A DNA stretch of 64,000 nt, taken from NCBI GenBank assembly GCA_014379595.1, contig JACMLM010000021.1, positions 1 to 64,000 of the forward strand. Direction: 5' to 3'. The translations under genes were made by a program, and so were the position numbers. Under the pieces are notes generated by a model, which worked only from the letters and a program-made list of their open reading frames with translations, searched no databases and was not told where the DNA came from. This document shows positions 1 to 64,000 of the stretch, piece after piece; within the stretch, counting starts at the first letter, position 1, and each line of letters starts with the position of its first letter. This stretch comes from Anaerolineales bacterium. GTDB taxonomy: Bacteria > Chloroflexota > Anaerolineae > Anaerolineales > Villigracilaceae.

Positions 1-642
1 AATCACGATGTATGGGGTTGGGGAGTCGCTGATGCGTCAATTAAAAAAGATCCGCTATATGGTAAAGAGATGGCGCTCGAGAGGCTTGGACTTAAAAATC
101 GTTACTACAGTTTTGATCAAGCGGGATGGCACTTCATTGTTTTAGATAGCATACATCTTCCAAATGAAGTTTCGCCTCAACCTTATATAGGCAAACTTGA
201 CGAAGAACAATTTGAATGGCTCAAGCAAAATATCGAATCTGTTCCTAAAACTACACCCATCTGTATTATTTCTCATATTCCGTTTATCGCGGCTTGCGAA
301 TATTTTGATGGTCCAACAGAAGAAACGGGTAATTGGGTGGTGCCAGCTTGTTGGATGCATATTGATGCGCGAGACTTAAGGCGGCTCTTTCTCAATCATC
401 CCAATGTTCGACTCTGTTTAAGCGGTCATACACATCAATATGAAGTGCTCGATTATCTGGGCGTTCGATATCAAACGAATGGAGCAATTAGCGGAAATTG
501 GTGGTATGGATGGTATATGGCTTTTCCGCCTGCTTATGTGATGTTAAATCTATACGATGATGGCTCATCAGATAGTGAATTTGTTCCATACGAAAAAGCA
601 GACGCGGAGTTCTCAACCCCCGTAGGATTTTGGGCAAGGTAA
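1..642 (+). CDS. Calcineurin-like metallophosphoesterase, 5' end cut by window edge
   Basis: The frame is open to base 1 and its first codons read N-H-D, the end of the GNHD metal-binding motif of calcineurin-like phosphoesterases. The gene therefore starts outside the window and the ATG at 70 is internal. Later motifs follow in family order: SHIP (His about residue 92 of the visible part) and GHTH (His 143 and 145), which supply ligands to the dinuclear metal centre. The family hydrolyses phosphomono- or phosphodiesters; the substrate cannot be told from sequence. The esterase gene begins 17 bases after the stop codon, so the two are probably co-transcribed. Confidence 0.88.
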
Positions 643-658
643 AGAGGATAGACAAACA

Positions 659-1462
659 ATGATTCTTAACGAAATCAATTTCTTTTCTGAAACATTAGGA
701 ATGCGCAGTACGATCAATGTTTTGCTGCCACAACGTCAACTGGCAGATATGAAGAAGCCCAAAGACTATCGTACCCTATATCTTTTGCACGGCCATTCCG
801 ATGACCATACTGCATGGATGCGCTGGTCGTCCATTGAGAAATATGCTGAAGGATTAAATCTGGCAGTTGTTATGCCAGCTGTGCATCTCAGCTTTTATAC
901 CGACATGGTGCACGGTGGAAATTATTGGCAATTTATCAGTGAAGAAGTACCCGCACAAGTTCGTAACATGTTTTCACTATCTTCAGCCCGCAATGATAAT
1001 TATGTTGCTGGTCTTTCGATGGGTGGATATGGCGCCTTCAAACTTGCTCTGACACACCCTGAGCGATTTGCAGCGGCAGCGTCACTTTCTGGCGCTCTTG
1101 ATATTCGCAAGGTAGTTGATTCGCATACTGAAGGTATTGACGAAAATTGGCTAAAAGGAATGCGCAATGTCTTTGGTGATTTGAGTAAAGTCCCTAATAC
1201 CGAACACGACTTGTTCACACTCGCTGAAAAAGTTGCCAAGGAACGCATTAAACCCAAACTTTATCAATGCTGCGGCACCGAAGACTTTCTCCACGCTGAC
1301 AATATCCGCTTCCGTGATGTAGCTCGCAAATTTCCACTTGACCTAACTTATGAAGATGGCCCTGGTGAACACAATTGGTCGTATTGGGACAAGATGATCC
1401 AGAATGTTCTAGCATGGATGTTTCCTGAAGGGAAACATCTTGATGGATTGATCGGGATTTGA
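659..1462 (+). CDS. Putative esterase, alpha/beta hydrolase fold (esterase D / tributyrin esterase type)
   Basis: 267 aa. The nucleophile elbow G-L-S-M-G-G places the catalytic Ser at 120, the oxyanion HGH region is at about 44-46, and a C-terminal G-E-H-N-W supplies the probable catalytic His. This arrangement matches the 'putative esterase' family (EstA, S-formylglutathione hydrolase, antigen 85-like), which hydrolyses short acyl esters or removes acetyl groups from sugars. No signal peptide is visible, so it is probably cytoplasmic. It lies between a phosphoesterase and a glycosyltransferase with gaps of about 20 bases, suggesting one operon. The exact substrate is unknown. Confidence 0.85.
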
Positions 1463-1481
1463 TTCGCAAAATTAGGATAGG

Positions 1482-2747
1482 ATGATGATTACAATATTAT
1501 CAACTGGTACTAGGGGAGATACTCAGCCGTACATTGCTTTAGGACTTGCGCTTGAAAAAGTAGGCTATCATGTTCGTTTAGCAGCATTTGAAAATTATGA
1601 AAGCTTTGTTAAGAGTTCTGGCCTGGAGTTTTATCCAATCAAAGGGGATGTTTCAGTGGTGGCTTCCAGTATGAACGCAAAAGGTGCAAAGCAGGCTGAT
1701 AACCCTCTCAAACTTCTCTTAAGTTTTAGTAAGCTTAGATCTCTGGTCTTTGATATTCAAAAGGATTTTTTCAATGCCTGTATCGGCGCAGAGGCTGTTG
1801 TTTATCATCCGGGTGCAGCCATCGGATATTTTACTGCACAGCATTTAAACATACCCAGCATCCTTGCAACGCCATTTCCCATGACACCCACAATGGAATA
1901 CCCTGCCTTGATTTTCTACGATGGCCTCCGGCTGGGAAGAGGATTTAACCTCGTAACACATAAAATTTTTGAGCAGATCATGTGGTTTGCAAATAGTTCT
2001 GTTGTTAAGCAATTTTGGAAACAGAAGTTTGCTAGCACCCCAAAGAATTTTACAAATCCATTTCGTAAGCAGAACACTAGCAGTCTGCCCACTGTCATCT
2101 CTTGCAGTAATTATGTCTTTCCAAGGCCGAAGGATTGGCCAGATCATGTCCACAATACAGGATACTGGTTTTTAGATGAGGAAGCCGATTGGAAACCTTC
2201 AGCTGAGTTGCTGGATTTTTTGCAAAAAGGATCAGCGCCAGTTTACGTTGGTTTTGGCAGCATTGGCAACTCTGAGCTGGCAGTTCAAACAACGGAACTG
2301 GTGATTGATGCGTTAAAACGGTCTGGTCAGCGCGGCATTTTGGCTACTGGTTGGAATGGCTTGTCTAAACTTGATAATATTCCTGAAAATATATTTATTC
2401 TTGAAAGTGCCCCACACTCATGGTTGTTTCCGCAAATGGCGGCAGTTGTCCATCATGGTGGTGCAGGGACGACGGCTGCGGGTTTGAGGGCTGGCATACC
2501 GAGCATTATCATCCCATCCGGTAATGATCAATTCGCATGGGGACGTCGTGTTTATGAACTGGGCGTGGGTCCAAAACCTGTTCCAAGAAAAAAACTTACA
2601 GCCGAAAATTTATCTAACGCGATTAATTTTGCGCTCACTAAAGAGATAAGAGATGCAGCAAAAGATTTGGGCAAGAAGATCCAGACTGAGAACGGAGCTG
2701 AGGAAGCTGCGAAAATCATAATAAATACTTTGAGTATCAAAGTTTAA
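1482..2747 (+). CDS. UDP-glycosyltransferase, GT1/MurG-like (sterol or macrolide glucosyltransferase type)
   Basis: 421 aa with the GT-B layout. The N-terminal T-G-T-R-G-D-T-Q-P segment (residues 8-16) is typical of sterol 3-beta-glucosyltransferase and antibiotic glycosyltransferases. The C-terminal donor-binding half carries H-H-G-G-A-G-T-T, the nucleotide-sugar motif of GT1. The family transfers a sugar from UDP- or TDP-sugar to a lipid or small hydrophobic acceptor. Start: two ATGs stand side by side at 1482 and 1485 behind an AGGA; either is possible. It sits in a run with the esterase upstream and the GH5 gene downstream. Confidence 0.85.
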   Translation: MMITILSTGTRGDTQPYIALGLALEKVGYHVRLAAFENYESFVKSSGLEFYPIKGDVSVVASSMNAKGAKQADNPLKLLLSFSKLRSLVFDIQKDFFNACIGAEAVVYHPGAAIGYFTAQHLNIPSILATPFPMTPTMEYPALIFYDGLRLGRGFNLVTHKIFEQIMWFANSSVVKQFWKQKFASTPKNFTNPFRKQNTSSLPTVISCSNYVFPRPKDWPDHVHNTGYWFLDEEADWKPSAELLDFLQKGSAPVYVGFGSIGNSELAVQTTELVIDALKRSGQRGILATGWNGLSKLDNIPENIFILESAPHSWLFPQMAAVVHHGGAGTTAAGLRAGIPSIIIPSGNDQFAWGRRVYELGVGPKPVPRKKLTAENLSNAINFALTKEIRDAAKDLGKKIQTENGAEEAAKIIINTLSIKV

Positions 2748-2761
2748 TGAATTGGTGAATC

Positions 2762-3817
2762 ATGAAACGATATTTTCTTTTATCTATCCTGCTTATATTT
2801 ATTTTTTCTGCTTGTTTCTCTACAACAAGCACTCAGGTTATTCCTTCATCTGTTCCTTCCACGGAGGAAATTCCCATGCCATCTATAACCCCACGTGACT
2901 CCTATGTAACATTGAAACGCGGCATGAATATGGGGAATATGCTTGAAGCGCCGAATGAAGGTGAGTGGGGACTTTATGTTGAAGAAGAATATTTTGATTT
3001 GATCAAAAACGCAGGCTTTGATTTTGTCCGCTTGCCAGTGAGATGGAATACTCACGCAGAAGCGGAATGGCCTTATACGATTGATACTGCTTTCTTTGCC
3101 CGCGTAGATGAAGTGGTCAATTGGGCATTGCAACGTGACTTAATTGTCATTATTGACTTCCATCACTACGAAGAGATGATGACAGACCCTTGGAGTAATA
3201 AAGATAGATTTCTTGGAATTTCAAAACAGGTCGCTGAACATTATAAAGATTTTCCATCGAATGTATTGTTTGAATTGCTCAATGAACCGAATGATAAACT
3301 GGATGCATCCTTATGGAATGAATATTCAAGTGAAGCATTGGCGATTGTCCGCGAGACAAATCCCACACGCGATGTAGTCATTGGGCCTGTCAATTGGAAT
3401 TCTCCCGATTGGCTGAGCACGCTCGATATTCCAGATGACCCTCATCTCATCGCCACATTTCATTATTATTCCCCATTTGAATTTACCCATCAAGGCGCAG
3501 AATGGAATCCAGATGCAGGTCAATGGCTTGGAACAAGATGGGATGAAACCGAAGAACAGAAAGCTGAAATCACCAGCACATTTGATTTGGTCAGTGAATG
3601 GGCAGCGAAAAAGAATATTCGTATTCTACTCGGTGAATTTGGAGCATACTCCAGAGCGCCACAAGATTCTCGAGTCCGTTGGACAAATTTCATCTCACGC
3701 GAAGCGGAACGTCACGGGTTTGCGTGGGCGTATTGGGAATTTGCATCAGGCTTCGGGGCGTATGATCCGAATGCCAAAGCCTGGCGAGATGATTTGCTGA
3801 AGGCGTTAATTCCGTAA
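2762..3817 (+). CDS. Secreted lipoprotein glycoside hydrolase family 5 (cellulase-type)
   Basis: 351 aa. A lipoprotein signal peptide ends at F-S-A-C (Cys 18), followed by a Ser/Thr/Pro-rich spacer to about residue 45. The catalytic domain shows the GH5 signatures: the acid/base Glu 175 in L-L-N-E-P, the nucleophile Glu 292 in L-L-G-E-F-G, and the H-Y-Y-S-P stretch near 234. GH5 enzymes cleave beta-1,4 or beta-1,3 glucans and mannans at the cell surface. Polarity and short spacing (14 bases) suggest it ends the operon that includes the glycosyltransferase; a dispersed repeat follows immediately. Confidence 0.9.
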   Translation: MKRYFLLSILLIFIFSACFSTTSTQVIPSSVPSTEEIPMPSITPRDSYVTLKRGMNMGNMLEAPNEGEWGLYVEEEYFDLIKNAGFDFVRLPVRWNTHAEAEWPYTIDTAFFARVDEVVNWALQRDLIVIIDFHHYEEMMTDPWSNKDRFLGISKQVAEHYKDFPSNVLFELLNEPNDKLDASLWNEYSSEALAIVRETNPTRDVVIGPVNWNSPDWLSTLDIPDDPHLIATFHYYSPFEFTHQGAEWNPDAGQWLGTRWDETEEQKAEITSTFDLVSEWAAKKNIRILLGEFGAYSRAPQDSRVRWTNFISREAERHGFAWAYWEFASGFGAYDPNAKAWRDDLLKALIP

Positions 3818-3824
3818 CCTATGT

Positions 3825-3900
3825 GTCACCCTGAGCGTAGCGAAGGGTCTCCGCCGCAGCGCGGCGGGATTCTTCACTCCCTTCGGTCGTTCAGAATGAC
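3825..3900. repeat. Dispersed 76-bp intergenic repeat, family R1, copy 1
   Basis: The element begins GTCACCCTGAG and ends TCAGAATGAC, so its termini are partly complementary. A second copy of the same 76-base length lies at 24779-24854; by eye I count 65 of 76 identical positions. It contains an inner GC-rich palindrome (CCGCCGC / GCGGCGG). It sits in the gap between two convergent genes. Confidence 0.85.
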
Positions 3901-3914
3901 AAGTGTGACACTAC

Positions 3915-4583
3915 TTATTTCTTTTTCCCTATTTCAGTCAATCTTAACATCAACGCTGTTGCTGGATCAATGATCGCTTTTCCCATTTGTTCCTTCGCCA
4001 GGGTTTCAAAACCACCATACCCAAAATGCAGTCCGCTTGGGGTAAGCATATTTAATCGGACATGGTCAGCTCGAGGCGCGGCAGGCCGCTCTTTATCCCA
4101 TGGGCCGATGACATTGGCAACTGCCTGGCCTGCGTTGATGAGAGCTTCTATTTGCGCGTCAAGAGATGAATCAGGCCGTTCCCAGATAACACCCGCTCCT
4201 GTGTAATTCAGGTAACGAGCCGTATGATCCAAATAGGCGGCGACAATATCTGCACCCTTTTGCATCCCAACTTCAACGACCACACCATAAACAGTCTTTG
4301 CTTTATCTACAGGTGGATTTACTTTTAACTCGCGTAGAAAATGCCATGCCTGCAAGTAGTGACGAGATTCGAGATTGGGCATCTCTGTGATCGTTTGAAA
4401 TATCTTGATGGCTGAGGATTTATCACGTTTATCAAGATGTTTTCTTGCAGTGATAAATGAAAGCCAGGGCTCTGCATTATTACTTTCATCTTTCGGCCAT
4501 TCAGATATTGGTAGATCTCCAAACAAAGTATCTCGAATTCCAATAGGTTGGCGAGGCTTTTCCTTCTTTAAAAAATTAAACAT
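3915..4583 (-). CDS. Hypothetical protein, 222 aa
   Basis: I do not recognise a domain. The protein is soluble, with no signal peptide or membrane span. Residues about 45-110 are helical and repetitive in a way that recalls TPR-type folds (WLSFITARKHL, AWHFLRELKV). The C-terminal half has a GVVVEVGMQKG strand and a GLHFGYGGFETL segment. It has a good start: GGAGG lies seven bases before the ATG at 4583. It stands alone between the R1 repeat and another minus-strand hypothetical gene. Confidence 0.7.
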   Translation of the reverse strand: MFNFLKKEKPRQPIGIRDTLFGDLPISEWPKDESNNAEPWLSFITARKHLDKRDKSSAIKIFQTITEMPNLESRHYLQAWHFLRELKVNPPVDKAKTVYGVVVEVGMQKGADIVAAYLDHTARYLNYTGAGVIWERPDSSLDAQIEALINAGQAVANVIGPWDKERPAAPRADHVRLNMLTPSGLHFGYGGFETLAKEQMGKAIIDPATALMLRLTEIGKKK

Positions 4584-4693
4584 AATTCCTCCAATAGATT
4601 TGATTTATTCTATCTATTACAGACAATAAATAACTTTGCAAAACTATTTCAATGTGAATGGAAAAACAAAATTAGCGATTGAAAGTATTACTA

Positions 4694-5755
4694 TTAAGGT
4701 TTTGACATTCGAATACTTTCAATGATGTGTTCAATGTTTGGAAAAATCTTTTTTATGGCATTTAGATCATTTGTTGTTTCGAGAAGACGATCATCTAAGA
4801 CGTTTGCTCGTAGATCAATCCCAATTTGTTGATTTTCATTGTAAAGGAAAAATCGAAAGTTTCCAGTTGGTGAATCTGAGTCTTTCCAAAAGCATTCAAA
4901 ACCTTGAAAGCTAGGTTTATGAATGGTCTCCCACGGTCTATCGGAACAACCTCGTTGAGACAAGAGAAACGGTAAAGCTTGATCCCAGTTTTCGATGGGT
5001 GCATTCTGTAAGTCTAAGAATGTAAAATCGACAAGCCTTATATTTCCTTCTTCAATTGACGCTGATTCGCGGAAAATAGTAAACTCATCAATCTCTGCAT
5101 ATGAAATATGTTGAACTTGCCAATCACCTGGATATTCAAAATAAATTCCATCGTGAACATAATATGCCCACTGACTATCTGATGTTAGCAATGGTTTTTC
5201 TTGACAACTTACATCAATTCCTATCAGGCAAATGGGAATTACTGCTGTAGATATTATTGCTGGCGTAGCCGGTAGCCCTGCCAAAGTATTGGGCTTCCAT
5301 GTTGAATTAACATACTCCAAAGCCTCGCTCATCGTCATTCCAATGAAATTGTCAAGCGGAAAACGTTGTTGTTCCTTTTCTATATCTTCTCGCAACGGTT
5401 GGCCTGCAACTGATGCTATCCAACTTAATTCATCTTTTAGAAGGTTTATCTGTTCTTTTGTGATTAATGCAGTATCTCCTTGGCCATCCAATAGTGCTTC
5501 CATGCCAGGAGTGAACATTTGGATTAAATGTATAAGTTTTTCGCGGTGCTCTATATAATCTGGGGTGTCAATATATATGCGGTTAAGGTCATCAGTGTGT
5601 TTCCAACTTAAGTCAATATAGTATTGCCCCGCTGGAGATTTTAATACTATCTCATTTATAAACCGTATCAACACATCAGCCGTATGCGTATTTCCCAACA
5701 TCGCCCGAACAGAAATAGTTTGTGTAAAAAATGAAATACCTAGCGTAATAAGCAT
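4694..5755 (-). CDS. Membrane-anchored hypothetical protein, N-terminus probably frameshifted
   Basis: 353 aa from the first in-frame ATG at 5755, but that start lies in the middle of a hydrophobic stretch and has no ribosome-binding site. Upstream, an ATG at 5804 would begin M-A-K-L-K-K and then run into a run of eight T on the plus strand (5786-5793). With seven, the frame joins smoothly into KRKLWIPVLIIMLITLG, a normal signal anchor. So the true gene is probably 4694-5804 with a one-base indel or programmed slippage. The rest is extracytoplasmic, with no family I recognise; a second hydrophobic segment occurs at about 165-178. Confidence 0.6.
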   Translation of the reverse strand: MLITLGISFFTQTISVRAMLGNTHTADVLIRFINEIVLKSPAGQYYIDLSWKHTDDLNRIYIDTPDYIEHREKLIHLIQMFTPGMEALLDGQGDTALITKEQINLLKDELSWIASVAGQPLREDIEKEQQRFPLDNFIGMTMSEALEYVNSTWKPNTLAGLPATPAIISTAVIPICLIGIDVSCQEKPLLTSDSQWAYYVHDGIYFEYPGDWQVQHISYAEIDEFTIFRESASIEEGNIRLVDFTFLDLQNAPIENWDQALPFLLSQRGCSDRPWETIHKPSFQGFECFWKDSDSPTGNFRFFLYNENQQIGIDLRANVLDDRLLETTNDLNAIKKIFPNIEHIIESIRMSKP

Positions 5756-5856
5756 AATAATTAAAACAGGTATCCATAATTTTCGTTTTTTTTAACTTTG
5801 CCATTTAGTTTCCTAATTTTAAGAGAAGATTATCCTGTAACGTGCCCATAAGTGGA

Positions 5857-7089
5857 TTATACATTGGCTTTATTATCTCTTAACCTATTCATCACGCCTT
5901 TGCCTGCTGCTCTTCCACTTGCAAAACATGCGGTCAACAAATATCCACCTGTGGGTGCTTCCCAATCCAGCATTTCACCAGCACAAAAAACTCCAGGCAA
6001 ATCACGGATCATCAAATTTTCATCAAGTGATTCAAACATCACACCGCCTGCGGTGCTGATGGCTTCATCCAATGGACGCGCTTTGATCAACGGAATTGGT
6101 AATTGTTTTATAAACGATGCAAGTCTTTCCACACTCGCTGCGCTCGTAAAATCTTCTTTTGGCACGAACTCATATAACAACCCCATCTTCACACCTTTTA
6201 TTCCAACTGTCTTTTCAAGGTGACTCGACACCGAACGTGAACCGCGCGGCTTTGATAATTTGTCGACCAGCCATTCATGCGATCTGTCAGGTGCCATGTC
6301 TAATGAGACGATTGCATTACCTTTTGTTTCAATCGCATCGCGTATCAACGCCGAAGCCGCGTAGATCAAACTTCCTTCCACGCCTTCCTCCGTCACGATA
6401 AATTCCCCTTGTTGACGAAATAACTCAAACGATAAGACCACCGACTTGATCGGATGCCCATTGAATTTCTCGCGAAAATGTGGACTCCATGCCACGTCGA
6501 ATCCGCAGTTGGATGGTTTCAACGCTTCCACATTAACCCCAGCCTGACTCAGCCAATTGACCCAGGCGCCATCCGAGCCGAGTCTTGCCCAACTTCCACC
6601 GCCGAGAGCAAGTATCACCGCATCCGCTTTGATAGATTTATCACCATCTGGTGTTTCAAACTTAAGGGACTTATCTTTATTCCATCCAATCCATTTATGG
6701 CGTAAATGAAATGTGACTCCCGAATCACTCAATCTCTTCAACCACGCCCGCAATAACGGACTGGCTTTCATTTCTTTAGGAAACACACGTCCAGATGTAC
6801 CGACAAAAGTTTCGACTCCAAGTCCGAGCGCCCATTCGCGCAGATCATCAGGAGTAAAGTCTTTTAACCATTTTTCTATTTCTTTACTTCGCTTTCCATA
6901 GCGTGAAACGAACTGCTCTAATGATTCAGAGTGGGTAAGATTTAATCCGCTTTTTCCAGCCATTAAAAATTTACGTCCAAGAGACGGCATGGAATCATAT
7001 ACATTTACTTTCACATCATGTCCACTCAAAACTTCCGCGGCCATGAGTCCCGCAGGTCCGCCGCCGATGATTGCAACTGAATAATTCAT
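5857..7089 (-). CDS. HI0933/YhiN-type flavoprotein (NAD(P)/FAD-dependent oxidoreductase)
   Basis: 410 aa. The N-terminal Rossmann motif G-G-G-P-A-G (residues 9-14) binds FAD. The family-specific stretch G-R-K-F-L-M-A-G-K-S-G-L-N-L-T-H lies at about 43-58. The C-terminal F-C-A-G-E-M-L-D-W-E-A-P-T-G-G-Y motif closes the FAD site. This is the HI0933 family, in the subgroup typified by Pseudomonas PP4765. The physiological substrate is not firmly established for most members; BaiN is the best-known relative. No operon partner is evident: strong palindromic terminators separate it from the next gene. Confidence 0.88.
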   Translation of the reverse strand: MNYSVAIIGGGPAGLMAAEVLSGHDVKVNVYDSMPSLGRKFLMAGKSGLNLTHSESLEQFVSRYGKRSKEIEKWLKDFTPDDLREWALGLGVETFVGTSGRVFPKEMKASPLLRAWLKRLSDSGVTFHLRHKWIGWNKDKSLKFETPDGDKSIKADAVILALGGGSWARLGSDGAWVNWLSQAGVNVEALKPSNCGFDVAWSPHFREKFNGHPIKSVVLSFELFRQQGEFIVTEEGVEGSLIYAASALIRDAIETKGNAIVSLDMAPDRSHEWLVDKLSKPRGSRSVSSHLEKTVGIKGVKMGLLYEFVPKEDFTSAASVERLASFIKQLPIPLIKARPLDEAISTAGGVMFESLDENLMIRDLPGVFCAGEMLDWEAPTGGYLLTACFASGRAAGKGVMNRLRDNKANV

Positions 7090-7100
7090 GCAGTCATTAT

Positions 7101-7140
7101 AAAGAGAAAACTCCTGAACTCAATCAGGAGTTTTCTCTTT
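7101..7140. terminator. Rho-independent terminator after the TAXI gene
   Basis: Arms of 17 bases (AAAGAGAAAACTCCTGA and its complement) enclose a six-base loop. The arms end in an A/T-rich stretch on both sides. It lies 23 bases after the stop of the minus-strand gene at 7163. Confidence 0.85.
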
Positions 7141-7162
7141 ATATGTTACGAACAATATGATT

Positions 7163-8185
7163 CTATTGTTTCCAGACGCCTTGTTCTGTATAAAACTTGA
7201 TAGCACCCGGGTGAAACGGAATAGATGAACCAGTTGTTGCAGTTGGCAGTTGCAAATTTATCGCCTGTGCGTGCAGGGCATGGACTTCATCCAAATGATC
7301 GAAAATAGTCTTTAAGATTTGATAGGCCTGATCTTCGCTCATGTTTTCATTCACGAACAAAACATTACCGATGCCGATACCTGATAAATCATTTTCTGTT
7401 CCGTAAACATCTTTAGGCACAAAAGATGCGCTGTATACTGGGCCATATTTTTCAGTGAGTGATTCAAGATATTCGCTGGCATCAATGAAATTCACTTTGG
7501 TACCCGCAGCAAGCATGTCTGAAACTGCTTTGGTGGGTGTGCCACCGATCCAGAAAAATGCATCAATCGTCCCAGCAGACATGGCAGCGGTGGAATCAGC
7601 GATACTCAAGTTTTGACGAGTCACATCACTTTGTGGATTCAATCCTGCGGCTTCCAAAATACGATCCGCTGCACCTTCTGTGCTGCTGCCTGAATCGCCA
7701 ACCGAAATAATTTTGCCTTTCATATCAGCAACACTGGTGATGCCAGAAGCTTCACTTGCTACGACATGCACGAGGCTGGTGTAGATCACAGCCAATGCAC
7801 ATGCTTTAACTTTTCCGCTTTCTGCATATGAACCGTGACCTTGAACGGCGTCAAAAGCGGAATCAACAGTGGAGAAACCGATCTGTGCTTCGCCGCTCTG
7901 AACAAATTTCATGTTATCAACAGAGCCGCCAGTTTCCAAAAAGGATGCGGTTACGCCTTCCATGTTTGTGCTGAGAATATTTGCAAGCCCTTCGCCATAT
8001 GGATAGAATACGCCGCCCTGCCCGCCAGTACCGATCACCAAGTTAGCAGCGCTCTCTTTGCTCATAGCTTCAGTTGTGCATAGTGCATTTATGTTTGATG
8101 GCTCTTCGGCAGCCGGTGTGCCGCATGCAGCCAGCATCAATGTCAAAATGGTTAATACAAATAAAATTGATCTACTCTTCTTCAT
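7163..8185 (-). CDS. TAXI-family TRAP transporter substrate-binding lipoprotein
   Basis: 340 aa from the ATG at 8185, chosen because AGGAGAG lies about 12 bases upstream and translation begins with a clean lipoprotein signal (MKKSRSILFVL...LAAC). A longer in-frame start at 8242 lies inside a palindrome and is unlikely. The body shows the TAXI signature: I-G-T-G-G-Q-G-G-V-F-Y-P-Y-G near the N-terminus and A-F-F-W-I-G-G-T-P in the middle. TAXI proteins bind small carboxylates such as glutamate or alpha-ketoglutarate for a TRAP permease. No TRAP permease gene is adjacent, so the partner must be elsewhere. Confidence 0.9.
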   Translation of the reverse strand: MKKSRSILFVLTILTLMLAACGTPAAEEPSNINALCTTEAMSKESAANLVIGTGGQGGVFYPYGEGLANILSTNMEGVTASFLETGGSVDNMKFVQSGEAQIGFSTVDSAFDAVQGHGSYAESGKVKACALAVIYTSLVHVVASEASGITSVADMKGKIISVGDSGSSTEGAADRILEAAGLNPQSDVTRQNLSIADSTAAMSAGTIDAFFWIGGTPTKAVSDMLAAGTKVNFIDASEYLESLTEKYGPVYSASFVPKDVYGTENDLSGIGIGNVLFVNENMSEDQAYQILKTIFDHLDEVHALHAQAINLQLPTATTGSSIPFHPGAIKFYTEQGVWKQ

Positions 8186-8211
8186 GATCTTATTACTCTC
8201 CTGGTAAAAAT

Positions 8212-8257
8212 ATTTGAACCTGTGTTTTGGGAAATTTCCCAAAATACAGGTTCAAAT
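8212..8257. repeat. 46-bp near-perfect palindrome upstream of the TAXI gene
   Basis: Two arms of 23 bases meet without a loop; the centre reads GGGAAATTTCCC and I see one mismatch. On the minus strand the distal arm is followed by ATTTTT. It begins 27 bases before the start codon at 8185. It could be a terminator for the gene ending at 8392, an attenuator, or an operator. Confidence 0.7.
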
Positions 8258-8391
8258 TGTACCAATCACATGCTATATTATTCTTTGCTATCTTGTTAGT
8301 TGATGATAGGGGCTTTTGAGCTATCTCCGCGCCGGGATGTTTTCTGTGAAGGTTTCGATGTCACTGGCGGAATTTTTTCATCTTTTATCTT

Positions 8392-8928
8392 TTAATTTGA
8401 AAACTCAAGCATAGGTTTATATTTGGTTTGAAGTTGTTGCAATCTGCCATCTATATTATTCCAAGGTTGTAAATTGAACTCGTTTATTAATAATGTTATA
8501 AGTCTTTTGCCTATTGCATCATCTTTAAAATAGTTGTTTGAATCGCCATAAAAAAGTACAGTCTTATTCCAATTGTAACTAAATTGTTCTAGAAAGAAAT
8601 ATCCAGCCTGGCATCCTAAAGAGAGGAAATCTAGTAAGTTTTCCCCAACAATAATATTCTCATTCTCGAAATTCATTGGTACTGTCATTACAACTGGTGA
8701 ATTTTCTGTGTTTATACCTTTAATTTCCAAGAGACTGAAATGAACTCCATCTCCTCCTGTTTGAGCAAAGCAAACACTATTAGATGGAGTAGATTCATAG
8801 ATAATTTGTGTGAGAGGTTCTACTAAGATTAACCCAACAGGATCGAATACAAAATCAGGTTCTTTCCCACTAATGTTAGATTCTTCATTTGCGATCTCCC
8901 AAAGCCTGGCAAGAGTTTCAGTAGACAT
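8392..8928 (-). CDS. Hypothetical protein, 178 aa
   Basis: I do not recognise the family. It is a soluble protein without signal peptide. The sequence has alternating strands (FDPVGLILVEP, VVMTVPMNF, KTVLFYG) and an aromatic FFLEQFSYNW helix, a composition seen in SMI1/KNR4-like immunity proteins, but no diagnostic motif supports that. The base composition is more AT-rich than the flanking genes. The ribosome-binding site is weak. It lies between the zinc-ribbon gene and the palindrome upstream of the TAXI gene. Confidence 0.6.
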   Translation of the reverse strand: MSTETLARLWEIANEESNISGKEPDFVFDPVGLILVEPLTQIIYESTPSNSVCFAQTGGDGVHFSLLEIKGINTENSPVVMTVPMNFENENIIVGENLLDFLSLGCQAGYFFLEQFSYNWNKTVLFYGDSNNYFKDDAIGKRLITLLINEFNLQPWNNIDGRLQQLQTKYKPMLEFSN

Positions 8929-8960
8929 ATCGTTTTACCAGCTCAACAGTCCGCTCCAAT

Positions 8961-10016
8961 TTATGGTTCCACGCTGATCACAGTACCTACTGCATTCATT
9001 TTTATCGTCCAAGTGCTCCCGTTCTGGAATTGTTGAAATTCACTTTCTGAATCTGGCGAATACGTTTCTATTCCATCTGGTGTGCTGAATGTGACAGTGA
9101 ATTCATCTGATGCACTGCCTACTCGCTGGTCGCTGGCCATGCTGGGGTTTTCATATACAGGAAAATTATCGTTACCTTCCAAGGTATACGTCTGAATGGT
9201 TGTCCATTCATCCATTGTATAACTGCAATATTGTTCACTTTCCGTGTGACACTCCTCCACTACTTCTGCGAAGCCATTGCCCTGGTCAATTGTTCTCTCT
9301 TCACAAACTTCTTCGTTTTCTGTATGACATGAAAGGTTGTAAGCATCTGAAGGCGGGCTTCCGCGTTCGTTGGAATAATTCACTGCTTGCACTTCCTGCA
9401 CCGGTACAGAAGTTTGCCAGTAAACATCGGTCACTGTTCCTTGCACCGATTTGGATGGAAGTACAAAAAGGAAAACAATGGCAATGCAGCACACCAATAG
9501 AAATGCACCAATGCCGCCAAATAATAACCAGTTTGTTTTTTTGTTTTGGGCTTTTAAGGCGGGCGGAACAACTGCCTGCACAAGTGCAGGGCGCCCTACT
9601 ACTCCGGGTAATGGTGCGCCGCACTCTTTGCAGACTTTTGCACTGCCAGGATTTTCGGTTCCGCAATTCGTGCAGGTGACAGCTTTCGGCGGAGTCGGGG
9701 CCGCTTGTAGGAGTTGTCCCGCCTGACGCGCTTTGCCTTCTTTTAAGTCACCGCCGCATTGTGAGCAAGTGGTTGCAGTTGCAGGGTTGCGTGTGCCGCA
9801 GAATCCGCAGTGGATGTCTGCACCTGCTTTTGCTGTGGCTGCAACTTTTTCGTCGGTAACAACCTTCTCTTCAGCTGCGCGTTGGAATTTAACATTATCG
9901 GGTTGCGGCGCACCGCAACTTTCACAAGTTTTCTTTGAACCCTTATTTCTGCTTTCACAGTTGGGACAAACCCATTCAAGTTCAATGAAGCCTTTACTTT
10001 GTTTTCTGCCTGCCAT
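8961..10016 (-). CDS. Membrane protein with three N-terminal zinc ribbons
   Basis: 351 aa. Three C-x2-C...C-x2-C zinc ribbons follow one another: C-P-N-C...C-E-S-C (about 16-35), C-G-F-C...C-S-Q-C (about 71-90) and C-T-N-C...C-K-E-C (about 113-132). One membrane span follows at about 161-187 (WLLFGGIGAFLLVCC...). The extracytoplasmic C-terminal part (190-351) has Cys-rich C-H-T-E-x-E-x-C-E repeats. Such zinc-ribbon-plus-TM proteins are common and mostly uncharacterised. The start is supported by AGGAG before the ATG at 10016. The function is unknown. Confidence 0.78.
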   Translation of the reverse strand: MAGRKQSKGFIELEWVCPNCESRNKGSKKTCESCGAPQPDNVKFQRAAEEKVVTDEKVAATAKAGADIHCGFCGTRNPATATTCSQCGGDLKEGKARQAGQLLQAAPTPPKAVTCTNCGTENPGSAKVCKECGAPLPGVVGRPALVQAVVPPALKAQNKKTNWLLFGGIGAFLLVCCIAIVFLFVLPSKSVQGTVTDVYWQTSVPVQEVQAVNYSNERGSPPSDAYNLSCHTENEEVCEERTIDQGNGFAEVVEECHTESEQYCSYTMDEWTTIQTYTLEGNDNFPVYENPSMASDQRVGSASDEFTVTFSTPDGIETYSPDSESEFQQFQNGSTWTIKMNAVGTVISVEP

Positions 10017-10090
10017 TTCTTACTCCTTGTCTTTGATGAGTTTACAACAAAAAGTAGTTAAGATAAAGAGCGCAATTTTTCTGCAAGTAA

Positions 10091-10117
10091 AAGCCCTCAG
10101 CGATTCGCCGAGGGCTT
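10091..10117 (-). terminator. Terminator hairpin after the TAP-like hydrolase gene
   Basis: Stem AAGCCCTC-GCGA with its complement. The one non-Watson-Crick position is a G-U pair only when read as minus-strand RNA, which points to minus-strand use. It lies 21 bases past the stop codon of the gene ending at 10138. The T-tract is short. Confidence 0.7.
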
Positions 10118-10137
10118 CTGCTTGATTTTATTTTATT

Positions 10138-12150
10138 CTATCTTTGCAGTGAAAGGTCAACGGTCTCGCCGTCATATTCACCGGTGACTGTGACGATATA
10201 CGTGTTGTAGTCCATTGTGTAGGTGACGTTTCCTTCTTTATCTCCGGTCACATCTACAGTGAATGTAAGGATACCCTTATCACCGTCATAAGAACCGTCT
10301 CCAGTTATTGACAACCCTGGGATCATGGAACAAGCATCATAAGTATAGGTTTCGCCTGCGTCGCTAGGGCCAAATGTGTAGGTACCGCCATAAGTACATG
10401 CGGCTGTATCTCCGCTGGCATCTCCATAGTAATACTCAGGCAGGTAATAGAGGTTATCGTCAATGGCGCGGAATAATTCCATTGCGTCGGCATATTCGCT
10501 AGCTTTGGATTTCATATTAGGCACATAAACTGATGTTGCATCAGCGCCCCAGTCTTCGCAGACAATTTCATGTTCTGATGGCAATGTGCCATTGATTAGA
10601 AAATCGGTGACGTATTGATCAGGACATTCATAACCCCAGCCAAAAATCGAGTGAACGCCGCCTTCTGCATAAATGTGATATCCATCGGCGAGGTTGTTGT
10701 ATACAGCTTCACCCTGTTCAAATGGTGTTGCAGGGTCAAGCTTGGCATTCAGAACAAAAGTGGGCACGCCTTCGAGAGTCAATGCTTCGCGTTCCACAAC
10801 TTCAGGTGGAGAGCTGGGCCAGAAAGCACATGAGACTCCGGTGTATGCACTTCCGTCGAGGCGTGGAACAGTTCCATTGGAAGCCTGACCAGCTTCAATG
10901 GATTGTTCGATTCGTTCTTCCTGTGTTCCACTGAAAAAGGAATCGTCAGTACAAAGCACACTTAGGAACATAGTATCTGAAAAAGTAGCGTCGCCAAGGT
11001 ATTCATATGTGGCAGGGTCAATTGTTGCATTTTGGTACATCAAACGCAGTATCGGGACAAGATCACCTTTGTTTGCAGAGGCTAATGCTTTTAGGAAGAT
11101 CATGCGCCCGCTAAGTGAATACATTTGATAGGCCGTGGTGTATTCAAGCTGATTAAATGTAAATGTGCCTTTTGCTTTTTCTCCACTTGCCAATGGGAAT
11201 TCATATGCAATCGGGTTGGCAGAAACTTTTGCTGCGAGAGCATCATAAACAGCGACTGCATCTTTTCCGCCCATATCGGCAGCACAGAGTTCATCTTCAT
11301 TGCAAGCATTCAAAACGGCAAGCAAAACTTTATCGAAAGCTTTTTCCTGTGAGAACGAGCCTGCTTCACCGTTCAAGGTCATATCGATGGTTCCATCAAG
11401 TATCAAACCAGAAAGATGTTCTGGATATGCAGCTGCATAGGTTTGTCCGACGGCAGTGCCGTAACTTACACCATACAACATGAATTTATCATCACCCATT
11501 GCCTGGCGAAATGACTCAATATCTTCTGCAACCTGATCTGTACCAAAGAAGGCAAGTTTGGCGGGGTCTATACCAATTTCAGCAACACACTCTTCCACAT
11601 AAGTACGTGTGTCAGCAATCAAAGCTTCCTGTTCTGCAGGAGTGTCGTACCCTTCTTTACCAGCTGTATCACTTTCAGTTAAATAACTAATAAAGTCTTT
11701 TTCATAAGCGACTGGGCAATCCAATGGATTGGAAAGTCCAAGTCCGCGTTGATCGTAATAGACAATATCATAATGTTCCAAAACTGCTTGGTCGAAATAA
11801 CTCCAATAGGCACTGCTGATGCCTTCGCCACCGGGTCCGCCGGGGAAGGCTTGCACGAACATGCCATATCTTTCGCCGCTTGCAGGTAAAACTCCAAAAA
11901 CCACATCAATCGTTTCAGTGTTCGTTGCATCAAAATGATCCAATGGAACTTGAAGGGTCACACAAGTAAGCTCAACGTTTTCTTCACAATCTGAACCGCC
12001 AAGTGCTTCCAGTACAGATGTATTGCTTGGTACTACTTCGATTGGGGCTTCTATTGTTGCTGGTTCGGTAACAGTCGGCGTAGGCATCAAGGTTTGACAA
12101 GCCATCGATAAAATACCAAGTAACAATACAAATACAAAAAGTTTTCTCAT
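10138..12150 (-). CDS. Alpha/beta hydrolase lipoprotein with TAP-like C-terminal domain
   Basis: 670 aa. A lipobox (LSMAC, Cys 18) anchors it outside the membrane. The P-G-G-P-G oxyanion motif lies at 104-108, the nucleophile elbow G-V-S-Y-G places Ser 229, and a C-terminal L-D-P-A-T-P plus G-G-V-H-S supply the Asp and His. This is the tripeptidyl aminopeptidase / proline iminopeptidase-like group, which releases short N-terminal peptides or hydrolyses esters. It is longer than usual (about 500 aa): the extra 100 or so residues at the C-terminus form beta strands with no family I know. AGGAG precedes the start. Confidence 0.88.
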   Translation of the reverse strand: MRKLFVFVLLLGILSMACQTLMPTPTVTEPATIEAPIEVVPSNTSVLEALGGSDCEENVELTCVTLQVPLDHFDATNTETIDVVFGVLPASGERYGMFVQAFPGGPGGEGISSAYWSYFDQAVLEHYDIVYYDQRGLGLSNPLDCPVAYEKDFISYLTESDTAGKEGYDTPAEQEALIADTRTYVEECVAEIGIDPAKLAFFGTDQVAEDIESFRQAMGDDKFMLYGVSYGTAVGQTYAAAYPEHLSGLILDGTIDMTLNGEAGSFSQEKAFDKVLLAVLNACNEDELCAADMGGKDAVAVYDALAAKVSANPIAYEFPLASGEKAKGTFTFNQLEYTTAYQMYSLSGRMIFLKALASANKGDLVPILRLMYQNATIDPATYEYLGDATFSDTMFLSVLCTDDSFFSGTQEERIEQSIEAGQASNGTVPRLDGSAYTGVSCAFWPSSPPEVVEREALTLEGVPTFVLNAKLDPATPFEQGEAVYNNLADGYHIYAEGGVHSIFGWGYECPDQYVTDFLINGTLPSEHEIVCEDWGADATSVYVPNMKSKASEYADAMELFRAIDDNLYYLPEYYYGDASGDTAACTYGGTYTFGPSDAGETYTYDACSMIPGLSITGDGSYDGDKGILTFTVDVTGDKEGNVTYTMDYNTYIVTVTGEYDGETVDLSLQR

Positions 12151-12219
12151 GCTCTCTCCTTTATAAATTGTGTTGAAAGTTTACAGTAAAGTCAAATTAA
12201 AGACATACCCCAATATGTC

Positions 12220-13236
12220 CTATGATTTCATGCCATGCCATTTGATAATTTCAGCAATACGTGACTCATGGTCAGGGTCATCATATGGACTTGGATCATT
12301 CGGGTCGACTCTTAACTGTGAATTGGTCAGTGACGAAAAAACAGCTGCGGCTCCGTTAGCGACATTGTGCGGGTCATAGCCGCCTTCGAGTACAAAGATG
12401 ATCTTGCCCTCGCAATGTTCCTCCGCAAGCTGGACAAGTTTTTTAGACATGTTGTAATACCCCTGTGTAGATAACCCAAGCGAAGTAAGCGGGTCATTCC
12501 AATGCGCATCAAAACCTGCCGAGATGAATAACATCTGTGGGCGAAAAGATTCAATCAAGGGTTTGAAAACTAGATCAGTTACGAGGTCGAAGGTTTTATC
12601 TCCCGCTCGTGAATGCAATGGGACATTGACCAATCGTCCTTTCGCATGAGGTGCATCAGTGATCCAGCCGGTGCCCGGATAAATACCCCATTGGTGAGTC
12701 GAGATGAATCCAATTCGTTCTTCATTAAGAACAGCAGCTTGAGTCCCATTGCCATGATGAGCATCATAGTCAATGACCATCACGCGCTCCATTCCATGCG
12801 TCAATGCTTCTTGCGCCGCAACAGCAATATTGTTAAAGATACAAAATCCCATGGCGCGATCAGGCTCGGCATGATGCCCCGGCGGGCGGACAATGGCAAA
12901 AGCATTCCTTGCCTCTTTATTTATTACTGAATTTGTACATGCGATCACGCCGCCTGCCGCAAGCAAAGCATCTTCATAAGATGTCTGTGTAACATAGGTA
13001 GGCGCGGAATCAATGAGGCCAGGCCCTTGTTTGCAAACTTCTTCAATGGCCTTAATTAATTGCGGTTGATGCACACGTGCAATTTGTTCTTGAGTGGCAG
13101 GAGTTGATTTAAGTTGTTCTGCGCCCGCGATGCGTGAGTTAAGCAATGGCTCTAATACCTCCAGCCTGCCTGGTCTTTCAGGGTGGTCGGGGAATTCATG
13201 TGTTCGCGAGGGGACAAATGTGTAGGCTGTTTTCAT
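12220..13236 (-). CDS. Histone deacetylase family protein (AcuC / acetylpolyamine amidohydrolase type)
   Basis: 338 aa, the usual length. The HDAC signatures are intact: R-P-P-G-H-H (His 121 and 122), the zinc ligands Asp 158 and His 160 in D-Y-D-A-H-H-G-N-G, the third ligand in S-A-G-F-D-A-H, and the catalytic E-G-G-Y-D Tyr near the C-terminus. Bacterial members remove acetyl groups from acetylpolyamines, acetyl-CoA synthetase lysines or other amides in the cytoplasm. It has no obvious operon partner; the start has a weak ribosome-binding site. Confidence 0.92.
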   Translation of the reverse strand: MKTAYTFVPSRTHEFPDHPERPGRLEVLEPLLNSRIAGAEQLKSTPATQEQIARVHQPQLIKAIEEVCKQGPGLIDSAPTYVTQTSYEDALLAAGGVIACTNSVINKEARNAFAIVRPPGHHAEPDRAMGFCIFNNIAVAAQEALTHGMERVMVIDYDAHHGNGTQAAVLNEERIGFISTHQWGIYPGTGWITDAPHAKGRLVNVPLHSRAGDKTFDLVTDLVFKPLIESFRPQMLFISAGFDAHWNDPLTSLGLSTQGYYNMSKKLVQLAEEHCEGKIIFVLEGGYDPHNVANGAAAVFSSLTNSQLRVDPNDPSPYDDPDHESRIAEIIKWHGMKS

Positions 13237-13352
13237 AGTCGAATTATATACCTGACAGAACCATCACTCTAAAGATAAAGGAAGCCTGTCTCAACAAATC
13301 ATAATCAAAACTGGATAGGGAAAAAGGTTGTAGAGGATGGTCTATTTCCAGA

Positions 13353-13820
13353 TCAGCTTTCTTTATCACGAAAGAGCCTCAGCCACTCATCCACTTCTTT
13401 TGCAGAAAGCTTTTTGTCACTTGTATTAGTTTTTGGAGCTGAATTTATCGCCGCCCTGAATAATTTTACAAATTCTTCTGACGTAATAAATTGTGCCTGA
13501 ACCACACGCGCCGCGCTTTGTACTTCTCTATCTGATGAAACAATGATCCAATTCTTTGCTGATTTGCCCATCTTGGTCAAACGGGCGCGGATGGCATTAT
13601 CTGCAGACTGCCCCAGCTTAACAAAATGCGCTCGGATAGTGCCCAGGCTTCGGGCGCCGGCCTGACCGACAGGCGCTCCGTCAAAATACACTTCCACTTG
13701 CTGCCGTTTTAGGCGTGCGAATTCCTGTAAAATGGAAACCAATTCCATTTCATCATCTACTGAATCAAGCCTCAGCCCTAATTTGGGAATTAAATTATGT
13801 CCGTCGATCAAATAAGGCAT
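13353..13820 (-). CDS. YacP-like NYN-domain RNase
   Basis: 155 aa. The N-terminal Y-L-I-D-G-H-N-L-I motif provides the first acidic residue of the NYN/PIN-like active site. V-Y-F-D-G (near 44) and I-V-S-S-D-R-E (near 98) supply the others. The YacP group (Rae1 in Bacillus) cleaves mRNA, in Bacillus in a ribosome-dependent way. The protein is a little shorter than Rae1. It is flanked by a divergent DUF1232 gene. Confidence 0.85.
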   Translation of the reverse strand: MPYLIDGHNLIPKLGLRLDSVDDEMELVSILQEFARLKRQQVEVYFDGAPVGQAGARSLGTIRAHFVKLGQSADNAIRARLTKMGKSAKNWIIVSSDREVQSAARVVQAQFITSEEFVKLFRAAINSAPKTNTSDKKLSAKEVDEWLRLFRDKES

Positions 13821-13962
13821 GCATGAATTTTACTCCTATCGCAATTTATATATAGGATTTTGATAGTAACCAAACCCTAACTTGTTCGTATATTATAGTG
13901 TTAAGCTATGAAAGTTCAATTTTGTAAAGCAGTATAATGTATACATTCAAAAGGAGATTCCA

Positions 13963-14325
13963 ATGACAGACAAGAAACCTTCCAATCTTACGGTATCCCA
14001 GCAAGGCGGCGTGGTACGCAATGTGCTGAATCAACTTAAACTCATCTTTCGCTTGATGGGCGATAGTCGTGTAAATATCTTTGCCAAGATCATTCCTGTT
14101 GGCGCGCTCATCTATCTTATTTCACCAGTAGATGCAATTTCCATTCCTTTCATCGGTGCAGTAGATGATGCCGCACTGCTCTGGCTTAGTTCTTATATTT
14201 TCACTGAGCTTTCTCCTCCTGAAGTTGTAGAGGAACATATGAAAGAACTTGCCGGCAATATGAACTTGAATGAAGATCAGGCCGATGTTGTGGATGCAGA
14301 AGCCACCGATGTAAGTGACAAATAA
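13963..14325 (+). CDS. DUF1232 (YkvA-like) membrane protein
   Basis: 120 aa. The DUF1232 core P-V-G-A-L-I-Y-L-I-S-P-V-D (about 46-58) and the V-D-D-A-A-L-L-W hydrophobic helix are present. The family comprises small membrane proteins of unknown function. AAAAGGAG precedes the ATG. The next gene starts two bases after the stop, so the two are probably translationally coupled. The C-terminal 35 residues are acidic. Confidence 0.85.
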   Translation: MTDKKPSNLTVSQQGGVVRNVLNQLKLIFRLMGDSRVNIFAKIIPVGALIYLISPVDAISIPFIGAVDDAALLWLSSYIFTELSPPEVVEEHMKELAGNMNLNEDQADVVDAEATDVSDK

Positions 14326-14327
14326 TA

Positions 14328-15539
14328 ATGAAACGATTTTTAATCGTATTGACTCTGCCTATTCTGCTTGCATGTGGAGCAACCGGGACAGCATCGCCAA
14401 CTAATACGCCTCTTTCTCCGCTGACAGTTGCCCCCGCCACTCAAACAGAATCTCAGCCCGAGCCTGAAACTCCCACTTCACCACCATCCAATGCGGGTTC
14501 ATTCCCCAATGGAGATGATTACGAATGGCAAACCATCGCCAGCGGACTGGACCGTCCCGTGGATGTTCAATCTGCAAATGATGGTTCAGGCCGATTGTTC
14601 ATTGTTGAAAAATATGGCGCCATCCGTATTTATGAAAATGGTCAATTGTTGGACGAGCCGTTTCTTAATATTGATGACCGCGTAAATGACATCAGTAATG
14701 AGATGGGTCTGCTTGGCTTGGTATTTCATCCAGATTACGAACAGAATGGATTCTTCTACGTCAACTATACAGGTGATGGCGGCGATACTCGCATCTCGCG
14801 CTTTCAGGCAGATGGCAATATTGCAGATCCAAACAGCGAAACAGAGTTGCTGTTCATTAAACAACCTTACCCGAATCACAATGGCGGCGGGTTGGATTTT
14901 GGGCCTGATGGTTATCTTTATGCAGGAATGGGTGATGGCGGCCTTGCAGGTGACCCTCATAAGAATGGTCAAAATACAACAACTTTACTTGGCAAAATTC
15001 TGCGCATTGACGTGAACAATGGTGATCCATATACCGTCCCATCGGATAACCCATTCGGGAATGAAGTATGGGCTTATGGCTTGCGCAACCCGTGGCGTAT
15101 TGCATTTGACAGCGCTACAGGTGATCTATGGATCGGCGATGTGGGGCAGGGTCAGATAGAGGAGATAGATTATCTTCCTGCTGGTGCACAAGGCGGTGCC
15201 AACTTTGGATGGTCTATTATGGAAGGTACAGCTGATTATGATGGCTCTGCCCAGCCTGGCTTGCTTTTACCTGCTGCTGAATATAAACACAGCGAAGGCG
15301 GATGTTCTGTCACCGGCGGATACGTTTATCGCGGACCAATGCCTGAGTGGCAGGGAATCTACATCTACGGCGATTATTGCACGGGGTTTATTTGGGGGTT
15401 GATCCTCAACAATGGCAGCTTTGAGAATCAACTCATATTTCAATCAGGCTTGACAATCACATCCTTTGGGCAGGATCAAGGTGGCGAAGTTTATCTCGCA
15501 AGCGATAATGGCAACGTCTACATCCTGGCTAAAAAATAA
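14328..15539 (+). CDS. PQQ-type soluble sugar dehydrogenase (glucose/sorbosone dehydrogenase) lipoprotein
   Basis: 403 aa. The lipoprotein signal ends at L-L-A-C (Cys 16) and a Thr/Pro-rich spacer reaches to about 55. The beta-propeller domain shows GSDH motifs: G-L-D-R-P-V-D near 66, F-H-P-D-Y near 127, N-H-N-G-G near 183, G-D-G-G near 200, and W-A-Y-G-L-R-N-P-W-R at about 247. These enzymes oxidise aldoses with PQQ in the periplasm, but many family members (Hip- or Asd-like) have other sugars as substrate. Coupled to the DUF1232 gene upstream; a terminator follows. Confidence 0.9.
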   Translation: MKRFLIVLTLPILLACGATGTASPTNTPLSPLTVAPATQTESQPEPETPTSPPSNAGSFPNGDDYEWQTIASGLDRPVDVQSANDGSGRLFIVEKYGAIRIYENGQLLDEPFLNIDDRVNDISNEMGLLGLVFHPDYEQNGFFYVNYTGDGGDTRISRFQADGNIADPNSETELLFIKQPYPNHNGGGLDFGPDGYLYAGMGDGGLAGDPHKNGQNTTTLLGKILRIDVNNGDPYTVPSDNPFGNEVWAYGLRNPWRIAFDSATGDLWIGDVGQGQIEEIDYLPAGAQGGANFGWSIMEGTADYDGSAQPGLLLPAAEYKHSEGGCSVTGGYVYRGPMPEWQGIYIYGDYCTGFIWGLILNNGSFENQLIFQSGLTITSFGQDQGGEVYLASDNGNVYILAKK

Positions 15540-15546
15540 AATATCT

Positions 15547-15589
15547 TAAAATCAAAAATGCCTGTCATTGACAGGCATTTTTGATTTTA
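15547..15589. terminator. Bidirectional terminator between the convergent sugar dehydrogenase and modB
   Basis: Arms of 20 bases, core AATGCCTGTC, surround a three-base loop. A-rich and T-rich flanks give a poly-U tail in both directions. It serves the plus-strand gene ending at 15539 and the minus-strand gene ending at 15612. Confidence 0.92.
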
Positions 15590-15611
15590 AACCCAATCAT
15601 AAAATCACTAA

Positions 15612-16433
15612 TTATTCTTGTTCTTGCTTTTCTAATTTTTTTGTGAGCATAAGCAGGAAAACTGAGACAATCACTAAAACAACTGATAAAGCCAATGCAG
15701 TTCCAAGATTGCGTTCAAAGCCAAGATAAATTGCCATTGGCATGGTTTGTGTAATGCCTTCTAAATTCCCAGCGAAAAGAATCGTTGCACCAAATTCTCC
15801 CAAGGCACGAGTCCATGTGAGGATGGCTCCACTTAACAAAGTGCGCTTTGTAAGTGGCAGCATAACGTCACGAAATAATTGCCAGTGATTTGCTCCTTCC
15901 ACGTGAGCTGCTTCTTCAAGCTGTTTATCTATTTGTGCAAATCCCACACGCGCAGACCTTACATATAATGGAGAAGCGACGAAAATTTGTGCAAGCACGA
16001 CAGCTGCCGTAGTAAAGGGCAAGCTAATGCCGAAAGTGTTTAGTAGAAATGAACCAAATAATCCACGCCGCCCAAATGCGATCAATAACACCAGCCCTGC
16101 AACAGAAGGAGGAAGAACAATGGGCAGATCAACCAGTAATTCGATCCATGATTTAAATCTGAATTTCCAACGTACCAGCATGTAAGCCAGCGGCGTCCCA
16201 AAGATCACAGCGCAGACTGTTGTAATTGTGCTTGTATATAAACTCAGCCGAAGCGCTTTGAATGCTTGTTCTGAAAACGCATTGTCAAGAAAATCTGTGT
16301 TAATGGAACGCATAAATAGTGCGACGATGGGAAGTGCAAATAGAGCAAGCAGTAACACACCTGGAATAATGAATATCCAGCTGGTGTCACTTTGAGACAG
16401 TATTTGTTTAATATTTTTTTTGATTTTATTCAT
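15612..16433 (-). CDS. modB: Molybdate ABC transporter permease ModB
   Basis: 273 aa. I choose the ATG at 16433; a TTG nine bases earlier is less likely. Five to six membrane spans and the permease EAA loop (E-E-A-A-H-V-E-G-A-N-H-W, about 184-195) mark it as an ABC inner-membrane subunit. ModB is supported by the tight link to modA. The conserved L-P-P-S-V-A-G-L and A-L-G-E-F-G-A-T motifs are typical of ModB/CysT. No ModC ATPase is present; the operon ends here at a terminator, so the ATPase must be supplied from elsewhere. Confidence 0.9.
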   Translation of the reverse strand: MNKIKKNIKQILSQSDTSWIFIIPGVLLLALFALPIVALFMRSINTDFLDNAFSEQAFKALRLSLYTSTITTVCAVIFGTPLAYMLVRWKFRFKSWIELLVDLPIVLPPSVAGLVLLIAFGRRGLFGSFLLNTFGISLPFTTAAVVLAQIFVASPLYVRSARVGFAQIDKQLEEAAHVEGANHWQLFRDVMLPLTKRTLLSGAILTWTRALGEFGATILFAGNLEGITQTMPMAIYLGFERNLGTALALSVVLVIVSVFLLMLTKKLEKQEQE

Positions 16434-16443
16434 ATGATTCAAA

Positions 16444-16471
16444 AAGTCGCAGGAGATTTCTCCTGCGACTT
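16444..16471 (-). terminator. Intra-operon terminator/attenuator between modA and modB
   Basis: Stem of 13 bases (AAGTCGCAGGAGA and complement) around a two-base loop. On the minus strand it is followed by TTTTTGAAT. It fills the 52-base gap between the modA stop and the modB start, so it probably reduces modB expression relative to the binding protein. Confidence 0.8.
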
Positions 16472-16485
16472 ATCTTATCAAAGAA

Positions 16486-17271
16486 TTATTGTGCGGGAGC
16501 AAATCCCCATTTTTGCAAGATAGCCTGTCCATCAGCAGAAAGGACATAGGCGATGAACGCTTCTGCTAAATCAGCATTCGCGGATTCGGTCAACGGTGCG
16601 ATTGGATATTTCGCAATTATATTTAATTCAGTTGGAATTTCAATAGTTTTTAAATCAGGCGCGGCGACAGCATCTGAAGTATATACGATACCTGCATCCG
16701 CTTCACCCAGCTGGATTTTTGCTACTACTTGTTTGACATTATCTTCATTTGAAACGACATTTGCTAAAACTTTATCTTTGAAGTCAGTTCCAAATGAAGT
16801 ATCCATCAAATCCAGTGACTGACGTGCGTAATTGCCAACTGGAACTTCTTCAGCGGCTAGGACGATTTTGATTCCAGAATTTGCTAAATCTTCAAGTGAA
16901 TCGATTCCCGCGGGATTATCGGCGGGCAAAATCACAATTAATTTATTACTCAAAAAAAATTGAGAAGCACTTTCTGCAACAAATGAATTTGTAATCAATG
17001 TTTCCATTTCTTTGCCACTTGCTGATGCAAATACATCGGCTGGTGCGCCTTCTTCAATTTGAGTCCTTAAGGCTTGAGAGCCAGCGAAGTTAAAGGTTGT
17101 AGTCACATCTGGGTGGGCAGCGTCAAAATTTGCACCGATTTCTGTGAATGCATCAGTCAATGATGCGGCAGCAAAGACTGTTAATGTGCGTGATACAGGA
17201 GTGGATGAAGCGGGTGCACATCCTACTATAAACAAAGCAAGCAAAAGTATCATTGATAGAAAGCGTTTCAT
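16486..17271 (-). CDS. modA: Molybdate ABC transporter substrate-binding lipoprotein ModA
   Basis: 261 aa from the ATG at 17271. This start overlaps the padR stop codon (ATGA) and has AAAGGAGA upstream; a longer frame to 17319 is rejected. The lipobox I-V-G-C gives Cys 18. The mature part shows A-A-A-S-L-T-D-A-F and F-N-F-A-G-S-Q-A-L, the oxyanion-binding loops of ModA, and a V-Y-T-S-D-A-V-A late motif. It captures molybdate or tungstate outside the membrane. Its position beside a molybdopterin formate dehydrogenase island fits that role. Confidence 0.92.
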   Translation of the reverse strand: MKRFLSMILLLALFIVGCAPASSTPVSRTLTVFAAASLTDAFTEIGANFDAAHPDVTTTFNFAGSQALRTQIEEGAPADVFASASGKEMETLITNSFVAESASQFFLSNKLIVILPADNPAGIDSLEDLANSGIKIVLAAEEVPVGNYARQSLDLMDTSFGTDFKDKVLANVVSNEDNVKQVVAKIQLGEADAGIVYTSDAVAAPDLKTIEIPTELNIIAKYPIAPLTESANADLAEAFIAYVLSADGQAILQKWGFAPAQ

Positions 17272-17828
17272 CTTATCTCCTTTGAAATATGGAACTGTGC
17301 TCTTATCTCTGCCATCCAATTTTGGATGAGTTTCATTTGTTGCAGGCGAAGATCAAGGCTTAAATGGTTGAATGTTTGCTCAAGCGGCAAATGTTCAATA
17401 AGACTTTCCAACTCTTCAATGCTGGATTCGATTTTTGCAAATTGAGCCTGATAAATTTGGGATGTATTTTCGGGTCTGTGAAGTTGTGTGAAATAAAGGC
17501 GTGTGAGAAATTCAAGGCGAATGGAACGCGCGGTTGCACTGATACCCAATTCGAGCCATTCAAAGAATCGGCGGCGACCTTGTGCTGTAATTTTTAATCT
17601 CTGACGTGCGGGAAGTTTTTCCTGCTCGACGACTTGTGCAGAAATATCGCCACGATTTTCAAGCCGCTTCAAAATGGCATACGCCTGACTCTGACTCAAA
17701 TGCCAAACATGACCCAACTCTGCAACAAAGCGCTGATGCAGGTCATAGCCGTGGCTGGGTCCTGAAATGAGAAAGCCAAGCAATGCGAATTCTGGAGAGA
17801 GGTTGCCTGAATGTTTATTTTCGGTCAT
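17268..17828 (-). CDS. PadR-family transcriptional regulator, first gene of the mod operon
   Basis: 186 aa. An N-terminal winged helix (residues about 10-90) has the PadR signature L-L-G-F-L-I-S-G-P-S-H-G-Y-D-L-H and the wing-strand Y-A-I-L-K-R-L-E-N-R-G. The C-terminal half is the helical dimerisation part. PadR proteins repress their own promoters through palindromes. Such a palindrome overlaps this gene's -10 region and start codon. It overlaps modA by four bases (ATGA), so it is co-transcribed with the molybdate transporter. What it senses is unknown; molybdate would be a guess. Confidence 0.9.
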   Translation of the reverse strand: MTENKHSGNLSPEFALLGFLISGPSHGYDLHQRFVAELGHVWHLSQSQAYAILKRLENRGDISAQVVEQEKLPARQRLKITAQGRRRFFEWLELGISATARSIRLEFLTRLYFTQLHRPENTSQIYQAQFAKIESSIEELESLIEHLPLEQTFNHLSLDLRLQQMKLIQNWMAEIRAQFHISKEIR

Positions 17829-17873
17829 ATATACTCACTGAGTGAGTATATATACGATTTATTGTTTTGACAA
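17827..17873 (-). promoter_or_regulatory. padR-modAB promoter with overlapping 27-bp operator palindrome
   Basis: Read on the minus strand, TTGTCA (17868-17873) and TATACT (17845-17850) are spaced by 17 bases, a near-consensus sigma-70 promoter. An inverted repeat with 13-base arms around one central base spans 17827-17853 and covers the -10 element and start codon. The expected transcript start leaves only about 9-10 bases before the ATG, and no ribosome-binding site is visible, so translation is nearly leaderless. Confidence 0.75.
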
Positions 17874-17886
17874 GGTAGATTTATAA

Positions 17887-17954
17887 GTAGGTCAGGCTTT
17901 TAGCCTGACATTTTTTGAAAACTTGAATTGTGGCGGGTTGCAAACCCACCCTAC
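17887..17954. repeat. Dispersed repeat of the GTAGG...CCCTAC type
   Basis: It begins GTAGGTCAGGCTTTTAGCCTGAC and ends in a second hairpin (GGCGGGTTGCAAACCCACC) closing with CTAC. The outer ends are complementary. It overlaps the last bases of the FmdE-like gene and supplies that gene's stop codon. Confidence 0.65.
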
Positions 17955-18553
17955 GAGTGATTATGAAAAGGAAAATTTGTTTTTGCCACTTGATAATAAC
18001 CACCCTCAGCACAAGACTTACAATAAACTTTTCCCTCAATAACAACTTCACGTTCATTCATAATTTCTTCGCCGCAACCTTCGCATCTGACTCGTTTCCC
18101 AGAATGAGAAATGAGCTCATCAACGGATAGATTTAAAACAACTTCTTGTACATTCATTAATTCTTCATCAGGCATAATTTGATACGCCTGCATTTGTACA
18201 AAATAATGTCGTTTTTCTTCGGGAGCATAGATCATTGCTTGTTCTCGAACATCTACAGCTGGGGCGATGCGAAAGGATTGATTTGTTTTGGTGTTTACAA
18301 AGGTCGCGGCAATTTTGCCGTAATCTTCGACTCTCAAGTTGCGATGACCTACTGTGCATTTTGTGACGGCGATGACGCCATCTATGAAACAACCGTCTGT
18401 TTCGGAGATGACGAGTAAATGCTTGGGCGTGGAAGATGCGTCGAAGCCCAAAACAGCCATCCCTTTAAGTCCGATGCGAACGCCGAGAATCTGCCGCGGG
18501 CAAAGATGTTTGTGGTCGCTGGATGCTATGTCAAGAAATGGTTTCAAATCCAT
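17951..18553 (-). CDS. FmdE-family protein with C-terminal zinc finger
   Basis: 200 aa. The N-terminal part (about 10-135) has the FmdE motif H-L-C-P-R-Q-I-L-G-V-R and S-E-T-D-G-C-F-I-D-G-V, with V-T-K-C-T-V-G-H-R-N-L following. These Cys residues may bind metal. A TraR/DksA-like four-Cys zinc finger (C-x2-C...C-x2-C, about 155-182) follows. The family was named for a protein co-purified with molybdenum formylmethanofuran dehydrogenase; its role in bacteria is unproven. It is divergent from the formate dehydrogenase operon, which fits a molybdoenzyme-linked role. Confidence 0.87.
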   Translation of the reverse strand: MDLKPFLDIASSDHKHLCPRQILGVRIGLKGMAVLGFDASSTPKHLLVISETDGCFIDGVIAVTKCTVGHRNLRVEDYGKIAATFVNTKTNQSFRIAPAVDVREQAMIYAPEEKRHYFVQMQAYQIMPDEELMNVQEVVLNLSVDELISHSGKRVRCEGCGEEIMNEREVVIEGKVYCKSCAEGGYYQVAKTNFPFHNHS

Positions 18554-18594
18554 CTTGTTATTATATATCTTTATAGTTGTCTACAGCACCTTCC

Positions 18595-18623
18595 TTGTAG
18601 AATCGTTGAGACTGCTGTAGAAT
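18595..18623 (+). promoter_or_regulatory. Predicted promoter of the formate dehydrogenase operon (leaderless transcript)
   Basis: TTGTAG (18595-18600) and TAGAAT (18618-18623) are spaced by 17 bases. The nuoEF ATG begins six bases after the -10 element, so transcription would start at about the A of the ATG. No ribosome-binding site is present. Another possible -10 hexamer overlaps the -35 element. Confidence 0.55.
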
Positions 18624-18629
18624 CCTTTT

Positions 18630-20321
18630 ATGACACAGTCGGTAGATCAGGAATTGTTAGATAAACAATTAGTGGATCAATGGCGAAGTCAGCCTGCACC
18701 ATTGCTGGGGGTATTACATGCGTTTCATGAAAGAGATGGCTACATCTCTGAATCTGCCATGAAAGCAATTTCAAAAGGATTGCGTCAGCCCCTTGCTGAT
18801 TTATACGGCACCGTAACTTTTTATCATCACTTCAGCCGTGAAGAGGGTGGATTAAACAAACCGCGCGTCTGTACTGGACCTGTGTGCAGTTTAAACGGCG
18901 GAAAAGAATGTCTCTCCGCTTTGGCAGATCAAGGCGCAACGTCTATGCCATGTGCTGGTCGTTGTGATGAACCTGTGCCAGTATTGATCGGCAATGAACA
19001 ATGGGTGGGCGCTGCAAACGGGAATTTGACTCGCAAGCTAACGCCAATGCCTCCCATCAATCCTGGCGAAATCGAAGAATGTGTATTTTCAAAAATTCGT
19101 GAACCAGAACGAAATACATTACCTGGTTATAAAAAAACGGGCGGATATGAAGGTTTGACTCGTGCAATTAAAGAAATGAATCCGCAAAGTGTTATAGAAC
19201 ATGTTAAAGCCAGTAAACTTGCAGGTCGCGGCGGCGCGGCATTCCCGACAGGACTTAAATGGGATGCAGTTGCAAAAGCATCAGGAACCCCGAAAGCAAT
19301 TGTGTGCAATGCCGATGAAGGAGAGCCAGGTTGTTTCAAAGATCGTGCGATTATAGATTACGATCCATTCGCTATGATTGAAGGGATGACATTAGCAGCG
19401 TATGCAACTGGCGCAACGCGTGGATTTATTTATTTGCGTTATGAATATCCTGAAACAAATATTGTTTTAGAAAAAGCAATTGCAGATGCGTATGCCACAA
19501 ATCTTTTAGGCAAAAATATTTTAGGTGCAAATTTCAATTTTGATTTATATGTGCGGCGCGGTGGCGGCGCATACATTTGTGGCGAAGAAGGTTCGTTGCT
19601 CAATAGCCTTGAGGGAAAGCATCCATTCCCGCGCAATCGTCCGCCTTTTCCCGTCACGCATGGATTTGAAAATTTGCCGACCGTTGTCAATAATGTAGAA
19701 ACGCTCGCCGCAGTTGCACAGATCATGCGACACGAACCTGAATGGTATGCAAATCTCGGTTTGAACGGGCAAGCTGGGACGAAAGTTGTTTCTCTTTCGG
19801 GAGATATTCAACGCCCAGGCAATTATGAAGTCCCATTCGGACTCCCGCTTCGCACCTTAATTTATGATTGGGCTGGCGGTCCTTTGACAGGTCGCACCAT
19901 CCAGGCAGTGACGATGGCTGGTCTCTCTGGCGGATTTTTATCTCACGATGATATTGAATCTGCAACCGTTGACGAGCCAAGCATTCGCAGTAAAGGTTCG
20001 ATGTTGGGTGCAGCTGGAATGATCGTTTACGATGACAGCCGAAATATGATTCATGCTGCGCACGATGCCATGGAATTCTTTGCACATGAATCCTGCGGAA
20101 AATGTTTTCCATGCCGCATTGGCACACAAAGAATGGTTGAACGACTCAATGGCGATGGTCCAACGGATATGAAAGTTTGGCTTACGGAAATCAATGATTT
20201 AAGCGAAACGATGAAATCAGTCAGCGCCTGCGGACTCGGCATGGCGGCTCCGTTGGTTGTTGAAAGTTTAATCAAACATTTTCCTGAGCAAGTAAAAGTG
20301 CATGTGGAAAAGAAAGCCTAA
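18630..20321 (+). CDS. NuoE-NuoF fusion, NADH-binding subunit of formate dehydrogenase
   Basis: 563 aa. Residues about 15-130 form a NuoE-like thioredoxin-fold [2Fe-2S] domain with ligands Cys 81, 86, 108 and 112. Residues about 165-420 form the NuoF FMN/NAD part (G-R-G-G-A-A-F-P-T-G; A-D-E-G-E-P-G), followed by an SLBB-like region. A C-terminal [4Fe-4S] site uses Cys 489, 492, 495 and 534. The protein lacks the extra C-terminal ferredoxin domain found in HydB-type bifurcating subunits. It passes electrons between formate dehydrogenase and NAD+. First gene of the operon; probably leaderless. Confidence 0.92.
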   Translation: MTQSVDQELLDKQLVDQWRSQPAPLLGVLHAFHERDGYISESAMKAISKGLRQPLADLYGTVTFYHHFSREEGGLNKPRVCTGPVCSLNGGKECLSALADQGATSMPCAGRCDEPVPVLIGNEQWVGAANGNLTRKLTPMPPINPGEIEECVFSKIREPERNTLPGYKKTGGYEGLTRAIKEMNPQSVIEHVKASKLAGRGGAAFPTGLKWDAVAKASGTPKAIVCNADEGEPGCFKDRAIIDYDPFAMIEGMTLAAYATGATRGFIYLRYEYPETNIVLEKAIADAYATNLLGKNILGANFNFDLYVRRGGGAYICGEEGSLLNSLEGKHPFPRNRPPFPVTHGFENLPTVVNNVETLAAVAQIMRHEPEWYANLGLNGQAGTKVVSLSGDIQRPGNYEVPFGLPLRTLIYDWAGGPLTGRTIQAVTMAGLSGGFLSHDDIESATVDEPSIRSKGSMLGAAGMIVYDDSRNMIHAAHDAMEFFAHESCGKCFPCRIGTQRMVERLNGDGPTDMKVWLTEINDLSETMKSVSACGLGMAAPLVVESLIKHFPEQVKVHVEKKA

Positions 20322-20328
20322 TGATTTC

Positions 20329-20398
20329 CACCACTGAGCACACAGAGAGCACAGAGATTCTTTTGTGGTTTCTCTGTGGACTCAGTGATCTCTGTGGT
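20329..20398. repeat. Dispersed 'CACAGAGAGCACAGAG' repeat, copy 1
   Basis: The stretch CCACTGAGCACACAGAGAGCA... with its later part TCTCTGTGGACTCAGTG makes an inverted repeat. A shorter relative lies at 56715-56752. It fills the gap between nuoEF and the ferredoxin gene and adds a false 21-codon extension to the ferredoxin. Confidence 0.6.
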
Positions 20399-20438
20399 AA
20401 AAGCTTTTATTCGTGTTCGTTATAGAGAAGAGGCAATC

Positions 20439-21110
20439 TTGAGTGATAACCCAACAATCATCTTAGATGGAAAAGAAGTTTCATTCACAACAGGTGAAAC
20501 AATTTATGAAGTCGCGCAACGTCAGAATACATTTATCCCTACACTTTGTTATGACCCACGACTCAAATCTTTTGGTGCCTGTCGCTTATGTGTTGTGGAT
20601 ATAAAAGGGATGAAGAATCCAGTGGCTTCGTGCACCACCGCCGCAACAGCAGGCATGGAAGTGACCACCAGCAACGAACGCATTGAGAAATTTCGTAAGA
20701 CGCTTTTAGAAATGGTCGTTTCAGAGAATCGCGAACTGGAAGTGTCACCATTACGAAGTATTGCCTCACAAGAATTAACTGTGCTCGTTGATAAATATGA
20801 TGCACATAATGGCCGTTTTCAAGGCGCACAATCTGGTCACAGCAAGTTAGATGATAAAAATCCATTCTTGCTTCGCGATTATGACCTGTGTATTTCATGT
20901 TATCGTTGTGTACGCGTCTGCGCCGAGCAAGAAGGCGATTACGCCATCAGTGTGATGAACCGCGGATTTCACACACAAATCACCACCGAGTTCAATGGTG
21001 ACCTGCGCGATTCAGCTTGTACCTTCTGCGGTCAATGTGTGCAGACTTGCCCCACTGGCGCATTAGGTGATAAAAAGGCTTTGAAAAATGAATCACTGGT
21101 TACTTCATAA
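20439..21110 (+). CDS. Ferredoxin subunit of formate dehydrogenase (NuoG N-terminus-like)
   Basis: 223 aa from the TTG at 20439. The longer in-frame ATG at 20376 lies inside a dispersed repeat, while the TTG has GAAGAGG seven bases upstream and starts exactly at the ferredoxin domain. The N-terminal [2Fe-2S] domain has Cys 37, 48, 51 and 65. The usual His-Cys cluster region of NuoG follows but shows no H-x3-C-x2-C-x5-C, so that cluster seems lost. Two [4Fe-4S] motifs follow (C-I-S-C-Y-R-C-V-R-V-C; C-T-F-C-G-Q-C-V-Q-T-C-P). It carries electrons between FdhF and the NuoEF subunit. Confidence 0.88.
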   Translation: MSDNPTIILDGKEVSFTTGETIYEVAQRQNTFIPTLCYDPRLKSFGACRLCVVDIKGMKNPVASCTTAATAGMEVTTSNERIEKFRKTLLEMVVSENRELEVSPLRSIASQELTVLVDKYDAHNGRFQGAQSGHSKLDDKNPFLLRDYDLCISCYRCVRVCAEQEGDYAISVMNRGFHTQITTEFNGDLRDSACTFCGQCVQTCPTGALGDKKALKNESLVTS

Positions 21111-21157
21111 TCAACATATTAGATAAGTGATTAACTTAGAAAATAAAGTCAAGAGAA

Positions 21158-21703
21158 ATGATCAACCTCAATCAACTTCAGCAAATATTGAACACATCAG
21201 AAAAGCTAAATGAGTTTGCTGCTCACTATAATTGGGACGATGGGTTTGAAGTTCCTGTATGGATTATCAATAACCCCCAGTGCGACCGAGGAACAGCATT
21301 AATGATGTATTGGCGTGCAGAACCTCAATATTTTTGTAAATATGCCACCTGTGACGATATTCCGAACTCAGGATGGCAAATTTCACATTATGACTTTATT
21401 CGAGAAGTAGAAGAAAAATACATAAATGGGTTTTACAAATTCCAGGAAATTCTTTTCAATCCGAGATATGATATGTCAAGTGGAATGGAAGGATATGATT
21501 GGACACAAGAAGACAACGAAATTCCTCAACACAGAAAAATACCAGCCGAAATGTTTGAGCCTAGCATTCAGGATGCCAATTGGGAAAAAGCTGGTAAACC
21601 CATAAAGCCAATAAAAAAGATTGATTATGATAACTTGTTCAAGCCGATTGATGAACGGATTAAACAGTTAGAAGATGAACTCTTCGATGAAAACAGTGAC
21701 TAA
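21158..21703 (+). CDS. DUF4274 protein inside the fdh operon
   Basis: 181 aa. The N-terminal stretch L-N-E-F-A-A-H-Y-N-W-D-D-G-F with N-N-P-Q-C-D-R-G-T-A-L is characteristic of DUF4274, a family of unknown function often found as stand-alone accessory genes. The remaining residues are acidic and aromatic. It is AT-richer than the fdh genes on either side. Gaps of 47 and 89 bases separate it from the ferredoxin and fdhF genes, so it looks inserted in the operon. No role in formate metabolism is known. Confidence 0.8.
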   Translation: MINLNQLQQILNTSEKLNEFAAHYNWDDGFEVPVWIINNPQCDRGTALMMYWRAEPQYFCKYATCDDIPNSGWQISHYDFIREVEEKYINGFYKFQEILFNPRYDMSSGMEGYDWTQEDNEIPQHRKIPAEMFEPSIQDANWEKAGKPIKPIKKIDYDNLFKPIDERIKQLEDELFDENSD

Positions 21704-21792
21704 TAAAGTATATTTGGGCAATGAGTTTTTCGATCATTTTCAAATTTGTTAGAAGTCAGATCTACTAATACTTAAAGAAAGGAGTAAAGAAC

Positions 21793-23868
21793 ATGACAAT
21801 GCAAGATATACGTGAGTTACCGCTGATTGACTTAGGAGTCAAAAAGACTCGTTCAGTTTGCGGTTATTGCGGCGTGGGTTGTTCATTGGATATTTTAACG
21901 AAGGACAATCACATCGTTGGCATACAACCGGCGATGGATGGCCCAGCCAACCTCGGCGCGTTATGCGTCAAGGGACAATTCGCCTACGACTATGTCAGCC
22001 ATCCTGATCGTTTGAAACATCCACTTGTGCGCCGCGAAGATGGTCAACTGCATGAGACCACTTGGGAAGATGCATTGCAAGTCGCAGCCGATGGCTTTCA
22101 TAAAGTCACCCAGAAATATGGACGTGATGCAGTGTACGGAATCGCCAGCGGACGCACTCCCACCGAAGCCGATTACCTGATGCAGAAATTCATCCGTGCT
22201 GGCTTTGGTACACACAATATAGATAACTGTTCGCGTGCCTGACACGCTCCAACTGTCGCCGGTCTGGCGGCAACGATGGGACGTGGTGCCATGTCAAATC
22301 CATTATCCGATATGGAAAAAGCGGATGTGTATTTCTGCATCGGCACAAATATGACGGAATGTCATCCAGTAGCTGCCACGCGTATGAAGAAATCGCTCGC
22401 TCGCGGCTCGAAGCTGATCGTCGCCGATCCGCGTTATATCAAGCTGGCAGAGTTATCACATATATATCTGCCGTTGCGTGTTGGAACTGATGTTGCTTTA
22501 CTCCTTGGTATGGCTCACGTCATTGTGCGCGAGAATTTAATTGACAAAAAATTCGTTGCTGAACGTACAACTGGCATTGACGAATATATTGAGCACGTTA
22601 AAAATTTCACTCCTGAATGGGCTTCTGAAATTACAGGCGTGCCAGGAATCGATATTGAAAAAGCTGCGATTATGTATGGGGCGGCAGACAAAGCATCCAT
22701 TTACTACACACTCGGAATCACTGAACACATCTGTGGTGTGGATAATGTCCAAAGCTTGAGCAATCTCGCATTAATGACGGGCCACCTCGGGCGCGAAGGA
22801 TGCGGAATTAATCCGCTTCGTGGACAAAACAATATTCAAGGTGCTGGTGATGCAGGTGCTGCGCCAAGTGAATATCCTGGTTATCAAACGGTTACTAAAC
22901 CAGAGAATCGTGACAAGTTCCAAAAATTATATGGTCGTGAAATGGATCCTGACCGTGGTATCACCAAAGTCACGGCGTTAGAAATGTGTGGCAAGGGAAT
23001 CCATGCCATGTTGATTGATGGTGAAAACACTTTAGTATCTGACCCAGACCGTGTCCATGGTGAACATGCCTTGCGCAGTTTGGATCATTTGGTCGTGATT
23101 GATATCTTCTTAACTGAAACCGCCGAATTAGCAGATGTTGTTTTGCCAGCCGCATCCTGGGCTGAAGCGGATGGTACTTTTACAAATACAGAACGCCGCA
23201 TCCAAAGACTTCGTGCAGCAGTAACATCACCCGGCGAAGCCAAACCTGATTGGTGGATTCTCAGTGCGCTTGCCAATGCAATGAGCATCCCAGGCTTTGA
23301 ATATGATTCTGCCAAAGAAGTCTTCAACGAATTATGTGATGTCGCTCCGATTTATGCAGGTGTAGATTGGGACATGATCGATAGTGGTCAATATCAATGG
23401 CCCGTTCCATATAAAGGTCACCCTGGCACACCACGTTTGCATGAAGATGGTTTTATGAATGGCAAAGCAATCTTTAAAGTGATTGGCTATCGTGATCCCG
23501 CCGAAGTCGTGGATGATGAATATCCTGTTTGGTTAACCACGGGACGACGCTTGCAAACTTATCACACACGTACGCAAACCGGTCGCTCGGCTGGTATTGA
23601 ATATTTCGTGCCAGAAGAATTGCTCGAAGTGAATCCAGAGAATGTTGAAAAGTGGGGTCTCACCGACGGAGGCTGGGCAAAAGTCACCAGTAGAAGAGGC
23701 GAGATTCGCGTCAAAGTAAAATCTACGCCGCGTTCTCCAAAAGGTACAGTCTTCGCCAGTTTCAGTTTTGCTGAAACGCCCGTCAATGTTTTGACAGGTT
23801 CAGGATATGACCCAACTACACACACAGCAGAGTTAAAAGTTTGTACTGTCCGTGTTGAACCAGCATAA
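21793..23868 (+). CDS. fdhF: Selenocysteine-containing molybdopterin formate dehydrogenase, catalytic subunit
   Basis: 691 aa when the in-frame TGA at 22240-22242 is read as selenocysteine (residue 150). The motif is D-N-C-S-R-A-U-H-A-P-T-V-A-G-L, the canonical active site of Sec formate dehydrogenases. Translation continues without interruption to a TAA at 23866. Cys 23, 26, 30 and 58 bind the [4Fe-4S] cluster; the molybdopterin and C-terminal dinucleotide-binding domains follow in normal order. A bSECIS-like hairpin begins 11 bases after the TGA. The enzyme interconverts formate and CO2. AAAGGAG precedes the ATG. Without recoding this would look like two broken ORFs (21793-22242; 22276-23868). 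Confidence 0.95.
22240..22272 (+). promoter_or_regulatory. In-frame UGA (Sec) plus bSECIS hairpin in fdhF
   Basis: After UGA at 22240-22242 come 11 bases, then a seven-base-pair stem, TGTCGCC (22254-22260) with GGCGGCA (22266-22272). The apical loop GGTCT is the same loop sequence I recall for the E. coli fdhF SECIS. Spacing and loop fit SelB recognition. Confidence 0.85.
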
Positions 23869-23872
23869 AAAC

Positions 23873-23900
23873 GTAGGGGCGACGCATGCGTCGCCCCTAC
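23873..23900. repeat. 28-bp perfect palindrome, GTAGGGGCG family
   Basis: The arms GTAGGGGCGACGCA and complement meet without a loop. It lies between fdhF and fdhD and would form a strong hairpin in the operon transcript. Same GTAGG...CCTAC end rule as the repeat at 17887. Confidence 0.8.
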
Positions 23901-23915
23901 CATTACAAGGTAAGC

Positions 23916-24764
23916 ATGACAAGATTAAATAAAAAAAAACAATCCATCTGGGTTATGGACAACGATCACATCACGCGCAAGAAAGATGTGCTTGCCACTG
24001 AAGAGCCATTTGAAATTTTATTGCGTGCTGGTGAAGAACAAAAAACGATTGCTATTACCATGCGCACACCTGGCAATGACTATGATCTCGCGGCTGGATT
24101 TCTCCATAATGAAGGAATCATCCATAGCAAAGATGACTTTGCCAACATGACTTATTGCGTGGATGGCAATCAGCAGGAATACAATTCGCTTCGAGTCCAA
24201 CTGACAGCTGATGCTTTCCCCGAGCTGCATCAGCTCGAACGGCATTTTTTCACCAACAGCGCCTGCGGAGTTTGCGGCACGACATTCCTCGATGATTTAA
24301 GTGAAAGAAACATTCCAGCCATTCCCACTGGACCAATAGTTGATTCTTCCTTAATCACTTCATTGCCCGATAAACTTCGCGGAGCACAAGATTTATTCGA
24401 ATCCACTGGCGGACTCCACGCCGCCGCATTATTTGACCTAGATGGAAATCTATTGGCAGTCCGCGAAGATGTGGGCAGACACAATGCCTTAGATAAATTA
24501 ATTGGCTGGGGATTATTAAATGATCAACTTCCGTTTCATAATAAAGTACTCATGGTCAGCGGACGTGCAAGTTATGAATTGCTACAAAAAAGTTTTGTAG
24601 CAGGTGTGCCGATCTTTTGTGCTGTATCTGCACCTAGTAGTTTAGCAGTAGAAGTCGCAGAACGATTCGGTGTGACCCTCATCGGCTTCCTGCGTGGCAA
24701 TCGATTCAATATTTATACAGGCGTTGAACGGATCAAGGCTGCTGAGCACGTTTTAGCAAATTGA
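23916..24764 (+). CDS. fdhD: Formate dehydrogenase accessory sulfurtransferase FdhD
   Basis: 282 aa from the ATG at 23916 (AAGG upstream); a longer frame starting at 23886 reaches into the palindromic repeat and is rejected. The signature N-S-A-C-G-V-C-G-T gives the persulfide-carrying Cys 117 and Cys 120. A later V-G-R-H-N-A-L-D-K and S-G-R-A-S-Y-E motif complete the family pattern. FdhD carries sulfur from IscS to the molybdopterin cofactor of formate dehydrogenase, which is essential for activity. Last gene of the operon. Confidence 0.95.
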   Translation: MTRLNKKKQSIWVMDNDHITRKKDVLATEEPFEILLRAGEEQKTIAITMRTPGNDYDLAAGFLHNEGIIHSKDDFANMTYCVDGNQQEYNSLRVQLTADAFPELHQLERHFFTNSACGVCGTTFLDDLSERNIPAIPTGPIVDSSLITSLPDKLRGAQDLFESTGGLHAAALFDLDGNLLAVREDVGRHNALDKLIGWGLLNDQLPFHNKVLMVSGRASYELLQKSFVAGVPIFCAVSAPSSLAVEVAERFGVTLIGFLRGNRFNIYTGVERIKAAEHVLAN

Positions 24765-24778
24765 CAAACCAAGGTTTT

Positions 24779-24854
24779 GTCACCCTGAGTGTAACGAAGG
24801 GTCTCCGCCGCAAAGCGGCTGGATTCTTCGCTCACTCTGTTCGCTCAGAATGAC
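24779..24854. repeat. Dispersed 76-bp intergenic repeat, family R1, copy 2
   Basis: Same length and ends as the copy at 3825-3900 (GTCACCCTGAG...TCAGAATGAC). It lies 14 bases after the fdhD stop codon and about 70 bases before the SAM riboswitch. Confidence 0.85.
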
Positions 24855-24921
24855 ATGTACTCTCAAATTGACAAATCCCTTGACCTTATGTTATAAATTG
24901 CAAACAACTCAATAAACTGTA

Positions 24922-25013
24922 CTCATCCAGAGAGGCTGAGGGACCGACCCTTTGACGCCTCGGCAACCGTTCAATCGGTGCCAACTTCGGCAGGTGAAAA
25001 CCTGATAGATGAG
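24922..25013 (+). promoter_or_regulatory. SAM riboswitch (S-box, SAM-I)
   Basis: The S-box core is clear: AGAGAGGCTGAGGGACCGAC, then TTTGACGCCTCGGCAACC, then GGTGCCAA and a closing GATGAGAG. P1 pairs CTCATC (24922-24927) with GATGAG (25008-25013). When bound to S-adenosylmethionine the aptamer sequesters the antiterminator so that the downstream terminator forms. The next methionine gene on this strand is metH at 27855, after five other genes. Confidence 0.93.
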
Positions 25014-25032
25014 AGATGACTTGTATGTATGT

Positions 25033-25063
25033 CGCCTCTCACTTTGTAGAGGCGTTTTGTTTT
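25033..25063 (+). terminator. Expression-platform terminator of the SAM riboswitch
   Basis: CGCCTCT pairs with AGAGGCG around an eight-base loop, followed by TTTTGTTTTA. CTCTC at 25036-25040 can instead pair with GAGAG at 25011-25015, next to P1, giving an antiterminator. Confidence 0.88.
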
Positions 25064-25080
25064 ATTATAGAAGCAATCCG

Positions 25081-25205
25081 TTGGTCGAGTAGGTTGAGGC
25101 CATAGCCGAAACCATATCGAGACCAACAAGTAAACAGGAAAGAAATATTTCTTGAAACATTGTGGTTTCGATACGCCCTCATTTCATTCGGGCTACTCGA
25201 CCACC
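25081..25205. repeat. Dispersed 'TGGTCGAGTAG...CTACTCGACCA' repeat
   Basis: The ends TTGGTCGAGTAG and CTACTCGACCACC are complementary and enclose about 100 bases that include CCGAAACCATATCGAGACCA and TGGTTTCGATACGCC. This pattern is a common intergenic repeat style. It lies between the riboswitch terminator and the next gene, and supplies a false N-terminal extension to it. Confidence 0.7.
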
Positions 25206-25219
25206 GAGGTATAAATACA

Positions 25220-25561
25220 ATGGAAATTGGCGAGACAATTTACTTAACCACCCGCGAAGAATTTCGCGAATGGCTGGAAAAGAATCACAGACTCAAAAAA
25301 GAAATTTGGTTGATTCAATATAAAAAAGTGACGAAGAAACCATCCATCCCTTATGTGGATGCGGTTGAGGAAGCGATTTGTTTCGGTTGGATCGATGGCT
25401 TTGAAAAAGGCATGGACGGTGACCGTTATGCCACACGCTTCACCCGTCGCAGACCCAAATCAAACTGGACAGAGACAAACAAAGAACGTGCAAGCAGAAT
25501 GATCACAGAAGGTAAAATGACAGAGGCAGGTAGATTCACTTTGCCGCCTGACGTGAAATAA
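25220..25561 (+). CDS. YdeI/OmpD-associated (OmdA-like) protein, C-terminally short
   Basis: 113 aa from the ATG at 25220; the first 20 codons of the longer frame come from the repeat and are excluded. The N-terminal motif F-R-E-W-L-E-K-N-H, then E-I-W-L, V-E-E-A-I-C-F-G-W-I-D-G and R-F-T-R-R-R-P-K-S-N-W belong to the YdeI family. The usual protein is about 190 aa; this one stops with TAA after L-P-P-D-V-K, so the C-terminal third is missing. The family is linked with resistance to cationic peptides or bacteriocins, but the mechanism is unclear. Confidence 0.82.
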   Translation: MEIGETIYLTTREEFREWLEKNHRLKKEIWLIQYKKVTKKPSIPYVDAVEEAICFGWIDGFEKGMDGDRYATRFTRRRPKSNWTETNKERASRMITEGKMTEAGRFTLPPDVK

Positions 25562-25576
25562 AGGGAACACGAAATA

Positions 25577-26005
25577 ATGTTTGACGACAAAATCTTGATT
25601 CAAGAATTGGTGGCACGCTTCGCCAACAGCTTTGATCTAAAAGATTGGAGCGGACTCGAATCCTGTTTTACTGAATCCATTGACACGGATTACTCCGATT
25701 TGCGCGGCACACCACCTGAAACTGTCACTGCAAAAGATTATGTAAAATCGCGCCGCGAAGCATTGGATCATTTGAAATTACATCATTTGGTCAGCAACTA
25801 TGAAATTGACTTTGCCGATTCAAATACTGCCAACTGTCGCGCTTCGATGGTTGTCTGGAGAAAATCGAACGAGGAAGAATTCACATCACACTGCGTCTAT
25901 ATTTTCCAGTTGATAAAACAAGATGCAGATTGGAAAATAAGCGGTATTACACAAAAGGTCTTATGGAATGATGGAACATCGTCCATACATAAAGGCGCGA
26001 AATAG
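25577..26005 (+). CDS. SnoaL-like (NTF2-fold) protein
   Basis: 142 aa. The alpha+beta cone fold of the SnoaL_4 group is suggested by the N-terminal helix I-Q-E-L-V-A-R-F-A-N-S-F-D and D-W-S-G-L-E-S-C-F, and the C-terminal strands C-V-Y-I-F-Q-L-I. Members may be enzymes (polyketide cyclases, isomerases) or binding proteins; nothing here points to a substrate. It starts 15 bases after the preceding stop codon, in the run leading to metH. Confidence 0.8.
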   Translation: MFDDKILIQELVARFANSFDLKDWSGLESCFTESIDTDYSDLRGTPPETVTAKDYVKSRREALDHLKLHHLVSNYEIDFADSNTANCRASMVVWRKSNEEEFTSHCVYIFQLIKQDADWKISGITQKVLWNDGTSSIHKGAK

Positions 26006-26008
26006 TTT

Positions 26009-26884
26009 ATGGATAAACAAGCTGGCTATTTACAAACAATTCTGGAGGCTTATCCGAATCTTATTATCAATACAGCGCACCTGCATAAGAGTGATGGGCA
26101 ATTCAATGATATTCTATTCATCAACGACGAGTTGATATTCCGCTTTCCCCGCTACGCAGAAGTTATGGATGGTTTTCTACAAGAAGTTGAACTTTTACAA
26201 AAACTACAAGGATGCCTCAGCCTGCCAATTCCCAACCCGATTTATGTCAGTGAAAACTCGCGCACGATCGGAAATGTTTTCATGGGCTATCGCATCATTG
26301 AAGGTGAGCCACTCCTGCGCGAAGTCTTGAACGCGATTCAGGATGCGCAAATGCTTCAAATCTTTGCACAACAATTGGCTGGTTTTCTAAATGAACTGCA
26401 CAGCATTTCATGTGAATCCCTCAGTATGAAACTAACTGCTCCTGATACACTCACCGAAACAGAAATTTTCTATGAAAATATCCAAAAACATCTCTTTGTA
26501 TTTATGCGCTCAGATGCACGCACACAAGTATCTCAGCATTTTGAAGAGTTTATCAACGAGCCGCGGCTGCATCAATACAAACCTTCCATCCACCACGGTG
26601 ACTTTGGCTCCAGCAATATCCTTTTTGATTCACACACAGGCAGGATCAGCGGAATTATAGATTTCGGCTTCGCAGGACTCGGAGACCCCGCGTTGGACAT
26701 TGCCGCCATCTCCACTTTTGGCGATTCTTTTTTTGCTCGAATTTGCGAGCGGTATCCTGTGACCGAATCCACGCTGGAACGCGCAAAATTTTACCGAGGC
26801 ACCTACGCCCTCTATGAAGCTCTACATGGATTTCGCAACAACGACAAGGAAGCCTTCACCAGCGGAATGGAGCAGTATATATGA
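26009..26884 (+). CDS. Aminoglycoside phosphotransferase (APH) family kinase
   Basis: 291 aa. The kinase catalytic loop H-H-G-D-F-G-S-S-N has Asp 198 as base and Asn 203, and the D-F-G-like I-I-D-F-G gives the metal-binding Asp 218. The N-terminal lobe includes F-R-F-P-R. APH family members phosphorylate small hydroxyl substrates, from aminoglycosides to choline or homoserine; without a sequence search the substrate is open. It overlaps the next gene by four bases (ATGA). Confidence 0.85.
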   Translation: MDKQAGYLQTILEAYPNLIINTAHLHKSDGQFNDILFINDELIFRFPRYAEVMDGFLQEVELLQKLQGCLSLPIPNPIYVSENSRTIGNVFMGYRIIEGEPLLREVLNAIQDAQMLQIFAQQLAGFLNELHSISCESLSMKLTAPDTLTETEIFYENIQKHLFVFMRSDARTQVSQHFEEFINEPRLHQYKPSIHHGDFGSSNILFDSHTGRISGIIDFGFAGLGDPALDIAAISTFGDSFFARICERYPVTESTLERAKFYRGTYALYEALHGFRNNDKEAFTSGMEQYI

Positions 26885-27306
26885 CGAACTGCCCCGAATG
26901 TGGCGTACCTGAGACTTTATGCAAAACGCGCTTTGACGAATTTCTCGTTTTGGAATTTACGGACGCAAGCTATGGAATCGTCCACCACTTGACTGTCAGT
27001 GCGTATATGCTTCAGCATTCCAGCAAGTTGACCAAAGAAGGTTGGCTCTTCGAGCGTGATTTCCTGAAAGAATTTCTGGTTGATAATAAACCGCCTGCTT
27101 TTATTAGTAAGCAAAACAAGGATATTGTTGACAGCGGCAAGCGTAAATTCAAGATCAAATCGAGAGATGGATTGCCAATTATCAACAAAACCACGTGGAC
27201 GAAGACGATTCTGGATGTCCACACGGAGAATGCAGAAGTTTATTGTGCGGATGTGACCGCGTGGGCGAGGTCTGTGTTAGAAGATGCGCAAGTATTGGAA
27301 GTTTGA
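26881..27306 (+). CDS. DUF5946 protein
   Basis: 141 aa. It starts M-T-N-C-P-E-C-G, a zinc-knuckle-like pair of Cys, and continues H-H-L-T-V-S-A-Y-M-L-Q-H with D-V-T-A-W-A-R-S-V near the end, as in the DUF5946 family (function unknown). Its ATG overlaps the APH gene's stop codon, so the two genes are translationally coupled. Confidence 0.78.
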   Translation: MTNCPECGVPETLCKTRFDEFLVLEFTDASYGIVHHLTVSAYMLQHSSKLTKEGWLFERDFLKEFLVDNKPPAFISKQNKDIVDSGKRKFKIKSRDGLPIINKTTWTKTILDVHTENAEVYCADVTAWARSVLEDAQVLEV

Positions 27307-27326
27307 ATTTTGATTTGGAATCAATA

Positions 27327-27827
27327 ATGCAAAAATTTTACTTAATATCTCGCTACAAAATTTTGTATTCGCTTATTGGAGCACTATCTTCCATAGTTTT
27401 CGTGCCCTTTTTATATCTGTTTTGGAAAGCACCAGTTTTTAACATTTTCTTTCTATCTATGTTTCTATTTATAACGATAAGATTCTCCTATTGGATTACG
27501 AACGAGAAGATCATAATCTCTTCCAATGGTCTTGAATATGACACACCAGGCATGATTTTAGAAGTTAAATGGAAAGACATTGATAAAATTTCGCATTGCT
27601 GGCGATTCTTAATTCGTCAAGAATGTTTGTCAGTAGACCAAGGACAAGTAAAGATAAAAGAATGGCACGCTTTTAGTGCCAACACATACTCGCATCCTTT
27701 AGAGAATTACCTCCAAAACATTGCTATTCCTCTCAATTCTTTCTCCGAAAACTGGCGCGACTCGGAACTCGGACAACAAATCAAACAATATGCCCCACAT
27801 CTATTTGAAAAAGAAAAATCTGCATAA
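27327..27827 (+). CDS. Small membrane protein with PH-like C-terminal domain, hypothetical
   Basis: 166 aa from the ATG at 27327; a longer frame starting at 27195 overlaps DUF5946 and is rejected. Two N-terminal membrane spans (about 8-28 and 34-53) are followed by strands (K-I-I-I-S-S-N-G-L-E-Y; L-E-V-K-W-K-D-I-D) that recall the bacterial PH domain seen in small membrane proteins. The function is unknown. It is the last gene before metH (27-base gap). Confidence 0.65.
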   Translation: MQKFYLISRYKILYSLIGALSSIVFVPFLYLFWKAPVFNIFFLSMFLFITIRFSYWITNEKIIISSNGLEYDTPGMILEVKWKDIDKISHCWRFLIRQECLSVDQGQVKIKEWHAFSANTYSHPLENYLQNIAIPLNSFSENWRDSELGQQIKQYAPHLFEKEKSA

Positions 27828-27854
27828 TCTGCGGATAAATTTTAGGAGAACTCA

Positions 27855-30800
27855 ATGACTCAAAGAAAATACACAAACCGCCGTTACCTCGATGCCCTCG
27901 AAAAGAAAGTGCTTGTCTTTGATGGCGCGATGGGAACGAGCCTGCAAGTCCAAAACCTGACTGCCGAGCATTTCGGCGGCGAGCAATATAACGGATGCAA
28001 TGATTATCTCGTCATCTCGTATCCCGAAGCCGTGGAAAAAGTCCATCGTTCATTCCTTGAAGTCGGCGTGGATGTGCTTGAAACGGACACCTTCCGCTCG
28101 AATCGTTTGACGATGGCGGAATATCAATTGGGTGATCGCGTCATTGAGATCAACATCACTGCTGCCAATCTTGCGCGCAAACTTGCGGATGAATATGGTG
28201 CAAAAAATGGTCAACCCAGATTCGTTGCCGGGTCCATTGGACCATCAGGAAAACTTCCTTCCGCAAATGACCCCGAACTTTCAAATGTCGGTTTCGATGA
28301 ACTGGCTGATATTTTTCGCGAACAGGCTGTTGGTTTAATAAAAGGCGGTGTGGATGTTTTGTTAATTGAAACCTCGCAGGACATTCTCGAAGTCAAAGCC
28401 GCCATCACGGGTTTGCACAAAGCTTTCGATGAGACTCAAATCTATTTGCCGATTCAGGCTCAGGTCACGTTGGATACGACGGGTCGTATGTTGCTCGGCA
28501 CCGATATCAATGCGTCGCTTGCGATCCTTGAAGGCATGGGCATCGACGTCATCGGCCTCAATTGTTCCACTGGCCCTGAACACATGCGCGAACCGATCCG
28601 CATTCTCGGCGAGCAATCCATACTTCCCGTTTCGTGTATTCCAAACGCTGGCCTTCCATTGAATGTGGATGGGCAGGCTGTCTATCCGCTTGAGCCTGAA
28701 CCGTTTGCAAAAGATATGTATGAGTTCGTGACCAAACATAATATTTCTGTTGTGGGCGGATGCTGTGGCACGACGCCTGAACATCTTAAGTTGCTTGTTG
28801 AAAAGCTGAATCAGCATCCACATCCCCAACGACCGACTCATTCTACGCCTCAGCTTGCCTCTGCCATGTCAGCAATTGCCATGCGACAGGAACCCGCCCC
28901 AACCTTGCTTGGTGAGCGACTCAACGCACAAGGTTCACGCAAGTTCAAACGACTGCTGCTCGAAGAAGATTATGACAGCATTTTAGAGATTGCGCGTGAA
29001 CAAGTTGCATTCGGCGCACACGCATTGGATATTTCCTGCGCCGTCACCGAACGCCCCGACGAAGCTGAACTGATGCGCAAGGTCATCAAGAAACTTGAGA
29101 TGGGTGTTGATGTTCCTTTGGTGATCGATACAACTGAACTCGATGTTATCGAAATTGCGCTCAAGACTGCACCTGGAAGATGTTTGATTAACTCAACGCA
29201 TCTTGAGTCGGGTCGTGAAAAAGCTGACAAAATTTTTACACTTGCAAAAACACATAACGCCGCTGTTGTTCTCATGACGATTGACGAAAGCGGTATGGCA
29301 AAGACCCGCGGCCACAAACTCGAAGTTGCAAAACGCATTTACGACATAGCCGTCAACGACCATGGACTCAAGCCCGAAGATTTGGTTTACGATGCGCTGA
29401 CCTTCACCCTCGCAACGGGTGACCAGGAATTTGTCGACTCTGCGATTGAAACCATCGAAGGCATACGTCTCATCAAACAAAATTTGCCTGGGGTAATGAC
29501 CTCGCTTGGTGTCAGCAACCTCTCGTTTGGATTCGCCCCACAAGCTCGCCCTCCTTTAAACTCGATCATGTTGTATCACTGCGTACAGGCAGGCTTGGAT
29601 ATGGCTATCGTGAATCCTGCGCATGTCACTCCATATGCAGACATTCCAGCCGAGGAAAAAGAACTCTGCGAAGATTTGCTCTTCAATCGCCGAGAAGATG
29701 CGTTACAACTTTTTATTGAACACTTTGAAAATATCACGCCTAATACCGAGTCATCTCTTGTTGACCCCACCGAAGGCATGACGCCAGAACAAAAATTACA
29801 CTGGTCTATTGTCCATCGTCACAAGGAAGGTGTTGAAGCAGAGATTGATATCATTGTGAATCGTGGTTTCATTTGGAATGAATCCCTGCCTGAAAATGGT
29901 GCAGGCGTAAGTCCCGCGCCCACGATACATGAAATTGCAGTTTATACATTGAACAATGTTTTGTTGCCAGGCATGAAAGAAGTCGGTGACAAATTCGGCG
30001 CAGGCGAATTGATTTTGCCCTTCGTTTTGCAGTCTGCCGAAGTGATGAAGAAGACCGTATCACATCTTGAGAATTATCTTGAGAAAGTTGAAGGTGTTAC
30101 CAAAGGTACTGTTGTCATTGCTACCGTCTATGGTGATGTGCATGATATTGGAAAAAACCTCGTCAAGACTATTCTTGCGAACAATGGATATACCGTAATT
30201 GATCTCGGCAAGCAGGTCCCTGCGGAGACGATTATTACAAAAGCTGTTGAAGCGAATGCTACTGCCATTGGATTATCTGCTTTGCTAGTCAGTACATCCA
30301 AGCAAATGCCGCTCATCATCAACGAACTACATCGCCGTGGACATAAAATTCCTGTATTGGTTGGCGGTGCTGCAATCAATCGCCGCTTTGGACGACGTAT
30401 CCTCCAAACCGAAGGCGGAGACTTTTACGAGTCGGGTGTCTTCTATTGTAAAGACGCCTTCGAAGGTTTGGATACCATGGACACGCTCATCAGCTCTGAA
30501 AAACGGCCTGGTTTACTTGAGAAGACACGCCAGGATGCCGAAATGGAATTGGGTCGTGCTACTGCGAAACCAACTGCACCTTCGACCATTCAACGCTCTA
30601 ATATTGTTCCTGCACCTTTGAATCTTCCTCCATCCAAGTTTGGAATGCGCGTTGTTAAAAACATGCCATTGGAATTGGTCTTGCAGGAACTTAATATCAA
30701 TGAACTCTATCGTCTCTCCTGGGGCGCAAAGAATTCTCACGGCGAAGAATGGGTCAAGCTCAAAGCTGAATTTGATGAGCGCCTGCAAAAGATGAAGAAA

Positions 30801-31403
30801 GATGCAATGCGCTACAAATGGCTCAAGCCTCAAGGTGTGTATGGACTCTTCCCTTGTCAGGCTGAAGGTGATGACCTCATTATCTACAATCCTGAGAATC
30901 TTGATGAAGCGTTAACTCGTTTCTCTTTCCCTCGTCAACCATACGATGAGCATCTTGCACTTTCAGATTATTTTGCTTCTGTTGAGTCAGGTCAAATGGA
31001 TGTGGTTGGATTTCAAGTTGTCACAGTCGGTCAGGAAGCCAGCGAACGCTTTGACAAACTGCAAGCTGCCAACGATTACACCGAAGGCTATTTCACACAC
31101 GGACTCGCCGTTCAAGCCGCAGAAGCGAGCGCAATCTATTTGCATGAACATATCCGCCGCGAAATGGGCATCCCTGAAAATCAAGGTAAGCGTTATTCAT
31201 GGGGTTACCCCGCCATTCCTGAATTGGAAGACCATCTAAAGGTATTCCAGTTATTACCTGCCGTTGAAAAAGAACTCGGTATAAAACTTTCACCAGCATA
31301 TCAGTTGATCCCAGAACAATCCACAGCCGCGATCATCCTGCATCATCCACAGGCGAAATATTATTCAGTGGGTGAGTCAAGGGTTGAGCAGTTGATGAGA
31401 TAA
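27855..31403 (+). CDS. metH: Cobalamin-dependent methionine synthase MetH
   Basis: 1182 aa, full length. Domains in order: homocysteine-binding (1-310; zinc ligands Cys 237, 303 and 304), pterin-binding (about 345-620), cobalamin cap and B12-binding (about 660-890; D-V-H-D-I-G, with His 763 as lower ligand of cobalt), and the AdoMet-binding reactivation domain (about 950-1182, near the R-Y-S-W-G-Y-P-A motif). It transfers the methyl group from 5-methyltetrahydrofolate to homocysteine. AGGAG precedes the start. It is the last gene in the plus-strand run that begins at the SAM riboswitch, and a strong terminator follows. Confidence 0.97.
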   Translation: MTQRKYTNRRYLDALEKKVLVFDGAMGTSLQVQNLTAEHFGGEQYNGCNDYLVISYPEAVEKVHRSFLEVGVDVLETDTFRSNRLTMAEYQLGDRVIEINITAANLARKLADEYGAKNGQPRFVAGSIGPSGKLPSANDPELSNVGFDELADIFREQAVGLIKGGVDVLLIETSQDILEVKAAITGLHKAFDETQIYLPIQAQVTLDTTGRMLLGTDINASLAILEGMGIDVIGLNCSTGPEHMREPIRILGEQSILPVSCIPNAGLPLNVDGQAVYPLEPEPFAKDMYEFVTKHNISVVGGCCGTTPEHLKLLVEKLNQHPHPQRPTHSTPQLASAMSAIAMRQEPAPTLLGERLNAQGSRKFKRLLLEEDYDSILEIAREQVAFGAHALDISCAVTERPDEAELMRKVIKKLEMGVDVPLVIDTTELDVIEIALKTAPGRCLINSTHLESGREKADKIFTLAKTHNAAVVLMTIDESGMAKTRGHKLEVAKRIYDIAVNDHGLKPEDLVYDALTFTLATGDQEFVDSAIETIEGIRLIKQNLPGVMTSLGVSNLSFGFAPQARPPLNSIMLYHCVQAGLDMAIVNPAHVTPYADIPAEEKELCEDLLFNRREDALQLFIEHFENITPNTESSLVDPTEGMTPEQKLHWSIVHRHKEGVEAEIDIIVNRGFIWNESLPENGAGVSPAPTIHEIAVYTLNNVLLPGMKEVGDKFGAGELILPFVLQSAEVMKKTVSHLENYLEKVEGVTKGTVVIATVYGDVHDIGKNLVKTILANNGYTVIDLGKQVPAETIITKAVEANATAIGLSALLVSTSKQMPLIINELHRRGHKIPVLVGGAAINRRFGRRILQTEGGDFYESGVFYCKDAFEGLDTMDTLISSEKRPGLLEKTRQDAEMELGRATAKPTAPSTIQRSNIVPAPLNLPPSKFGMRVVKNMPLELVLQELNINELYRLSWGAKNSHGEEWVKLKAEFDERLQKMKKDAMRYKWLKPQGVYGLFPCQAEGDDLIIYNPENLDEALTRFSFPRQPYDEHLALSDYFASVESGQMDVVGFQVVTVGQEASERFDKLQAANDYTEGYFTHGLAVQAAEASAIYLHEHIRREMGIPENQGKRYSWGYPAIPELEDHLKVFQLLPAVEKELGIKLSPAYQLIPEQSTAAIILHHPQAKYYSVGESRVEQLMR

Positions 31404-31404
31404 A

Positions 31405-31444
31405 TAATAAAAAGGCATACAAATATTTGTATGCCTTTTTATTA
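31405..31444 (+). terminator. Terminator after metH
   Basis: Stem of 19 bases (core AAAAAGGCATACAAA and complement) around a two-base centre, with flanking A/T runs. It begins two bases after the metH stop codon. Confidence 0.92.
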
Positions 31445-31499
31445 TATTCTGATAAATTGTCCATGATAAACTTACCGCAGTAAATCGATTGGATAATTC

Positions 31500-32879
31500 A
31501 TGAAATATTCCCTGCAAACTGCATTTAAATCATGGCTTGGACTTACTATGCTGGTCATTGCCAGCCTTGCTGCTATCTATTTCCGAAATGGAGAGACAGG
31601 CCTTGATCTATTTATTCAACAATGGCCTTTATCTAATTTAGCTGTTACTTTGGCAGCAACAATATTGACCTGGTTACTACTTGGCGCGTTGCTTTATCTA
31701 CTTGTCAATGAAAAAATAAATGCAGGTAATGTTTTTACTATTGCTGGCTTCTTTCTTGTGATGTTCGTATATCTCAATATCCTGCGCGAAAGATTCCGCT
31801 ATGGGGATTATGCATATTATATAGAAGCAGCCACTGCTTTGTTGAACAACCAAACCTTGCCAGATACTTATTTATATTTACCTCTGTGGGCAAGCATACT
31901 GCAATTCATCGTCCCGCTGGGAGATCAAGGCGTTCTAACGATTTTATGGACTCTTAACATGATCGCACTAGGTTCTTTCTACTTTCTTTTGCATCGCGTT
32001 TTGGAAAGATATGGATTCTCGGTTCGTTTTGCAGCAGTGGTCGCAGTTTTATTCATTCTAATTAATGCACCCATCCAGCGGACTCTAGGATTCGTGCAAG
32101 TTAATCTTCTGGTCATGGATTTTATTCTGCTCAGTATTTTATATTACCCAAAGAACATTGTCTTCTCTGCTCTATTGCTAGCACTGGCTGTTCATTTGAA
32201 GACATCACCTGCAGTTCTTGTGCTGGCTTTCCTGCTTGAACGTGACTGGCGCTGGTTGATATGGTTTGTTCTAAGCTTTCTGATCATCGCTTTAATCCCA
32301 ATAGCACTAAACGGAATTACACCCTATTATGATTACCTGCATAATATTGTTGCCTTAACTCAAATACCAGATACAAACTTCCACGACACATCATTTGATT
32401 CTTTCTTACGCTTCTTGAACCCTTTCCTTGGTATCAATACACTGTGGACGCGCATCATGATCTATATAGCTAAAGTATCACTCATGCTAGCAACCATTGT
32501 TGTAATGATAAAGAATGTGCGTCGCCAATCATTCGTCAATACACAGATCCGCGGTAACGTAATGTTAAATGCCATTCCGCCTCTTTTTATCATCATGACA
32601 CTCGCCTCGCCTATTGTTTGGGATCATCACGGTATCTTTTTAACCTTATCTTTCCTGTTGATGCTTAAACGAATAGAATCGCCTTCCATGTGGATGTGGT
32701 TCAGTTTTGCATACTTCCTTGAATTCATCATGCCTTCATTTGATTTTTTCCCCTGGTCGTATGGTCGCCTTATAGCTCCAATACTTATTCTGGGATTAAT
32801 GTGGGGAATTCCCAAAAAACAAGGGCTGTCAAGTTTCTTTGACTCGGCCAACGAATGGTTTGTAAAATTACCAATTTAA
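31500..32879 (+). CDS. GT87-type polytopic membrane glycosyltransferase (DUF2029)
   Basis: 459 aa with about ten to eleven hydrophobic spans. The extracytoplasmic first loop contains G-D-Y-A-Y-Y, close to the F-x-D-F-x-V-Y-Y pattern of GT87 proteins, and a loop with Y-L-Y-L-P-L-W follows. GT87 enzymes use polyprenyl-phosphate sugars on the outer face of the membrane; members in mycobacteria are mannosyltransferases. It opens a block of large GT-C-like membrane proteins. Confidence 0.78.
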   Translation: MKYSLQTAFKSWLGLTMLVIASLAAIYFRNGETGLDLFIQQWPLSNLAVTLAATILTWLLLGALLYLLVNEKINAGNVFTIAGFFLVMFVYLNILRERFRYGDYAYYIEAATALLNNQTLPDTYLYLPLWASILQFIVPLGDQGVLTILWTLNMIALGSFYFLLHRVLERYGFSVRFAAVVAVLFILINAPIQRTLGFVQVNLLVMDFILLSILYYPKNIVFSALLLALAVHLKTSPAVLVLAFLLERDWRWLIWFVLSFLIIALIPIALNGITPYYDYLHNIVALTQIPDTNFHDTSFDSFLRFLNPFLGINTLWTRIMIYIAKVSLMLATIVVMIKNVRRQSFVNTQIRGNVMLNAIPPLFIIMTLASPIVWDHHGIFLTLSFLLMLKRIESPSMWMWFSFAYFLEFIMPSFDFFPWSYGRLIAPILILGLMWGIPKKQGLSSFFDSANEWFVKLPI

Positions 32880-32893
32880 TTCATTCAGCTTTC

Positions 32894-34681
32894 ATGAAAC
32901 AAAGCCATCCCATTCTCATCATTCTTTTTCTAAGTCTGCTTATTGGCATACTCACTCTTACCGATTACGGTGAGAGCTGGGATGACCTCTCGCTTCAAAA
33001 ATATGCTGATAAATCAATTAGTGCTTATCTTACATGGCCTCAACAAGGTGTAGTTAAAATCACTCAAGACGATCTGGGGAATTATGGGCCATCTTATGTA
33101 ATGGCTGTTGCTCTTGGTTCACAACTACTTAATGCTATTCTTCCAATTGACCTTCCTGATATTCGACATCTACTATATTTCATTACTTATTTGGCAGGCA
33201 TTTGGGCATTTTATACACTTGGTACTCGTTGGTTAAGTCAAACTGCTGCAATTGGCGCAACATTGCTTTTCATGACTCAGCCGCTTCTTTGGGGTCATGC
33301 ATTTATGAATCCGAAAGATACACCTTTTCTTGCATTCTTTCTTCTTAGTTTGTCATTTGGATTCAAAATGATAGATTCCATTAAACCGGTTTCATTTGAC
33401 TCTTTATCTTCATCCGCCAGACGGAATCTCGCGATTCTTACCGCCCTGTGGCTTGTTTCTGTTTTCTCACTCTTTACCTTCACTGATATATTTCACGCCC
33501 TGCTAACCGACCTTGTCCGATCTGCAAAAGCAGGTGAGACAAATATTATTTCCCTAATTGCATCCAATCTCAGCAAAGTGGAAGCTGAAGTTTACATCCA
33601 ACGCTATTTTATTTTTTTCTTATGGATTCGCTCTTTCATTTTTCTTCTTACTTCAATTTTGTTGCTTTTTACTCTTTACCGTTATTCCCCTGCTACTCTC
33701 CACTCACTACTCACTATTCTCTTCCCAGCTATTCTTCTAGGCTTTACTACTTCAGTTCGTATGTTCGGTCCTTTTGCAGGTTTGATCATTGTTTATTTTG
33801 CCTTGCGAACAAAAGGTAGGCAAGCAATCCCCAGCTTAGCTGCCTATTCTGTAATTGCAATCATAACTATGTACCTAACATGGCCTTACCTGTGGCCCGA
33901 CCCTGTCGGTCACTTCGTTGAAAGCCTAAAAGTGATGTCTTTGTATCCATGGCCAGGACAGGTGCTCTTTAATGGTGTGGAATATGCATCCACGGCATTG
34001 CCATATTCATACTTGCCTGTTCTATTCGGCATTCAATTGACGGAACCTGTTTGGGTGTTGTTCATTGCTGGTTTGGTCATGGCAGTTGTCGAGTTAAGAG
34101 AGAGGCGGGAATTAATTGAGTTGGTGATTCTCTGGCTTGTCATCCCTTTTATCAGCTTCATTTTCCTGCGTTCCGCGTTGTATGATAATTTCAGACAGAT
34201 TATTTTTATTTTGCCGCCGATCTTTTTAATGGGTGGCGTTGCATTTGAAAAGATAAAAAATATTAAGTGGCAAATTGTATTTATAACCATATGTTTGATC
34301 CCCGGCATTATTGGCAGTGTTCGCTTGCATCCGTATGAATATATTTATTACAACAGTTTTGTTGGTGAGGTGAGCAATGTTCAGAGAAGGTTTGAATTGG
34401 ATTATTGGGGAATTTCATATCGTGAAGCTGCGGAATATGTGAATAAAATTGCCCCGCCGAATGCAGCTATTTGGGTGGACGGTCCAAGCCGCTTATTTGC
34501 AGTTTTTGCGAGAGAGGACTTGAAAGTTTATTCCCCAGGCGAAATTGAAAGAGCTGAACACTACGATTATGTAGTTGTTACAACGCGATATGATCTGGAT
34601 AAAAGAAATTATCCAAATGCAAAAATAATCTATAAGATCGCACGTGGTGAAGCTGTATTAACCGTGATCAAACAACCCTGA
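32894..34681 (+). CDS. GT-C membrane glycosyltransferase, PMT/GT39-like
   Basis: 595 aa from the ATG at 32894; the longer frame starts inside the preceding gene. Many membrane spans. The first extracytoplasmic loop has the acidic D-Y-G-E-S-W-D-D motif, the usual place of the catalytic Asp/Glu in PMT/ArnT-type GT-C enzymes, and T-P-F-L-A-F-F occurs later. The C-terminal loop (about 500-595) is soluble. It would move a sugar from a lipid-linked donor onto a protein or glycan at the outer face. The next gene is convergent. Confidence 0.8.
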   Translation: MKQSHPILIILFLSLLIGILTLTDYGESWDDLSLQKYADKSISAYLTWPQQGVVKITQDDLGNYGPSYVMAVALGSQLLNAILPIDLPDIRHLLYFITYLAGIWAFYTLGTRWLSQTAAIGATLLFMTQPLLWGHAFMNPKDTPFLAFFLLSLSFGFKMIDSIKPVSFDSLSSSARRNLAILTALWLVSVFSLFTFTDIFHALLTDLVRSAKAGETNIISLIASNLSKVEAEVYIQRYFIFFLWIRSFIFLLTSILLLFTLYRYSPATLHSLLTILFPAILLGFTTSVRMFGPFAGLIIVYFALRTKGRQAIPSLAAYSVIAIITMYLTWPYLWPDPVGHFVESLKVMSLYPWPGQVLFNGVEYASTALPYSYLPVLFGIQLTEPVWVLFIAGLVMAVVELRERRELIELVILWLVIPFISFIFLRSALYDNFRQIIFILPPIFLMGGVAFEKIKNIKWQIVFITICLIPGIIGSVRLHPYEYIYYNSFVGEVSNVQRRFELDYWGISYREAAEYVNKIAPPNAAIWVDGPSRLFAVFAREDLKVYSPGEIERAEHYDYVVVTTRYDLDKRNYPNAKIIYKIARGEAVLTVIKQP

Positions 34682-34690
34682 ACGATATTT

Positions 34691-36409
34691 TTATTTTGTC
34701 AGAATATCGTAGACGTTTTGGGGAATGTCTGTCACTTTGTAAATAGTGACATATTCCAGCCCATTGATATAAATGATTTTTTCAGGCTGGACACCTTGTA
34801 ATGCATCAAACACCTGTTGTGTCTCGGGCTGTTGTTCGCTCACAATTGGATAGAGTACCAAATAATCTGAAGTCTGCATTTCTTCGGTAATTACCGAAAA
34901 ATCTTTTTCAATTAGGTATACTCTTTTAAATACTAGGGTTTCTCCGGGGAAGAAAAACGAAAACGTACCCATACCGCTATAAACATACGCGCGAAGCTCC
35001 TGAGCATTAGGTTTCTGTGCCAGGTAATCTGCCGCTTCCGAATACCCTTCGCCGTATCCAAAGGTAGCAGGCTGACTCGTCAATGGACTCTTGTATGTAA
35101 AATAATAAGGCGCATAGGGGAGACCAAACCCGATTTGTGCTGCTATTAGGAGGATAAATACAGCAATAGTTGCATAAGCGCGGTTCAATATAGACCACTG
35201 GCTTTGCAGCCATATCCATAGATACCACCAGCCGATTCCTGCCATGACATCAAAGCAGACATAACTACTGAGAATATAGTGTGAGGAGTTACGTCCCTTG
35301 GCTACACCAAACATAGCAATAAATAGTCCACCAAGGATTGCTAAATAGACAAGCGTGGATTTTATTGGAGATGGGAGCTGTTCTTTATTTTTTGAGAAAA
35401 GGGCAAATGTGGCGAATATTAGTCCCAGCCAGGTAAGCGGCGTAGACGATGATAACCAGCTTCCTATAAACTTTGCTATGCCTGCAAAACCTGTCACAAG
35501 ACTAAAGCTGGAAGGCTGTAATTCCTGAGTTACCTCAAGGCGGGCACCTTGAAAAGCATAGCTGAATGCATTTCCATACACATCTGCCAGCATCTTTCCC
35601 GGGGCAACCCACATACCCGGCCATAGGATGAAATATACCAAGGCGGCTATTACCAGCCAGATCATAAATATTCTGATCGCATCCCAAATTTTTACGCCAG
35701 GAGATCGGTCATTCTTCTTGAACAAGCCGACAAATAGCATCAAGCCCACCAACCCGAGAACCACAATCGATGAAGACTTGCTCAATTGTGCCAACCCAAA
35801 AGCAATGCCCGAAAGAAGCAGATAACCCCATTTTCGTTCACGGTTGAGATATACCTGCATTCCTAGAAATGACACCAGCACGAACATAGATAACATACCT
35901 TCAATATTGAGCAGACGGGAATGTCCTAGAAAAAAGGGAGAAATTGTTGCAAGTGCAATCGAAAGAAACGCAGCTTTTTGATCTATCAATAATCGAAGAA
36001 GAAGGAACCCGGTCACAGCCAAAATTGCTAATACGCCCGCCTGGATAAGTCTGCTATCACGCACAAGATCAATAGATTCCTTACCATTCTGCCGCATAAA
36101 CTCCTCAAACTTTGGTTTGAGAGGATCAAAATATCCCTGACCCATTCCACGATATTCAGGGAAATAAAAGTGCATGGCAGTGGCAACGATCCATGTATTT
36201 GTTACGCCGGGATGGTATTCATATAAAGTATTTTCGAAATCTCCGTGAGTGATTGCATAATAAAAATTCGCGCCACGGATGACCCAGCGCGGCTCATCAA
36301 CGTTAATAACCCTTACGATGTTTATTATCCATGAAGGAACGATTAATACAAGCAGAAGAATCGCAAACCACAACTCATTAAGATTTGCTCTTGATATGTT
36401 TTTTTTCAT
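34691..36409 (-). CDS. GT39 (dolichyl/polyprenyl-phosphate-mannose-protein mannosyltransferase-like) protein A
   Basis: 572 aa. About eleven spans. The first loop carries V-D-E-P-R-W (acidic pair D-E near residue 38), followed by F-Y-Y-A-I-T-H-G-D-F-E-N-T-L-Y-E-Y-H-P-G, which is diagnostic of PMT-type enzymes. Its start overlaps the upstream paralogue's stop codon (ATGA, 36406-36409). The two are clearly tandem duplicates: the same F-W-P-G-M-W-V-A-P-G-K-M-L motif occurs in both. Confidence 0.85.
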   Translation of the reverse strand: MKKNISRANLNELWFAILLLVLIVPSWIINIVRVINVDEPRWVIRGANFYYAITHGDFENTLYEYHPGVTNTWIVATAMHFYFPEYRGMGQGYFDPLKPKFEEFMRQNGKESIDLVRDSRLIQAGVLAILAVTGFLLLRLLIDQKAAFLSIALATISPFFLGHSRLLNIEGMLSMFVLVSFLGMQVYLNRERKWGYLLLSGIAFGLAQLSKSSSIVVLGLVGLMLFVGLFKKNDRSPGVKIWDAIRIFMIWLVIAALVYFILWPGMWVAPGKMLADVYGNAFSYAFQGARLEVTQELQPSSFSLVTGFAGIAKFIGSWLSSSTPLTWLGLIFATFALFSKNKEQLPSPIKSTLVYLAILGGLFIAMFGVAKGRNSSHYILSSYVCFDVMAGIGWWYLWIWLQSQWSILNRAYATIAVFILLIAAQIGFGLPYAPYYFTYKSPLTSQPATFGYGEGYSEAADYLAQKPNAQELRAYVYSGMGTFSFFFPGETLVFKRVYLIEKDFSVITEEMQTSDYLVLYPIVSEQQPETQQVFDALQGVQPEKIIYINGLEYVTIYKVTDIPQNVYDILTK

Positions 36410-38127
36410 AAATTTTCTAATGCTTTAAGAATTTCTGGTGTGAATGTATCTATCTTGTATATCCGCACATATTCGTATCCATCCATCCAGATCACATGGA
36501 TCGGCTCGATCATAGAGAGTATATCGAGATATGCATCATATTTTTTTAATTGGACTTGATTGGCATAATACACAACTAAATAATCAGCTTCCTTGAGATT
36601 TCTTAGCAGGTCTATTGCATGATCGCCATCTACATAATAAGGACGGAAACTGACCGACCTGCCGGGATAGTAATACGAGAAACATCCACGGCTGTAATAT
36701 ACAAGTGCAGTCGATTCTGCCGCATTGGGCAAATGAGTAAGATAGTCAGCAGCAAGTTCTAAGCCTTCACCATAGGGCTTTTGAGGATAGTTAGCATACC
36801 AGCCCACCGACTGAAGAATGGGGTTGCGATATGTAAAATAATATGGAAAGAACGATAATGCGCTCCAAATTTGAAGGAGCAAGATCATGATCAAACCTGC
36901 ATATTGTATTTGAAATGATTTAGCAGAAAAACGGGCAGCTATCCATTGGAAGGCATGAAGCCACCCCAACGCGGCTAACAGGTTTAAAGAAACATAGCTG
37001 GTAAGAATATAATGCGGGGAATTCCGTCCTTGAGCTATGCCTATTAGGAGAATAAACGCAATGGCATTCGTCAGCAAAAGAGTAAAAAACAGCCTGTTTT
37101 GGTGAACCAATTCCCGGTTACGAGTGAACGGTAGCGCAAATCCCAGAAGGACTCCGAACCATGTCCAGAGGGTTGTTCTGTAAAGTACTACTCTTGCCAC
37201 ACTCCATATCCCGGCTAGGTTTGCGTTAAGGCTGAATTGGGATACATCCAAATCTTCTGTAACTGTCAGACGGGCGCCTTGAAAGGTGTAGCTGAAGGCA
37301 TTGCCATATACTTGATAAAGCATTTTTCCAGGTGCGACCCACATACCAGGCCAGAAGATGAAGTAAGTAATAACGAGGAAAATCAGCCAAAGCATAAAGA
37401 TCTTTACGCTATTCAGGAATGATTTTCCCCAACCTTGCTGGTGCTCTTGAATTATTTGCATCAATAATAAAACTCCCACTCCGGCAAGCATGGCAATGGA
37501 TGATGATTTTGTTAATTGAGCAAACCCTGCTGCTGCACCCGATATCAAAAGGAACAGTACTCTGCGATCCCGAAGGAGATAAACAGCAAGCGCCATTAAT
37601 GAAACAAGTACAAACAGTGCAACCATTGCTTCATGAGTGAGCATGCGTGTCAACCCTAAATAGTAGGGGTCAAAAGCCACAAACACCACGGCAAAGGCAG
37701 CACTTAATTTTGGAAGAAAGCGTTGAAGTAGGTAGTAAAGGAAAAGAAAAAGAACAAGAATGACAAATACTTGAATCAGCCTTGAATAGGTTAACAGCAT
37801 AAGTGGCTTGTAACCGTGTTCATACATGAATGGATCAAGGCGCCCTTTTTCATAATCGAGATACCCCTGTCCGAATCCCCGATATGCAGGAAAATAGACC
37901 AGCATTCCCATGGAAATAATCCACATGGTAGTTACTGCAGGTTGATATTCATAAACTGTATTCTCGAATTCCCTCTGCCCAAGCGCATAATAAAAATTTG
38001 CCCCCTGACTTAACCATGAGGGTTCGTCAAGAGTGACAAATGAGCCTATCTTTGGAATGCGCGGCGCAAGGATTGCAATTATCAGTGCAATGTAAATGAG
38101 AGGTTCAGTAAATTTTTTACGATCCAT
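36406..38127 (-). CDS. GT39-like protein B, tandem paralogue of the downstream gene
   Basis: 573 aa. It has the same topology and the same landmarks as its neighbour (L-D-E-P-S-W; F-E-N-T-V-Y-E-Y-Q-P; F-W-P-G-M-W-V-A-P-G-K-M-L; Q-G-R-N-S-P-H-Y-I-L). A tandem duplication is the simplest explanation. It overlaps the next gene by four bases. The probable role is O-glycosylation of exported proteins or glycans; the substrates are unknown. Confidence 0.85.
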   Translation of the reverse strand: MDRKKFTEPLIYIALIIAILAPRIPKIGSFVTLDEPSWLSQGANFYYALGQREFENTVYEYQPAVTTMWIISMGMLVYFPAYRGFGQGYLDYEKGRLDPFMYEHGYKPLMLLTYSRLIQVFVILVLFLFLYYLLQRFLPKLSAAFAVVFVAFDPYYLGLTRMLTHEAMVALFVLVSLMALAVYLLRDRRVLFLLISGAAAGFAQLTKSSSIAMLAGVGVLLLMQIIQEHQQGWGKSFLNSVKIFMLWLIFLVITYFIFWPGMWVAPGKMLYQVYGNAFSYTFQGARLTVTEDLDVSQFSLNANLAGIWSVARVVLYRTTLWTWFGVLLGFALPFTRNRELVHQNRLFFTLLLTNAIAFILLIGIAQGRNSPHYILTSYVSLNLLAALGWLHAFQWIAARFSAKSFQIQYAGLIMILLLQIWSALSFFPYYFTYRNPILQSVGWYANYPQKPYGEGLELAADYLTHLPNAAESTALVYYSRGCFSYYYPGRSVSFRPYYVDGDHAIDLLRNLKEADYLVVYYANQVQLKKYDAYLDILSMIEPIHVIWMDGYEYVRIYKIDTFTPEILKALENL

Positions 38128-38184
38128 GAAAGAAATTATACCCGACTGCTTTATATGAATGCTGCCTACACAAAATGGAGAAGA

Positions 38185-39921
38185 TTATCTTTGAATATCC
38201 AAAAATTCATTTATTCTTTCAAAGAATTGGGGATTTAATGTTTCAAACCGACTGGTTTCGCTAGAAAATGCAAGCAGCATACTTACACAAATTGTGAGAA
38301 TTAGTAGAAAATTTGCCAGCATCAGAAATAACTTTGATTGCAGCGAATTCACCTTTAATTTCGTGGAAATGATTTGCCAATACCCAATAATTGCAAGTAG
38401 CGTAATTTGAGATATTGAGTCAACAAGAAAACGAGTCTGCCCGTAAAAGTAGAACAGGATGAGGAAAAAATTTATTAAAAACGATCCACCCAAAAGAAGA
38501 AGAATGAACTTGTAAGGCTCAGGAGAAGTGGAATAAGTCTTTTTATCTACAATTTTGTTTTTTGAAAACAAGTGTATAAAACCCAAAGCTAGAAAAGGAG
38601 CACTAAATAGAAGCCCAGTAACCATGCCTGCATGGTAAAAGCCTGGCCTTGCAATATTGAATTTTTGGAGAGTTTCAGAAGCTATTGTGGGTTGAATAAA
38701 CGGAAATCCAGAAATAATTTCATAAGGGTGGAAAATGTAAGTATATATATTCAGAAAAAAATAATTTGGCTCGAATAACAAATTTGCATCTTTATTCAGG
38801 TTGAATATAGTAATTTGATACCGCAATCCAAATTCAAGAGGAGAATCAAATCGTGCCCAGTTGTACCAGCCTATAAGAAGTGCGCCGGCAATTAACGGAA
38901 TGAATAGGGGTACGATAGTCCGAAAATACTCCTTCCAAATTATTGACTTGGGTAATTTTTTTACAATCCAAAAAGTCACCATTAATACTAGGAAGATCAC
39001 TGATATCGCATTAATTGCTCTGGACCCCACCGAGAGTGCCCAAAATAAGCCAGCTAGAAATAGATTCCTTTTATTGAAGGACAATTGCTGTTCGAAGATT
39101 GAAAGAGAAAAATAGATGCCTCCGATCAAAAAAAAATGACCCGCTCCTATAGCGGCTTCATATACATTCGGTATGTTTGTAGCCCAGATAATTGGTAGGA
39201 TCGACCCAATAAGTGCAATGCAAATGAAAGCATACATTACTGGTATTTCCGAAAAAAACTTTTTACGTAACTTTAAGATGATCAGCGAATTAAAGATTAA
39301 TAGTCCTGCCGAAAAGAAAAAAACAAGATAATTGTCAGTGATTTTTTTATCAAGAATAAGCTGAATGGGTGCAATTAATAAAGCAGGTACTGGTCCCCAG
39401 TATAAATATAATTTCCTCTTATAAAAAGACATATCCCAAATTTCGTCATCGAAAGGAAGCCTGTTTATCACATCATATGGATCAGTGGCTTCTAGAAGAG
39501 ACTTGTCTGGTTGTCGATCAATATATAGATTTCCCTTGTTAAATGCATCTGCCAGTTGAGTGTAATAATGTGTAGTATGAGTCCACGATGTAAAGGTGCC
39601 AAATGTAATAAACCCCGCATATATTACAAATATGACTGCCCATAAATGTCCTAATAGAAATATTGTTTTGGAAGTTTCTAATTTTATTATAGATTCAAAA
39701 AACGATGGAAGATTTTTTTTGAAAAAGATTAATAACAAAGAAATAAGAATTAAGATTATTCCCAAAGCCAATAAAATAAAACGAAATCGTCCCCAGCCTA
39801 TGCTAGGGTCAAGACCAATAGTTTGGGCAAAAACTGCGGCCAAAGTGAAAGCAACACCGTCAATTAATAATAGAATGGGAATAATAAAATTTGACATATT
39901 ATAATCATGAGATTCTAACAT
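38185..39921 (-). CDS. Polytopic membrane protein, probable GT-C glycosyltransferase
   Basis: 578 aa. Eleven or more spans. A first loop includes H-Y-Y-T-Q-L-A-D-A-F-N-K-G-N-L-Y-I-D-R, a pattern seen in GT39-like proteins of unknown donor. The start at 39921 has GGAAA about nine bases upstream; an internal ATG at 39897 is also possible. It is noticeably richer in A and T than its neighbours, suggesting a different origin. It stands apart from the tandem pair by 57 bases. Confidence 0.72.
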   Translation of the reverse strand: MLESHDYNMSNFIIPILLLIDGVAFTLAAVFAQTIGLDPSIGWGRFRFILLALGIILILISLLLIFFKKNLPSFFESIIKLETSKTIFLLGHLWAVIFVIYAGFITFGTFTSWTHTTHYYTQLADAFNKGNLYIDRQPDKSLLEATDPYDVINRLPFDDEIWDMSFYKRKLYLYWGPVPALLIAPIQLILDKKITDNYLVFFFSAGLLIFNSLIILKLRKKFFSEIPVMYAFICIALIGSILPIIWATNIPNVYEAAIGAGHFFLIGGIYFSLSIFEQQLSFNKRNLFLAGLFWALSVGSRAINAISVIFLVLMVTFWIVKKLPKSIIWKEYFRTIVPLFIPLIAGALLIGWYNWARFDSPLEFGLRYQITIFNLNKDANLLFEPNYFFLNIYTYIFHPYEIISGFPFIQPTIASETLQKFNIARPGFYHAGMVTGLLFSAPFLALGFIHLFSKNKIVDKKTYSTSPEPYKFILLLLGGSFLINFFLILFYFYGQTRFLVDSISQITLLAIIGYWQIISTKLKVNSLQSKLFLMLANFLLILTICVSMLLAFSSETSRFETLNPQFFERINEFLDIQR

Positions 39922-40021
39922 AAGTAAATTTCCAAGTGCATCAAATCATTGGTGGTAAAATAATTTTAAATAAATAGACTGAATATTAATCGTTAGTCTG
40001 TTTTATACGGGAAATTACTAA

Positions 40022-42061
40022 GTGTTGAAAAAAATATTTGCAAATTATTTAAAAAAGGAAAGATTTACGGCCCCCAGCATAATTTTTCTGCTGATACTGT
40101 TGGCATACGGATTACTTATCCCCTGGATGGGATTTTATTGGGACGACTGGCCCTTCGCGTGGTTCCTGCATTTTTTTGGTCCTGCTGAATTTATTGAATC
40201 ATTCCGTCCCTTCCGCCCATTTCTCGGACCGATTTTTCAACTAACCACCACACTATTTGGTGGTAATCCTCTTACCTGGCAAGTGATTGGATTAATAGCC
40301 CGCTTCCTTCTCTCCCTCGAGCTTTGGCTCGTACTTCGATTGACATGGCCCACACAAAAGCAGAATTTGATGTGGGTAGTTTTTCTCTTTACCGTTTATC
40401 CAGCTTATCAACAACAATGGGTAGCATTGACCCATGTGAATCAGGAGCTTATCCCTTTCCTTTTTCTTCTTTCTTCATTCATTGTGACTTTGTGGCTGGT
40501 ACGAAACGGACGTTATCAAAAACGCCTGACAGTTCTTGCCATTATCCTGCAGGCAATAGGGCTTTTCACAACGGAATATTTTTTTGGACTTGAAATTTTA
40601 CGTTTCTTTTTCCTGCTTGCGCTTTTTGCTGAAACAATAACAGATCGAAAGAATTTATTGCAAAAAACGAGTCTGCAATGCCTCCCATATTTTGTTGTGT
40701 GGATTCTCAATGCTGTATGGACTTATTCCTACCACCAATCCACAGCTTACAGTTCCTACGATTTCAGCTTATTATCGAGTTCAACACTTTCCCCACTGGT
40801 ACTCGGAAATGAATTTCTCACAACGATTTCTCTCTCAGGGTTCACTTCATGGTTGGGAACGTTTGATATCTTTTCAACAATTGACGGGACATTTACCCAA
40901 GTCATGGCTCTGGTAATTCTTATCATTTCAGCAACCGTACTATTTATTGTGATGCGGTCTTCGCAAACTGAAATATTAGAGACAAGTACAAGTCAAAATG
41001 ACAATTGGGGCTTATGGGCTGTGACAATTGGTCTGGCGGCTATTTTCGCAGGCAGACTTCCTTCCTGGGCAGCTGGATTACCTCTGAAAATAGAATTCGA
41101 TTATGACCGTTTCTTTGTTTCGATCATGCTTGGGGCGAGTCTATTTATCGTTGGGCTGGCAACTCTGGTGTTACAGGAAGGGAAGCGCAGAGTCTTTATC
41201 CTGAGTCTGCTGATCGGGATGTCAACCGCTTATCAATTCTCTATCGCAAATACATATCGCCGTGACTGGGCGAATCAGCAAAATTTCTTCTGGCAGCTTG
41301 CATGGCGTATGCCTGCACTGGAAGAAGATACAGCATTACTCACATATGAACTACCTCTTAAATATGTTTCTGATTTGCAGCTTACGGCGCCGCTAAACTG
41401 GATCTATGCGCCAGATTTTAATGATCGCGATCTTCCGTATGTATTGTTTTATCTTAAAACACGATTCAACTCAGCATCCATTCAGGCGGATGAGCCGATT
41501 CAACTGCAATATCGTACGGTTAATTTCAATGGGTCAACATCGGATAGTGTGGTGATCTACAAGGAAGCGGATGGATGTTTGCGCGTCCTTGACCCGCTTT
41601 ATGGAAATGCAGAGACGGTTCCGGGCGCAAATGATTATTTGATCAATGCCATTCCACTTTCCAATCCTGATCTGATCAAGACAGATGCGGGTGAACTTGT
41701 TTTAGATAAAACTTTGTTTGGCACTGAACCTGCGCATGGCTGGTGTTATTACTATACAAAAGCTGAGTTGGCTCGCCAGCAAACTGATTGGGAGCAGGTT
41801 GTAAATTTATTTAATCAAGCACAGAAAGATGGATTCAGCGCATCGATGCCAGTTGAGAATTTACCTTTTATTGAAGGTTTTGCATTGACTGGTGATACAG
41901 ATATGGCAATCAAATTGACCGAGCGTACCTTGAAAACACAAAAAGAATTATGCCCGGCGATATACACGCTATGGGATCGTGTTTTGCAGACATCGTCAAC
42001 TCAAACCCTAAACGTGTCTGAAATCAATGAACATATCCGCCAAAGCGGATGCAAGCCTTAG
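40022..42061 (+). CDS. Large membrane protein with C-terminal helical repeat, probable GT-C type
   Basis: 679 aa from a GTG (40022) followed directly by a TTG. About ten spans fill the first 415 residues. The first loop reads G-F-Y-W-D-D-W-P-F, an acidic pair where GT-C enzymes carry their catalytic residues. The extracytoplasmic C-terminal part (about 420-679) includes a TPR-like helical stretch near 595-650 (W-E-Q-V-V-N-L-F-N-Q-A-Q). I do not recognise a named family. It is divergent from the 38185 gene. Confidence 0.65.
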   Translation: MLKKIFANYLKKERFTAPSIIFLLILLAYGLLIPWMGFYWDDWPFAWFLHFFGPAEFIESFRPFRPFLGPIFQLTTTLFGGNPLTWQVIGLIARFLLSLELWLVLRLTWPTQKQNLMWVVFLFTVYPAYQQQWVALTHVNQELIPFLFLLSSFIVTLWLVRNGRYQKRLTVLAIILQAIGLFTTEYFFGLEILRFFFLLALFAETITDRKNLLQKTSLQCLPYFVVWILNAVWTYSYHQSTAYSSYDFSLLSSSTLSPLVLGNEFLTTISLSGFTSWLGTFDIFSTIDGTFTQVMALVILIISATVLFIVMRSSQTEILETSTSQNDNWGLWAVTIGLAAIFAGRLPSWAAGLPLKIEFDYDRFFVSIMLGASLFIVGLATLVLQEGKRRVFILSLLIGMSTAYQFSIANTYRRDWANQQNFFWQLAWRMPALEEDTALLTYELPLKYVSDLQLTAPLNWIYAPDFNDRDLPYVLFYLKTRFNSASIQADEPIQLQYRTVNFNGSTSDSVVIYKEADGCLRVLDPLYGNAETVPGANDYLINAIPLSNPDLIKTDAGELVLDKTLFGTEPAHGWCYYYTKAELARQQTDWEQVVNLFNQAQKDGFSASMPVENLPFIEGFALTGDTDMAIKLTERTLKTQKELCPAIYTLWDRVLQTSSTQTLNVSEINEHIRQSGCKP

Positions 42062-42187
42062 ATTATTACTATAGTTTTATAATTTGAATGCTTATTTCAT
42101 TTGGGGATACTATGATTGAATACAATCACCAACCCTTATTGTGATATAACAACCATAAGTATATGGTTTGAAATAACTGGAGAAGAA

Positions 42188-44044
42188 ATGAGTAAATTTT
42201 TAGAAAAACTTGAGCAGGGAACTTTATTAATAGATGGCGCAATGGGCACGATGCTTCATGCGCGCGGTGTGGGCTTTGACAAATGCTTTGATGAATTAAA
42301 TCTGACCAATCCTTCGGCAGTTGCAGAAATTCACCGTGAATACATCGAAGCCGGTGCGCAATTAATTATTACAAATACATTCGGCGCAAACAGATTCAAG
42401 TTAAGTAAACACGGTCTTGCAGATGATGTGATCGAGATCAACCGTGCAGGTGTGGAGCTTGCGAAACGGATCGTCTCCGCTTCATTCAAGGACGTTTTGA
42501 TCGCGGGAGATGTCGGTCCGCTTGGGGTGCGAATCGCTCCTTATGGCAGAGTCAAGCCAGAGGAGGCGCGTGAGGCGTTTGCGGAGCAGATCAAAGCGTT
42601 GGCAGATGCAGGTGCGGATGTTATTGTCATCGAAACCATGAGCGACTTATACGAAATTCAAGAAGCGATCAAAGCTGCAAAAGAAGTTTCAAGTTTACCT
42701 GTTGTCGCTTCGGTGGCATTTACGCGCGATGACCGTACTTTGCTTGGCGATGATCCAACGAAGGTGGCACGTAAACTTAAAGAAGCGGGCGCAGAGGTGA
42801 TCGGCGTTAATTGTTCAGGCGGGCCTACGCAATTGCTTCGCATTCTTAAACAAATGAAACATGCTGTACCTGACCGCTCTATGAAATTTTGGGTAAAGCC
42901 GAATGCTGGTTGGCCCGAACAAGTAGGCGGGCGTATTATGTATCCTGCCGATGCAGATTATTTTGGTGAATATGCACTTTCATTTCGCGAAGCTGGCGCA
43001 GATATTGTCGGCGGTTGTTGTGGAACAACGCCTCAACATATTTTGGCAATGAAGAAGGCACTCGATTCATCGCCGCATTCCTCTGTGATCATCCAAACTT
43101 CCGAGGTCTCGGAGACCTCGGAAGTTTCAGATGCAGAACCTCCGACTCAACTCGCACAAAAACTTGCATTGGGAAAATTTTCTATTTGCGTGGAGATGAA
43201 TCCCCCACGCGGACTTTCAACTCATAAACTCCTTGCGGGCGCTTCACTTTTAGCAGATGCTGGTGCGGATGTGATCAATGTGGCAGACTCGCCAATGGCA
43301 CGTATGAGAATGTCTGCCTGGGCAGTGTGTGATCTGGTGCAGCGCAAGGTTGGCATTGAATCTACCATTCACTTTCCAACACGCGGACGCAACCTGCTGC
43401 GTGTGCAAGGGGACTTGCTCGCTGCACACGCGCTTGGCATTCGCAATGTCTTTGTCGTGATGGGTGACCCCACATCCATTGGTGATTATCCTGAAGCGAT
43501 GGATAACTATGATCTTGTACCATCTGGTTTGATAAAACTTATTAAACAAGGATTCAATACAGGTGTGGATCATTCAGGTACGAGTATTGGTCAACCAACA
43601 AACTTCTTTGTTGGTGCAGCTTTGAATTTATGTCCGCAGGATATGGATACGGAAGTCAAGAATTTACACCGCAAGATCAAAGCTGGTGCAGACTTCTTTC
43701 TAACGCAGCCGATCTATCGTCCCGAGGATGGGCCGAAATTAATAGATGCCTATGAAGCAAAACATGGGAAATTCGATAAATATATTCTTGCAGGAATTTT
43801 GCCGTTGGTCAATGGCAAACATGCAAACTTCCTGCATAATGAAGTACCCGGTATTTCCATCCCTGATGAAACGCGCCAAAAAATAGAAAGCGCGGGGGAT
43901 ACAGAGGACGGTGTAAAAGTTGGTACAGAATTAGCTGTAGAGTTGATCGAGCAGATCAAAGGCTGGGCAAGCGGAATTTACATCATGCCGCAATTTCATC
44001 GCTATGACATGATCTCCGATATTATTATGGCAGTTAAAGAATAA
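42188..44044 (+). CDS. Bifunctional homocysteine S-methyltransferase / methylenetetrahydrofolate reductase
   Basis: 618 aa from the ATG at 42188 (GGAGAAGAA upstream); the longer frame to 42116 has no ribosome-binding site. The N-terminal half (about 1-290) is a homocysteine methyltransferase with the zinc Cys of G-V-N-C-S-G-G and G-G-C-C-G-T-T-P. The C-terminal half (about 325-618) is a MetF-like MTHFR TIM barrel (E-M-N-P-P-R-G; Q-P-I-Y-R-P-E). It links the folate one-carbon pool to methionine. The linker contains an in-frame 33-bp palindrome at 43095-43127. coaX follows after 27 bases. Confidence 0.93.
   Translation: MSKFLEKLEQGTLLIDGAMGTMLHARGVGFDKCFDELNLTNPSAVAEIHREYIEAGAQLIITNTFGANRFKLSKHGLADDVIEINRAGVELAKRIVSASFKDVLIAGDVGPLGVRIAPYGRVKPEEAREAFAEQIKALADAGADVIVIETMSDLYEIQEAIKAAKEVSSLPVVASVAFTRDDRTLLGDDPTKVARKLKEAGAEVIGVNCSGGPTQLLRILKQMKHAVPDRSMKFWVKPNAGWPEQVGGRIMYPADADYFGEYALSFREAGADIVGGCCGTTPQHILAMKKALDSSPHSSVIIQTSEVSETSEVSDAEPPTQLAQKLALGKFSICVEMNPPRGLSTHKLLAGASLLADAGADVINVADSPMARMRMSAWAVCDLVQRKVGIESTIHFPTRGRNLLRVQGDLLAAHALGIRNVFVVMGDPTSIGDYPEAMDNYDLVPSGLIKLIKQGFNTGVDHSGTSIGQPTNFFVGAALNLCPQDMDTEVKNLHRKIKAGADFFLTQPIYRPEDGPKLIDAYEAKHGKFDKYILAGILPLVNGKHANFLHNEVPGISIPDETRQKIESAGDTEDGVKVGTELAVELIEQIKGWASGIYIMPQFHRYDMISDIIMAVKE
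43095..43127. repeat. 33-bp palindromic element inside a coding sequence
   Basis: Arms of 16 bases (AAACTTCCGAGGTCTC and complement) surround one G. It encodes the linker residues Q-T-S-E-V-S-E-T-S-E-V-S between the two catalytic domains, keeping the frame open. The sequence is of the REP type seen between genes in related genomes (from memory, not checked). Confidence 0.9.
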
Positions 44045-44071
44045 ATGAAATGAAAAAGGTAAAATAAAGAC

Positions 44072-44836
44072 ATGCTCCTCACCATTGACGTTGGCAATAC
44101 GAACCTTACACTTGGCCTTTATGAAGGCGATCAGCTTGGCGCACATTGGCGGCTTGCCACAGATCACAATCGCATGCCTGATGAATATGGTTTGCAGTTT
44201 TTGGGTTTGTTGCAGAATGCGGGGAAAACACTTGATGATATAAAAGGTATTTCGTTAGCTTCGGTTGTACCTCAATTGACCAGCCGCGTGATTCAAGCCT
44301 GCCGCGAATATCTCAAACAAGAACCGTTGATCGTTGATACGGGTGTTAAAACGGGGATCAAGATTCGTTACGAAGACCCCAAAGCCGTTGGTGCTGATCG
44401 TGTCTGTGATGCGGTAGCAGTGATGAAATTATACGGCGGCCCCGCCTGCGTAGTAGACTTTGGAACTGCTACAACATTTAACGCCATTACAAAAGATGGG
44501 GAATACCTTGGTGGGGCGATCACGGCTGGTATCAATCTTGCCGCAGAGGCTTTGTTCACACGTGCTGCAAAATTGCCACGCATTGATCTGCAAGTGCCTC
44601 CCTCTGTGATTGGGCGAAATACTGTCCATGCGATGCAATCAGGTTTGCTGTTTGGGTATGTGAGCATGGTTGAGGGGATGGTGGCAAGATTCAGGTCCGA
44701 ATTGGGAAGCGATATGAAAGTCATCGCAACGGGCGGGCTGGCTGAAGTTGTTGCAAAAGAAACAAAAGTAATTGATATTATCGCCCCCTGGCTAACGCTG
44801 GATGGTTTGCGAATAATCTGGGATATTAATCACTAG
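44072..44836 (+). CDS. coaX: Type III pantothenate kinase CoaX
   Basis: 254 aa. The N-terminal ATP-binding D-V-G-N-T-N (residues 6-11) and the metal/ATP motif D-F-G-T-A-T-T-F-N (near 128-136), with G-A-D-R near 106 for pantothenate, are intact. CoaX phosphorylates pantothenate in the first step of coenzyme A synthesis and needs a monovalent cation. It probably shares a transcript with the upstream methyltransferase/MTHFR gene. A strong terminator follows. Confidence 0.95.
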   Translation: MLLTIDVGNTNLTLGLYEGDQLGAHWRLATDHNRMPDEYGLQFLGLLQNAGKTLDDIKGISLASVVPQLTSRVIQACREYLKQEPLIVDTGVKTGIKIRYEDPKAVGADRVCDAVAVMKLYGGPACVVDFGTATTFNAITKDGEYLGGAITAGINLAAEALFTRAAKLPRIDLQVPPSVIGRNTVHAMQSGLLFGYVSMVEGMVARFRSELGSDMKVIATGGLAEVVAKETKVIDIIAPWLTLDGLRIIWDINH

Positions 44837-44875
44837 AGTTTAAATTAATTACAGCGATTTTATATAGTGTTCGGT

Positions 44876-44920
44876 AAAACAAAACAGCGGTCAATTGAAA
44901 ATTGACCGCTGTTTTGTTTT
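44876..44920 (+). terminator. Terminator after coaX
   Basis: Stem of 21 bases (core AACAGCGGTCAATT and complement) with a three-base loop and flanking A and T runs; it starts 39 bases after the coaX stop codon. Confidence 0.92.
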
Positions 44921-45079
44921 TTTATGGGTAGCAATTATGTTGCAACATCGTCGTAACTTAGCTGCAACGAAGCAAATAGGATTCAGATTATAAAATATTG
45001 CGATGAAATAGCTTTAAATTCAAGGCCGTCGTGAATAGACATTTTGATGTAGGGCAGGGATTTTTATCTCTGGAGTATT

Positions 45080-46138
45080 GTGAAGAATCGTGTAACTGCT
45101 TATTTTTTATCAATTTTATCATCTGTGAAAGAGCACGCGAGAGTGAATTCGAAGCTGTTATTGCAAATCTTCGTTTTACTTACCGTGCCATTGAATACGA
45201 TCAGAGCTCTTCAAGTAGTCCAAGCTAAAACCACTGTTCAAACCTTTGAGTCAGCAAGTTTTGTTAATTCAACTAATAGTGAAGTTACACATGCTTCTAG
45301 AGCATTGAGTAATAACCGTCCAGTTGACTTTTACCCTGTTTCAATTCGATCTGGATTAGGAAATGACTCCGATTTACTCGCACCTTTGCCTATACAGCCC
45401 TCGACTGACTTAATATTTCAAGGGCCAGGTACAGTGCTTGTACCTATTCTTTTGTACCATCGTATTGATAGGTCTTTGACGGATAGTCAATACTATGTTT
45501 CTCCTGATGAATTTGAAGAGCAAATGAAACTATTATGGGATTGGGGATATACGACCATTTCAACTGAGTTATTGGTGAAGGCGATTGAAGAGGGAACAGA
45601 CCTTCCTCTTCGCCCTATAATAATTACGTTTGATGATGGGCATTTAAATAATTACACAAATGCATTTCCTGTTATGAAAAAATATGGATTTACAGGTACC
45701 TTATATATCGTTGGAAAATATATGGGAACGCCCGAATATATGAATGCAGAACAGATCAGAGAAATGGTGGCAGATGGGTGGGATGTTGGAAGCCATAGTA
45801 TGAGCCACCTCGATTTAACTTCACTCGACCCACAGCAGCAGCAATATGAAATTGTTGAATCGCGTCGTTTTTTAGAAACTGAATTAGGTATACCTATACA
45901 AACTTTTTCTTATCCATTTGGAGTTAAAGACACGACCGTTGTTAATTTGACTTATTCCGCTGGCTATACGGCCGCGATGGGTACTGGTTATACATATGAT
46001 CAGGGAACATCAAATCTTTTTGCCTTACAGCGCCGTGGCGTAAATGGGACACGTGATCTTAATGCATTTGCTTCAGTCCTACCATGGCAGGGTGACGCTG
46101 TTTATTTGCTAGCGAATTTGCCAGCTTCTTCTCCCTAA
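45080..46138 (+). CDS. Secreted polysaccharide deacetylase (NodB domain)
   Basis: 352 aa from a GTG at 45080 with TGGAG four bases upstream. The N-terminus has a hydrophobic signal-like segment (about 25-45) preceded by basic residues. The NodB domain (about 170-330) shows the metal-binding F-D-D-G (Asp 185 and 186) and H-S-M-S-H, with a late S-Y-P-F-G. The family removes N- or O-acetyl groups from peptidoglycan, chitin or exopolysaccharide. The catalytic base is Asp 185. The next gene is convergent. Confidence 0.88.
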   Translation: MKNRVTAYFLSILSSVKEHARVNSKLLLQIFVLLTVPLNTIRALQVVQAKTTVQTFESASFVNSTNSEVTHASRALSNNRPVDFYPVSIRSGLGNDSDLLAPLPIQPSTDLIFQGPGTVLVPILLYHRIDRSLTDSQYYVSPDEFEEQMKLLWDWGYTTISTELLVKAIEEGTDLPLRPIIITFDDGHLNNYTNAFPVMKKYGFTGTLYIVGKYMGTPEYMNAEQIREMVADGWDVGSHSMSHLDLTSLDPQQQQYEIVESRRFLETELGIPIQTFSYPFGVKDTTVVNLTYSAGYTAAMGTGYTYDQGTSNLFALQRRGVNGTRDLNAFASVLPWQGDAVYLLANLPASSP

Positions 46139-46148
46139 CAAATGGATG

Positions 46149-47072
46149 TTATCGATCTAATACTCTTAACAAGATAACCCCTAGCAATAACAATAAACTT
46201 CCTCCTAATTGCGTCCCAGTTAATATTTCCCTCAAAAACAGATACGACCAAATCGCTGTGAAGATGGGCTCGAGTGTAGCGATCAAATTTGCGACTGTTG
46301 GCGAAAGATAACGCATACTTAATGTGTAGAGTCCAAAACCGCCTAAACTTGGTGCTACGGCGAGGAAAAACAAAATTCCCCAACCCGAAGCTGAATTTCC
46401 AAGCCAAAGCATATCAGCAAGCGGAACTTTGCCTGTAATAAGCAGATCATTACCAATGTTGAATAAAAACAAAAAGAAACTGGCTGCAGCAAAACTGTAT
46501 AGAAGTGCAGTCCATGAATCAATTTTTTTATCTGTAGCTGCTTTGCCCTCGAGATTGTAAAAGGCAAAAAGCAAACCAGTGAGCAAGCCAAAAATAATAC
46601 CTGCTGGATTTAATTTCCATGCTGCGGGATCGTGCGCGCCAGCGACGAAGATCGTACCAATAAAACTCAATGCAATCGAAATGATTTTTACTTTACTAAA
46701 TGTCTCTTTGAAAACAATACGGCTTAAGATTGCAGTCATTGCGGGTGAGGAAAATGCCAGGACGGTAGCAACAGCTGCCCCGTTATATTGAACCGAGAAT
46801 GTCCATAATGAGTTGAAGATTGCAAGCGTGAGTCCATATAGAATGATAAATCCCCAATGTATGCGGTCAAGGAAAAATCTTGCGCGGCTGAAGATCAATA
46901 AGCCAACTAACATCCCGAATGAAATGAACAGGTCACGCCAGAAGGCGAGTACAAGCGAAGGCAATAAGTATGTTTTGCTGAGATAACTGATAAGTGGGCC
47001 AGTAGTTGACCAGAGCACAGTAGCAACGAGCGCGATGATAAATCCTTGTGAGGATCGGGATGATGATTTCAT
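46149..47072 (-). CDS. EamA/DMT-family transporter
   Basis: 307 aa, ten membrane spans in two EamA repeats of about 140 residues. Landmarks are T-V-L-W-S-T-T-G-P near the start, A-L-S-F-I-G-T at the end of repeat one, and L-E-P-I-F-T-A-I-W-S-Y near the C-terminus. The family exports amino acids or other metabolites; the substrate cannot be told. A 32-bp palindrome lies immediately upstream. Confidence 0.9.
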   Translation of the reverse strand: MKSSSRSSQGFIIALVATVLWSTTGPLISYLSKTYLLPSLVLAFWRDLFISFGMLVGLLIFSRARFFLDRIHWGFIILYGLTLAIFNSLWTFSVQYNGAAVATVLAFSSPAMTAILSRIVFKETFSKVKIISIALSFIGTIFVAGAHDPAAWKLNPAGIIFGLLTGLLFAFYNLEGKAATDKKIDSWTALLYSFAAASFFLFLFNIGNDLLITGKVPLADMLWLGNSASGWGILFFLAVAPSLGGFGLYTLSMRYLSPTVANLIATLEPIFTAIWSYLFLREILTGTQLGGSLLLLLGVILLRVLDR

Positions 47073-47090
47073 ATATCTCCAATATTCAAA

Positions 47091-47122
47091 AAGTGACAGT
47101 CATCTTAAGATGACTGTCACTT
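47091..47122 (-). terminator. 32-bp perfect palindrome, minus-strand terminator shape
   Basis: Arms of 16 bases meet without a loop (AAGTGACAGTCATCTT and complement). On the minus strand it is followed by TTTTTGAAT. It lies 18 bases before the EamA start codon, where a terminator would need an upstream minus-strand transcript; it may instead be an attenuator or operator. Confidence 0.65.
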
Positions 47123-47261
47123 GATGTGCCCCACAGGGGTTGATTTATAGACATAATATGAAATTATACTAAAACTGGGACTCAGGTTTTCGATAAATCC
47201 ATATGCGACGCTTATAATATTAATCACTATTATCAAAAACAATACTATAAGGAGAGCTTAA

Positions 47262-47789
47262 ATGTCTGATGATCCGCGTCACAAGATGAGCCCTATCGTT
47301 TCATCTCTGATGATTTCTGCTGGAATAGTGCTTCTTTGCCATTTCCTTTTTGGGCCTTGTGGTTATGTCAGCGTTAAGTCTTCTATCAAAAACATGAATG
47401 AAATTTTTTATGGTTGGTTGGAGCTTCGAGATGCAACTATTCCTGTGTTTTCAAAAAATGGTGCGGTTACTTATGAGACAATAAAAATTATGGAAGAGTG
47501 GAGAACGCTTGCCTATAAATTGAAAGTTCCTGGTTGCTTGGCAGGCGCTCGTTCCACTTTGATCGACGCAATTGAATCGGACTATCAGACCTTTAAGCTG
47601 TCCCAAGATAGAATCACCGTAGATAAGAAGTTGGAGTACCTTTCTTCAAACGATGCCCTTTTCGTTCGTTATAAACAGCAGGTAGATTTGATTGAAGTCT
47701 GTGCGCCAACATGCAATGTGGATACGGGTTTCCCTGACTTGCTTGCAGTGCTCCATAAAATAATTCGTGGTGAAGGATGGACAAAGTAA
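47262..47789 (+). CDS. Hypothetical protein with N-terminal membrane anchor
   Basis: 175 aa. One hydrophobic segment (about 13-33, SSLMISAGIVLLCHFLF) follows a short charged N-terminus, so the protein is anchored with most of it outside. Four later Cys (about 97, 157, 161 and nearby) may form disulfides. No family recognised. AAGGAGAG precedes the ATG. A bidirectional terminator follows. Confidence 0.7.
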   Translation: MSDDPRHKMSPIVSSLMISAGIVLLCHFLFGPCGYVSVKSSIKNMNEIFYGWLELRDATIPVFSKNGAVTYETIKIMEEWRTLAYKLKVPGCLAGARSTLIDAIESDYQTFKLSQDRITVDKKLEYLSSNDALFVRYKQQVDLIEVCAPTCNVDTGFPDLLAVLHKIIRGEGWTK

Positions 47790-47840
47790 ATATGCCAGAC
47801 ACCGATTAAGCTTGAGTCTGTAAAAGACACAACCACTCAA

Positions 47841-47878
47841 AAAGAAAAAGCCACCTTAATTAAGGTGGCTTTTTCTTT
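47841..47878. terminator. Bidirectional terminator between the hypothetical gene and tRNA-Glu
   Basis: Perfect palindrome with 19-base arms (core AAAAAGCCACCTTAA). A and T runs flank it on both sides, so it can end the plus-strand gene ending at 47789 and the minus-strand tRNA. Confidence 0.92.
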
Positions 47879-47929
47879 GGACATCCCTGTTGGAGATAGT
47901 CCCTGAGAAAGAAAAACTATGTCTATAAA

Positions 47930-48005
47930 TGGTGCCCCCACGGGAATTCGAATCCCGGTTTAAGCCTTGAGAGGGCTTCGTCCTGGGCCACTAGACGATG
48001 GGGGC
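47930..48005 (-). tRNA. tRNA-Glu (anticodon CTC)
   Basis: The minus strand gives a complete cloverleaf. The acceptor stem pairs GCCCCCA with TGGGGGC. The anticodon stem AAGCC/GGCTT encloses the loop CTCTCAA with anticodon CTC. The T arm is CGGGA-TTCGAAT-TCCCG. The discriminator base is A and the 3' CCA is encoded (47930-47932). It lies 19 bases downstream of the lutBC stop codon on the same strand. Confidence 0.95.
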
Positions 48006-48024
48006 GTGAGCGGGCTGTATTCTA

Positions 48025-50022
48025 TCATCCCGAATTTGAAACGTCAACGAACACATGAATTTCCTTTGGCCCATGCACGCCAATAGTTAATGTCATTTCG
48101 ATATCTGCGGTGCGCGATGGCCCTGTGATGAAAACTGCTGCATTGGTTTCTTTGATCTGAGGCAACTTCATCGCATCTGGCAACGATGACAAAATGTTAG
48201 ATGACTTCAAAACCGCAATGTGGATTTCTGGAAGCAGTGACCCATGTAGCGGACTCCCATCTCCATCCGCGATCAAAATGGACCCGGTATCTGCCAGCCC
48301 ACAAATGGCATTCGTTACCCCGGCAAGGATTTGCGGATCTGGCTCATGAGTGAAGCCAATGTTTGCTTCTCGCAAAAGATGTTCATTCAAAGTATTTGGC
48401 TCAAGATGAATTTTATTTACATGTCTTGATATTAGAAATTCAATAATATCTCTTGTGACATTTTTCGTTTGATATACATTCCCGCTCAATGCAATAAGTT
48501 CATTTGTAAATTGTTCAACTCTCTGGAGTGCAGGAGCTTGCTCCTGCATGTTTTTTGTTTCTATATGATCTTGATGTAACTTAATATTTTGTTCTTGCGA
48601 CAGCTTGCTGTCAGATTCCAGAAAACGTTCACGAAATGTCTTCCCTACAAATCTTGGCAAGTCTTTGCTATATCCCCAACCTGTGACTGCGGGCAGACGC
48701 ATCCACTGTGAGAAAGGGGAGAAGATAAAACTTTCAAGCGCAGCGAATTTTTGTGAGGCCGTGTACAGCTTTGGGTGAGTCGCGAGGCGGGTATACATCT
48801 GCAACCCAAATTTAGTTACTGGAGATAATCCTGCTCCTGCATTAGTAATAGGTAATTGGTAATTTGGCGCTTGGCCAGCCCTTACACGCGTCAACAACTT
48901 CGGCAGGTCAATATCCACTGGACAGGCATCTTTGCAAGCGCCGCATAATGACGAAGCTTGCGCGAGTTGAACAAAATTTTCACCGAGCAATCCTGGCGAA
49001 ATGACTGAGCCAATCGGACCAGGATATGGCGCAATGGAGAGGTCGCTGCCGATGTAGGCATGGCCGCCAAGTTCGCGGAAAACGGGACAGGCATTGAGGC
49101 ACGCACCACACCGAATACAAAGCAAAGATTCTTTCAGTGGAGAATTACGCACGCGCGAACGTCCATTATCCAGGATGATGAGATGACGTTGTTGATTATT
49201 TAAAGGCCTGGTTAAGATTTGTGTATACACAGAAATCTTTTGCCCTGTTGCAGAACGCGCAAGAAGTGAAATTAAGAGTGAGAGATCATCAAGGTTGGGT
49301 ACGAGTCGTTCCATACCCATTAGCGCAATATGCACAGGCGGGATGGTCCCCACCATACGCGCGTTACCTTCGTTGGAGACAACACAAAGCGAACCGGTTT
49401 CTGCCACGCCAAAGTTGACTCCGCTGATGCCCATATCAGCAGTTAGAAAAACTTCCCGCATAATTTTGCGTGCAGTTGCGGTGAGGGTGGGAATATCTTC
49501 GGTGTAGGGGATGCCAAGCTTTTCATGAAAGAGCTGCGCCACTTGTTCTTTTCTTAAATGTGCTGCAGGTGTAATGATGTGACTCGGTTTTTCGTGACGT
49601 AACTGCACAATGTATTCGCCGAGGTCTGTTTCGACGACTTTGATTCCTTCTTTTTCGAGAGCATGATTTAATTCGATCTCTTCAGACACCATGCTCTTGG
49701 ATTTCGCAACTAAGCGTGCTGACTTTTGACGCGCAACATCCAATATTATTTGAATTGCCTCCCCTGCATCTTTCGCCCGATGGACAATTATTCCATTTTC
49801 TTCATTCTTTATAATAAACTGTGCGAGATATTCATCGAGGTGATCGATCACATCCGCGCGAACTCGATGCGCGCGTTGACGTCTCTCGCGCCAATCAGGA
49901 ATGGATTCAAATGCGAGCGCACGTCCTTTCAAACGCCTCTCTGTGTTGTTATCCAATGCGGTTTGCAGAGTTTCGTTATTTATTGATTCGCGAATTCGTT
50001 TGCGAAATGAAGTTGAACTCAT
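48025..50022 (-). CDS. LutB-LutC fusion, lactate utilisation iron-sulfur protein
   Basis: 665 aa. Residues about 60-290 form the LutB LUD domain (G-V-A-E-T-G-S-L). Two [4Fe-4S] motifs follow: Cys 302, 305, 308 and 312, and Cys 360, 363 and 367. Residues about 480-660 form a second LUD domain like LutC, ending with I-T-G-P-S-R-T-A-D-I-E. LutABC oxidises L-lactate to pyruvate in Bacillus; in most bacteria LutB and LutC are separate. The start overlaps the methyltransferase stop codon (ATGA). LutA is two genes upstream. Confidence 0.92.
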   Translation of the reverse strand: MSSTSFRKRIRESINNETLQTALDNNTERRLKGRALAFESIPDWRERRQRAHRVRADVIDHLDEYLAQFIIKNEENGIIVHRAKDAGEAIQIILDVARQKSARLVAKSKSMVSEEIELNHALEKEGIKVVETDLGEYIVQLRHEKPSHIITPAAHLRKEQVAQLFHEKLGIPYTEDIPTLTATARKIMREVFLTADMGISGVNFGVAETGSLCVVSNEGNARMVGTIPPVHIALMGMERLVPNLDDLSLLISLLARSATGQKISVYTQILTRPLNNQQRHLIILDNGRSRVRNSPLKESLLCIRCGACLNACPVFRELGGHAYIGSDLSIAPYPGPIGSVISPGLLGENFVQLAQASSLCGACKDACPVDIDLPKLLTRVRAGQAPNYQLPITNAGAGLSPVTKFGLQMYTRLATHPKLYTASQKFAALESFIFSPFSQWMRLPAVTGWGYSKDLPRFVGKTFRERFLESDSKLSQEQNIKLHQDHIETKNMQEQAPALQRVEQFTNELIALSGNVYQTKNVTRDIIEFLISRHVNKIHLEPNTLNEHLLREANIGFTHEPDPQILAGVTNAICGLADTGSILIADGDGSPLHGSLLPEIHIAVLKSSNILSSLPDAMKLPQIKETNAAVFITGPSRTADIEMTLTIGVHGPKEIHVFVDVSNSG

Positions 50023-50738
50023 TTTTTACCCAGAGATTTCATGCCAATATACAACCCGCGCCCATCAACGCCTTTGGGATCGTGTATCACTTTCAAGCCA
50101 GCTTTGCGAAATGCTTCGATGTAATCTTTTTTGGTGAATAAACCCAGTTGATGCTGTTCTGCGCTATATTGAATTCCCTTTGGTGTGCCGATCAAGTATT
50201 GGAAATCGAGTATGGAAATATTTTCTTTGCGTGAACTATGACTCATACGGGTGATCTTTAGATCAGGTTTGTTAACATGGATAGTAAAGACGCCGCCAGT
50301 ATGCCACTCACTTGGCGAAAACCAGGGTTCGATCAACACCACTCCACCAGGCAGAAGATGTTCTGTCATTGTTTGAATTGCCTCATTAAGGCTTGATTTT
50401 GTTTTAACATATCCAATGGAACTGAACAGAGATACGATCACATCAAATTTCTTATTTAATCTGAAATTTATCATGTCCCCTTTGTGAAAGCGGATCTTCG
50501 GATATTTCTTGCGGGCAATGGATAATATATTTGGGTCAAGATCTAATCCCTCTACTTGATAATACTTTTTAAAAAGTCCAGCATGATGACCTGTTCCACA
50601 GCCAACATCGAGTAGTGATTTACCTTGTGTATTTAAATATTTTTGAATAAGTTTGTGTGTTTTATCTGATTCTTTGGAATAATCTTTTCCCATTGAAGCA
50701 TATATTTCATCGTAGTAGCTTGCTGATGTTGAAAACAT
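50019..50738 (-). CDS. Class I SAM-dependent methyltransferase inside the lut operon
   Basis: 239 aa from the ATG at 50738 (GAGG upstream); longer frames to 50828 overlap lutA. The AdoMet motif L-D-V-G-C-G-T-G-H-H (near 44-53) and the acidic V-E-G-L-D-L-D are clear. The sequence resembles N-methyltransferases of the DesVI/TylM1 or glycine/sarcosine type (Y-Y-D-E-I-Y N-terminus; V-L-I-E-P-W-F). It starts two bases after the lutA stop and overlaps lutBC by four bases, so all three genes are one operon. Its link to lactate oxidation is unknown. Confidence 0.85.
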   Translation of the reverse strand: MFSTSASYYDEIYASMGKDYSKESDKTHKLIQKYLNTQGKSLLDVGCGTGHHAGLFKKYYQVEGLDLDPNILSIARKKYPKIRFHKGDMINFRLNKKFDVIVSLFSSIGYVKTKSSLNEAIQTMTEHLLPGGVVLIEPWFSPSEWHTGGVFTIHVNKPDLKITRMSHSSRKENISILDFQYLIGTPKGIQYSAEQHQLGLFTKKDYIEAFRKAGLKVIHDPKGVDGRGLYIGMKSLGKK

Positions 50739-50740
50739 AC

Positions 50741-51466
50741 TTACCTCTGATTGAGAACTTCTGCAATATGAACAACTGTTTGTTTTTTCTTCTGGCGATT
50801 CAATCCGCCTGCAATATGCATGAGACAACCTGCGTCGGTGACGACTAAAGTCGGGGATTGAGTCATTTCCAAATTACTGATCTTCCTCTTCAACCATTCA
50901 GTAGACAATTCAGGGTGCTCTACAGACATGATTCCGCCAAAGCCGCAACATTCTTCGGCATGTGGTAAATCCACGAGAATTGCGCCTCTCACATTTGCTA
51001 ATAATTCGCGTGGTTGTTTGTCCACGTTGATGCCTCTTAAAGTGTGACAAGTTGGGTGGTAAGTTAATGTCCCATCCCAGCGAGCACCAACATCAGTTAC
51101 ACCTAATTTATCAACAATATATTCGGTGAATTCATATACTCGTTCTGATAATGCTTTTGCGCGCGGATACCAAACTGAATCGCCTTCAAATAATTCGGGG
51201 TAGCTATGTCTGAAATGATAAACACATGAACCAGAGGGTGAAACAATATCCTCTTTTGTATTTTCAAAAACTTTAATAGTATGTTCTGCAATCGCACGTG
51301 CATCTTTGCGCAGACCCGCGTTGAATTGCGGTTGGCCGCAGCAGGTTTGGTCACGGGCGAAGTCCACGTCAATGCCAAGGCGGTTGAGAATCTCCACGAT
51401 GGCCTCACCAGTTTTCGGGAAGAATGAATCGGTAAGACAGGTGATGAAAAGCTGAACTTGAGCCAC
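50741..51466 (-). CDS. lutA: LutA, (Fe-S)-binding lactate utilisation protein
   Basis: 241 aa. Two CCG (Cys-Cys-Gly) motifs, T-C-C-G-Q-P near 42 and E-C-C-G-F-G near 170, bind an iron-sulfur cluster or heterodisulfide as in LutA/GlpC/HdrB proteins. Length and start match LutA. It heads the lut operon; the 5' end overlaps the opposite-strand region before the phosphorylase gene, where divergent promoters must lie. Confidence 0.9.
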   Translation of the reverse strand: MAQVQLFITCLTDSFFPKTGEAIVEILNRLGIDVDFARDQTCCGQPQFNAGLRKDARAIAEHTIKVFENTKEDIVSPSGSCVYHFRHSYPELFEGDSVWYPRAKALSERVYEFTEYIVDKLGVTDVGARWDGTLTYHPTCHTLRGINVDKQPRELLANVRGAILVDLPHAEECCGFGGIMSVEHPELSTEWLKRKISNLEMTQSPTLVVTDAGCLMHIAGGLNRQKKKQTVVHIAEVLNQR

Positions 51467-51538
51467 GAGTCCATTTTACATCCAATTCACTTATCTACCT
51501 GTTTACTTGTCTACTTCTTGCTGGTATCATTTCCCGCT

Positions 51539-53674
51539 ATGGAATTCTTATCTTCTCCCTCTCAAAAATTTGACCTGCCCAAGCGTATTGCACGCCTTGG
51601 CGAATTAGCCTTTAATTTATGGTGGACATGGCAGCCCGAAGCCGCACGCCTCTTTGGACGACTCGATTATGCTTTGTGGGAACGCCTCGGGCATAATCCG
51701 ATTCGCTTATTGCAGGAAATCGGGCGTGCACATTTAACTCAGGCCGCGAAAGATAAAGATTATCTTGCTTTATATGATTCGTTGTTTAAAAATTTCGATG
51801 CATACTTCACCAAAGAATCATGGACTCAAAAATCGCATCCCGAATTTAATAACAAACCCGTTGCATATTTTTCGATGGAGTTTGGTTTACATGAAACACT
51901 CCCAATTTATTCGGGTGGGCTTGGTGTGCTGGCGGGCGATCACTTAAAAGAATCTTCTGATCTTGGCTTGCCATTAATTGCCGTTGGATTTATGTATGGA
52001 CAGGGATATTTTTCGCAGCGTATCAGCGAAGATGGCTGGCAGGAAGCTCTGAACAACCCTGTGAAATTTGAACATCTTCCTGTTTCGCTGGTTACAAAAA
52101 ATAATAAGCCTATTACCATTCAAATCGAACTTCCAGATCGAAATATCACCGCGCAAATTTGGGAAGTGCGCGTTGGCCGAGTGCCGTTATACCTGCTCGA
52201 TTCAAATGTTGAAGGCAATGCTGATCATGATCGTTTGTTGACCGCGCGGCTTTACTGGTCTGACCTTGACCGCCGCGTGATGCAGGAAGTATTGCTTGGC
52301 GTCGGCGGTGTGCGTGCCTTACGTGCATTGGATTATTCGCCAGCAGTCTGGCACATGAATGAAGGTCACGCCTCTTTCTTAACCTTGGAGCGGGCACGTG
52401 AACTAGTGGCATCTGGTTCCACTTTTGCAGATGCTGCTAAAAAGACTCTCGGACAAAATGTTTTTACTACGCATACACCTGTCCCTGCGGGCAATGACGA
52501 ATTCCCATTATGGCTTCTCGATAAATATCTAGCCAAACTCTGGCCTGAGCTTGGACTCACACGCGAAGAATTTGTTGATATTGCCAAGCATAAGCAGGTA
52601 CATGGCGAAACGTTCTCAATGCCTATCCTTGCTTTGAGACTTTCAAATGGCAGTAATGGCGTTTCGGAATTGCATGGACAGGTCTCCCGTGAAATGTGGA
52701 AGTTCCTCTGGCCCGACCGCGAAGAGAAAGATGTTCCCATTCAATATGTCACCAACGGAGTTCACACCCGCAATTGGATGGCGCGCCGTTTAAATATTCT
52801 GCTTGAAAAACATCTCGGCTCAGATTGGTACGATAATCTTGATGATCACAAGTTGTTAAATAAGATCGATCAAATTCCAGACCCTGAATTGTGGGGAATA
52901 CGTTTGCATCTTAAACGTAAACTTGCTTTCTATATGACAGAACGCGTCCGTGATAGATGGGCGGGCGGCGGATTTCATCCTGTGCAGGTGGTTTCTTCTG
53001 GCGTGCTCATCAATCCCTACGCGTTGACCATTGGATTCGCGCGCCGCTTTGCCACGTACAAACGCGCCAACTTGATCTTCTCTGATCTGGAACGTTTGCT
53101 CGACATTATCAATCGTCCGAACATGCCTGTGCAAATTATCTTCGCTGGCAAAGCACATCCTGCCGATGAGCCTGGCAAGGAATTAATTCAAAAAGTTTAT
53201 CGAACGGTCAAAAAGGCTGAGACAGGTGGCCGTCTTGTCTTCCTCGAAGATTACGATATGAATCTTGCGCGCTATCTTGTCCAAGGCGTAGACGTGTGGA
53301 TGAACACGCCGCGCCGTCCGATGGAAGCGAGCGGCACCTCAGGCATGAAAGCTGCGATCAATGGTGCGCTTAACTTCTCTGTGCTGGATGGTTGGTGGCG
53401 TGAAGCCTACAATGAGAGGAATGGCTGGTCCATCGGTGAAGATAAGCAATATGAGTCAAATGAAATACAAGATTCGGCTGATGCTGAAGACTTGTATCAC
53501 ACCCTGGAGCATGAGATCATTCCTTTATATTACAACCGCGACCAGAAAGAGGTATCACACGAATGGATCGCGATGATGAAAGACACCATGAAAACTATCA
53601 TCCCACAATTTTCCACACGCCGCATGGTGAAGGAATATGTGGAGAAGTTCTACGCACCTGCTCTAAAGAAATAA
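51539..53674 (+). CDS. Alpha-glucan (glycogen/starch) phosphorylase, GT35 DUF3417 type
   Basis: 711 aa from the ATG at 51539; a longer start at 51458 overlaps lutA and is rejected. The N-terminal DUF3417 part (about 10-110) marks the bacterial subgroup of about 700 aa rather than the 830-aa GlgP. The C-terminal P-R-R-P-M-E-A-S-G-T-S-G-M-K-A contains the PLP-binding Lys, and Y-S-G-G-L-G-V-L-A-G-D-H-L marks the N-terminal half. It releases glucose-1-phosphate from alpha-glucans. The rhodanese gene follows after six bases. Confidence 0.93.
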   Translation: MEFLSSPSQKFDLPKRIARLGELAFNLWWTWQPEAARLFGRLDYALWERLGHNPIRLLQEIGRAHLTQAAKDKDYLALYDSLFKNFDAYFTKESWTQKSHPEFNNKPVAYFSMEFGLHETLPIYSGGLGVLAGDHLKESSDLGLPLIAVGFMYGQGYFSQRISEDGWQEALNNPVKFEHLPVSLVTKNNKPITIQIELPDRNITAQIWEVRVGRVPLYLLDSNVEGNADHDRLLTARLYWSDLDRRVMQEVLLGVGGVRALRALDYSPAVWHMNEGHASFLTLERARELVASGSTFADAAKKTLGQNVFTTHTPVPAGNDEFPLWLLDKYLAKLWPELGLTREEFVDIAKHKQVHGETFSMPILALRLSNGSNGVSELHGQVSREMWKFLWPDREEKDVPIQYVTNGVHTRNWMARRLNILLEKHLGSDWYDNLDDHKLLNKIDQIPDPELWGIRLHLKRKLAFYMTERVRDRWAGGGFHPVQVVSSGVLINPYALTIGFARRFATYKRANLIFSDLERLLDIINRPNMPVQIIFAGKAHPADEPGKELIQKVYRTVKKAETGGRLVFLEDYDMNLARYLVQGVDVWMNTPRRPMEASGTSGMKAAINGALNFSVLDGWWREAYNERNGWSIGEDKQYESNEIQDSADAEDLYHTLEHEIIPLYYNRDQKEVSHEWIAMMKDTMKTIIPQFSTRRMVKEYVEKFYAPALKK

Positions 53675-53680
53675 TTAATT

Positions 53681-54025
53681 ATGCTTCCTGAAATCACCGT
53701 CACCGAACTTGCCGAAAAACTTAAATCAGATGAAAAATTCATTTTGCTGGATGTTCGTGAACTCGCAGAGTTGGATTATGCCAAGATCGAAGATAGCAGG
53801 CTTGAGGTCGCACCGATGAGCCGTTTAGCGAGTGAAGGGCCAAGTGCATTGCCTGAGTCCGTTAAATCACACGAAGTGCCTGTATACATCATCTGTCATC
53901 ATGGAAGCCGCAGTATGCAAGTGACGGGCTGGCTGGCGCAGCAGGGATATAAAAATGTATCAAATGTGAGCGGGGGAATTGATGCGTATGCGCGTGAAGT
54001 GGATTCTTCAGTTGGGTTTTATTAA
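53681..54025 (+). CDS. Rhodanese-like sulfurtransferase
   Basis: 114 aa, single domain, the usual length. The active-site loop I-C-H-H-G-S-R-S gives catalytic Cys 72. The flanking D-V-R-E near 25 and S-G-G-I-D-A-Y-A near 100 are typical. The family moves sulfur from persulfides or thiosulfate to acceptors. It lies six bases after the phosphorylase, probably on the same transcript. A dispersed repeat follows. Confidence 0.93.
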   Translation: MLPEITVTELAEKLKSDEKFILLDVRELAELDYAKIEDSRLEVAPMSRLASEGPSALPESVKSHEVPVYIICHHGSRSMQVTGWLAQQGYKNVSNVSGGIDAYAREVDSSVGFY

Positions 54026-54037
54026 AATATATTTTTC

Positions 54038-54133
54038 CGTCATTGCGAGGAGGGTGTACTTCCCGACGAAGCAATCTCGGTGACGTTGATGGAGATTGCT
54101 TCGGGCAAGGACAAAAGCGCCCTCGCAATGACG
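54038..54133. repeat. Dispersed repeat of the CGTCATTGCGAGG...CCTCGCAATGACG type
   Basis: The ends CGTCATTGCGAGG and CCTCGCAATGACG are exact inverted repeats (13 bases). The interior contains GAAGCAATCTC and GAGATTGCTTC, an inner inverted repeat. The remainder is a 96-bp structured element downstream of the rhodanese gene. Confidence 0.85.
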
Positions 54134-54139
54134 AAAATT

Positions 54140-54314
54140 CGCTTATTAAACCAGACTGCCATCCTTTCGGATGGCAATCGTGGGGCGCTGTGGCAATTCT
54201 TCGTTAGTTCACGGAGAGGGATGCCACAGCGCTTGGTTTATTGCTACTTTTCATAAGTGACATCACCTCCTCCATTTCGTAAAATGGCGGTTAAATTGTT
54301 TGCCCCCGAGCAGT
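54140..54314 (-). ncRNA. Structured small RNA with embedded 16-codon ORF (unassigned class)
   Basis: On the minus strand a consensus promoter (TTGACA 54344-54349, 17-base spacer, CATACT 54321-54326) points to a start near 54314. The predicted RNA has a 5' hairpin CCATTT-tacg-AAATGG directly before the site GGAGGAGGTGAT, then the small ORF. It then folds as a three-way junction: closing stem TAAACCA/TGGTTTA (54234-54240 with 54147-54153), an 11-bp stem GCGCTGTGGCA (54222-54232 with 54185-54195), and an 8-bp stem TGCCATCC-GAAA-GGATGGCA (54157-54176). The GNRA loop occurs only in the minus sense. No gene follows on this strand, so it is not a normal leader. Confidence 0.6.
54204..54254 (-). CDS. 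16-residue peptide ORF in the structured RNA
   Basis: ATG at 54254 follows a near-perfect anti-SD complement (AGGAGGTGAT) with about seven bases of spacing. It encodes MKSSNKPSAVASLSVN and stops with TAA at 54204. The last codons form one strand of the 11-bp stem, so ribosome passage would melt that stem. Whether the peptide matters or only its translation is unknown. Confidence 0.4.
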   Translation of the reverse strand: MKSSNKPSAVASLSVN

Positions 54315-54320
54315 AGCGAA

Positions 54321-54349
54321 AGTATGTCACAAAATAAATCGGATGTCAA
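54321..54349 (-). promoter_or_regulatory. Promoter of the structured RNA
   Basis: TTGACA (perfect -35), 17 bases, CATACT (four of six matches to the -10 consensus), read on the minus strand. It lies 67-95 bases upstream of the small ORF. Confidence 0.65.
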
Positions 54350-54477
54350 TAGCCCAATTTTGATTCTCACAAAACTGTAATATGGCCTTTTCGCTTTCTG
54401 AAAATTTGTGATACCTTTTGAGAGCCTTCGCCAGACCAACCCGGCTATCCTTTTTGAAATTCATTTAGGAGAAAATT

Positions 54478-56091
54478 ATGAAAACCAATCCAAACAAACT
54501 CTGGATCATCGTCTTTGCCCTCGGCTGGCTCTTTGATTACCTATTTTGGAAACAAGCTTTTGGAGTCAATTTTGCAATTTTTGCGATGGCTTGTCTAACC
54601 GCTGCCTTTTATCTGTTATTGAGTGACGGGCTTCGCCCGAATCGCACCAGCCTGATCCTGCTTCCATTATTTGGCTTTTTCGCCGCTGTCACCTTTATCC
54701 GCGCTGAACCTCTTACTACTTTCCTCGCCTTTACATTTACACTTCTTGTAATGACCTTGCTCGCCTTTACCTATCTTGGCGGGCGCTGGTATTTGTATAC
54801 AGTGGCAGATTATGTAGCGAAGTCTTTAAAGTTATTTGGCAGTATGCTTGTACGGCCAATTACTTTTATAACTGACTTTCATAAGCAGCAAACAGAGGCA
54901 GGGATTCAACCAGCCAAACAGAATATATGGCCCGTAGTGCGGGGAATCGTCATTGCATTACCTATAATTGCCATCTTCGCATCCTTGCTTGCTTCAGCAG
55001 ATGTGATCTTCGGTCAACGGCTCGAAGATTTTATTGACTGGTTCAATATTGACAACATCCCCGAATTGATCTTTCGTCTCGTTTATATCGTTGTTATTGG
55101 ATATGGACTCGCAGGCGTTGTACTCCATGCTTCCACAGAATCAAAAGATGAAAAACTTGCTAATGAAGATAAGCCCTTAGTCCCGCCCTTTCTTGGCTAC
55201 GTAGAATCAACAATTATATTGGGGAGTGTAGTTGCACTTTTCGCGGCATTTGTAGTGGTTCAATTCCAATATTTTTTTGGTGGTACTACCAACATTCATA
55301 TTGACGGATATACCTACGCTGAATATGCCCGCCGCGGATTTGGGGAATTAGTCACAGTGGCATTCTTTGCATTGCTTATGCTTCTCACGTTAACTGCCAT
55401 CACTAGGCGCGAAACTGAAATCCAACGCCGAATCTATTCAGGGTTGGGAGTTACGCTTGTTGCCTTTTTACTGGTCATGCTTGTTTCGGCGTATCAGCGG
55501 CTCGGTTTGTATGAAGCGGTATATGGATTTTCGCGTCTTCGCACGTATACACACGTCTTTCTGATCTGGATCGGTTTGCTTCTGATCGTAACCATTGCGC
55601 TTGAGATCCTTCGCAAAGAACGCATGTTTATGTTTGCGGCGTTGATCGCTTCGTTTGGCTTTGCAATGTCACTGCCCATTTTGAATGTGGATGCATTTAT
55701 CGTAAATCAAAATATTCAACGTGAAATATTTGTTCAATCTGGTGACACGTTGACCCGAAGCAGCGATGTAGAACTGGATGCAGCATACTTTTTAGATCTC
55801 TCTGATGACGCAGTTCCGCCGTTAGTCAAAGCGTATCAGTCTACCGCTTTATCTGATTCAGTCCGAGAGAAGATTGGTGCGTCGTTGGCATGCATCAACT
55901 ACGAACGTAAACTAAATGATAGTGAACTGACGTGGCAATCTTTTCATCTAGCACGTCTCAATGCAGATAATGCACTGGCTTCCGTAAAGAATGAAATTAA
56001 AGGATTTATAATCGATGACACTAGCTGGCCTGTAATGGTTACAACACCTTCTCAAGAAGATTTTTCCTGTTCGCCATATTATTATGATTAA
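54478..56091 (+). CDS. DUF4153 (DUF4173-type) membrane protein
   Basis: 537 aa. About ten hydrophobic spans fill the first 410 residues. The diagnostic stretch Y-T-Y-A-E-Y-A-R-R-G-F-G-E-L (about 280-293) and R-L-G-L-Y-E-A-V-Y-G-F-S-R-L-R-T-Y-T (about 340-357) match the DUF4153 family. The extracytoplasmic C-terminal tail (about 415-537) is soluble. Function unknown. TAGGAGAAA precedes the ATG. Followed by a hairpin and the DinB gene. Confidence 0.85.
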   Translation: MKTNPNKLWIIVFALGWLFDYLFWKQAFGVNFAIFAMACLTAAFYLLLSDGLRPNRTSLILLPLFGFFAAVTFIRAEPLTTFLAFTFTLLVMTLLAFTYLGGRWYLYTVADYVAKSLKLFGSMLVRPITFITDFHKQQTEAGIQPAKQNIWPVVRGIVIALPIIAIFASLLASADVIFGQRLEDFIDWFNIDNIPELIFRLVYIVVIGYGLAGVVLHASTESKDEKLANEDKPLVPPFLGYVESTIILGSVVALFAAFVVVQFQYFFGGTTNIHIDGYTYAEYARRGFGELVTVAFFALLMLLTLTAITRRETEIQRRIYSGLGVTLVAFLLVMLVSAYQRLGLYEAVYGFSRLRTYTHVFLIWIGLLLIVTIALEILRKERMFMFAALIASFGFAMSLPILNVDAFIVNQNIQREIFVQSGDTLTRSSDVELDAAYFLDLSDDAVPPLVKAYQSTALSDSVREKIGASLACINYERKLNDSELTWQSFHLARLNADNALASVKNEIKGFIIDDTSWPVMVTTPSQEDFSCSPYYYD

Positions 56092-56094
56092 CCC

Positions 56095-56141
56095 TGTCTA
56101 TGTCGTTGTGATGAAGCAATCTGTTTGTAACGACATAGACA
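56095..56141. repeat. Hairpin with 13-bp stem between DUF4153 and DinB genes
   Basis: TGTCTATGTCGTT and its exact complement enclose a 21-base loop containing GAAGCAATCTGT, the same phrase as inside the 54038 repeat. No T-tract follows, so it is a repeat remnant rather than a clear terminator. Confidence 0.7.
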
Positions 56142-56158
56142 ATTAATAAGGATTATTC

Positions 56159-56692
56159 ATGGAAGTTAAAACCAAAGAAACCATTATCAACGAAATAAAA
56201 AGCTCGAACCAACGAGCGATTGAATGGTTCAATACGATTCCTGTTGATCAATTCTTTATACGCAACGGTGAAGTTTGGTCCGCATCAGATAATGTGGATC
56301 ACCTGATCAAAGCCGTCAAACCCATTGCGCTTGCCTTGAAAATGCCTAGGTTTGGGTTACAAACCATGTTCGGAAAAGCTGAACATCCATCACGAACCTA
56401 TGATGAGATTTGTAAAACTTATGCAGACGAGATTTCCAAAGGCGCGCAGGCTTCTGGACGCTTCCTGCCAAATCAAGAATCTCCAGTTCAACCAGAACAA
56501 CAAAAGAAAGAATTGTTGGATCAATTAGTTAAGGCGAACAATTCATTACTTTCTGCTTTAGAGAAATGGCAGGATTTAGAATTAGATGAATATCAGTTGC
56601 CACATCCTATTGTTGGGAAATTGACTATCCGCGAGATGTTGTTCTTTTCCATTTATCATACTTTGCGTCATGCTCGGATTGAGGGAGATTAA
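56159..56692 (+). CDS. DinB-superfamily protein
   Basis: 177 aa. A four-helix bundle with the metal-binding His set of DinB proteins: D-N-V-D-H-L near 42-47 and Y-H-T-L-R-H near 168-173. DinB proteins include thiol-dependent transferases (bacillithiol, mycothiol) and many of unknown function. The ribosome-binding site is AAGG. It sits between the DUF4153 gene and the Sec DsbA-like gene. Confidence 0.85.
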   Translation: MEVKTKETIINEIKSSNQRAIEWFNTIPVDQFFIRNGEVWSASDNVDHLIKAVKPIALALKMPRFGLQTMFGKAEHPSRTYDEICKTYADEISKGAQASGRFLPNQESPVQPEQQKKELLDQLVKANNSLLSALEKWQDLELDEYQLPHPIVGKLTIREMLFFSIYHTLRHARIEGD

Positions 56693-56714
56693 GAGATTGT
56701 TTCTTAAGAGCTTT

Positions 56715-56752
56715 TGCCACAGAGAGCACGGAGAAAATCTTTAAAAAACTCA
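56715..56752. repeat. 'CACAGAGAGCAC' repeat, copy 2 (shortened)
   Basis: GCCACAGAGAGCACGGAG and then ACTCAGTGGT repeat the phrasing of the element at 20329-20398. It is intergenic, before the Sec protein. Confidence 0.5.
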
Positions 56753-56840
56753 GTGGTTGATTCTTTTCTAAATGTAAGAACTCACTCGCCTTGACAGTCT
56801 ACTCTCTGCTCACTATTCTCTTCACAAAAAGGAACTGTCA

Positions 56841-57446
56841 ATGGATTTCAAACTGACCATCTTCTCTGACTATATATGACCATGGTGCTATGTTGGCCAG
56901 GGTGTGGTCGACTTACTGAAAGCTGAATACAAAGTGGACGTCGAATGGCGTCCGTTCTATCTGCGGCCTGATACTCCGCCAGAAGGCCTGGATTTACCTG
57001 ATTACATTCTTCGTGCGCGTGCCAGCGGCGCGGATGAACGATTGAGTGATATGGCAAAAATGCACGGCATGAAGTTTGCGTCTACCGAGAGAATCTATAA
57101 CACACGCATTGCGCATGAAGCCACAGAATATGCCCGTGAACATGGCAAAGTGAATGAATTCCATCGCGTAGTTTTTCGCAAAGTCTATGCTGATGGACAA
57201 GACCCCAGCAAATGGGAAACCTTACGCTCCGTGGCTGAAGAAGTTGGCTTGGACTCAGATGATATGCAGAATGTTGTAGATAGCGGAAAATACACTGCCG
57301 AAGTGGCGGAACAAGTTCGTCATGCGCAGGAAATCCGTGTAACAGGTGTGCCAACTTATGTGATCAATGATCGTTATGCAGTCGTCGGTGCACAACCTTA
57401 TGAGGTCTTTAAGAGGGCCTTGGCACAGATATTGAAAAGAGAGTAA
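56841..57446 (+). CDS. Selenocysteine DsbA/FrnE-like oxidoreductase with U-P-W-C active site
   Basis: 201 aa when the in-frame TGA at 56877-56879 is read as selenocysteine (residue 13). Translation begins at ATG 56841 (AAGGA upstream) with F-S-D-Y-I-U-P-W-C-Y, in place of the usual S-D-Y-x-C-P-W-C of this DsbA subfamily. The rest is the thioredoxin fold with its helical insertion and the cis-Pro loop V-T-G-V-P-T-Y (near 168-174). A bSECIS-like hairpin begins 12 bases after the TGA. No signal peptide, so it is probably cytoplasmic, like FrnE and 2-hydroxychromene-2-carboxylate isomerase relatives. Without recoding only a GTG-started 180-aa fragment from 56904 would be called. Confidence 0.88.
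56877..56912 (+). promoter_or_regulatory. In-frame UGA (Sec) plus bSECIS-like hairpin in the DsbA-like gene
   Basis: UGA at 56877-56879, 12-base spacer, stem GTTGGCC (56892-56898) with GGTCGAC (56906-56912) including two G-U pairs, and a seven-base loop AGGGTGT. Position and size match the fdhF element in this window. Confidence 0.7.
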
Positions 57447-57472
57447 ATAAAATCCAAGTTTTTGAAGCGCAG

Positions 57473-57505
57473 ACGAGGCAGGCTTTATAGCTTGCCTCGT
57501 TTTTA
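57473..57505 (+). terminator. Terminator after the Sec DsbA-like gene
   Basis: ACGAGGCAGGCT pairs with AGCTTGCCTCGT (one G-U) around TTAT, followed by TTTTTA. Confidence 0.88.
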
Positions 57506-57585
57506 TAACAAAAAGGGTGCAAAATTATATGTTGAAAGCTTTTAGGGGGTAAAATCACTAACACCATATTCAAAGGGAGCGTTTT

Positions 57586-58365
57586 ATGGATGATTTATTT
57601 CAACAAGGCATAACAGCTTATAAAGCAGGAAGGCGGGATGAGGCGCGAAAAATTTTTATAACTGTTGCTGAGCAAAACCCAGATAACGAACGTGCTTGGA
57701 TGTGGATGTACAATGTTTGTAATACTGACAAAGGGCGTATTCATTGTTTAAAGCAAATTTTACGTATTAATCCCAAAGATAAAAAAGCCAATCAGCTTTT
57801 CAAACAATTAACCGCTTCTAAGCCGATGTCAAGCTCGGGCGGAGTAGCGCGTAAAGCAACCATTTTTATCAGTATTGCATCAGTCAGTTTAATTAGTGTC
57901 TGTTGTATTGGCTATCTTTTTTTCAGGGATAAAAACGCAATCTCATCAACATCAACTATTGAAGCGCCAATACCTATCGAGAAAATAATTGAATTGACAA
58001 TTTCTGCAGCTGACGCACAAACTGCTGCGTCATATAGCCCTATGCCATTGTCCACTTTAACACTCGTTCCATCCATAGAAAATGTTCCAACGGCCACAAT
58101 ATTTATTTTCCAACTTCAAACCAACGCGGCACAATCAACAGAATATATTTATTCAACCAATACGCCTTTTTCTTTGGCAACGCAACCGCCATCGACACTA
58201 CAATCCGCAGTTTGTTCATGCTCTGGCGATACTCGCAATTGTGGAGATTTCAGCACACAGTCAGGAGCGCAGGCCTGTTACAATTATTGCGTTTCTCTTG
58301 GGAGAAAAGATGTACACGGCCTTGACGGAGATGGAAACGGTTCTGCTTGTGAGAGCCTGCCTTAA
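57586..58365 (+). CDS. Membrane protein: N-terminal TPR, C-terminal Excalibur-like domain
   Basis: 259 aa. Residues 1-75 form a TPR-like pair (I-T-A-Y-K-A-G-R-R-D-E-A-R-K-I-F). One span lies at about 90-112, so the TPR part is cytoplasmic. A Ser/Thr/Pro-rich linker leads to a Cys-rich C-terminus (about 210-259) that ends D-G-D-G-N-G-S-A-C-E, the signature of the Excalibur calcium-binding domain. The next gene is a paralogue with the same N-terminus. The function is unknown. Confidence 0.78.
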   Translation: MDDLFQQGITAYKAGRRDEARKIFITVAEQNPDNERAWMWMYNVCNTDKGRIHCLKQILRINPKDKKANQLFKQLTASKPMSSSGGVARKATIFISIASVSLISVCCIGYLFFRDKNAISSTSTIEAPIPIEKIIELTISAADAQTAASYSPMPLSTLTLVPSIENVPTATIFIFQLQTNAAQSTEYIYSTNTPFSLATQPPSTLQSAVCSCSGDTRNCGDFSTQSGAQACYNYCVSLGRKDVHGLDGDGNGSACESLP

Positions 58366-58391
58366 GTTACTTTTTTAAAAGGGAGCGTTTT

Positions 58392-59096
58392 ATGGATGAA
58401 CTACTTCAACAAGGTATAACAGCGTATAAAGCAGGGAAACGGGATGAAGCACGTAAAATTTTTATAACCGTTGTAAAGCAAAGCCCAAATAGTGAATCTG
58501 CTTGGGGTTGGATGTATCAAGTTTCAAATAATGATCAAGAGCGAACTCATTGCCTAAAACAAATATTACGAATAAATCCCAAGAGTGAAAAAGCAAAACA
58601 ATTGTTAGATACCATCACGCGCAATGATTTTCCATTTGAACCCTTACAAACACAAAAAAATATTGTGACACCAGTTGCCCAAACTGAAAAGACCACTATC
58701 TCTCAAAAGATACCTAACCCAAACCAACAAACAAATACAATCCTTGCAATAGGCGCAATTTTATTCGTTTGCTTTCTTTGCATTTTTATATATTTTTCGG
58801 GAAGCGATGGCAATCCAATCGGAGGCAGAATCGTTAAGTATGTTGTTACGGGCAACACTAACACCTCATCCATATCTTATACTAATGAAACAGGTGGAGA
58901 TAATAGTATTGAAGCAAATTTACCCTTTCAAAAAGAAATCACTTTAAAAGATGCGGGCTTTGTGTCAATTTTGGCATGGCCTGGCGGAAGTGATCTTACA
59001 GGAACAATAACTTGCGAAGTATGGGTAAATGGAAAGCTGGAAGAGACAACTACCGCCAATAACACGTTGGTTACTTGCGGTGCTTACGTCCCTTGA
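58392..59096 (+). CDS. Membrane protein: N-terminal TPR, C-terminal beta domain (paralogue of previous gene)
   Basis: 234 aa. The first 65 residues are nearly the same as those of the preceding gene (Q-Q-G-I-T-A-Y-K-A-G; K-Q-I-L-R-I-N-P-K). One span lies at about 115-137. The extracytoplasmic end (150-234) reads as a beta sandwich with V-V-T-G-N-T-N-T-S-S-I-S and C-E-V-W-V-N-G-K. So the N-terminal module was duplicated and joined to different outside domains. Both genes share the GGGAGCGTTTT leader before the ATG. Confidence 0.75.
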   Translation: MDELLQQGITAYKAGKRDEARKIFITVVKQSPNSESAWGWMYQVSNNDQERTHCLKQILRINPKSEKAKQLLDTITRNDFPFEPLQTQKNIVTPVAQTEKTTISQKIPNPNQQTNTILAIGAILFVCFLCIFIYFSGSDGNPIGGRIVKYVVTGNTNTSSISYTNETGGDNSIEANLPFQKEITLKDAGFVSILAWPGGSDLTGTITCEVWVNGKLEETTTANNTLVTCGAYVP

Positions 59097-59157
59097 TTGA
59101 CAATCACAACATCATGAGACTCAGAACGAAGCAGGCTTTACGGCTGGTCCCGCTCTT

Positions 59158-59973
59158 TTATTCTTTTGGAACTTCCACTGCCACCTCGACAATACGGTCA
59201 AGGCGAAAGGTGCGGTCAGCTTCGCGCGTATGGCAATAAGCTTGCAGGTAAATATAGTCAGCTAGTCCGATAACTTCTTTGGGGGAAATCCAGCGTTCTG
59301 AAGTTTCACCATCTTTGTCCATATATTTAATGAACAAACGCTTGCCACTGTTAATGGCTTCACTTAATTCAGTGGGCAGGTAAACGCCTTCTTCCGGCCA
59401 GGCTGGGGAGTTGTAGATGCCGATGTAATCATCCAATGGTTTGCTATTCGTTTTGAGCGCATCCATCATGGCAAAGAAAACATTTTTTGCTGTCATTGCA
59501 TCTGCCTGGGCACGCGAACCTGGCATGTTAGTTGAAACTTGAAAATCCTCAGCAAGATGATGCAAGCTGTAAGAGGGCAGTTCGAAATATTCTCGTGCCA
59601 GCACAAGTGTATCTATTAAATTTGGATATTCCACTGAGCGGCCTAGTTTGCGATATTCGTTATCTAAAAATTGAATATCAAATTTGGCATTATGACATAC
59701 GATGACTGTATCTTTTAGCAATGCTTCCAGTTGTTCAGTCACTTCTTCAAAGCGGGGAGCAATTGCCAACTTGGATTCATCCAGGCCGTTGACGTGAAAT
59801 GCTGCGGGTGAAAGAGTCCGCTCGGGGTTGATGAGCAGGTCAACGGTAGATTTGATGCGTTTACCCTCAGTGAGGACAATTGCTATTTGGCAGATACGAT
59901 CTCCAAACCACGGCGAAAGGCCTGTGGTCTCGATATCCAGAAAAGCGAAACGTGCATTCGAAAGATCAAACAT
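59158..59973 (-). CDS. DnaQ-like 3'-5' exonuclease fused to a WYL domain
   Basis: 271 aa. The N-terminal exonuclease (about 5-175) has the DEDD-type motifs: F-L-D-I-E-T-T-G (Exo I, Asp 12 and Glu 14), H-N-A-K-F-D (Exo II), and a late Exo III region with S-R-A-Q-A-D-A. The C-terminal part (about 205-268) is a WYL domain (L-F-I-K-Y; W-I-S-P-K-E-V; Y-L-Q-A-Y-C; R-T-F-R-L-D-R-I). WYL domains sense nucleic acids or nucleotides in defence and repair regulators. The fusion is uncommon. No defence genes are adjacent. Confidence 0.87.
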   Translation of the reverse strand: MFDLSNARFAFLDIETTGLSPWFGDRICQIAIVLTEGKRIKSTVDLLINPERTLSPAAFHVNGLDESKLAIAPRFEEVTEQLEALLKDTVIVCHNAKFDIQFLDNEYRKLGRSVEYPNLIDTLVLAREYFELPSYSLHHLAEDFQVSTNMPGSRAQADAMTAKNVFFAMMDALKTNSKPLDDYIGIYNSPAWPEEGVYLPTELSEAINSGKRLFIKYMDKDGETSERWISPKEVIGLADYIYLQAYCHTREADRTFRLDRIVEVAVEVPKE

Positions 59974-60051
59974 AAAATAACCACCTTTTTTGGGGTGCGA
60001 CTATCTTACCGTTTTTCTTTGCACAACGCAACTCGCCATCTGGGCATATAT

Positions 60052-60336
60052 TTATCGTGGCTGCCCGCGGACCTGAAACTTGAGTCCATTTACGAGAGTT
60101 TGAATCTCATCTGGTGCAGGTGGGTGAGCATCTGCATGATGAAAAACGACTGTAAGCACAAATGGGCCGATGTGTTCTTCAATAGGCATCCATTCATAAG
60201 TTAATAACACTCCCATTTTTTCTAAAACAGTCACTCGGTGATGATCATAATTTATCAATTGCTTTGCTTGCACTTGTGTGCAAATTGCAGTTGCTTGATT
60301 TGGATGGATCTGATTGAAGTTTGGTGGGCGAGTCAT
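60052..60336 (-). CDS. Small hypothetical protein, 94 aa
   Basis: No domain recognised. The translation looks protein-like (strands V-T-V-L-E-K-M-G-V-L-L; F-V-L-T-V-V-F-H-H-A-D; an ending V-N-G-L-K-F-Q-V-R-G), with no membrane span. It starts ATG at 60336 with a weak ribosome-binding site. It is probably a real gene because no larger frame overlaps the region. Confidence 0.5.
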   Translation of the reverse strand: MTRPPNFNQIHPNQATAICTQVQAKQLINYDHHRVTVLEKMGVLLTYEWMPIEEHIGPFVLTVVFHHADAHPPAPDEIQTLVNGLKFQVRGQPR

Positions 60337-60595
60337 GGGTCAATATTATCGGAATTATTTACTAACTGCATAGTTAATTTAAGGTTTAAATTAAATCAAT
60401 ATAGGAATTGAAAATAAAAATAAATAAAAAAAATTAAATTTATATTGAAATATAAATCGAAAATGAAAACAAAAATATATACATGGTGATCATCCTTTCG
60501 TTGACTTATCAGATTCTTGTTGATATAGGGACTATTTAAAAATATCTCTACTCATGATTGATTTGTATCTAACTTAAATGCAAGGTCTGATTCAA

Positions 60596-60658
60596 CATTT
60601 GCATAAGTGTGGATGGGCATAGTACGCAAGTCCTATTCCCGTACCCCTTGTGCAAATG
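60596..60658. repeat. 63-bp imperfect palindrome upstream of the c-di-GMP riboswitch
   Basis: CATTTGCATAAG pairs with CTTGTGCAAATG (12 base pairs, one G-U). The inner part can pair again (GTACG with CGTAC). It lies in a 528-base gene-free gap whose first 120 bases are very AT-rich. It may be an operator or a repeat remnant. Confidence 0.5.
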
Positions 60659-60717
60659 ACGCAGATGATAACCTTTATACAGTAAATGCAGATCATTTGT
60701 CTGTAAAAAAATACAAC

Positions 60718-60806
60718 ATCGAAAATAGCAAACCTGGTCAAAACCAGGGACGCAAAGCTATGGGTCTAAAGTAGTTCTTTTACTATGATCGCCAGGTTGC
60801 CGTAAT
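60718..60806 (+). promoter_or_regulatory. Cyclic di-GMP-I riboswitch (GEMM)
   Basis: The GEMM core is present in order: GCAAACC, a P2 hairpin CCTGG-tcaaaa-CCAGG, GGGACGCAAAGC, then CTAAAG, and a closing CGCCAGGTTGCCG. The regulated gene at 60865 encodes a secreted beta-helix protein, a common kind of target. Confidence 0.93.
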
Positions 60807-60816
60807 GTTCGGTAAG

Positions 60817-60848
60817 ACTGCCTGGCTTCACGCTAGGCAGTTTGTTTT
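60817..60848 (+). terminator. Expression-platform terminator of the c-di-GMP riboswitch
   Basis: CTGCCTGGC (60818-60826) pairs with GCTAGGCAG (60832-60840), followed by TTTGTTTT. GCCAGG near the aptamer 3' end can pair with CCTGGC in this stem, giving the antiterminator. This fits c-di-GMP turning expression off, which is an inference. Confidence 0.8.
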
Positions 60849-60864
60849 CAATAAGGAGAAAATA

Positions 60865-62910
60865 ATGAATAAGACAATTTACAAAATAATGAGTGCTATT
60901 GTGCTATTTGCACTAACAGTGGGAAGTTATTCCAATGCAGGTGCATCGTCTGAGACTGCGCCGCAAGCAGCAGTCATTACCTACTATGTGTCTATGAGTG
61001 GGGGTGATTCTAACCCTGGCACAGCATCTGCACCGTTCAAGAGGATACAAAAGTGTCTTGACATCGTAAAGATAGGGGAAACATGTATGGTTGGTGCGGG
61101 AACATATAACGAACAATTATCGATAAAGACTAGTGGCACAACTCTAAAGAGCACAGCTGGTGCAATTGTGAGTTATACAGGTGGGTCTGCTATCAAGATA
61201 ATCGGTAAGAGCAATGTCACAATTGATGGCATTAACGTCTCAAATTTTCATCCGCAATTCGGTATCCAAATACAGGACAGCGACCATGTAACTATCCAGA
61301 ACCTCGATGTTGGAAATAACGGCCAAGGCGACAATGAAAGCGGAATTAATATTGCAGGCACAAACAACAGCGGCCTGACGCATCACACTGTTATCCGTAA
61401 TGTAGAAATACATGACTTATGCGGGTGGGGAATATCAGGCTCGGCGTATCCTACCTACGATACATTAGTTGACAATATCCATATATATGACGTTGGCTGT
61501 AGCTCTGACCCTCAAGAGCATGGGATGTATTTGTCCAACTGGAAAAACTTTACTATCCAGAATTTTGTCATTGAGCGCAGTTGGAACGGCGGAATGCGAA
61601 TCAACGCGGCTACCTCAGATGGCGTAATTCAGGATGGAACAATCCGCGATAGTGGCTACAACACTGATGGATCAGGCGGTGGTCACTTTATGATGGGAGA
61701 TAGTACGGGCATAGCTCGCATCACATTTCAAAGATTGCTTTTAGTAAACGCGCAATCCCCTGCATGGCATTTATATTTCAGCGAAAAGATGCCTGGTATG
61801 ATTATCAAGAATAATACGATAGTCAATAGTCTCTATGGCGTGCAACTTCCAACAGGTACAACTGGCTGGCGAGTTGAAAATAATGTTATCGTGCAGGATA
61901 CGGCATGGAATTCTGGAAGCACACGTACTCCATTAGTAGTCAGTGGTGGAGATGCTGATATTGCCAAGAACTTCTTCGACTATAACCTTTATTTTTTTAG
62001 AAACGGGAGTGGTAGTCTTTCTCCGGTAAGATTGGGTACAGGCACTGTACTCTCATTGGTCCAATGGCAGACTAAATCTGGTAACCCTGATAGTCATAGT
62101 ATCAACAGCGATCCTAAGTTTGTAAACCCCTCATCAGGTGATTTTCATCTGCAACCAAACTCCCCAGCTTGTACGGGTGGAGTGATGGGTGCACATATAG
62201 GTAAGTTTCCATGTGGGATTGTTGCACCTACCATTGCGCCGACACTTACTAAGACTGTCGCTACTCCTAGTATTGTGGCTTCAAGTACATCTATTATTAC
62301 CCCTCAGACACCAATGGCTACATTTACTACTACAGTGACATCTGTTGTAGTAAAAACAACATCTCCTACTGTGATTTCCACATCTATGCCGCCGACAGCC
62401 GTCTCAACTGCATCTTCAATACCAGCTTCTCCCGTGCCAACTGCATCTTCAATACCAGCTTCTCCTGTACCAGTATTACCTACTTTAACTTCAACCTCTG
62501 TGCCTCCGACAGCTCCCGTTCAGGTTAATACGCCAGGTGTAGAGCAAATATATGATGATAAAGACCCTGGCTTTGGGTATTCTAGTTTCAAGAAGAACGA
62601 GCCAGAACCTAAAGCGTATGGTGGTTCCTATAAAGTAGCATATAGTGCTGGCGCATCTGTGACATTTAATTTCACTGGCCAATCCTTTAGCGTCCTCTAT
62701 ACAGCCAACAAAGGCATGAGCAATATTGATGTTTATATAGATGGATTGTTGGTAGGAACGATCAATGAAAAAAATGCGACCTGGGCATATCAAAAGCGTT
62801 GGAACTTTCCAGGGCAGTTAACTTATGGCAACCATACCCTGAAGCTTGTTTTCGTTGGGAAAGCAGTAGGTACAAGTAGTGGCTCATTTGATGCGTTGAT
62901 CGTCCGCTAG
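60865..62910 (+). CDS. Secreted right-handed beta-helix protein under c-di-GMP control
   Basis: 681 aa from the ATG at 60865 (AAGGAG upstream); a longer start at 60805 overlaps the terminator. A signal peptide covers about 1-30. Residues about 38-440 form a parallel beta-helix with the DUF1565/pectate-lyase start Y-Y-V-S-M-S-G-G-D-S-N-P-G-T and repeated N-N/I-x-N turns. A Thr/Ser/Pro linker (about 450-560) holds two copies of A-S-S-I-P-A-S-P-V-P. A C-terminal beta domain (about 575-681) resembles carbohydrate-binding modules. It may bind or cleave polysaccharide in biofilm. Confidence 0.88.
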   Translation: MNKTIYKIMSAIVLFALTVGSYSNAGASSETAPQAAVITYYVSMSGGDSNPGTASAPFKRIQKCLDIVKIGETCMVGAGTYNEQLSIKTSGTTLKSTAGAIVSYTGGSAIKIIGKSNVTIDGINVSNFHPQFGIQIQDSDHVTIQNLDVGNNGQGDNESGINIAGTNNSGLTHHTVIRNVEIHDLCGWGISGSAYPTYDTLVDNIHIYDVGCSSDPQEHGMYLSNWKNFTIQNFVIERSWNGGMRINAATSDGVIQDGTIRDSGYNTDGSGGGHFMMGDSTGIARITFQRLLLVNAQSPAWHLYFSEKMPGMIIKNNTIVNSLYGVQLPTGTTGWRVENNVIVQDTAWNSGSTRTPLVVSGGDADIAKNFFDYNLYFFRNGSGSLSPVRLGTGTVLSLVQWQTKSGNPDSHSINSDPKFVNPSSGDFHLQPNSPACTGGVMGAHIGKFPCGIVAPTIAPTLTKTVATPSIVASSTSIITPQTPMATFTTTVTSVVVKTTSPTVISTSMPPTAVSTASSIPASPVPTASSIPASPVPVLPTLTSTSVPPTAPVQVNTPGVEQIYDDKDPGFGYSSFKKNEPEPKAYGGSYKVAYSAGASVTFNFTGQSFSVLYTANKGMSNIDVYIDGLLVGTINEKNATWAYQKRWNFPGQLTYGNHTLKLVFVGKAVGTSSGSFDALIVR

Positions 62911-62931
62911 AAACCCCTTAATTTATAGTAA

Positions 62932-62967
62932 AAAAGAGAGCCACACTTTCAAGTGTGGCTCTCTTTT
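62932..62967. terminator. Bidirectional terminator between beta-helix gene and methyltransferase
   Basis: AAAAGAGAGCCACACTT and its complement around a two-base loop, with A and T runs on both sides. It serves the plus-strand gene ending at 62910 and the minus-strand gene ending at 62989. Confidence 0.92.
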
Positions 62968-62988
62968 ATTTTGAAAAGAATCTGTTTA

Positions 62989-64000
62989 TTATAGGAACTC
63001 AGCGTATTGATCACCCAACACTCTTTCAAGATACGGCGTGACCTGCCAGAAGGCTTTCAGATTTTTATACTCTTCCGCCCAGCGGACATTCCCAGCGGGT
63101 GAGGTCTTCACAGAGCGGATCATCAGATTCTTGGCTGTATGTTCAATGGGGACAAATTGTGTCACATCTGTGCGATAGCCCATGATGCGTAAAATGGCGG
63201 CGCGGAAAGTATCGGTTAGAACATCTCCCATACGCTCGAACAAAATGCCGTCGTGGAAAACAGGTAACAGCGGAGTCGGAGCGGGGACCTTGGACAACTG
63301 CACTTGCAGTTCATGTTGACAGCAAGGCGCACATAGGATTAATTCGCTCTGCCATTGGATTGCTTGCGCCAACGCATCGTCAGTTGCTGTATCACAGGCG
63401 TGCAAGGCGAGGACTACATCTGGTTTGGTTTCTGGCTGAAAGTCTGATATTTGACCGACCTCGAAAGTGAGCTGACTCCAGCCTAATGATTTTGCTTTCT
63501 GCTGATGACGTTCGATCAGATCGGATTTTACATCCACACCTGTAACATGCGCGTTCAAGTTTAAGATGTCGTGAAGATAATAGTAGATCGCAAAAGTGAG
63601 ATAGGCATTTCCACAGCCGAAATCTACAACATGCACAGGCTTATCTTTAAAATTCTCAAAGAAATCAGTATCTTCAACCAAACGCAGAAACTCATTGATC
63701 TGCGTATATTTTCTTTGCATATCGGCCTTGATCCTGCCATCCTGAGTCATAATGCCGACAGCTTTGAGAAACGGTTCAGCATTATCCACTGACAGGATTC
63801 TGTTCTTCTGACGATTGTGCGTTAGATCGACGGCGACAGGCGCGGCAGATTTAATTTCGTTGATTAAAACTTTTCCTTTTTTAGATACATTGACTTGAAG
63901 ATTGCTCGTAGTGTTCTCGATGAATATATTTCGGAAGGGGAGCGCCAGCAGTTCATTTAACTTGGGTGCTGCTTTGTTCACTTCGTAATTTTGGGTGATG
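62989..64000 (-). CDS. SAM-dependent methyltransferase (METTL25/RRNAD-like), 5' end beyond the window
   Basis: At least 337 codons; the frame is open through the right edge (I-T-Q-N-Y-E before a GTG at 63981), and relatives have more N-terminal residues, so the GTG is probably internal. The AdoMet motif V-V-D-F-G-C-G-N-A-Y-L-T and the following G-V-D-V-K are clear, with L-A-L-H-A-C-D and C-A-P-C-C-Q-H as family landmarks of the methyltransferase-32 group. Members may act on RNA or other substrates. The end is at a strong terminator. Confidence 0.85.
   Translation of the reverse strand, partial: ITQNYEVNKAAPKLNELLALPFRNIFIENTTSNLQVNVSKKGKVLINEIKSAAPVAVDLTHNRQKNRILSVDNAEPFLKAVGIMTQDGRIKADMQRKYTQINEFLRLVEDTDFFENFKDKPVHVVDFGCGNAYLTFAIYYYLHDILNLNAHVTGVDVKSDLIERHQQKAKSLGWSQLTFEVGQISDFQPETKPDVVLALHACDTATDDALAQAIQWQSELILCAPCCQHELQVQLSKVPAPTPLLPVFHDGILFERMGDVLTDTFRAAILRIMGYRTDVTQFVPIEHTAKNLMIRSVKTSPAGNVRWAEEYKNLKAFWQVTPYLERVLGDQYAEFL

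Follow-up and report, generated by a model that had tools for sequence, protein, structure and literature searches.

A gene seemingly broken by a stop codon very probably encodes a complete selenocysteine-containing redox enzyme in an Anaerolineales bacterium

The locus and its reading frame

The window, as the whole stretch of 64,000 nucleotides analysed here is called, carries on its forward strand a gene (56841..57446), denoted Sec-FrnE, that starts with ATG, ends with TAA and, when read through an in-frame TGA, encodes a DsbA-fold oxidoreductase of 201 residues, MDFKLTIFSDYI-U-PWCYVGQ... The TGA (56877..56879, + strand) is codon 13 and the sole internal stop of the frame. It occupies the place of the first cysteine in a D-Y-I-C-P-W-C active site and is read here as selenocysteine, U13, giving U-P-W-C. 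The second active-site residue, Cys16 (codon 56886..56888, +), is invariant in 43 aligned proteins, as is Pro171 in the motif TGVPT (codon 57351..57353, +); the latter is expected to face the active site as a cis-proline, presumably the one of the thioredoxin fold. U13 and C16 are the only Sec or Cys residues of the protein, and the chemistry must therefore involve this pair. Under the standard code the gene yields a 180-residue open reading frame from the GTG at 56904, which is without the active site; the enzyme would thus be missed by annotation that does not consider Sec decoding. An earlier reading of this DNA from its sequence only had noticed that a TGA stands where the motif has its first Cys, that an intact thioredoxin-fold protein runs from there to a normal stop, and that routine annotation would miss or truncate the gene. 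All three points hold, with the stop being the TAA that ends at 57446.

A second selenoprotein gene in the window, which the same reading had adduced as mutual support, is real: it is the formate dehydrogenase alpha gene at 21793..23868 (+), scoring 764 bits with TIGR01591 against a cut-off of 666.25. Its in-frame TGA (22240-22242, in NCSRAUHAPTVAGL) is at the usual Sec position and is followed by a hairpin with the loop GGUCU.

Closer to Sec-FrnE lies a DUF4153 gene (54478..56091, +). Of 66 loci (window included, many of them short or cut), 24 have a relative of this gene just upstream of Sec-FrnE in the same orientation, which makes DUF4153 the commonest neighbour; that it is a functional neighbour is only possible. 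In the window a DinB-family gene is placed between the two. The DinB and TPR neighbours of the window have no match at E 1e-4 in the other 65 loci, and for that reason no operon is proposed from the window. Other neighbour groups are found in 9-18 loci each, some of them apparently frames that overlap real genes. The two open reading frames at 57586-58365 and 58392-59096 (+) have similar N-terminal TPR-like segments (MDxLxQQGITAYKAGxRDEARKIFITV) and are unlike downstream; judging by these segments, they may perhaps be a tandem duplication.

Protein family and fold

The Pfam DSBA family (PF01323) matches residues 5-195 with an E-value of 6.7e-40 and 137.3 bits, against a cut-off of 25.6. The nearest sequences in the PDB are Deinococcus radiodurans FrnE (E 3.2e-26) and Streptomyces SCO1869 (1.2e-18). 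An AlphaFold2 model, in which Sec was given as Cys, has a pLDDT of 96.2, and its five best PDB matches are Deinococcus FrnE entries, followed by SCO1869 and then HCCA isomerase, with kappa GST among the next. The N-terminus has no hydrophobic leader by eye, and in the model a beta strand begins at residue 4. No NCBIfam model, including for example NF041057 (Rcas_1661 selenolipoprotein), scored above its cut-off, the best match reaching 41.1 bits against 190.

The fold is common to HCCA isomerase (2imd, TM 0.79) and kappa GST (1r4w, TM 0.76), and a Sec protein that acts on small molecules, or in the manner of these enzymes, rather than on protein disulfides would be compatible with it. However, FrnE and SCO1869 are the better matches in both sequence and fold, and the U/C-x-x-C pair, a mark of thiol/disulfide exchange, is present; we know of no such pair in HCCA isomerase or kappa GST. 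We therefore regard the isomerase-like reading as unlikely. It is highly probable that the product of the gene is a thiol/disulfide oxidoreductase of the FrnE type with selenocysteine in its active site.

TGA and cysteine codons among relatives

Judged by the Sec-FrnE gene, the closest named relatives are metagenome-assembled genomes of Anaerolineales (Chloroflexota). Relatives were collected in two ways. A scan of genome contigs with six search patterns, one of them with the Cys motif (DYICPWCY), matched 106 relatives, and 80 loci were kept. Within the same family, 152 genomes were searched at E <= 1e-50, and 72 of them, the host genome included, gave 75 matches; genome G142 was matched at both contig ends, probably in one gene. 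TGA is present in 70 of these 75 matches and absent from the other five; at the site itself, which was read in 70 of the 75 (the window, L168 and 68 other loci), there are 65 Sec and 5 Cys codons. On this comparison of sequences the TGA is beyond chance.

A motif script run over all fetched loci returned 146 genes (109 TGA, 28 TGC and 9 TGT), a number that contains duplicates because the two collections have genomes in common, and one that cannot reveal other residues because only U or C was sought. Counted as distinct genes, and with the window included, there are 101, namely 68 Sec (TGA) and 33 Cys forms. Four loci without the motif are outside the script's counts: L092 is a Sec form cut by a contig end, L051 begins past the site, L097 is partial, and L168, read apart from the script, is a Sec variant with U-S-W-C. 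Inspection of the site in 78 loci, with no motif required, gave no codon other than TGA, TGC or TGT. The Cys/Sec exchange that the sequence-only reading had suggested looking for is thus found, and it comes without frame disruption.

The residues ahead of the TGA (1-12) are conserved among homologues. Over the 43 aligned proteins, a set that excludes L168 (S in place of P14), the invariant positions are D10, Y11, position 13, P14, C16, Y17, G49 and P171. In 20 of the 68 distinct Sec genes TGA is also the gene's own stop codon, so UGA is not generally reassigned.

Several observations concern the spread of the family. Two distant Chloroflexota homologues, L068 and L077 (40% and 36% identity), lie outside the main clade and have TGA at the site, in U-P-Y-C and U-P-W-C, respectively. 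Genome G147 holds two Sec-FrnE sequence types, L147 and L166 (MDFK...DYIUPWC and DQIK...DYVUPWC), and genome G123 also has two matches (C99 and C120), the second at 60% identity. Three relatives sit in bins labelled Planctomycetota (L051), Acidobacteria (L056) and Kiritimatiellae (L063); since L056 is identical to L057, a Chloroflexi locus, over the length compared, its misbinning is likely. A tblastn search of plasmids with Sec-FrnE gave 812 records, every one below 60% identity, and a scan of viral contigs for the Sec motif gave no match.

A conserved hairpin downstream of the UGA

A hairpin 12 bases past the TGA, reported by the sequence-only reading as bSECIS-like, is real. It lies at 56892..56912 (+), with an 8-bp stem in the window (arms 56892-56899 and 56905-56912), a conserved 6-bp core (56894-56899/56905-56910) and a 5-nt loop, GGGUG, at 56900-56904; it starts 12 nt past the UGA, and the gap from UGA to loop is 20 nt. 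In a recent description the bSECIS model comprises a loop of 3-9 nt with a G in its first two positions, a stem of 4-16 bp and a UGA distance of mostly 16-37 nt (summary in PMC13188914), and the Sec-FrnE hairpin, with a stem of 6-8 bp, agrees in each of these. The nine Cys forms compared below likewise have the loop G, which alone does not discriminate Sec from Cys forms. Rfam showed nothing relevant in 1001 bases around the gene, with one chance match at E 3.5.

The single hairpin was rejected as evidence, since the folding of these 55 nt of the window, taken singly, does not surpass that of dinucleotide shuffles (z 0.39), of which 125 in 200 were at least as good. The case is made by the comparison of genes. 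All six core pairs are kept in 63 of the 63 distinct Sec forms with the motif PWCYVGQ, while in a null of 200 synonymous resamplings 4.1 of the 63 do so on average and never more than 9; the mean energy of the hairpin is -10.7 kcal/mol in the Sec forms against -4.5 (sd 0.29) in the null. Among the nine Cys forms with PWCYVGQ a single one (L062) keeps all six pairs, against a null mean of 0.3, and the mean energy of -5.3 kcal/mol is near their own null of -4.6 (sd 0.76). These counts apply to the rows with PWCYVGQ and do not cover two distant Sec forms, L068 and L077, or the 24 distant Cys forms.

The strongest synonymous constraint in the gene falls on codons that underlie the hairpin. Residues 18-23 reach a mean modal-codon share of 0.96 in the Sec forms, as compared with 0.61 (sd 0.14) for the other codons of 86 conserved degenerate ones; when six-codon windows are ranked by codon constancy, residues 17-22 and 18-23 take the first two places among 81. 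The core is identical in 52 of the 63 Sec forms. Nine others differ by a single one-sided change from G-C to G-U, the basal pair of the window is U-G, and L049 has a two-sided change from C-G to U-A. As the stem hardly varies, covariation is of little help and the structural case is mainly one of synonymous constraint.

Selenocysteine machinery and the decoding of the UGA

The host genome of the window (4.47 Mb, 95% complete) contains tRNA-Sec (64.6 bits against a gathering threshold of 47; ARAGORN anticodon tca), selA (550.6 bits), selB (342.4 bits) and selD (345.1 bits), which is the full set that the sequence-only reading had proposed to look for. The selD gene (L098, C15:121516-122448) has itself an in-frame TGA, in CAGUASK, and is of the Sec-type selenophosphate synthetases. 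Of the 152 genomes of the family, 141 have a match to selA and 130 one to tRNA-Sec; among the 67 that have the Sec form of the gene, the numbers are 66 and 58. The one Sec-form genome in which selA was not found is G108 (92% complete). With stricter filters, tRNA-Sec was not found at E <= 1e-9 in nine of the 67 (G101, G102, G116, G126, G145, G150, G027, G032 and G093; completeness 71-96%), G093 being counted through its absence from the match rows. These are likely to be gaps of draft assemblies.

Could the UGA be decoded as something else, by a reassigned code (Trp, Gly), or by simple stop read-through or suppression? The openness of the frame, taken alone, is compatible with this. Yet TGA is the own stop of 20 of the 68 distinct Sec genes; the genome carries tRNA-Sec, selA, selB and a selD that itself contains a TGA; the site holds TGA, TGC or TGT and nothing else in 78 loci, which were found partly through the DYICPWCY pattern; and a conserved hairpin would have no role in plain read-through. 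Such a decoding is hardly credible. Still less so is the view that the TGA truly is a stop, be it the result of a nonsense mutation or a sequencing error or the mark of a pseudogene, which leaves at most the truncated protein from GTG 56904 offered by the standard reading. Against it, 70 of the 75 family matches, which come from many assemblies, contain a TGA, and the 12 residues preceding it are conserved. The truncated frame lacks an active site that does not vary among 43 aligned proteins, and synonymous change downstream is strongly restricted in TGA forms and far less so in Cys forms.

The selenocysteine oxidoreductase proposed by the sequence-only reading is therefore supported, by the Sec genes of the genome, by the Cys/Sec exchange and by a conserved hairpin that fits the bSECIS model. 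The protein may be cytoplasmic, as that reading also proposed. The seemingly stop-broken gene very probably makes a complete redox enzyme, with UGA read as selenocysteine. Comparison of the sequences shows that the UGA is retained for coding, together with its own hairpin directly downstream, in an organism that has the bacterial Sec apparatus.

Exchange of selenocysteine and cysteine

A quick, unrooted tree of 100 homologues (the short L085 was left out), built with the active-site residue excluded, gives at least 8 Sec/Cys changes, of which 6 are forced by starred branches. Long branches meet in this tree, so its deep parts are unsure. Sec and Cys thus appear to have been swapped repeatedly in FrnE-type homologues, the forced changes being at least 6. 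Within Anaerolineales the Cys forms L019, L025, L093 and the pair L038/L154 are nested among Sec forms. This nesting favours a change from Sec to Cys; as no root is assigned, the direction is one that we infer.

The origin of the Cys forms through loss of the Sec machinery was considered and rejected. Four of the five Cys-form family genomes (G103, G119, G130 and G131) retain selA and tRNA-Sec, and the change to Cys needs no such loss; in the fifth, G115 (53% complete), neither was found.

We give about even odds to the composite picture of an Anaerolineales Sec-FrnE clade with two types, in which Sec and Cys were swapped several times while the machinery was retained, and for which DUF4153 is a possible partner. 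If true, the clade would be a natural experiment on why an enzyme retains selenium. Close relatives have exchanged Sec and Cys repeatedly while keeping the Sec machinery, and eight of nine Cys forms have lost the hairpin, so that a comparison of orthologues of about 80% identity could test what advantage selenium gives under selection.

Proposed mechanism

In the mechanism that we propose, SelB carrying Sec-tRNA-Sec would bind the hairpin and insert Sec at residue 13. Sec13 would then be the nucleophile, its selenolate attacking a disulfide or another oxidised thiol of a substrate that is presumed to be cytoplasmic. Cys16 would resolve the mixed bond, leaving a Sec13-Cys16 selenenylsulfide, which thioredoxin with thioredoxin reductase, or a small thiol, could re-reduce. 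To our knowledge, FrnE activity has been described from Cys proteins only. By analogy with Deinococcus FrnE, a role in disulfide repair or isomerisation under oxidative or metal stress is probable.

Comparison with known proteins

Selenoproteins of the DsbA-like/FrnE kind are a known family, a point absent from the sequence-only reading. We take COG2761 to be the FrnE group.

One known relative is D. radiodurans FrnE (DR_0659; 5cnw, 5co3, 5cp1, 5coh, 5xwh), which has the same fold over about 200 residues (TM 0.85-0.90) at 28-29% identity. Its C-P-W-C aligns with the U-P-W-C of Sec-FrnE, so that Cys stands where Sec-FrnE has Sec. The Deinococcus chain is longer (260 residues) and, as given in the relevant sections of PMC8945050, bears an extra C-terminal CXXXXC that is missing in Sec-FrnE. 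According to the same sections, FrnE is predicted to be cytoplasmic, isomerises disulfides and reduces insulin in vitro, and its mutant is sensitive to cadmium and diamide. The CXXXXC is proposed there to serve in regeneration and is present in many but not all FrnE proteins, those of S. roseofulvus and D. maricopensis being without it (PMC8945050). Recycling of Sec-FrnE may accordingly differ from that of the Deinococcus protein.

FrnE/DsbA is also a eukaryotic selenoprotein, noted in green algae, sea squirts and marine invertebrates (passages in PMC6627142, PMC2874816, PMC3965025 and PMC3473315). As far as these passages go, it is likewise a Sec DsbA/FrnE oxidoreductase with U-x-x-C, but its SECIS is in the 3' UTR, whereas that of Sec-FrnE is a bSECIS in the coding region. 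For Asgard archaea, two DsbA-like selenoproteins are mentioned in Lokiarchaeia/Helarchaeales (PMC11227280, in part); they are of the same type, but are made by the archaeal Sec system. The three Lokiarchaeota homologues in our collection (L070, L073 and L075) all have Cys at the site.

Of the same kind are the bacterial DsbA-like U-x-x-C selenoproteins of COG2761, reported in 2005 from the Sargasso Sea (PMC1088965). Bacterial genomes yielded four of them in a count of 2006 (PMC1794560), and 45, from 41 organisms, were counted in 2016 (PMC5029168); a 2026 review names a 'DsbA-like protein form 1', PF01323 UxxC (PMC13188914). In the portions of these sources that treat the family, it resembles Sec-FrnE in the PF01323 domain, in having Sec first in U-x-x-C, in its widespread Cys homologues and in a predicted bSECIS past the UGA. 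The kind has therefore been in print since 2005, and Sec-FrnE adds to it. The clade found here is concentrated in Anaerolineales, which may set it apart from the Sargasso sequences.

Among open-access hits, which were examined in part, no report of the Sec-FrnE family in Chloroflexota was found. The passages on selenocysteine in Anaerolineae in PMC4959059, PMC5736913 and PMC7117926 deal with Sec formate dehydrogenase, in the first case from single cells of Anaerolineales, with no DsbA/FrnE. Sec-FrnE as found here is a well-supported new branch of a known selenoprotein kind, and it adds a redox selenoprotein to a Chloroflexota group that is known, in the parts of the papers examined, for Sec formate dehydrogenase only.
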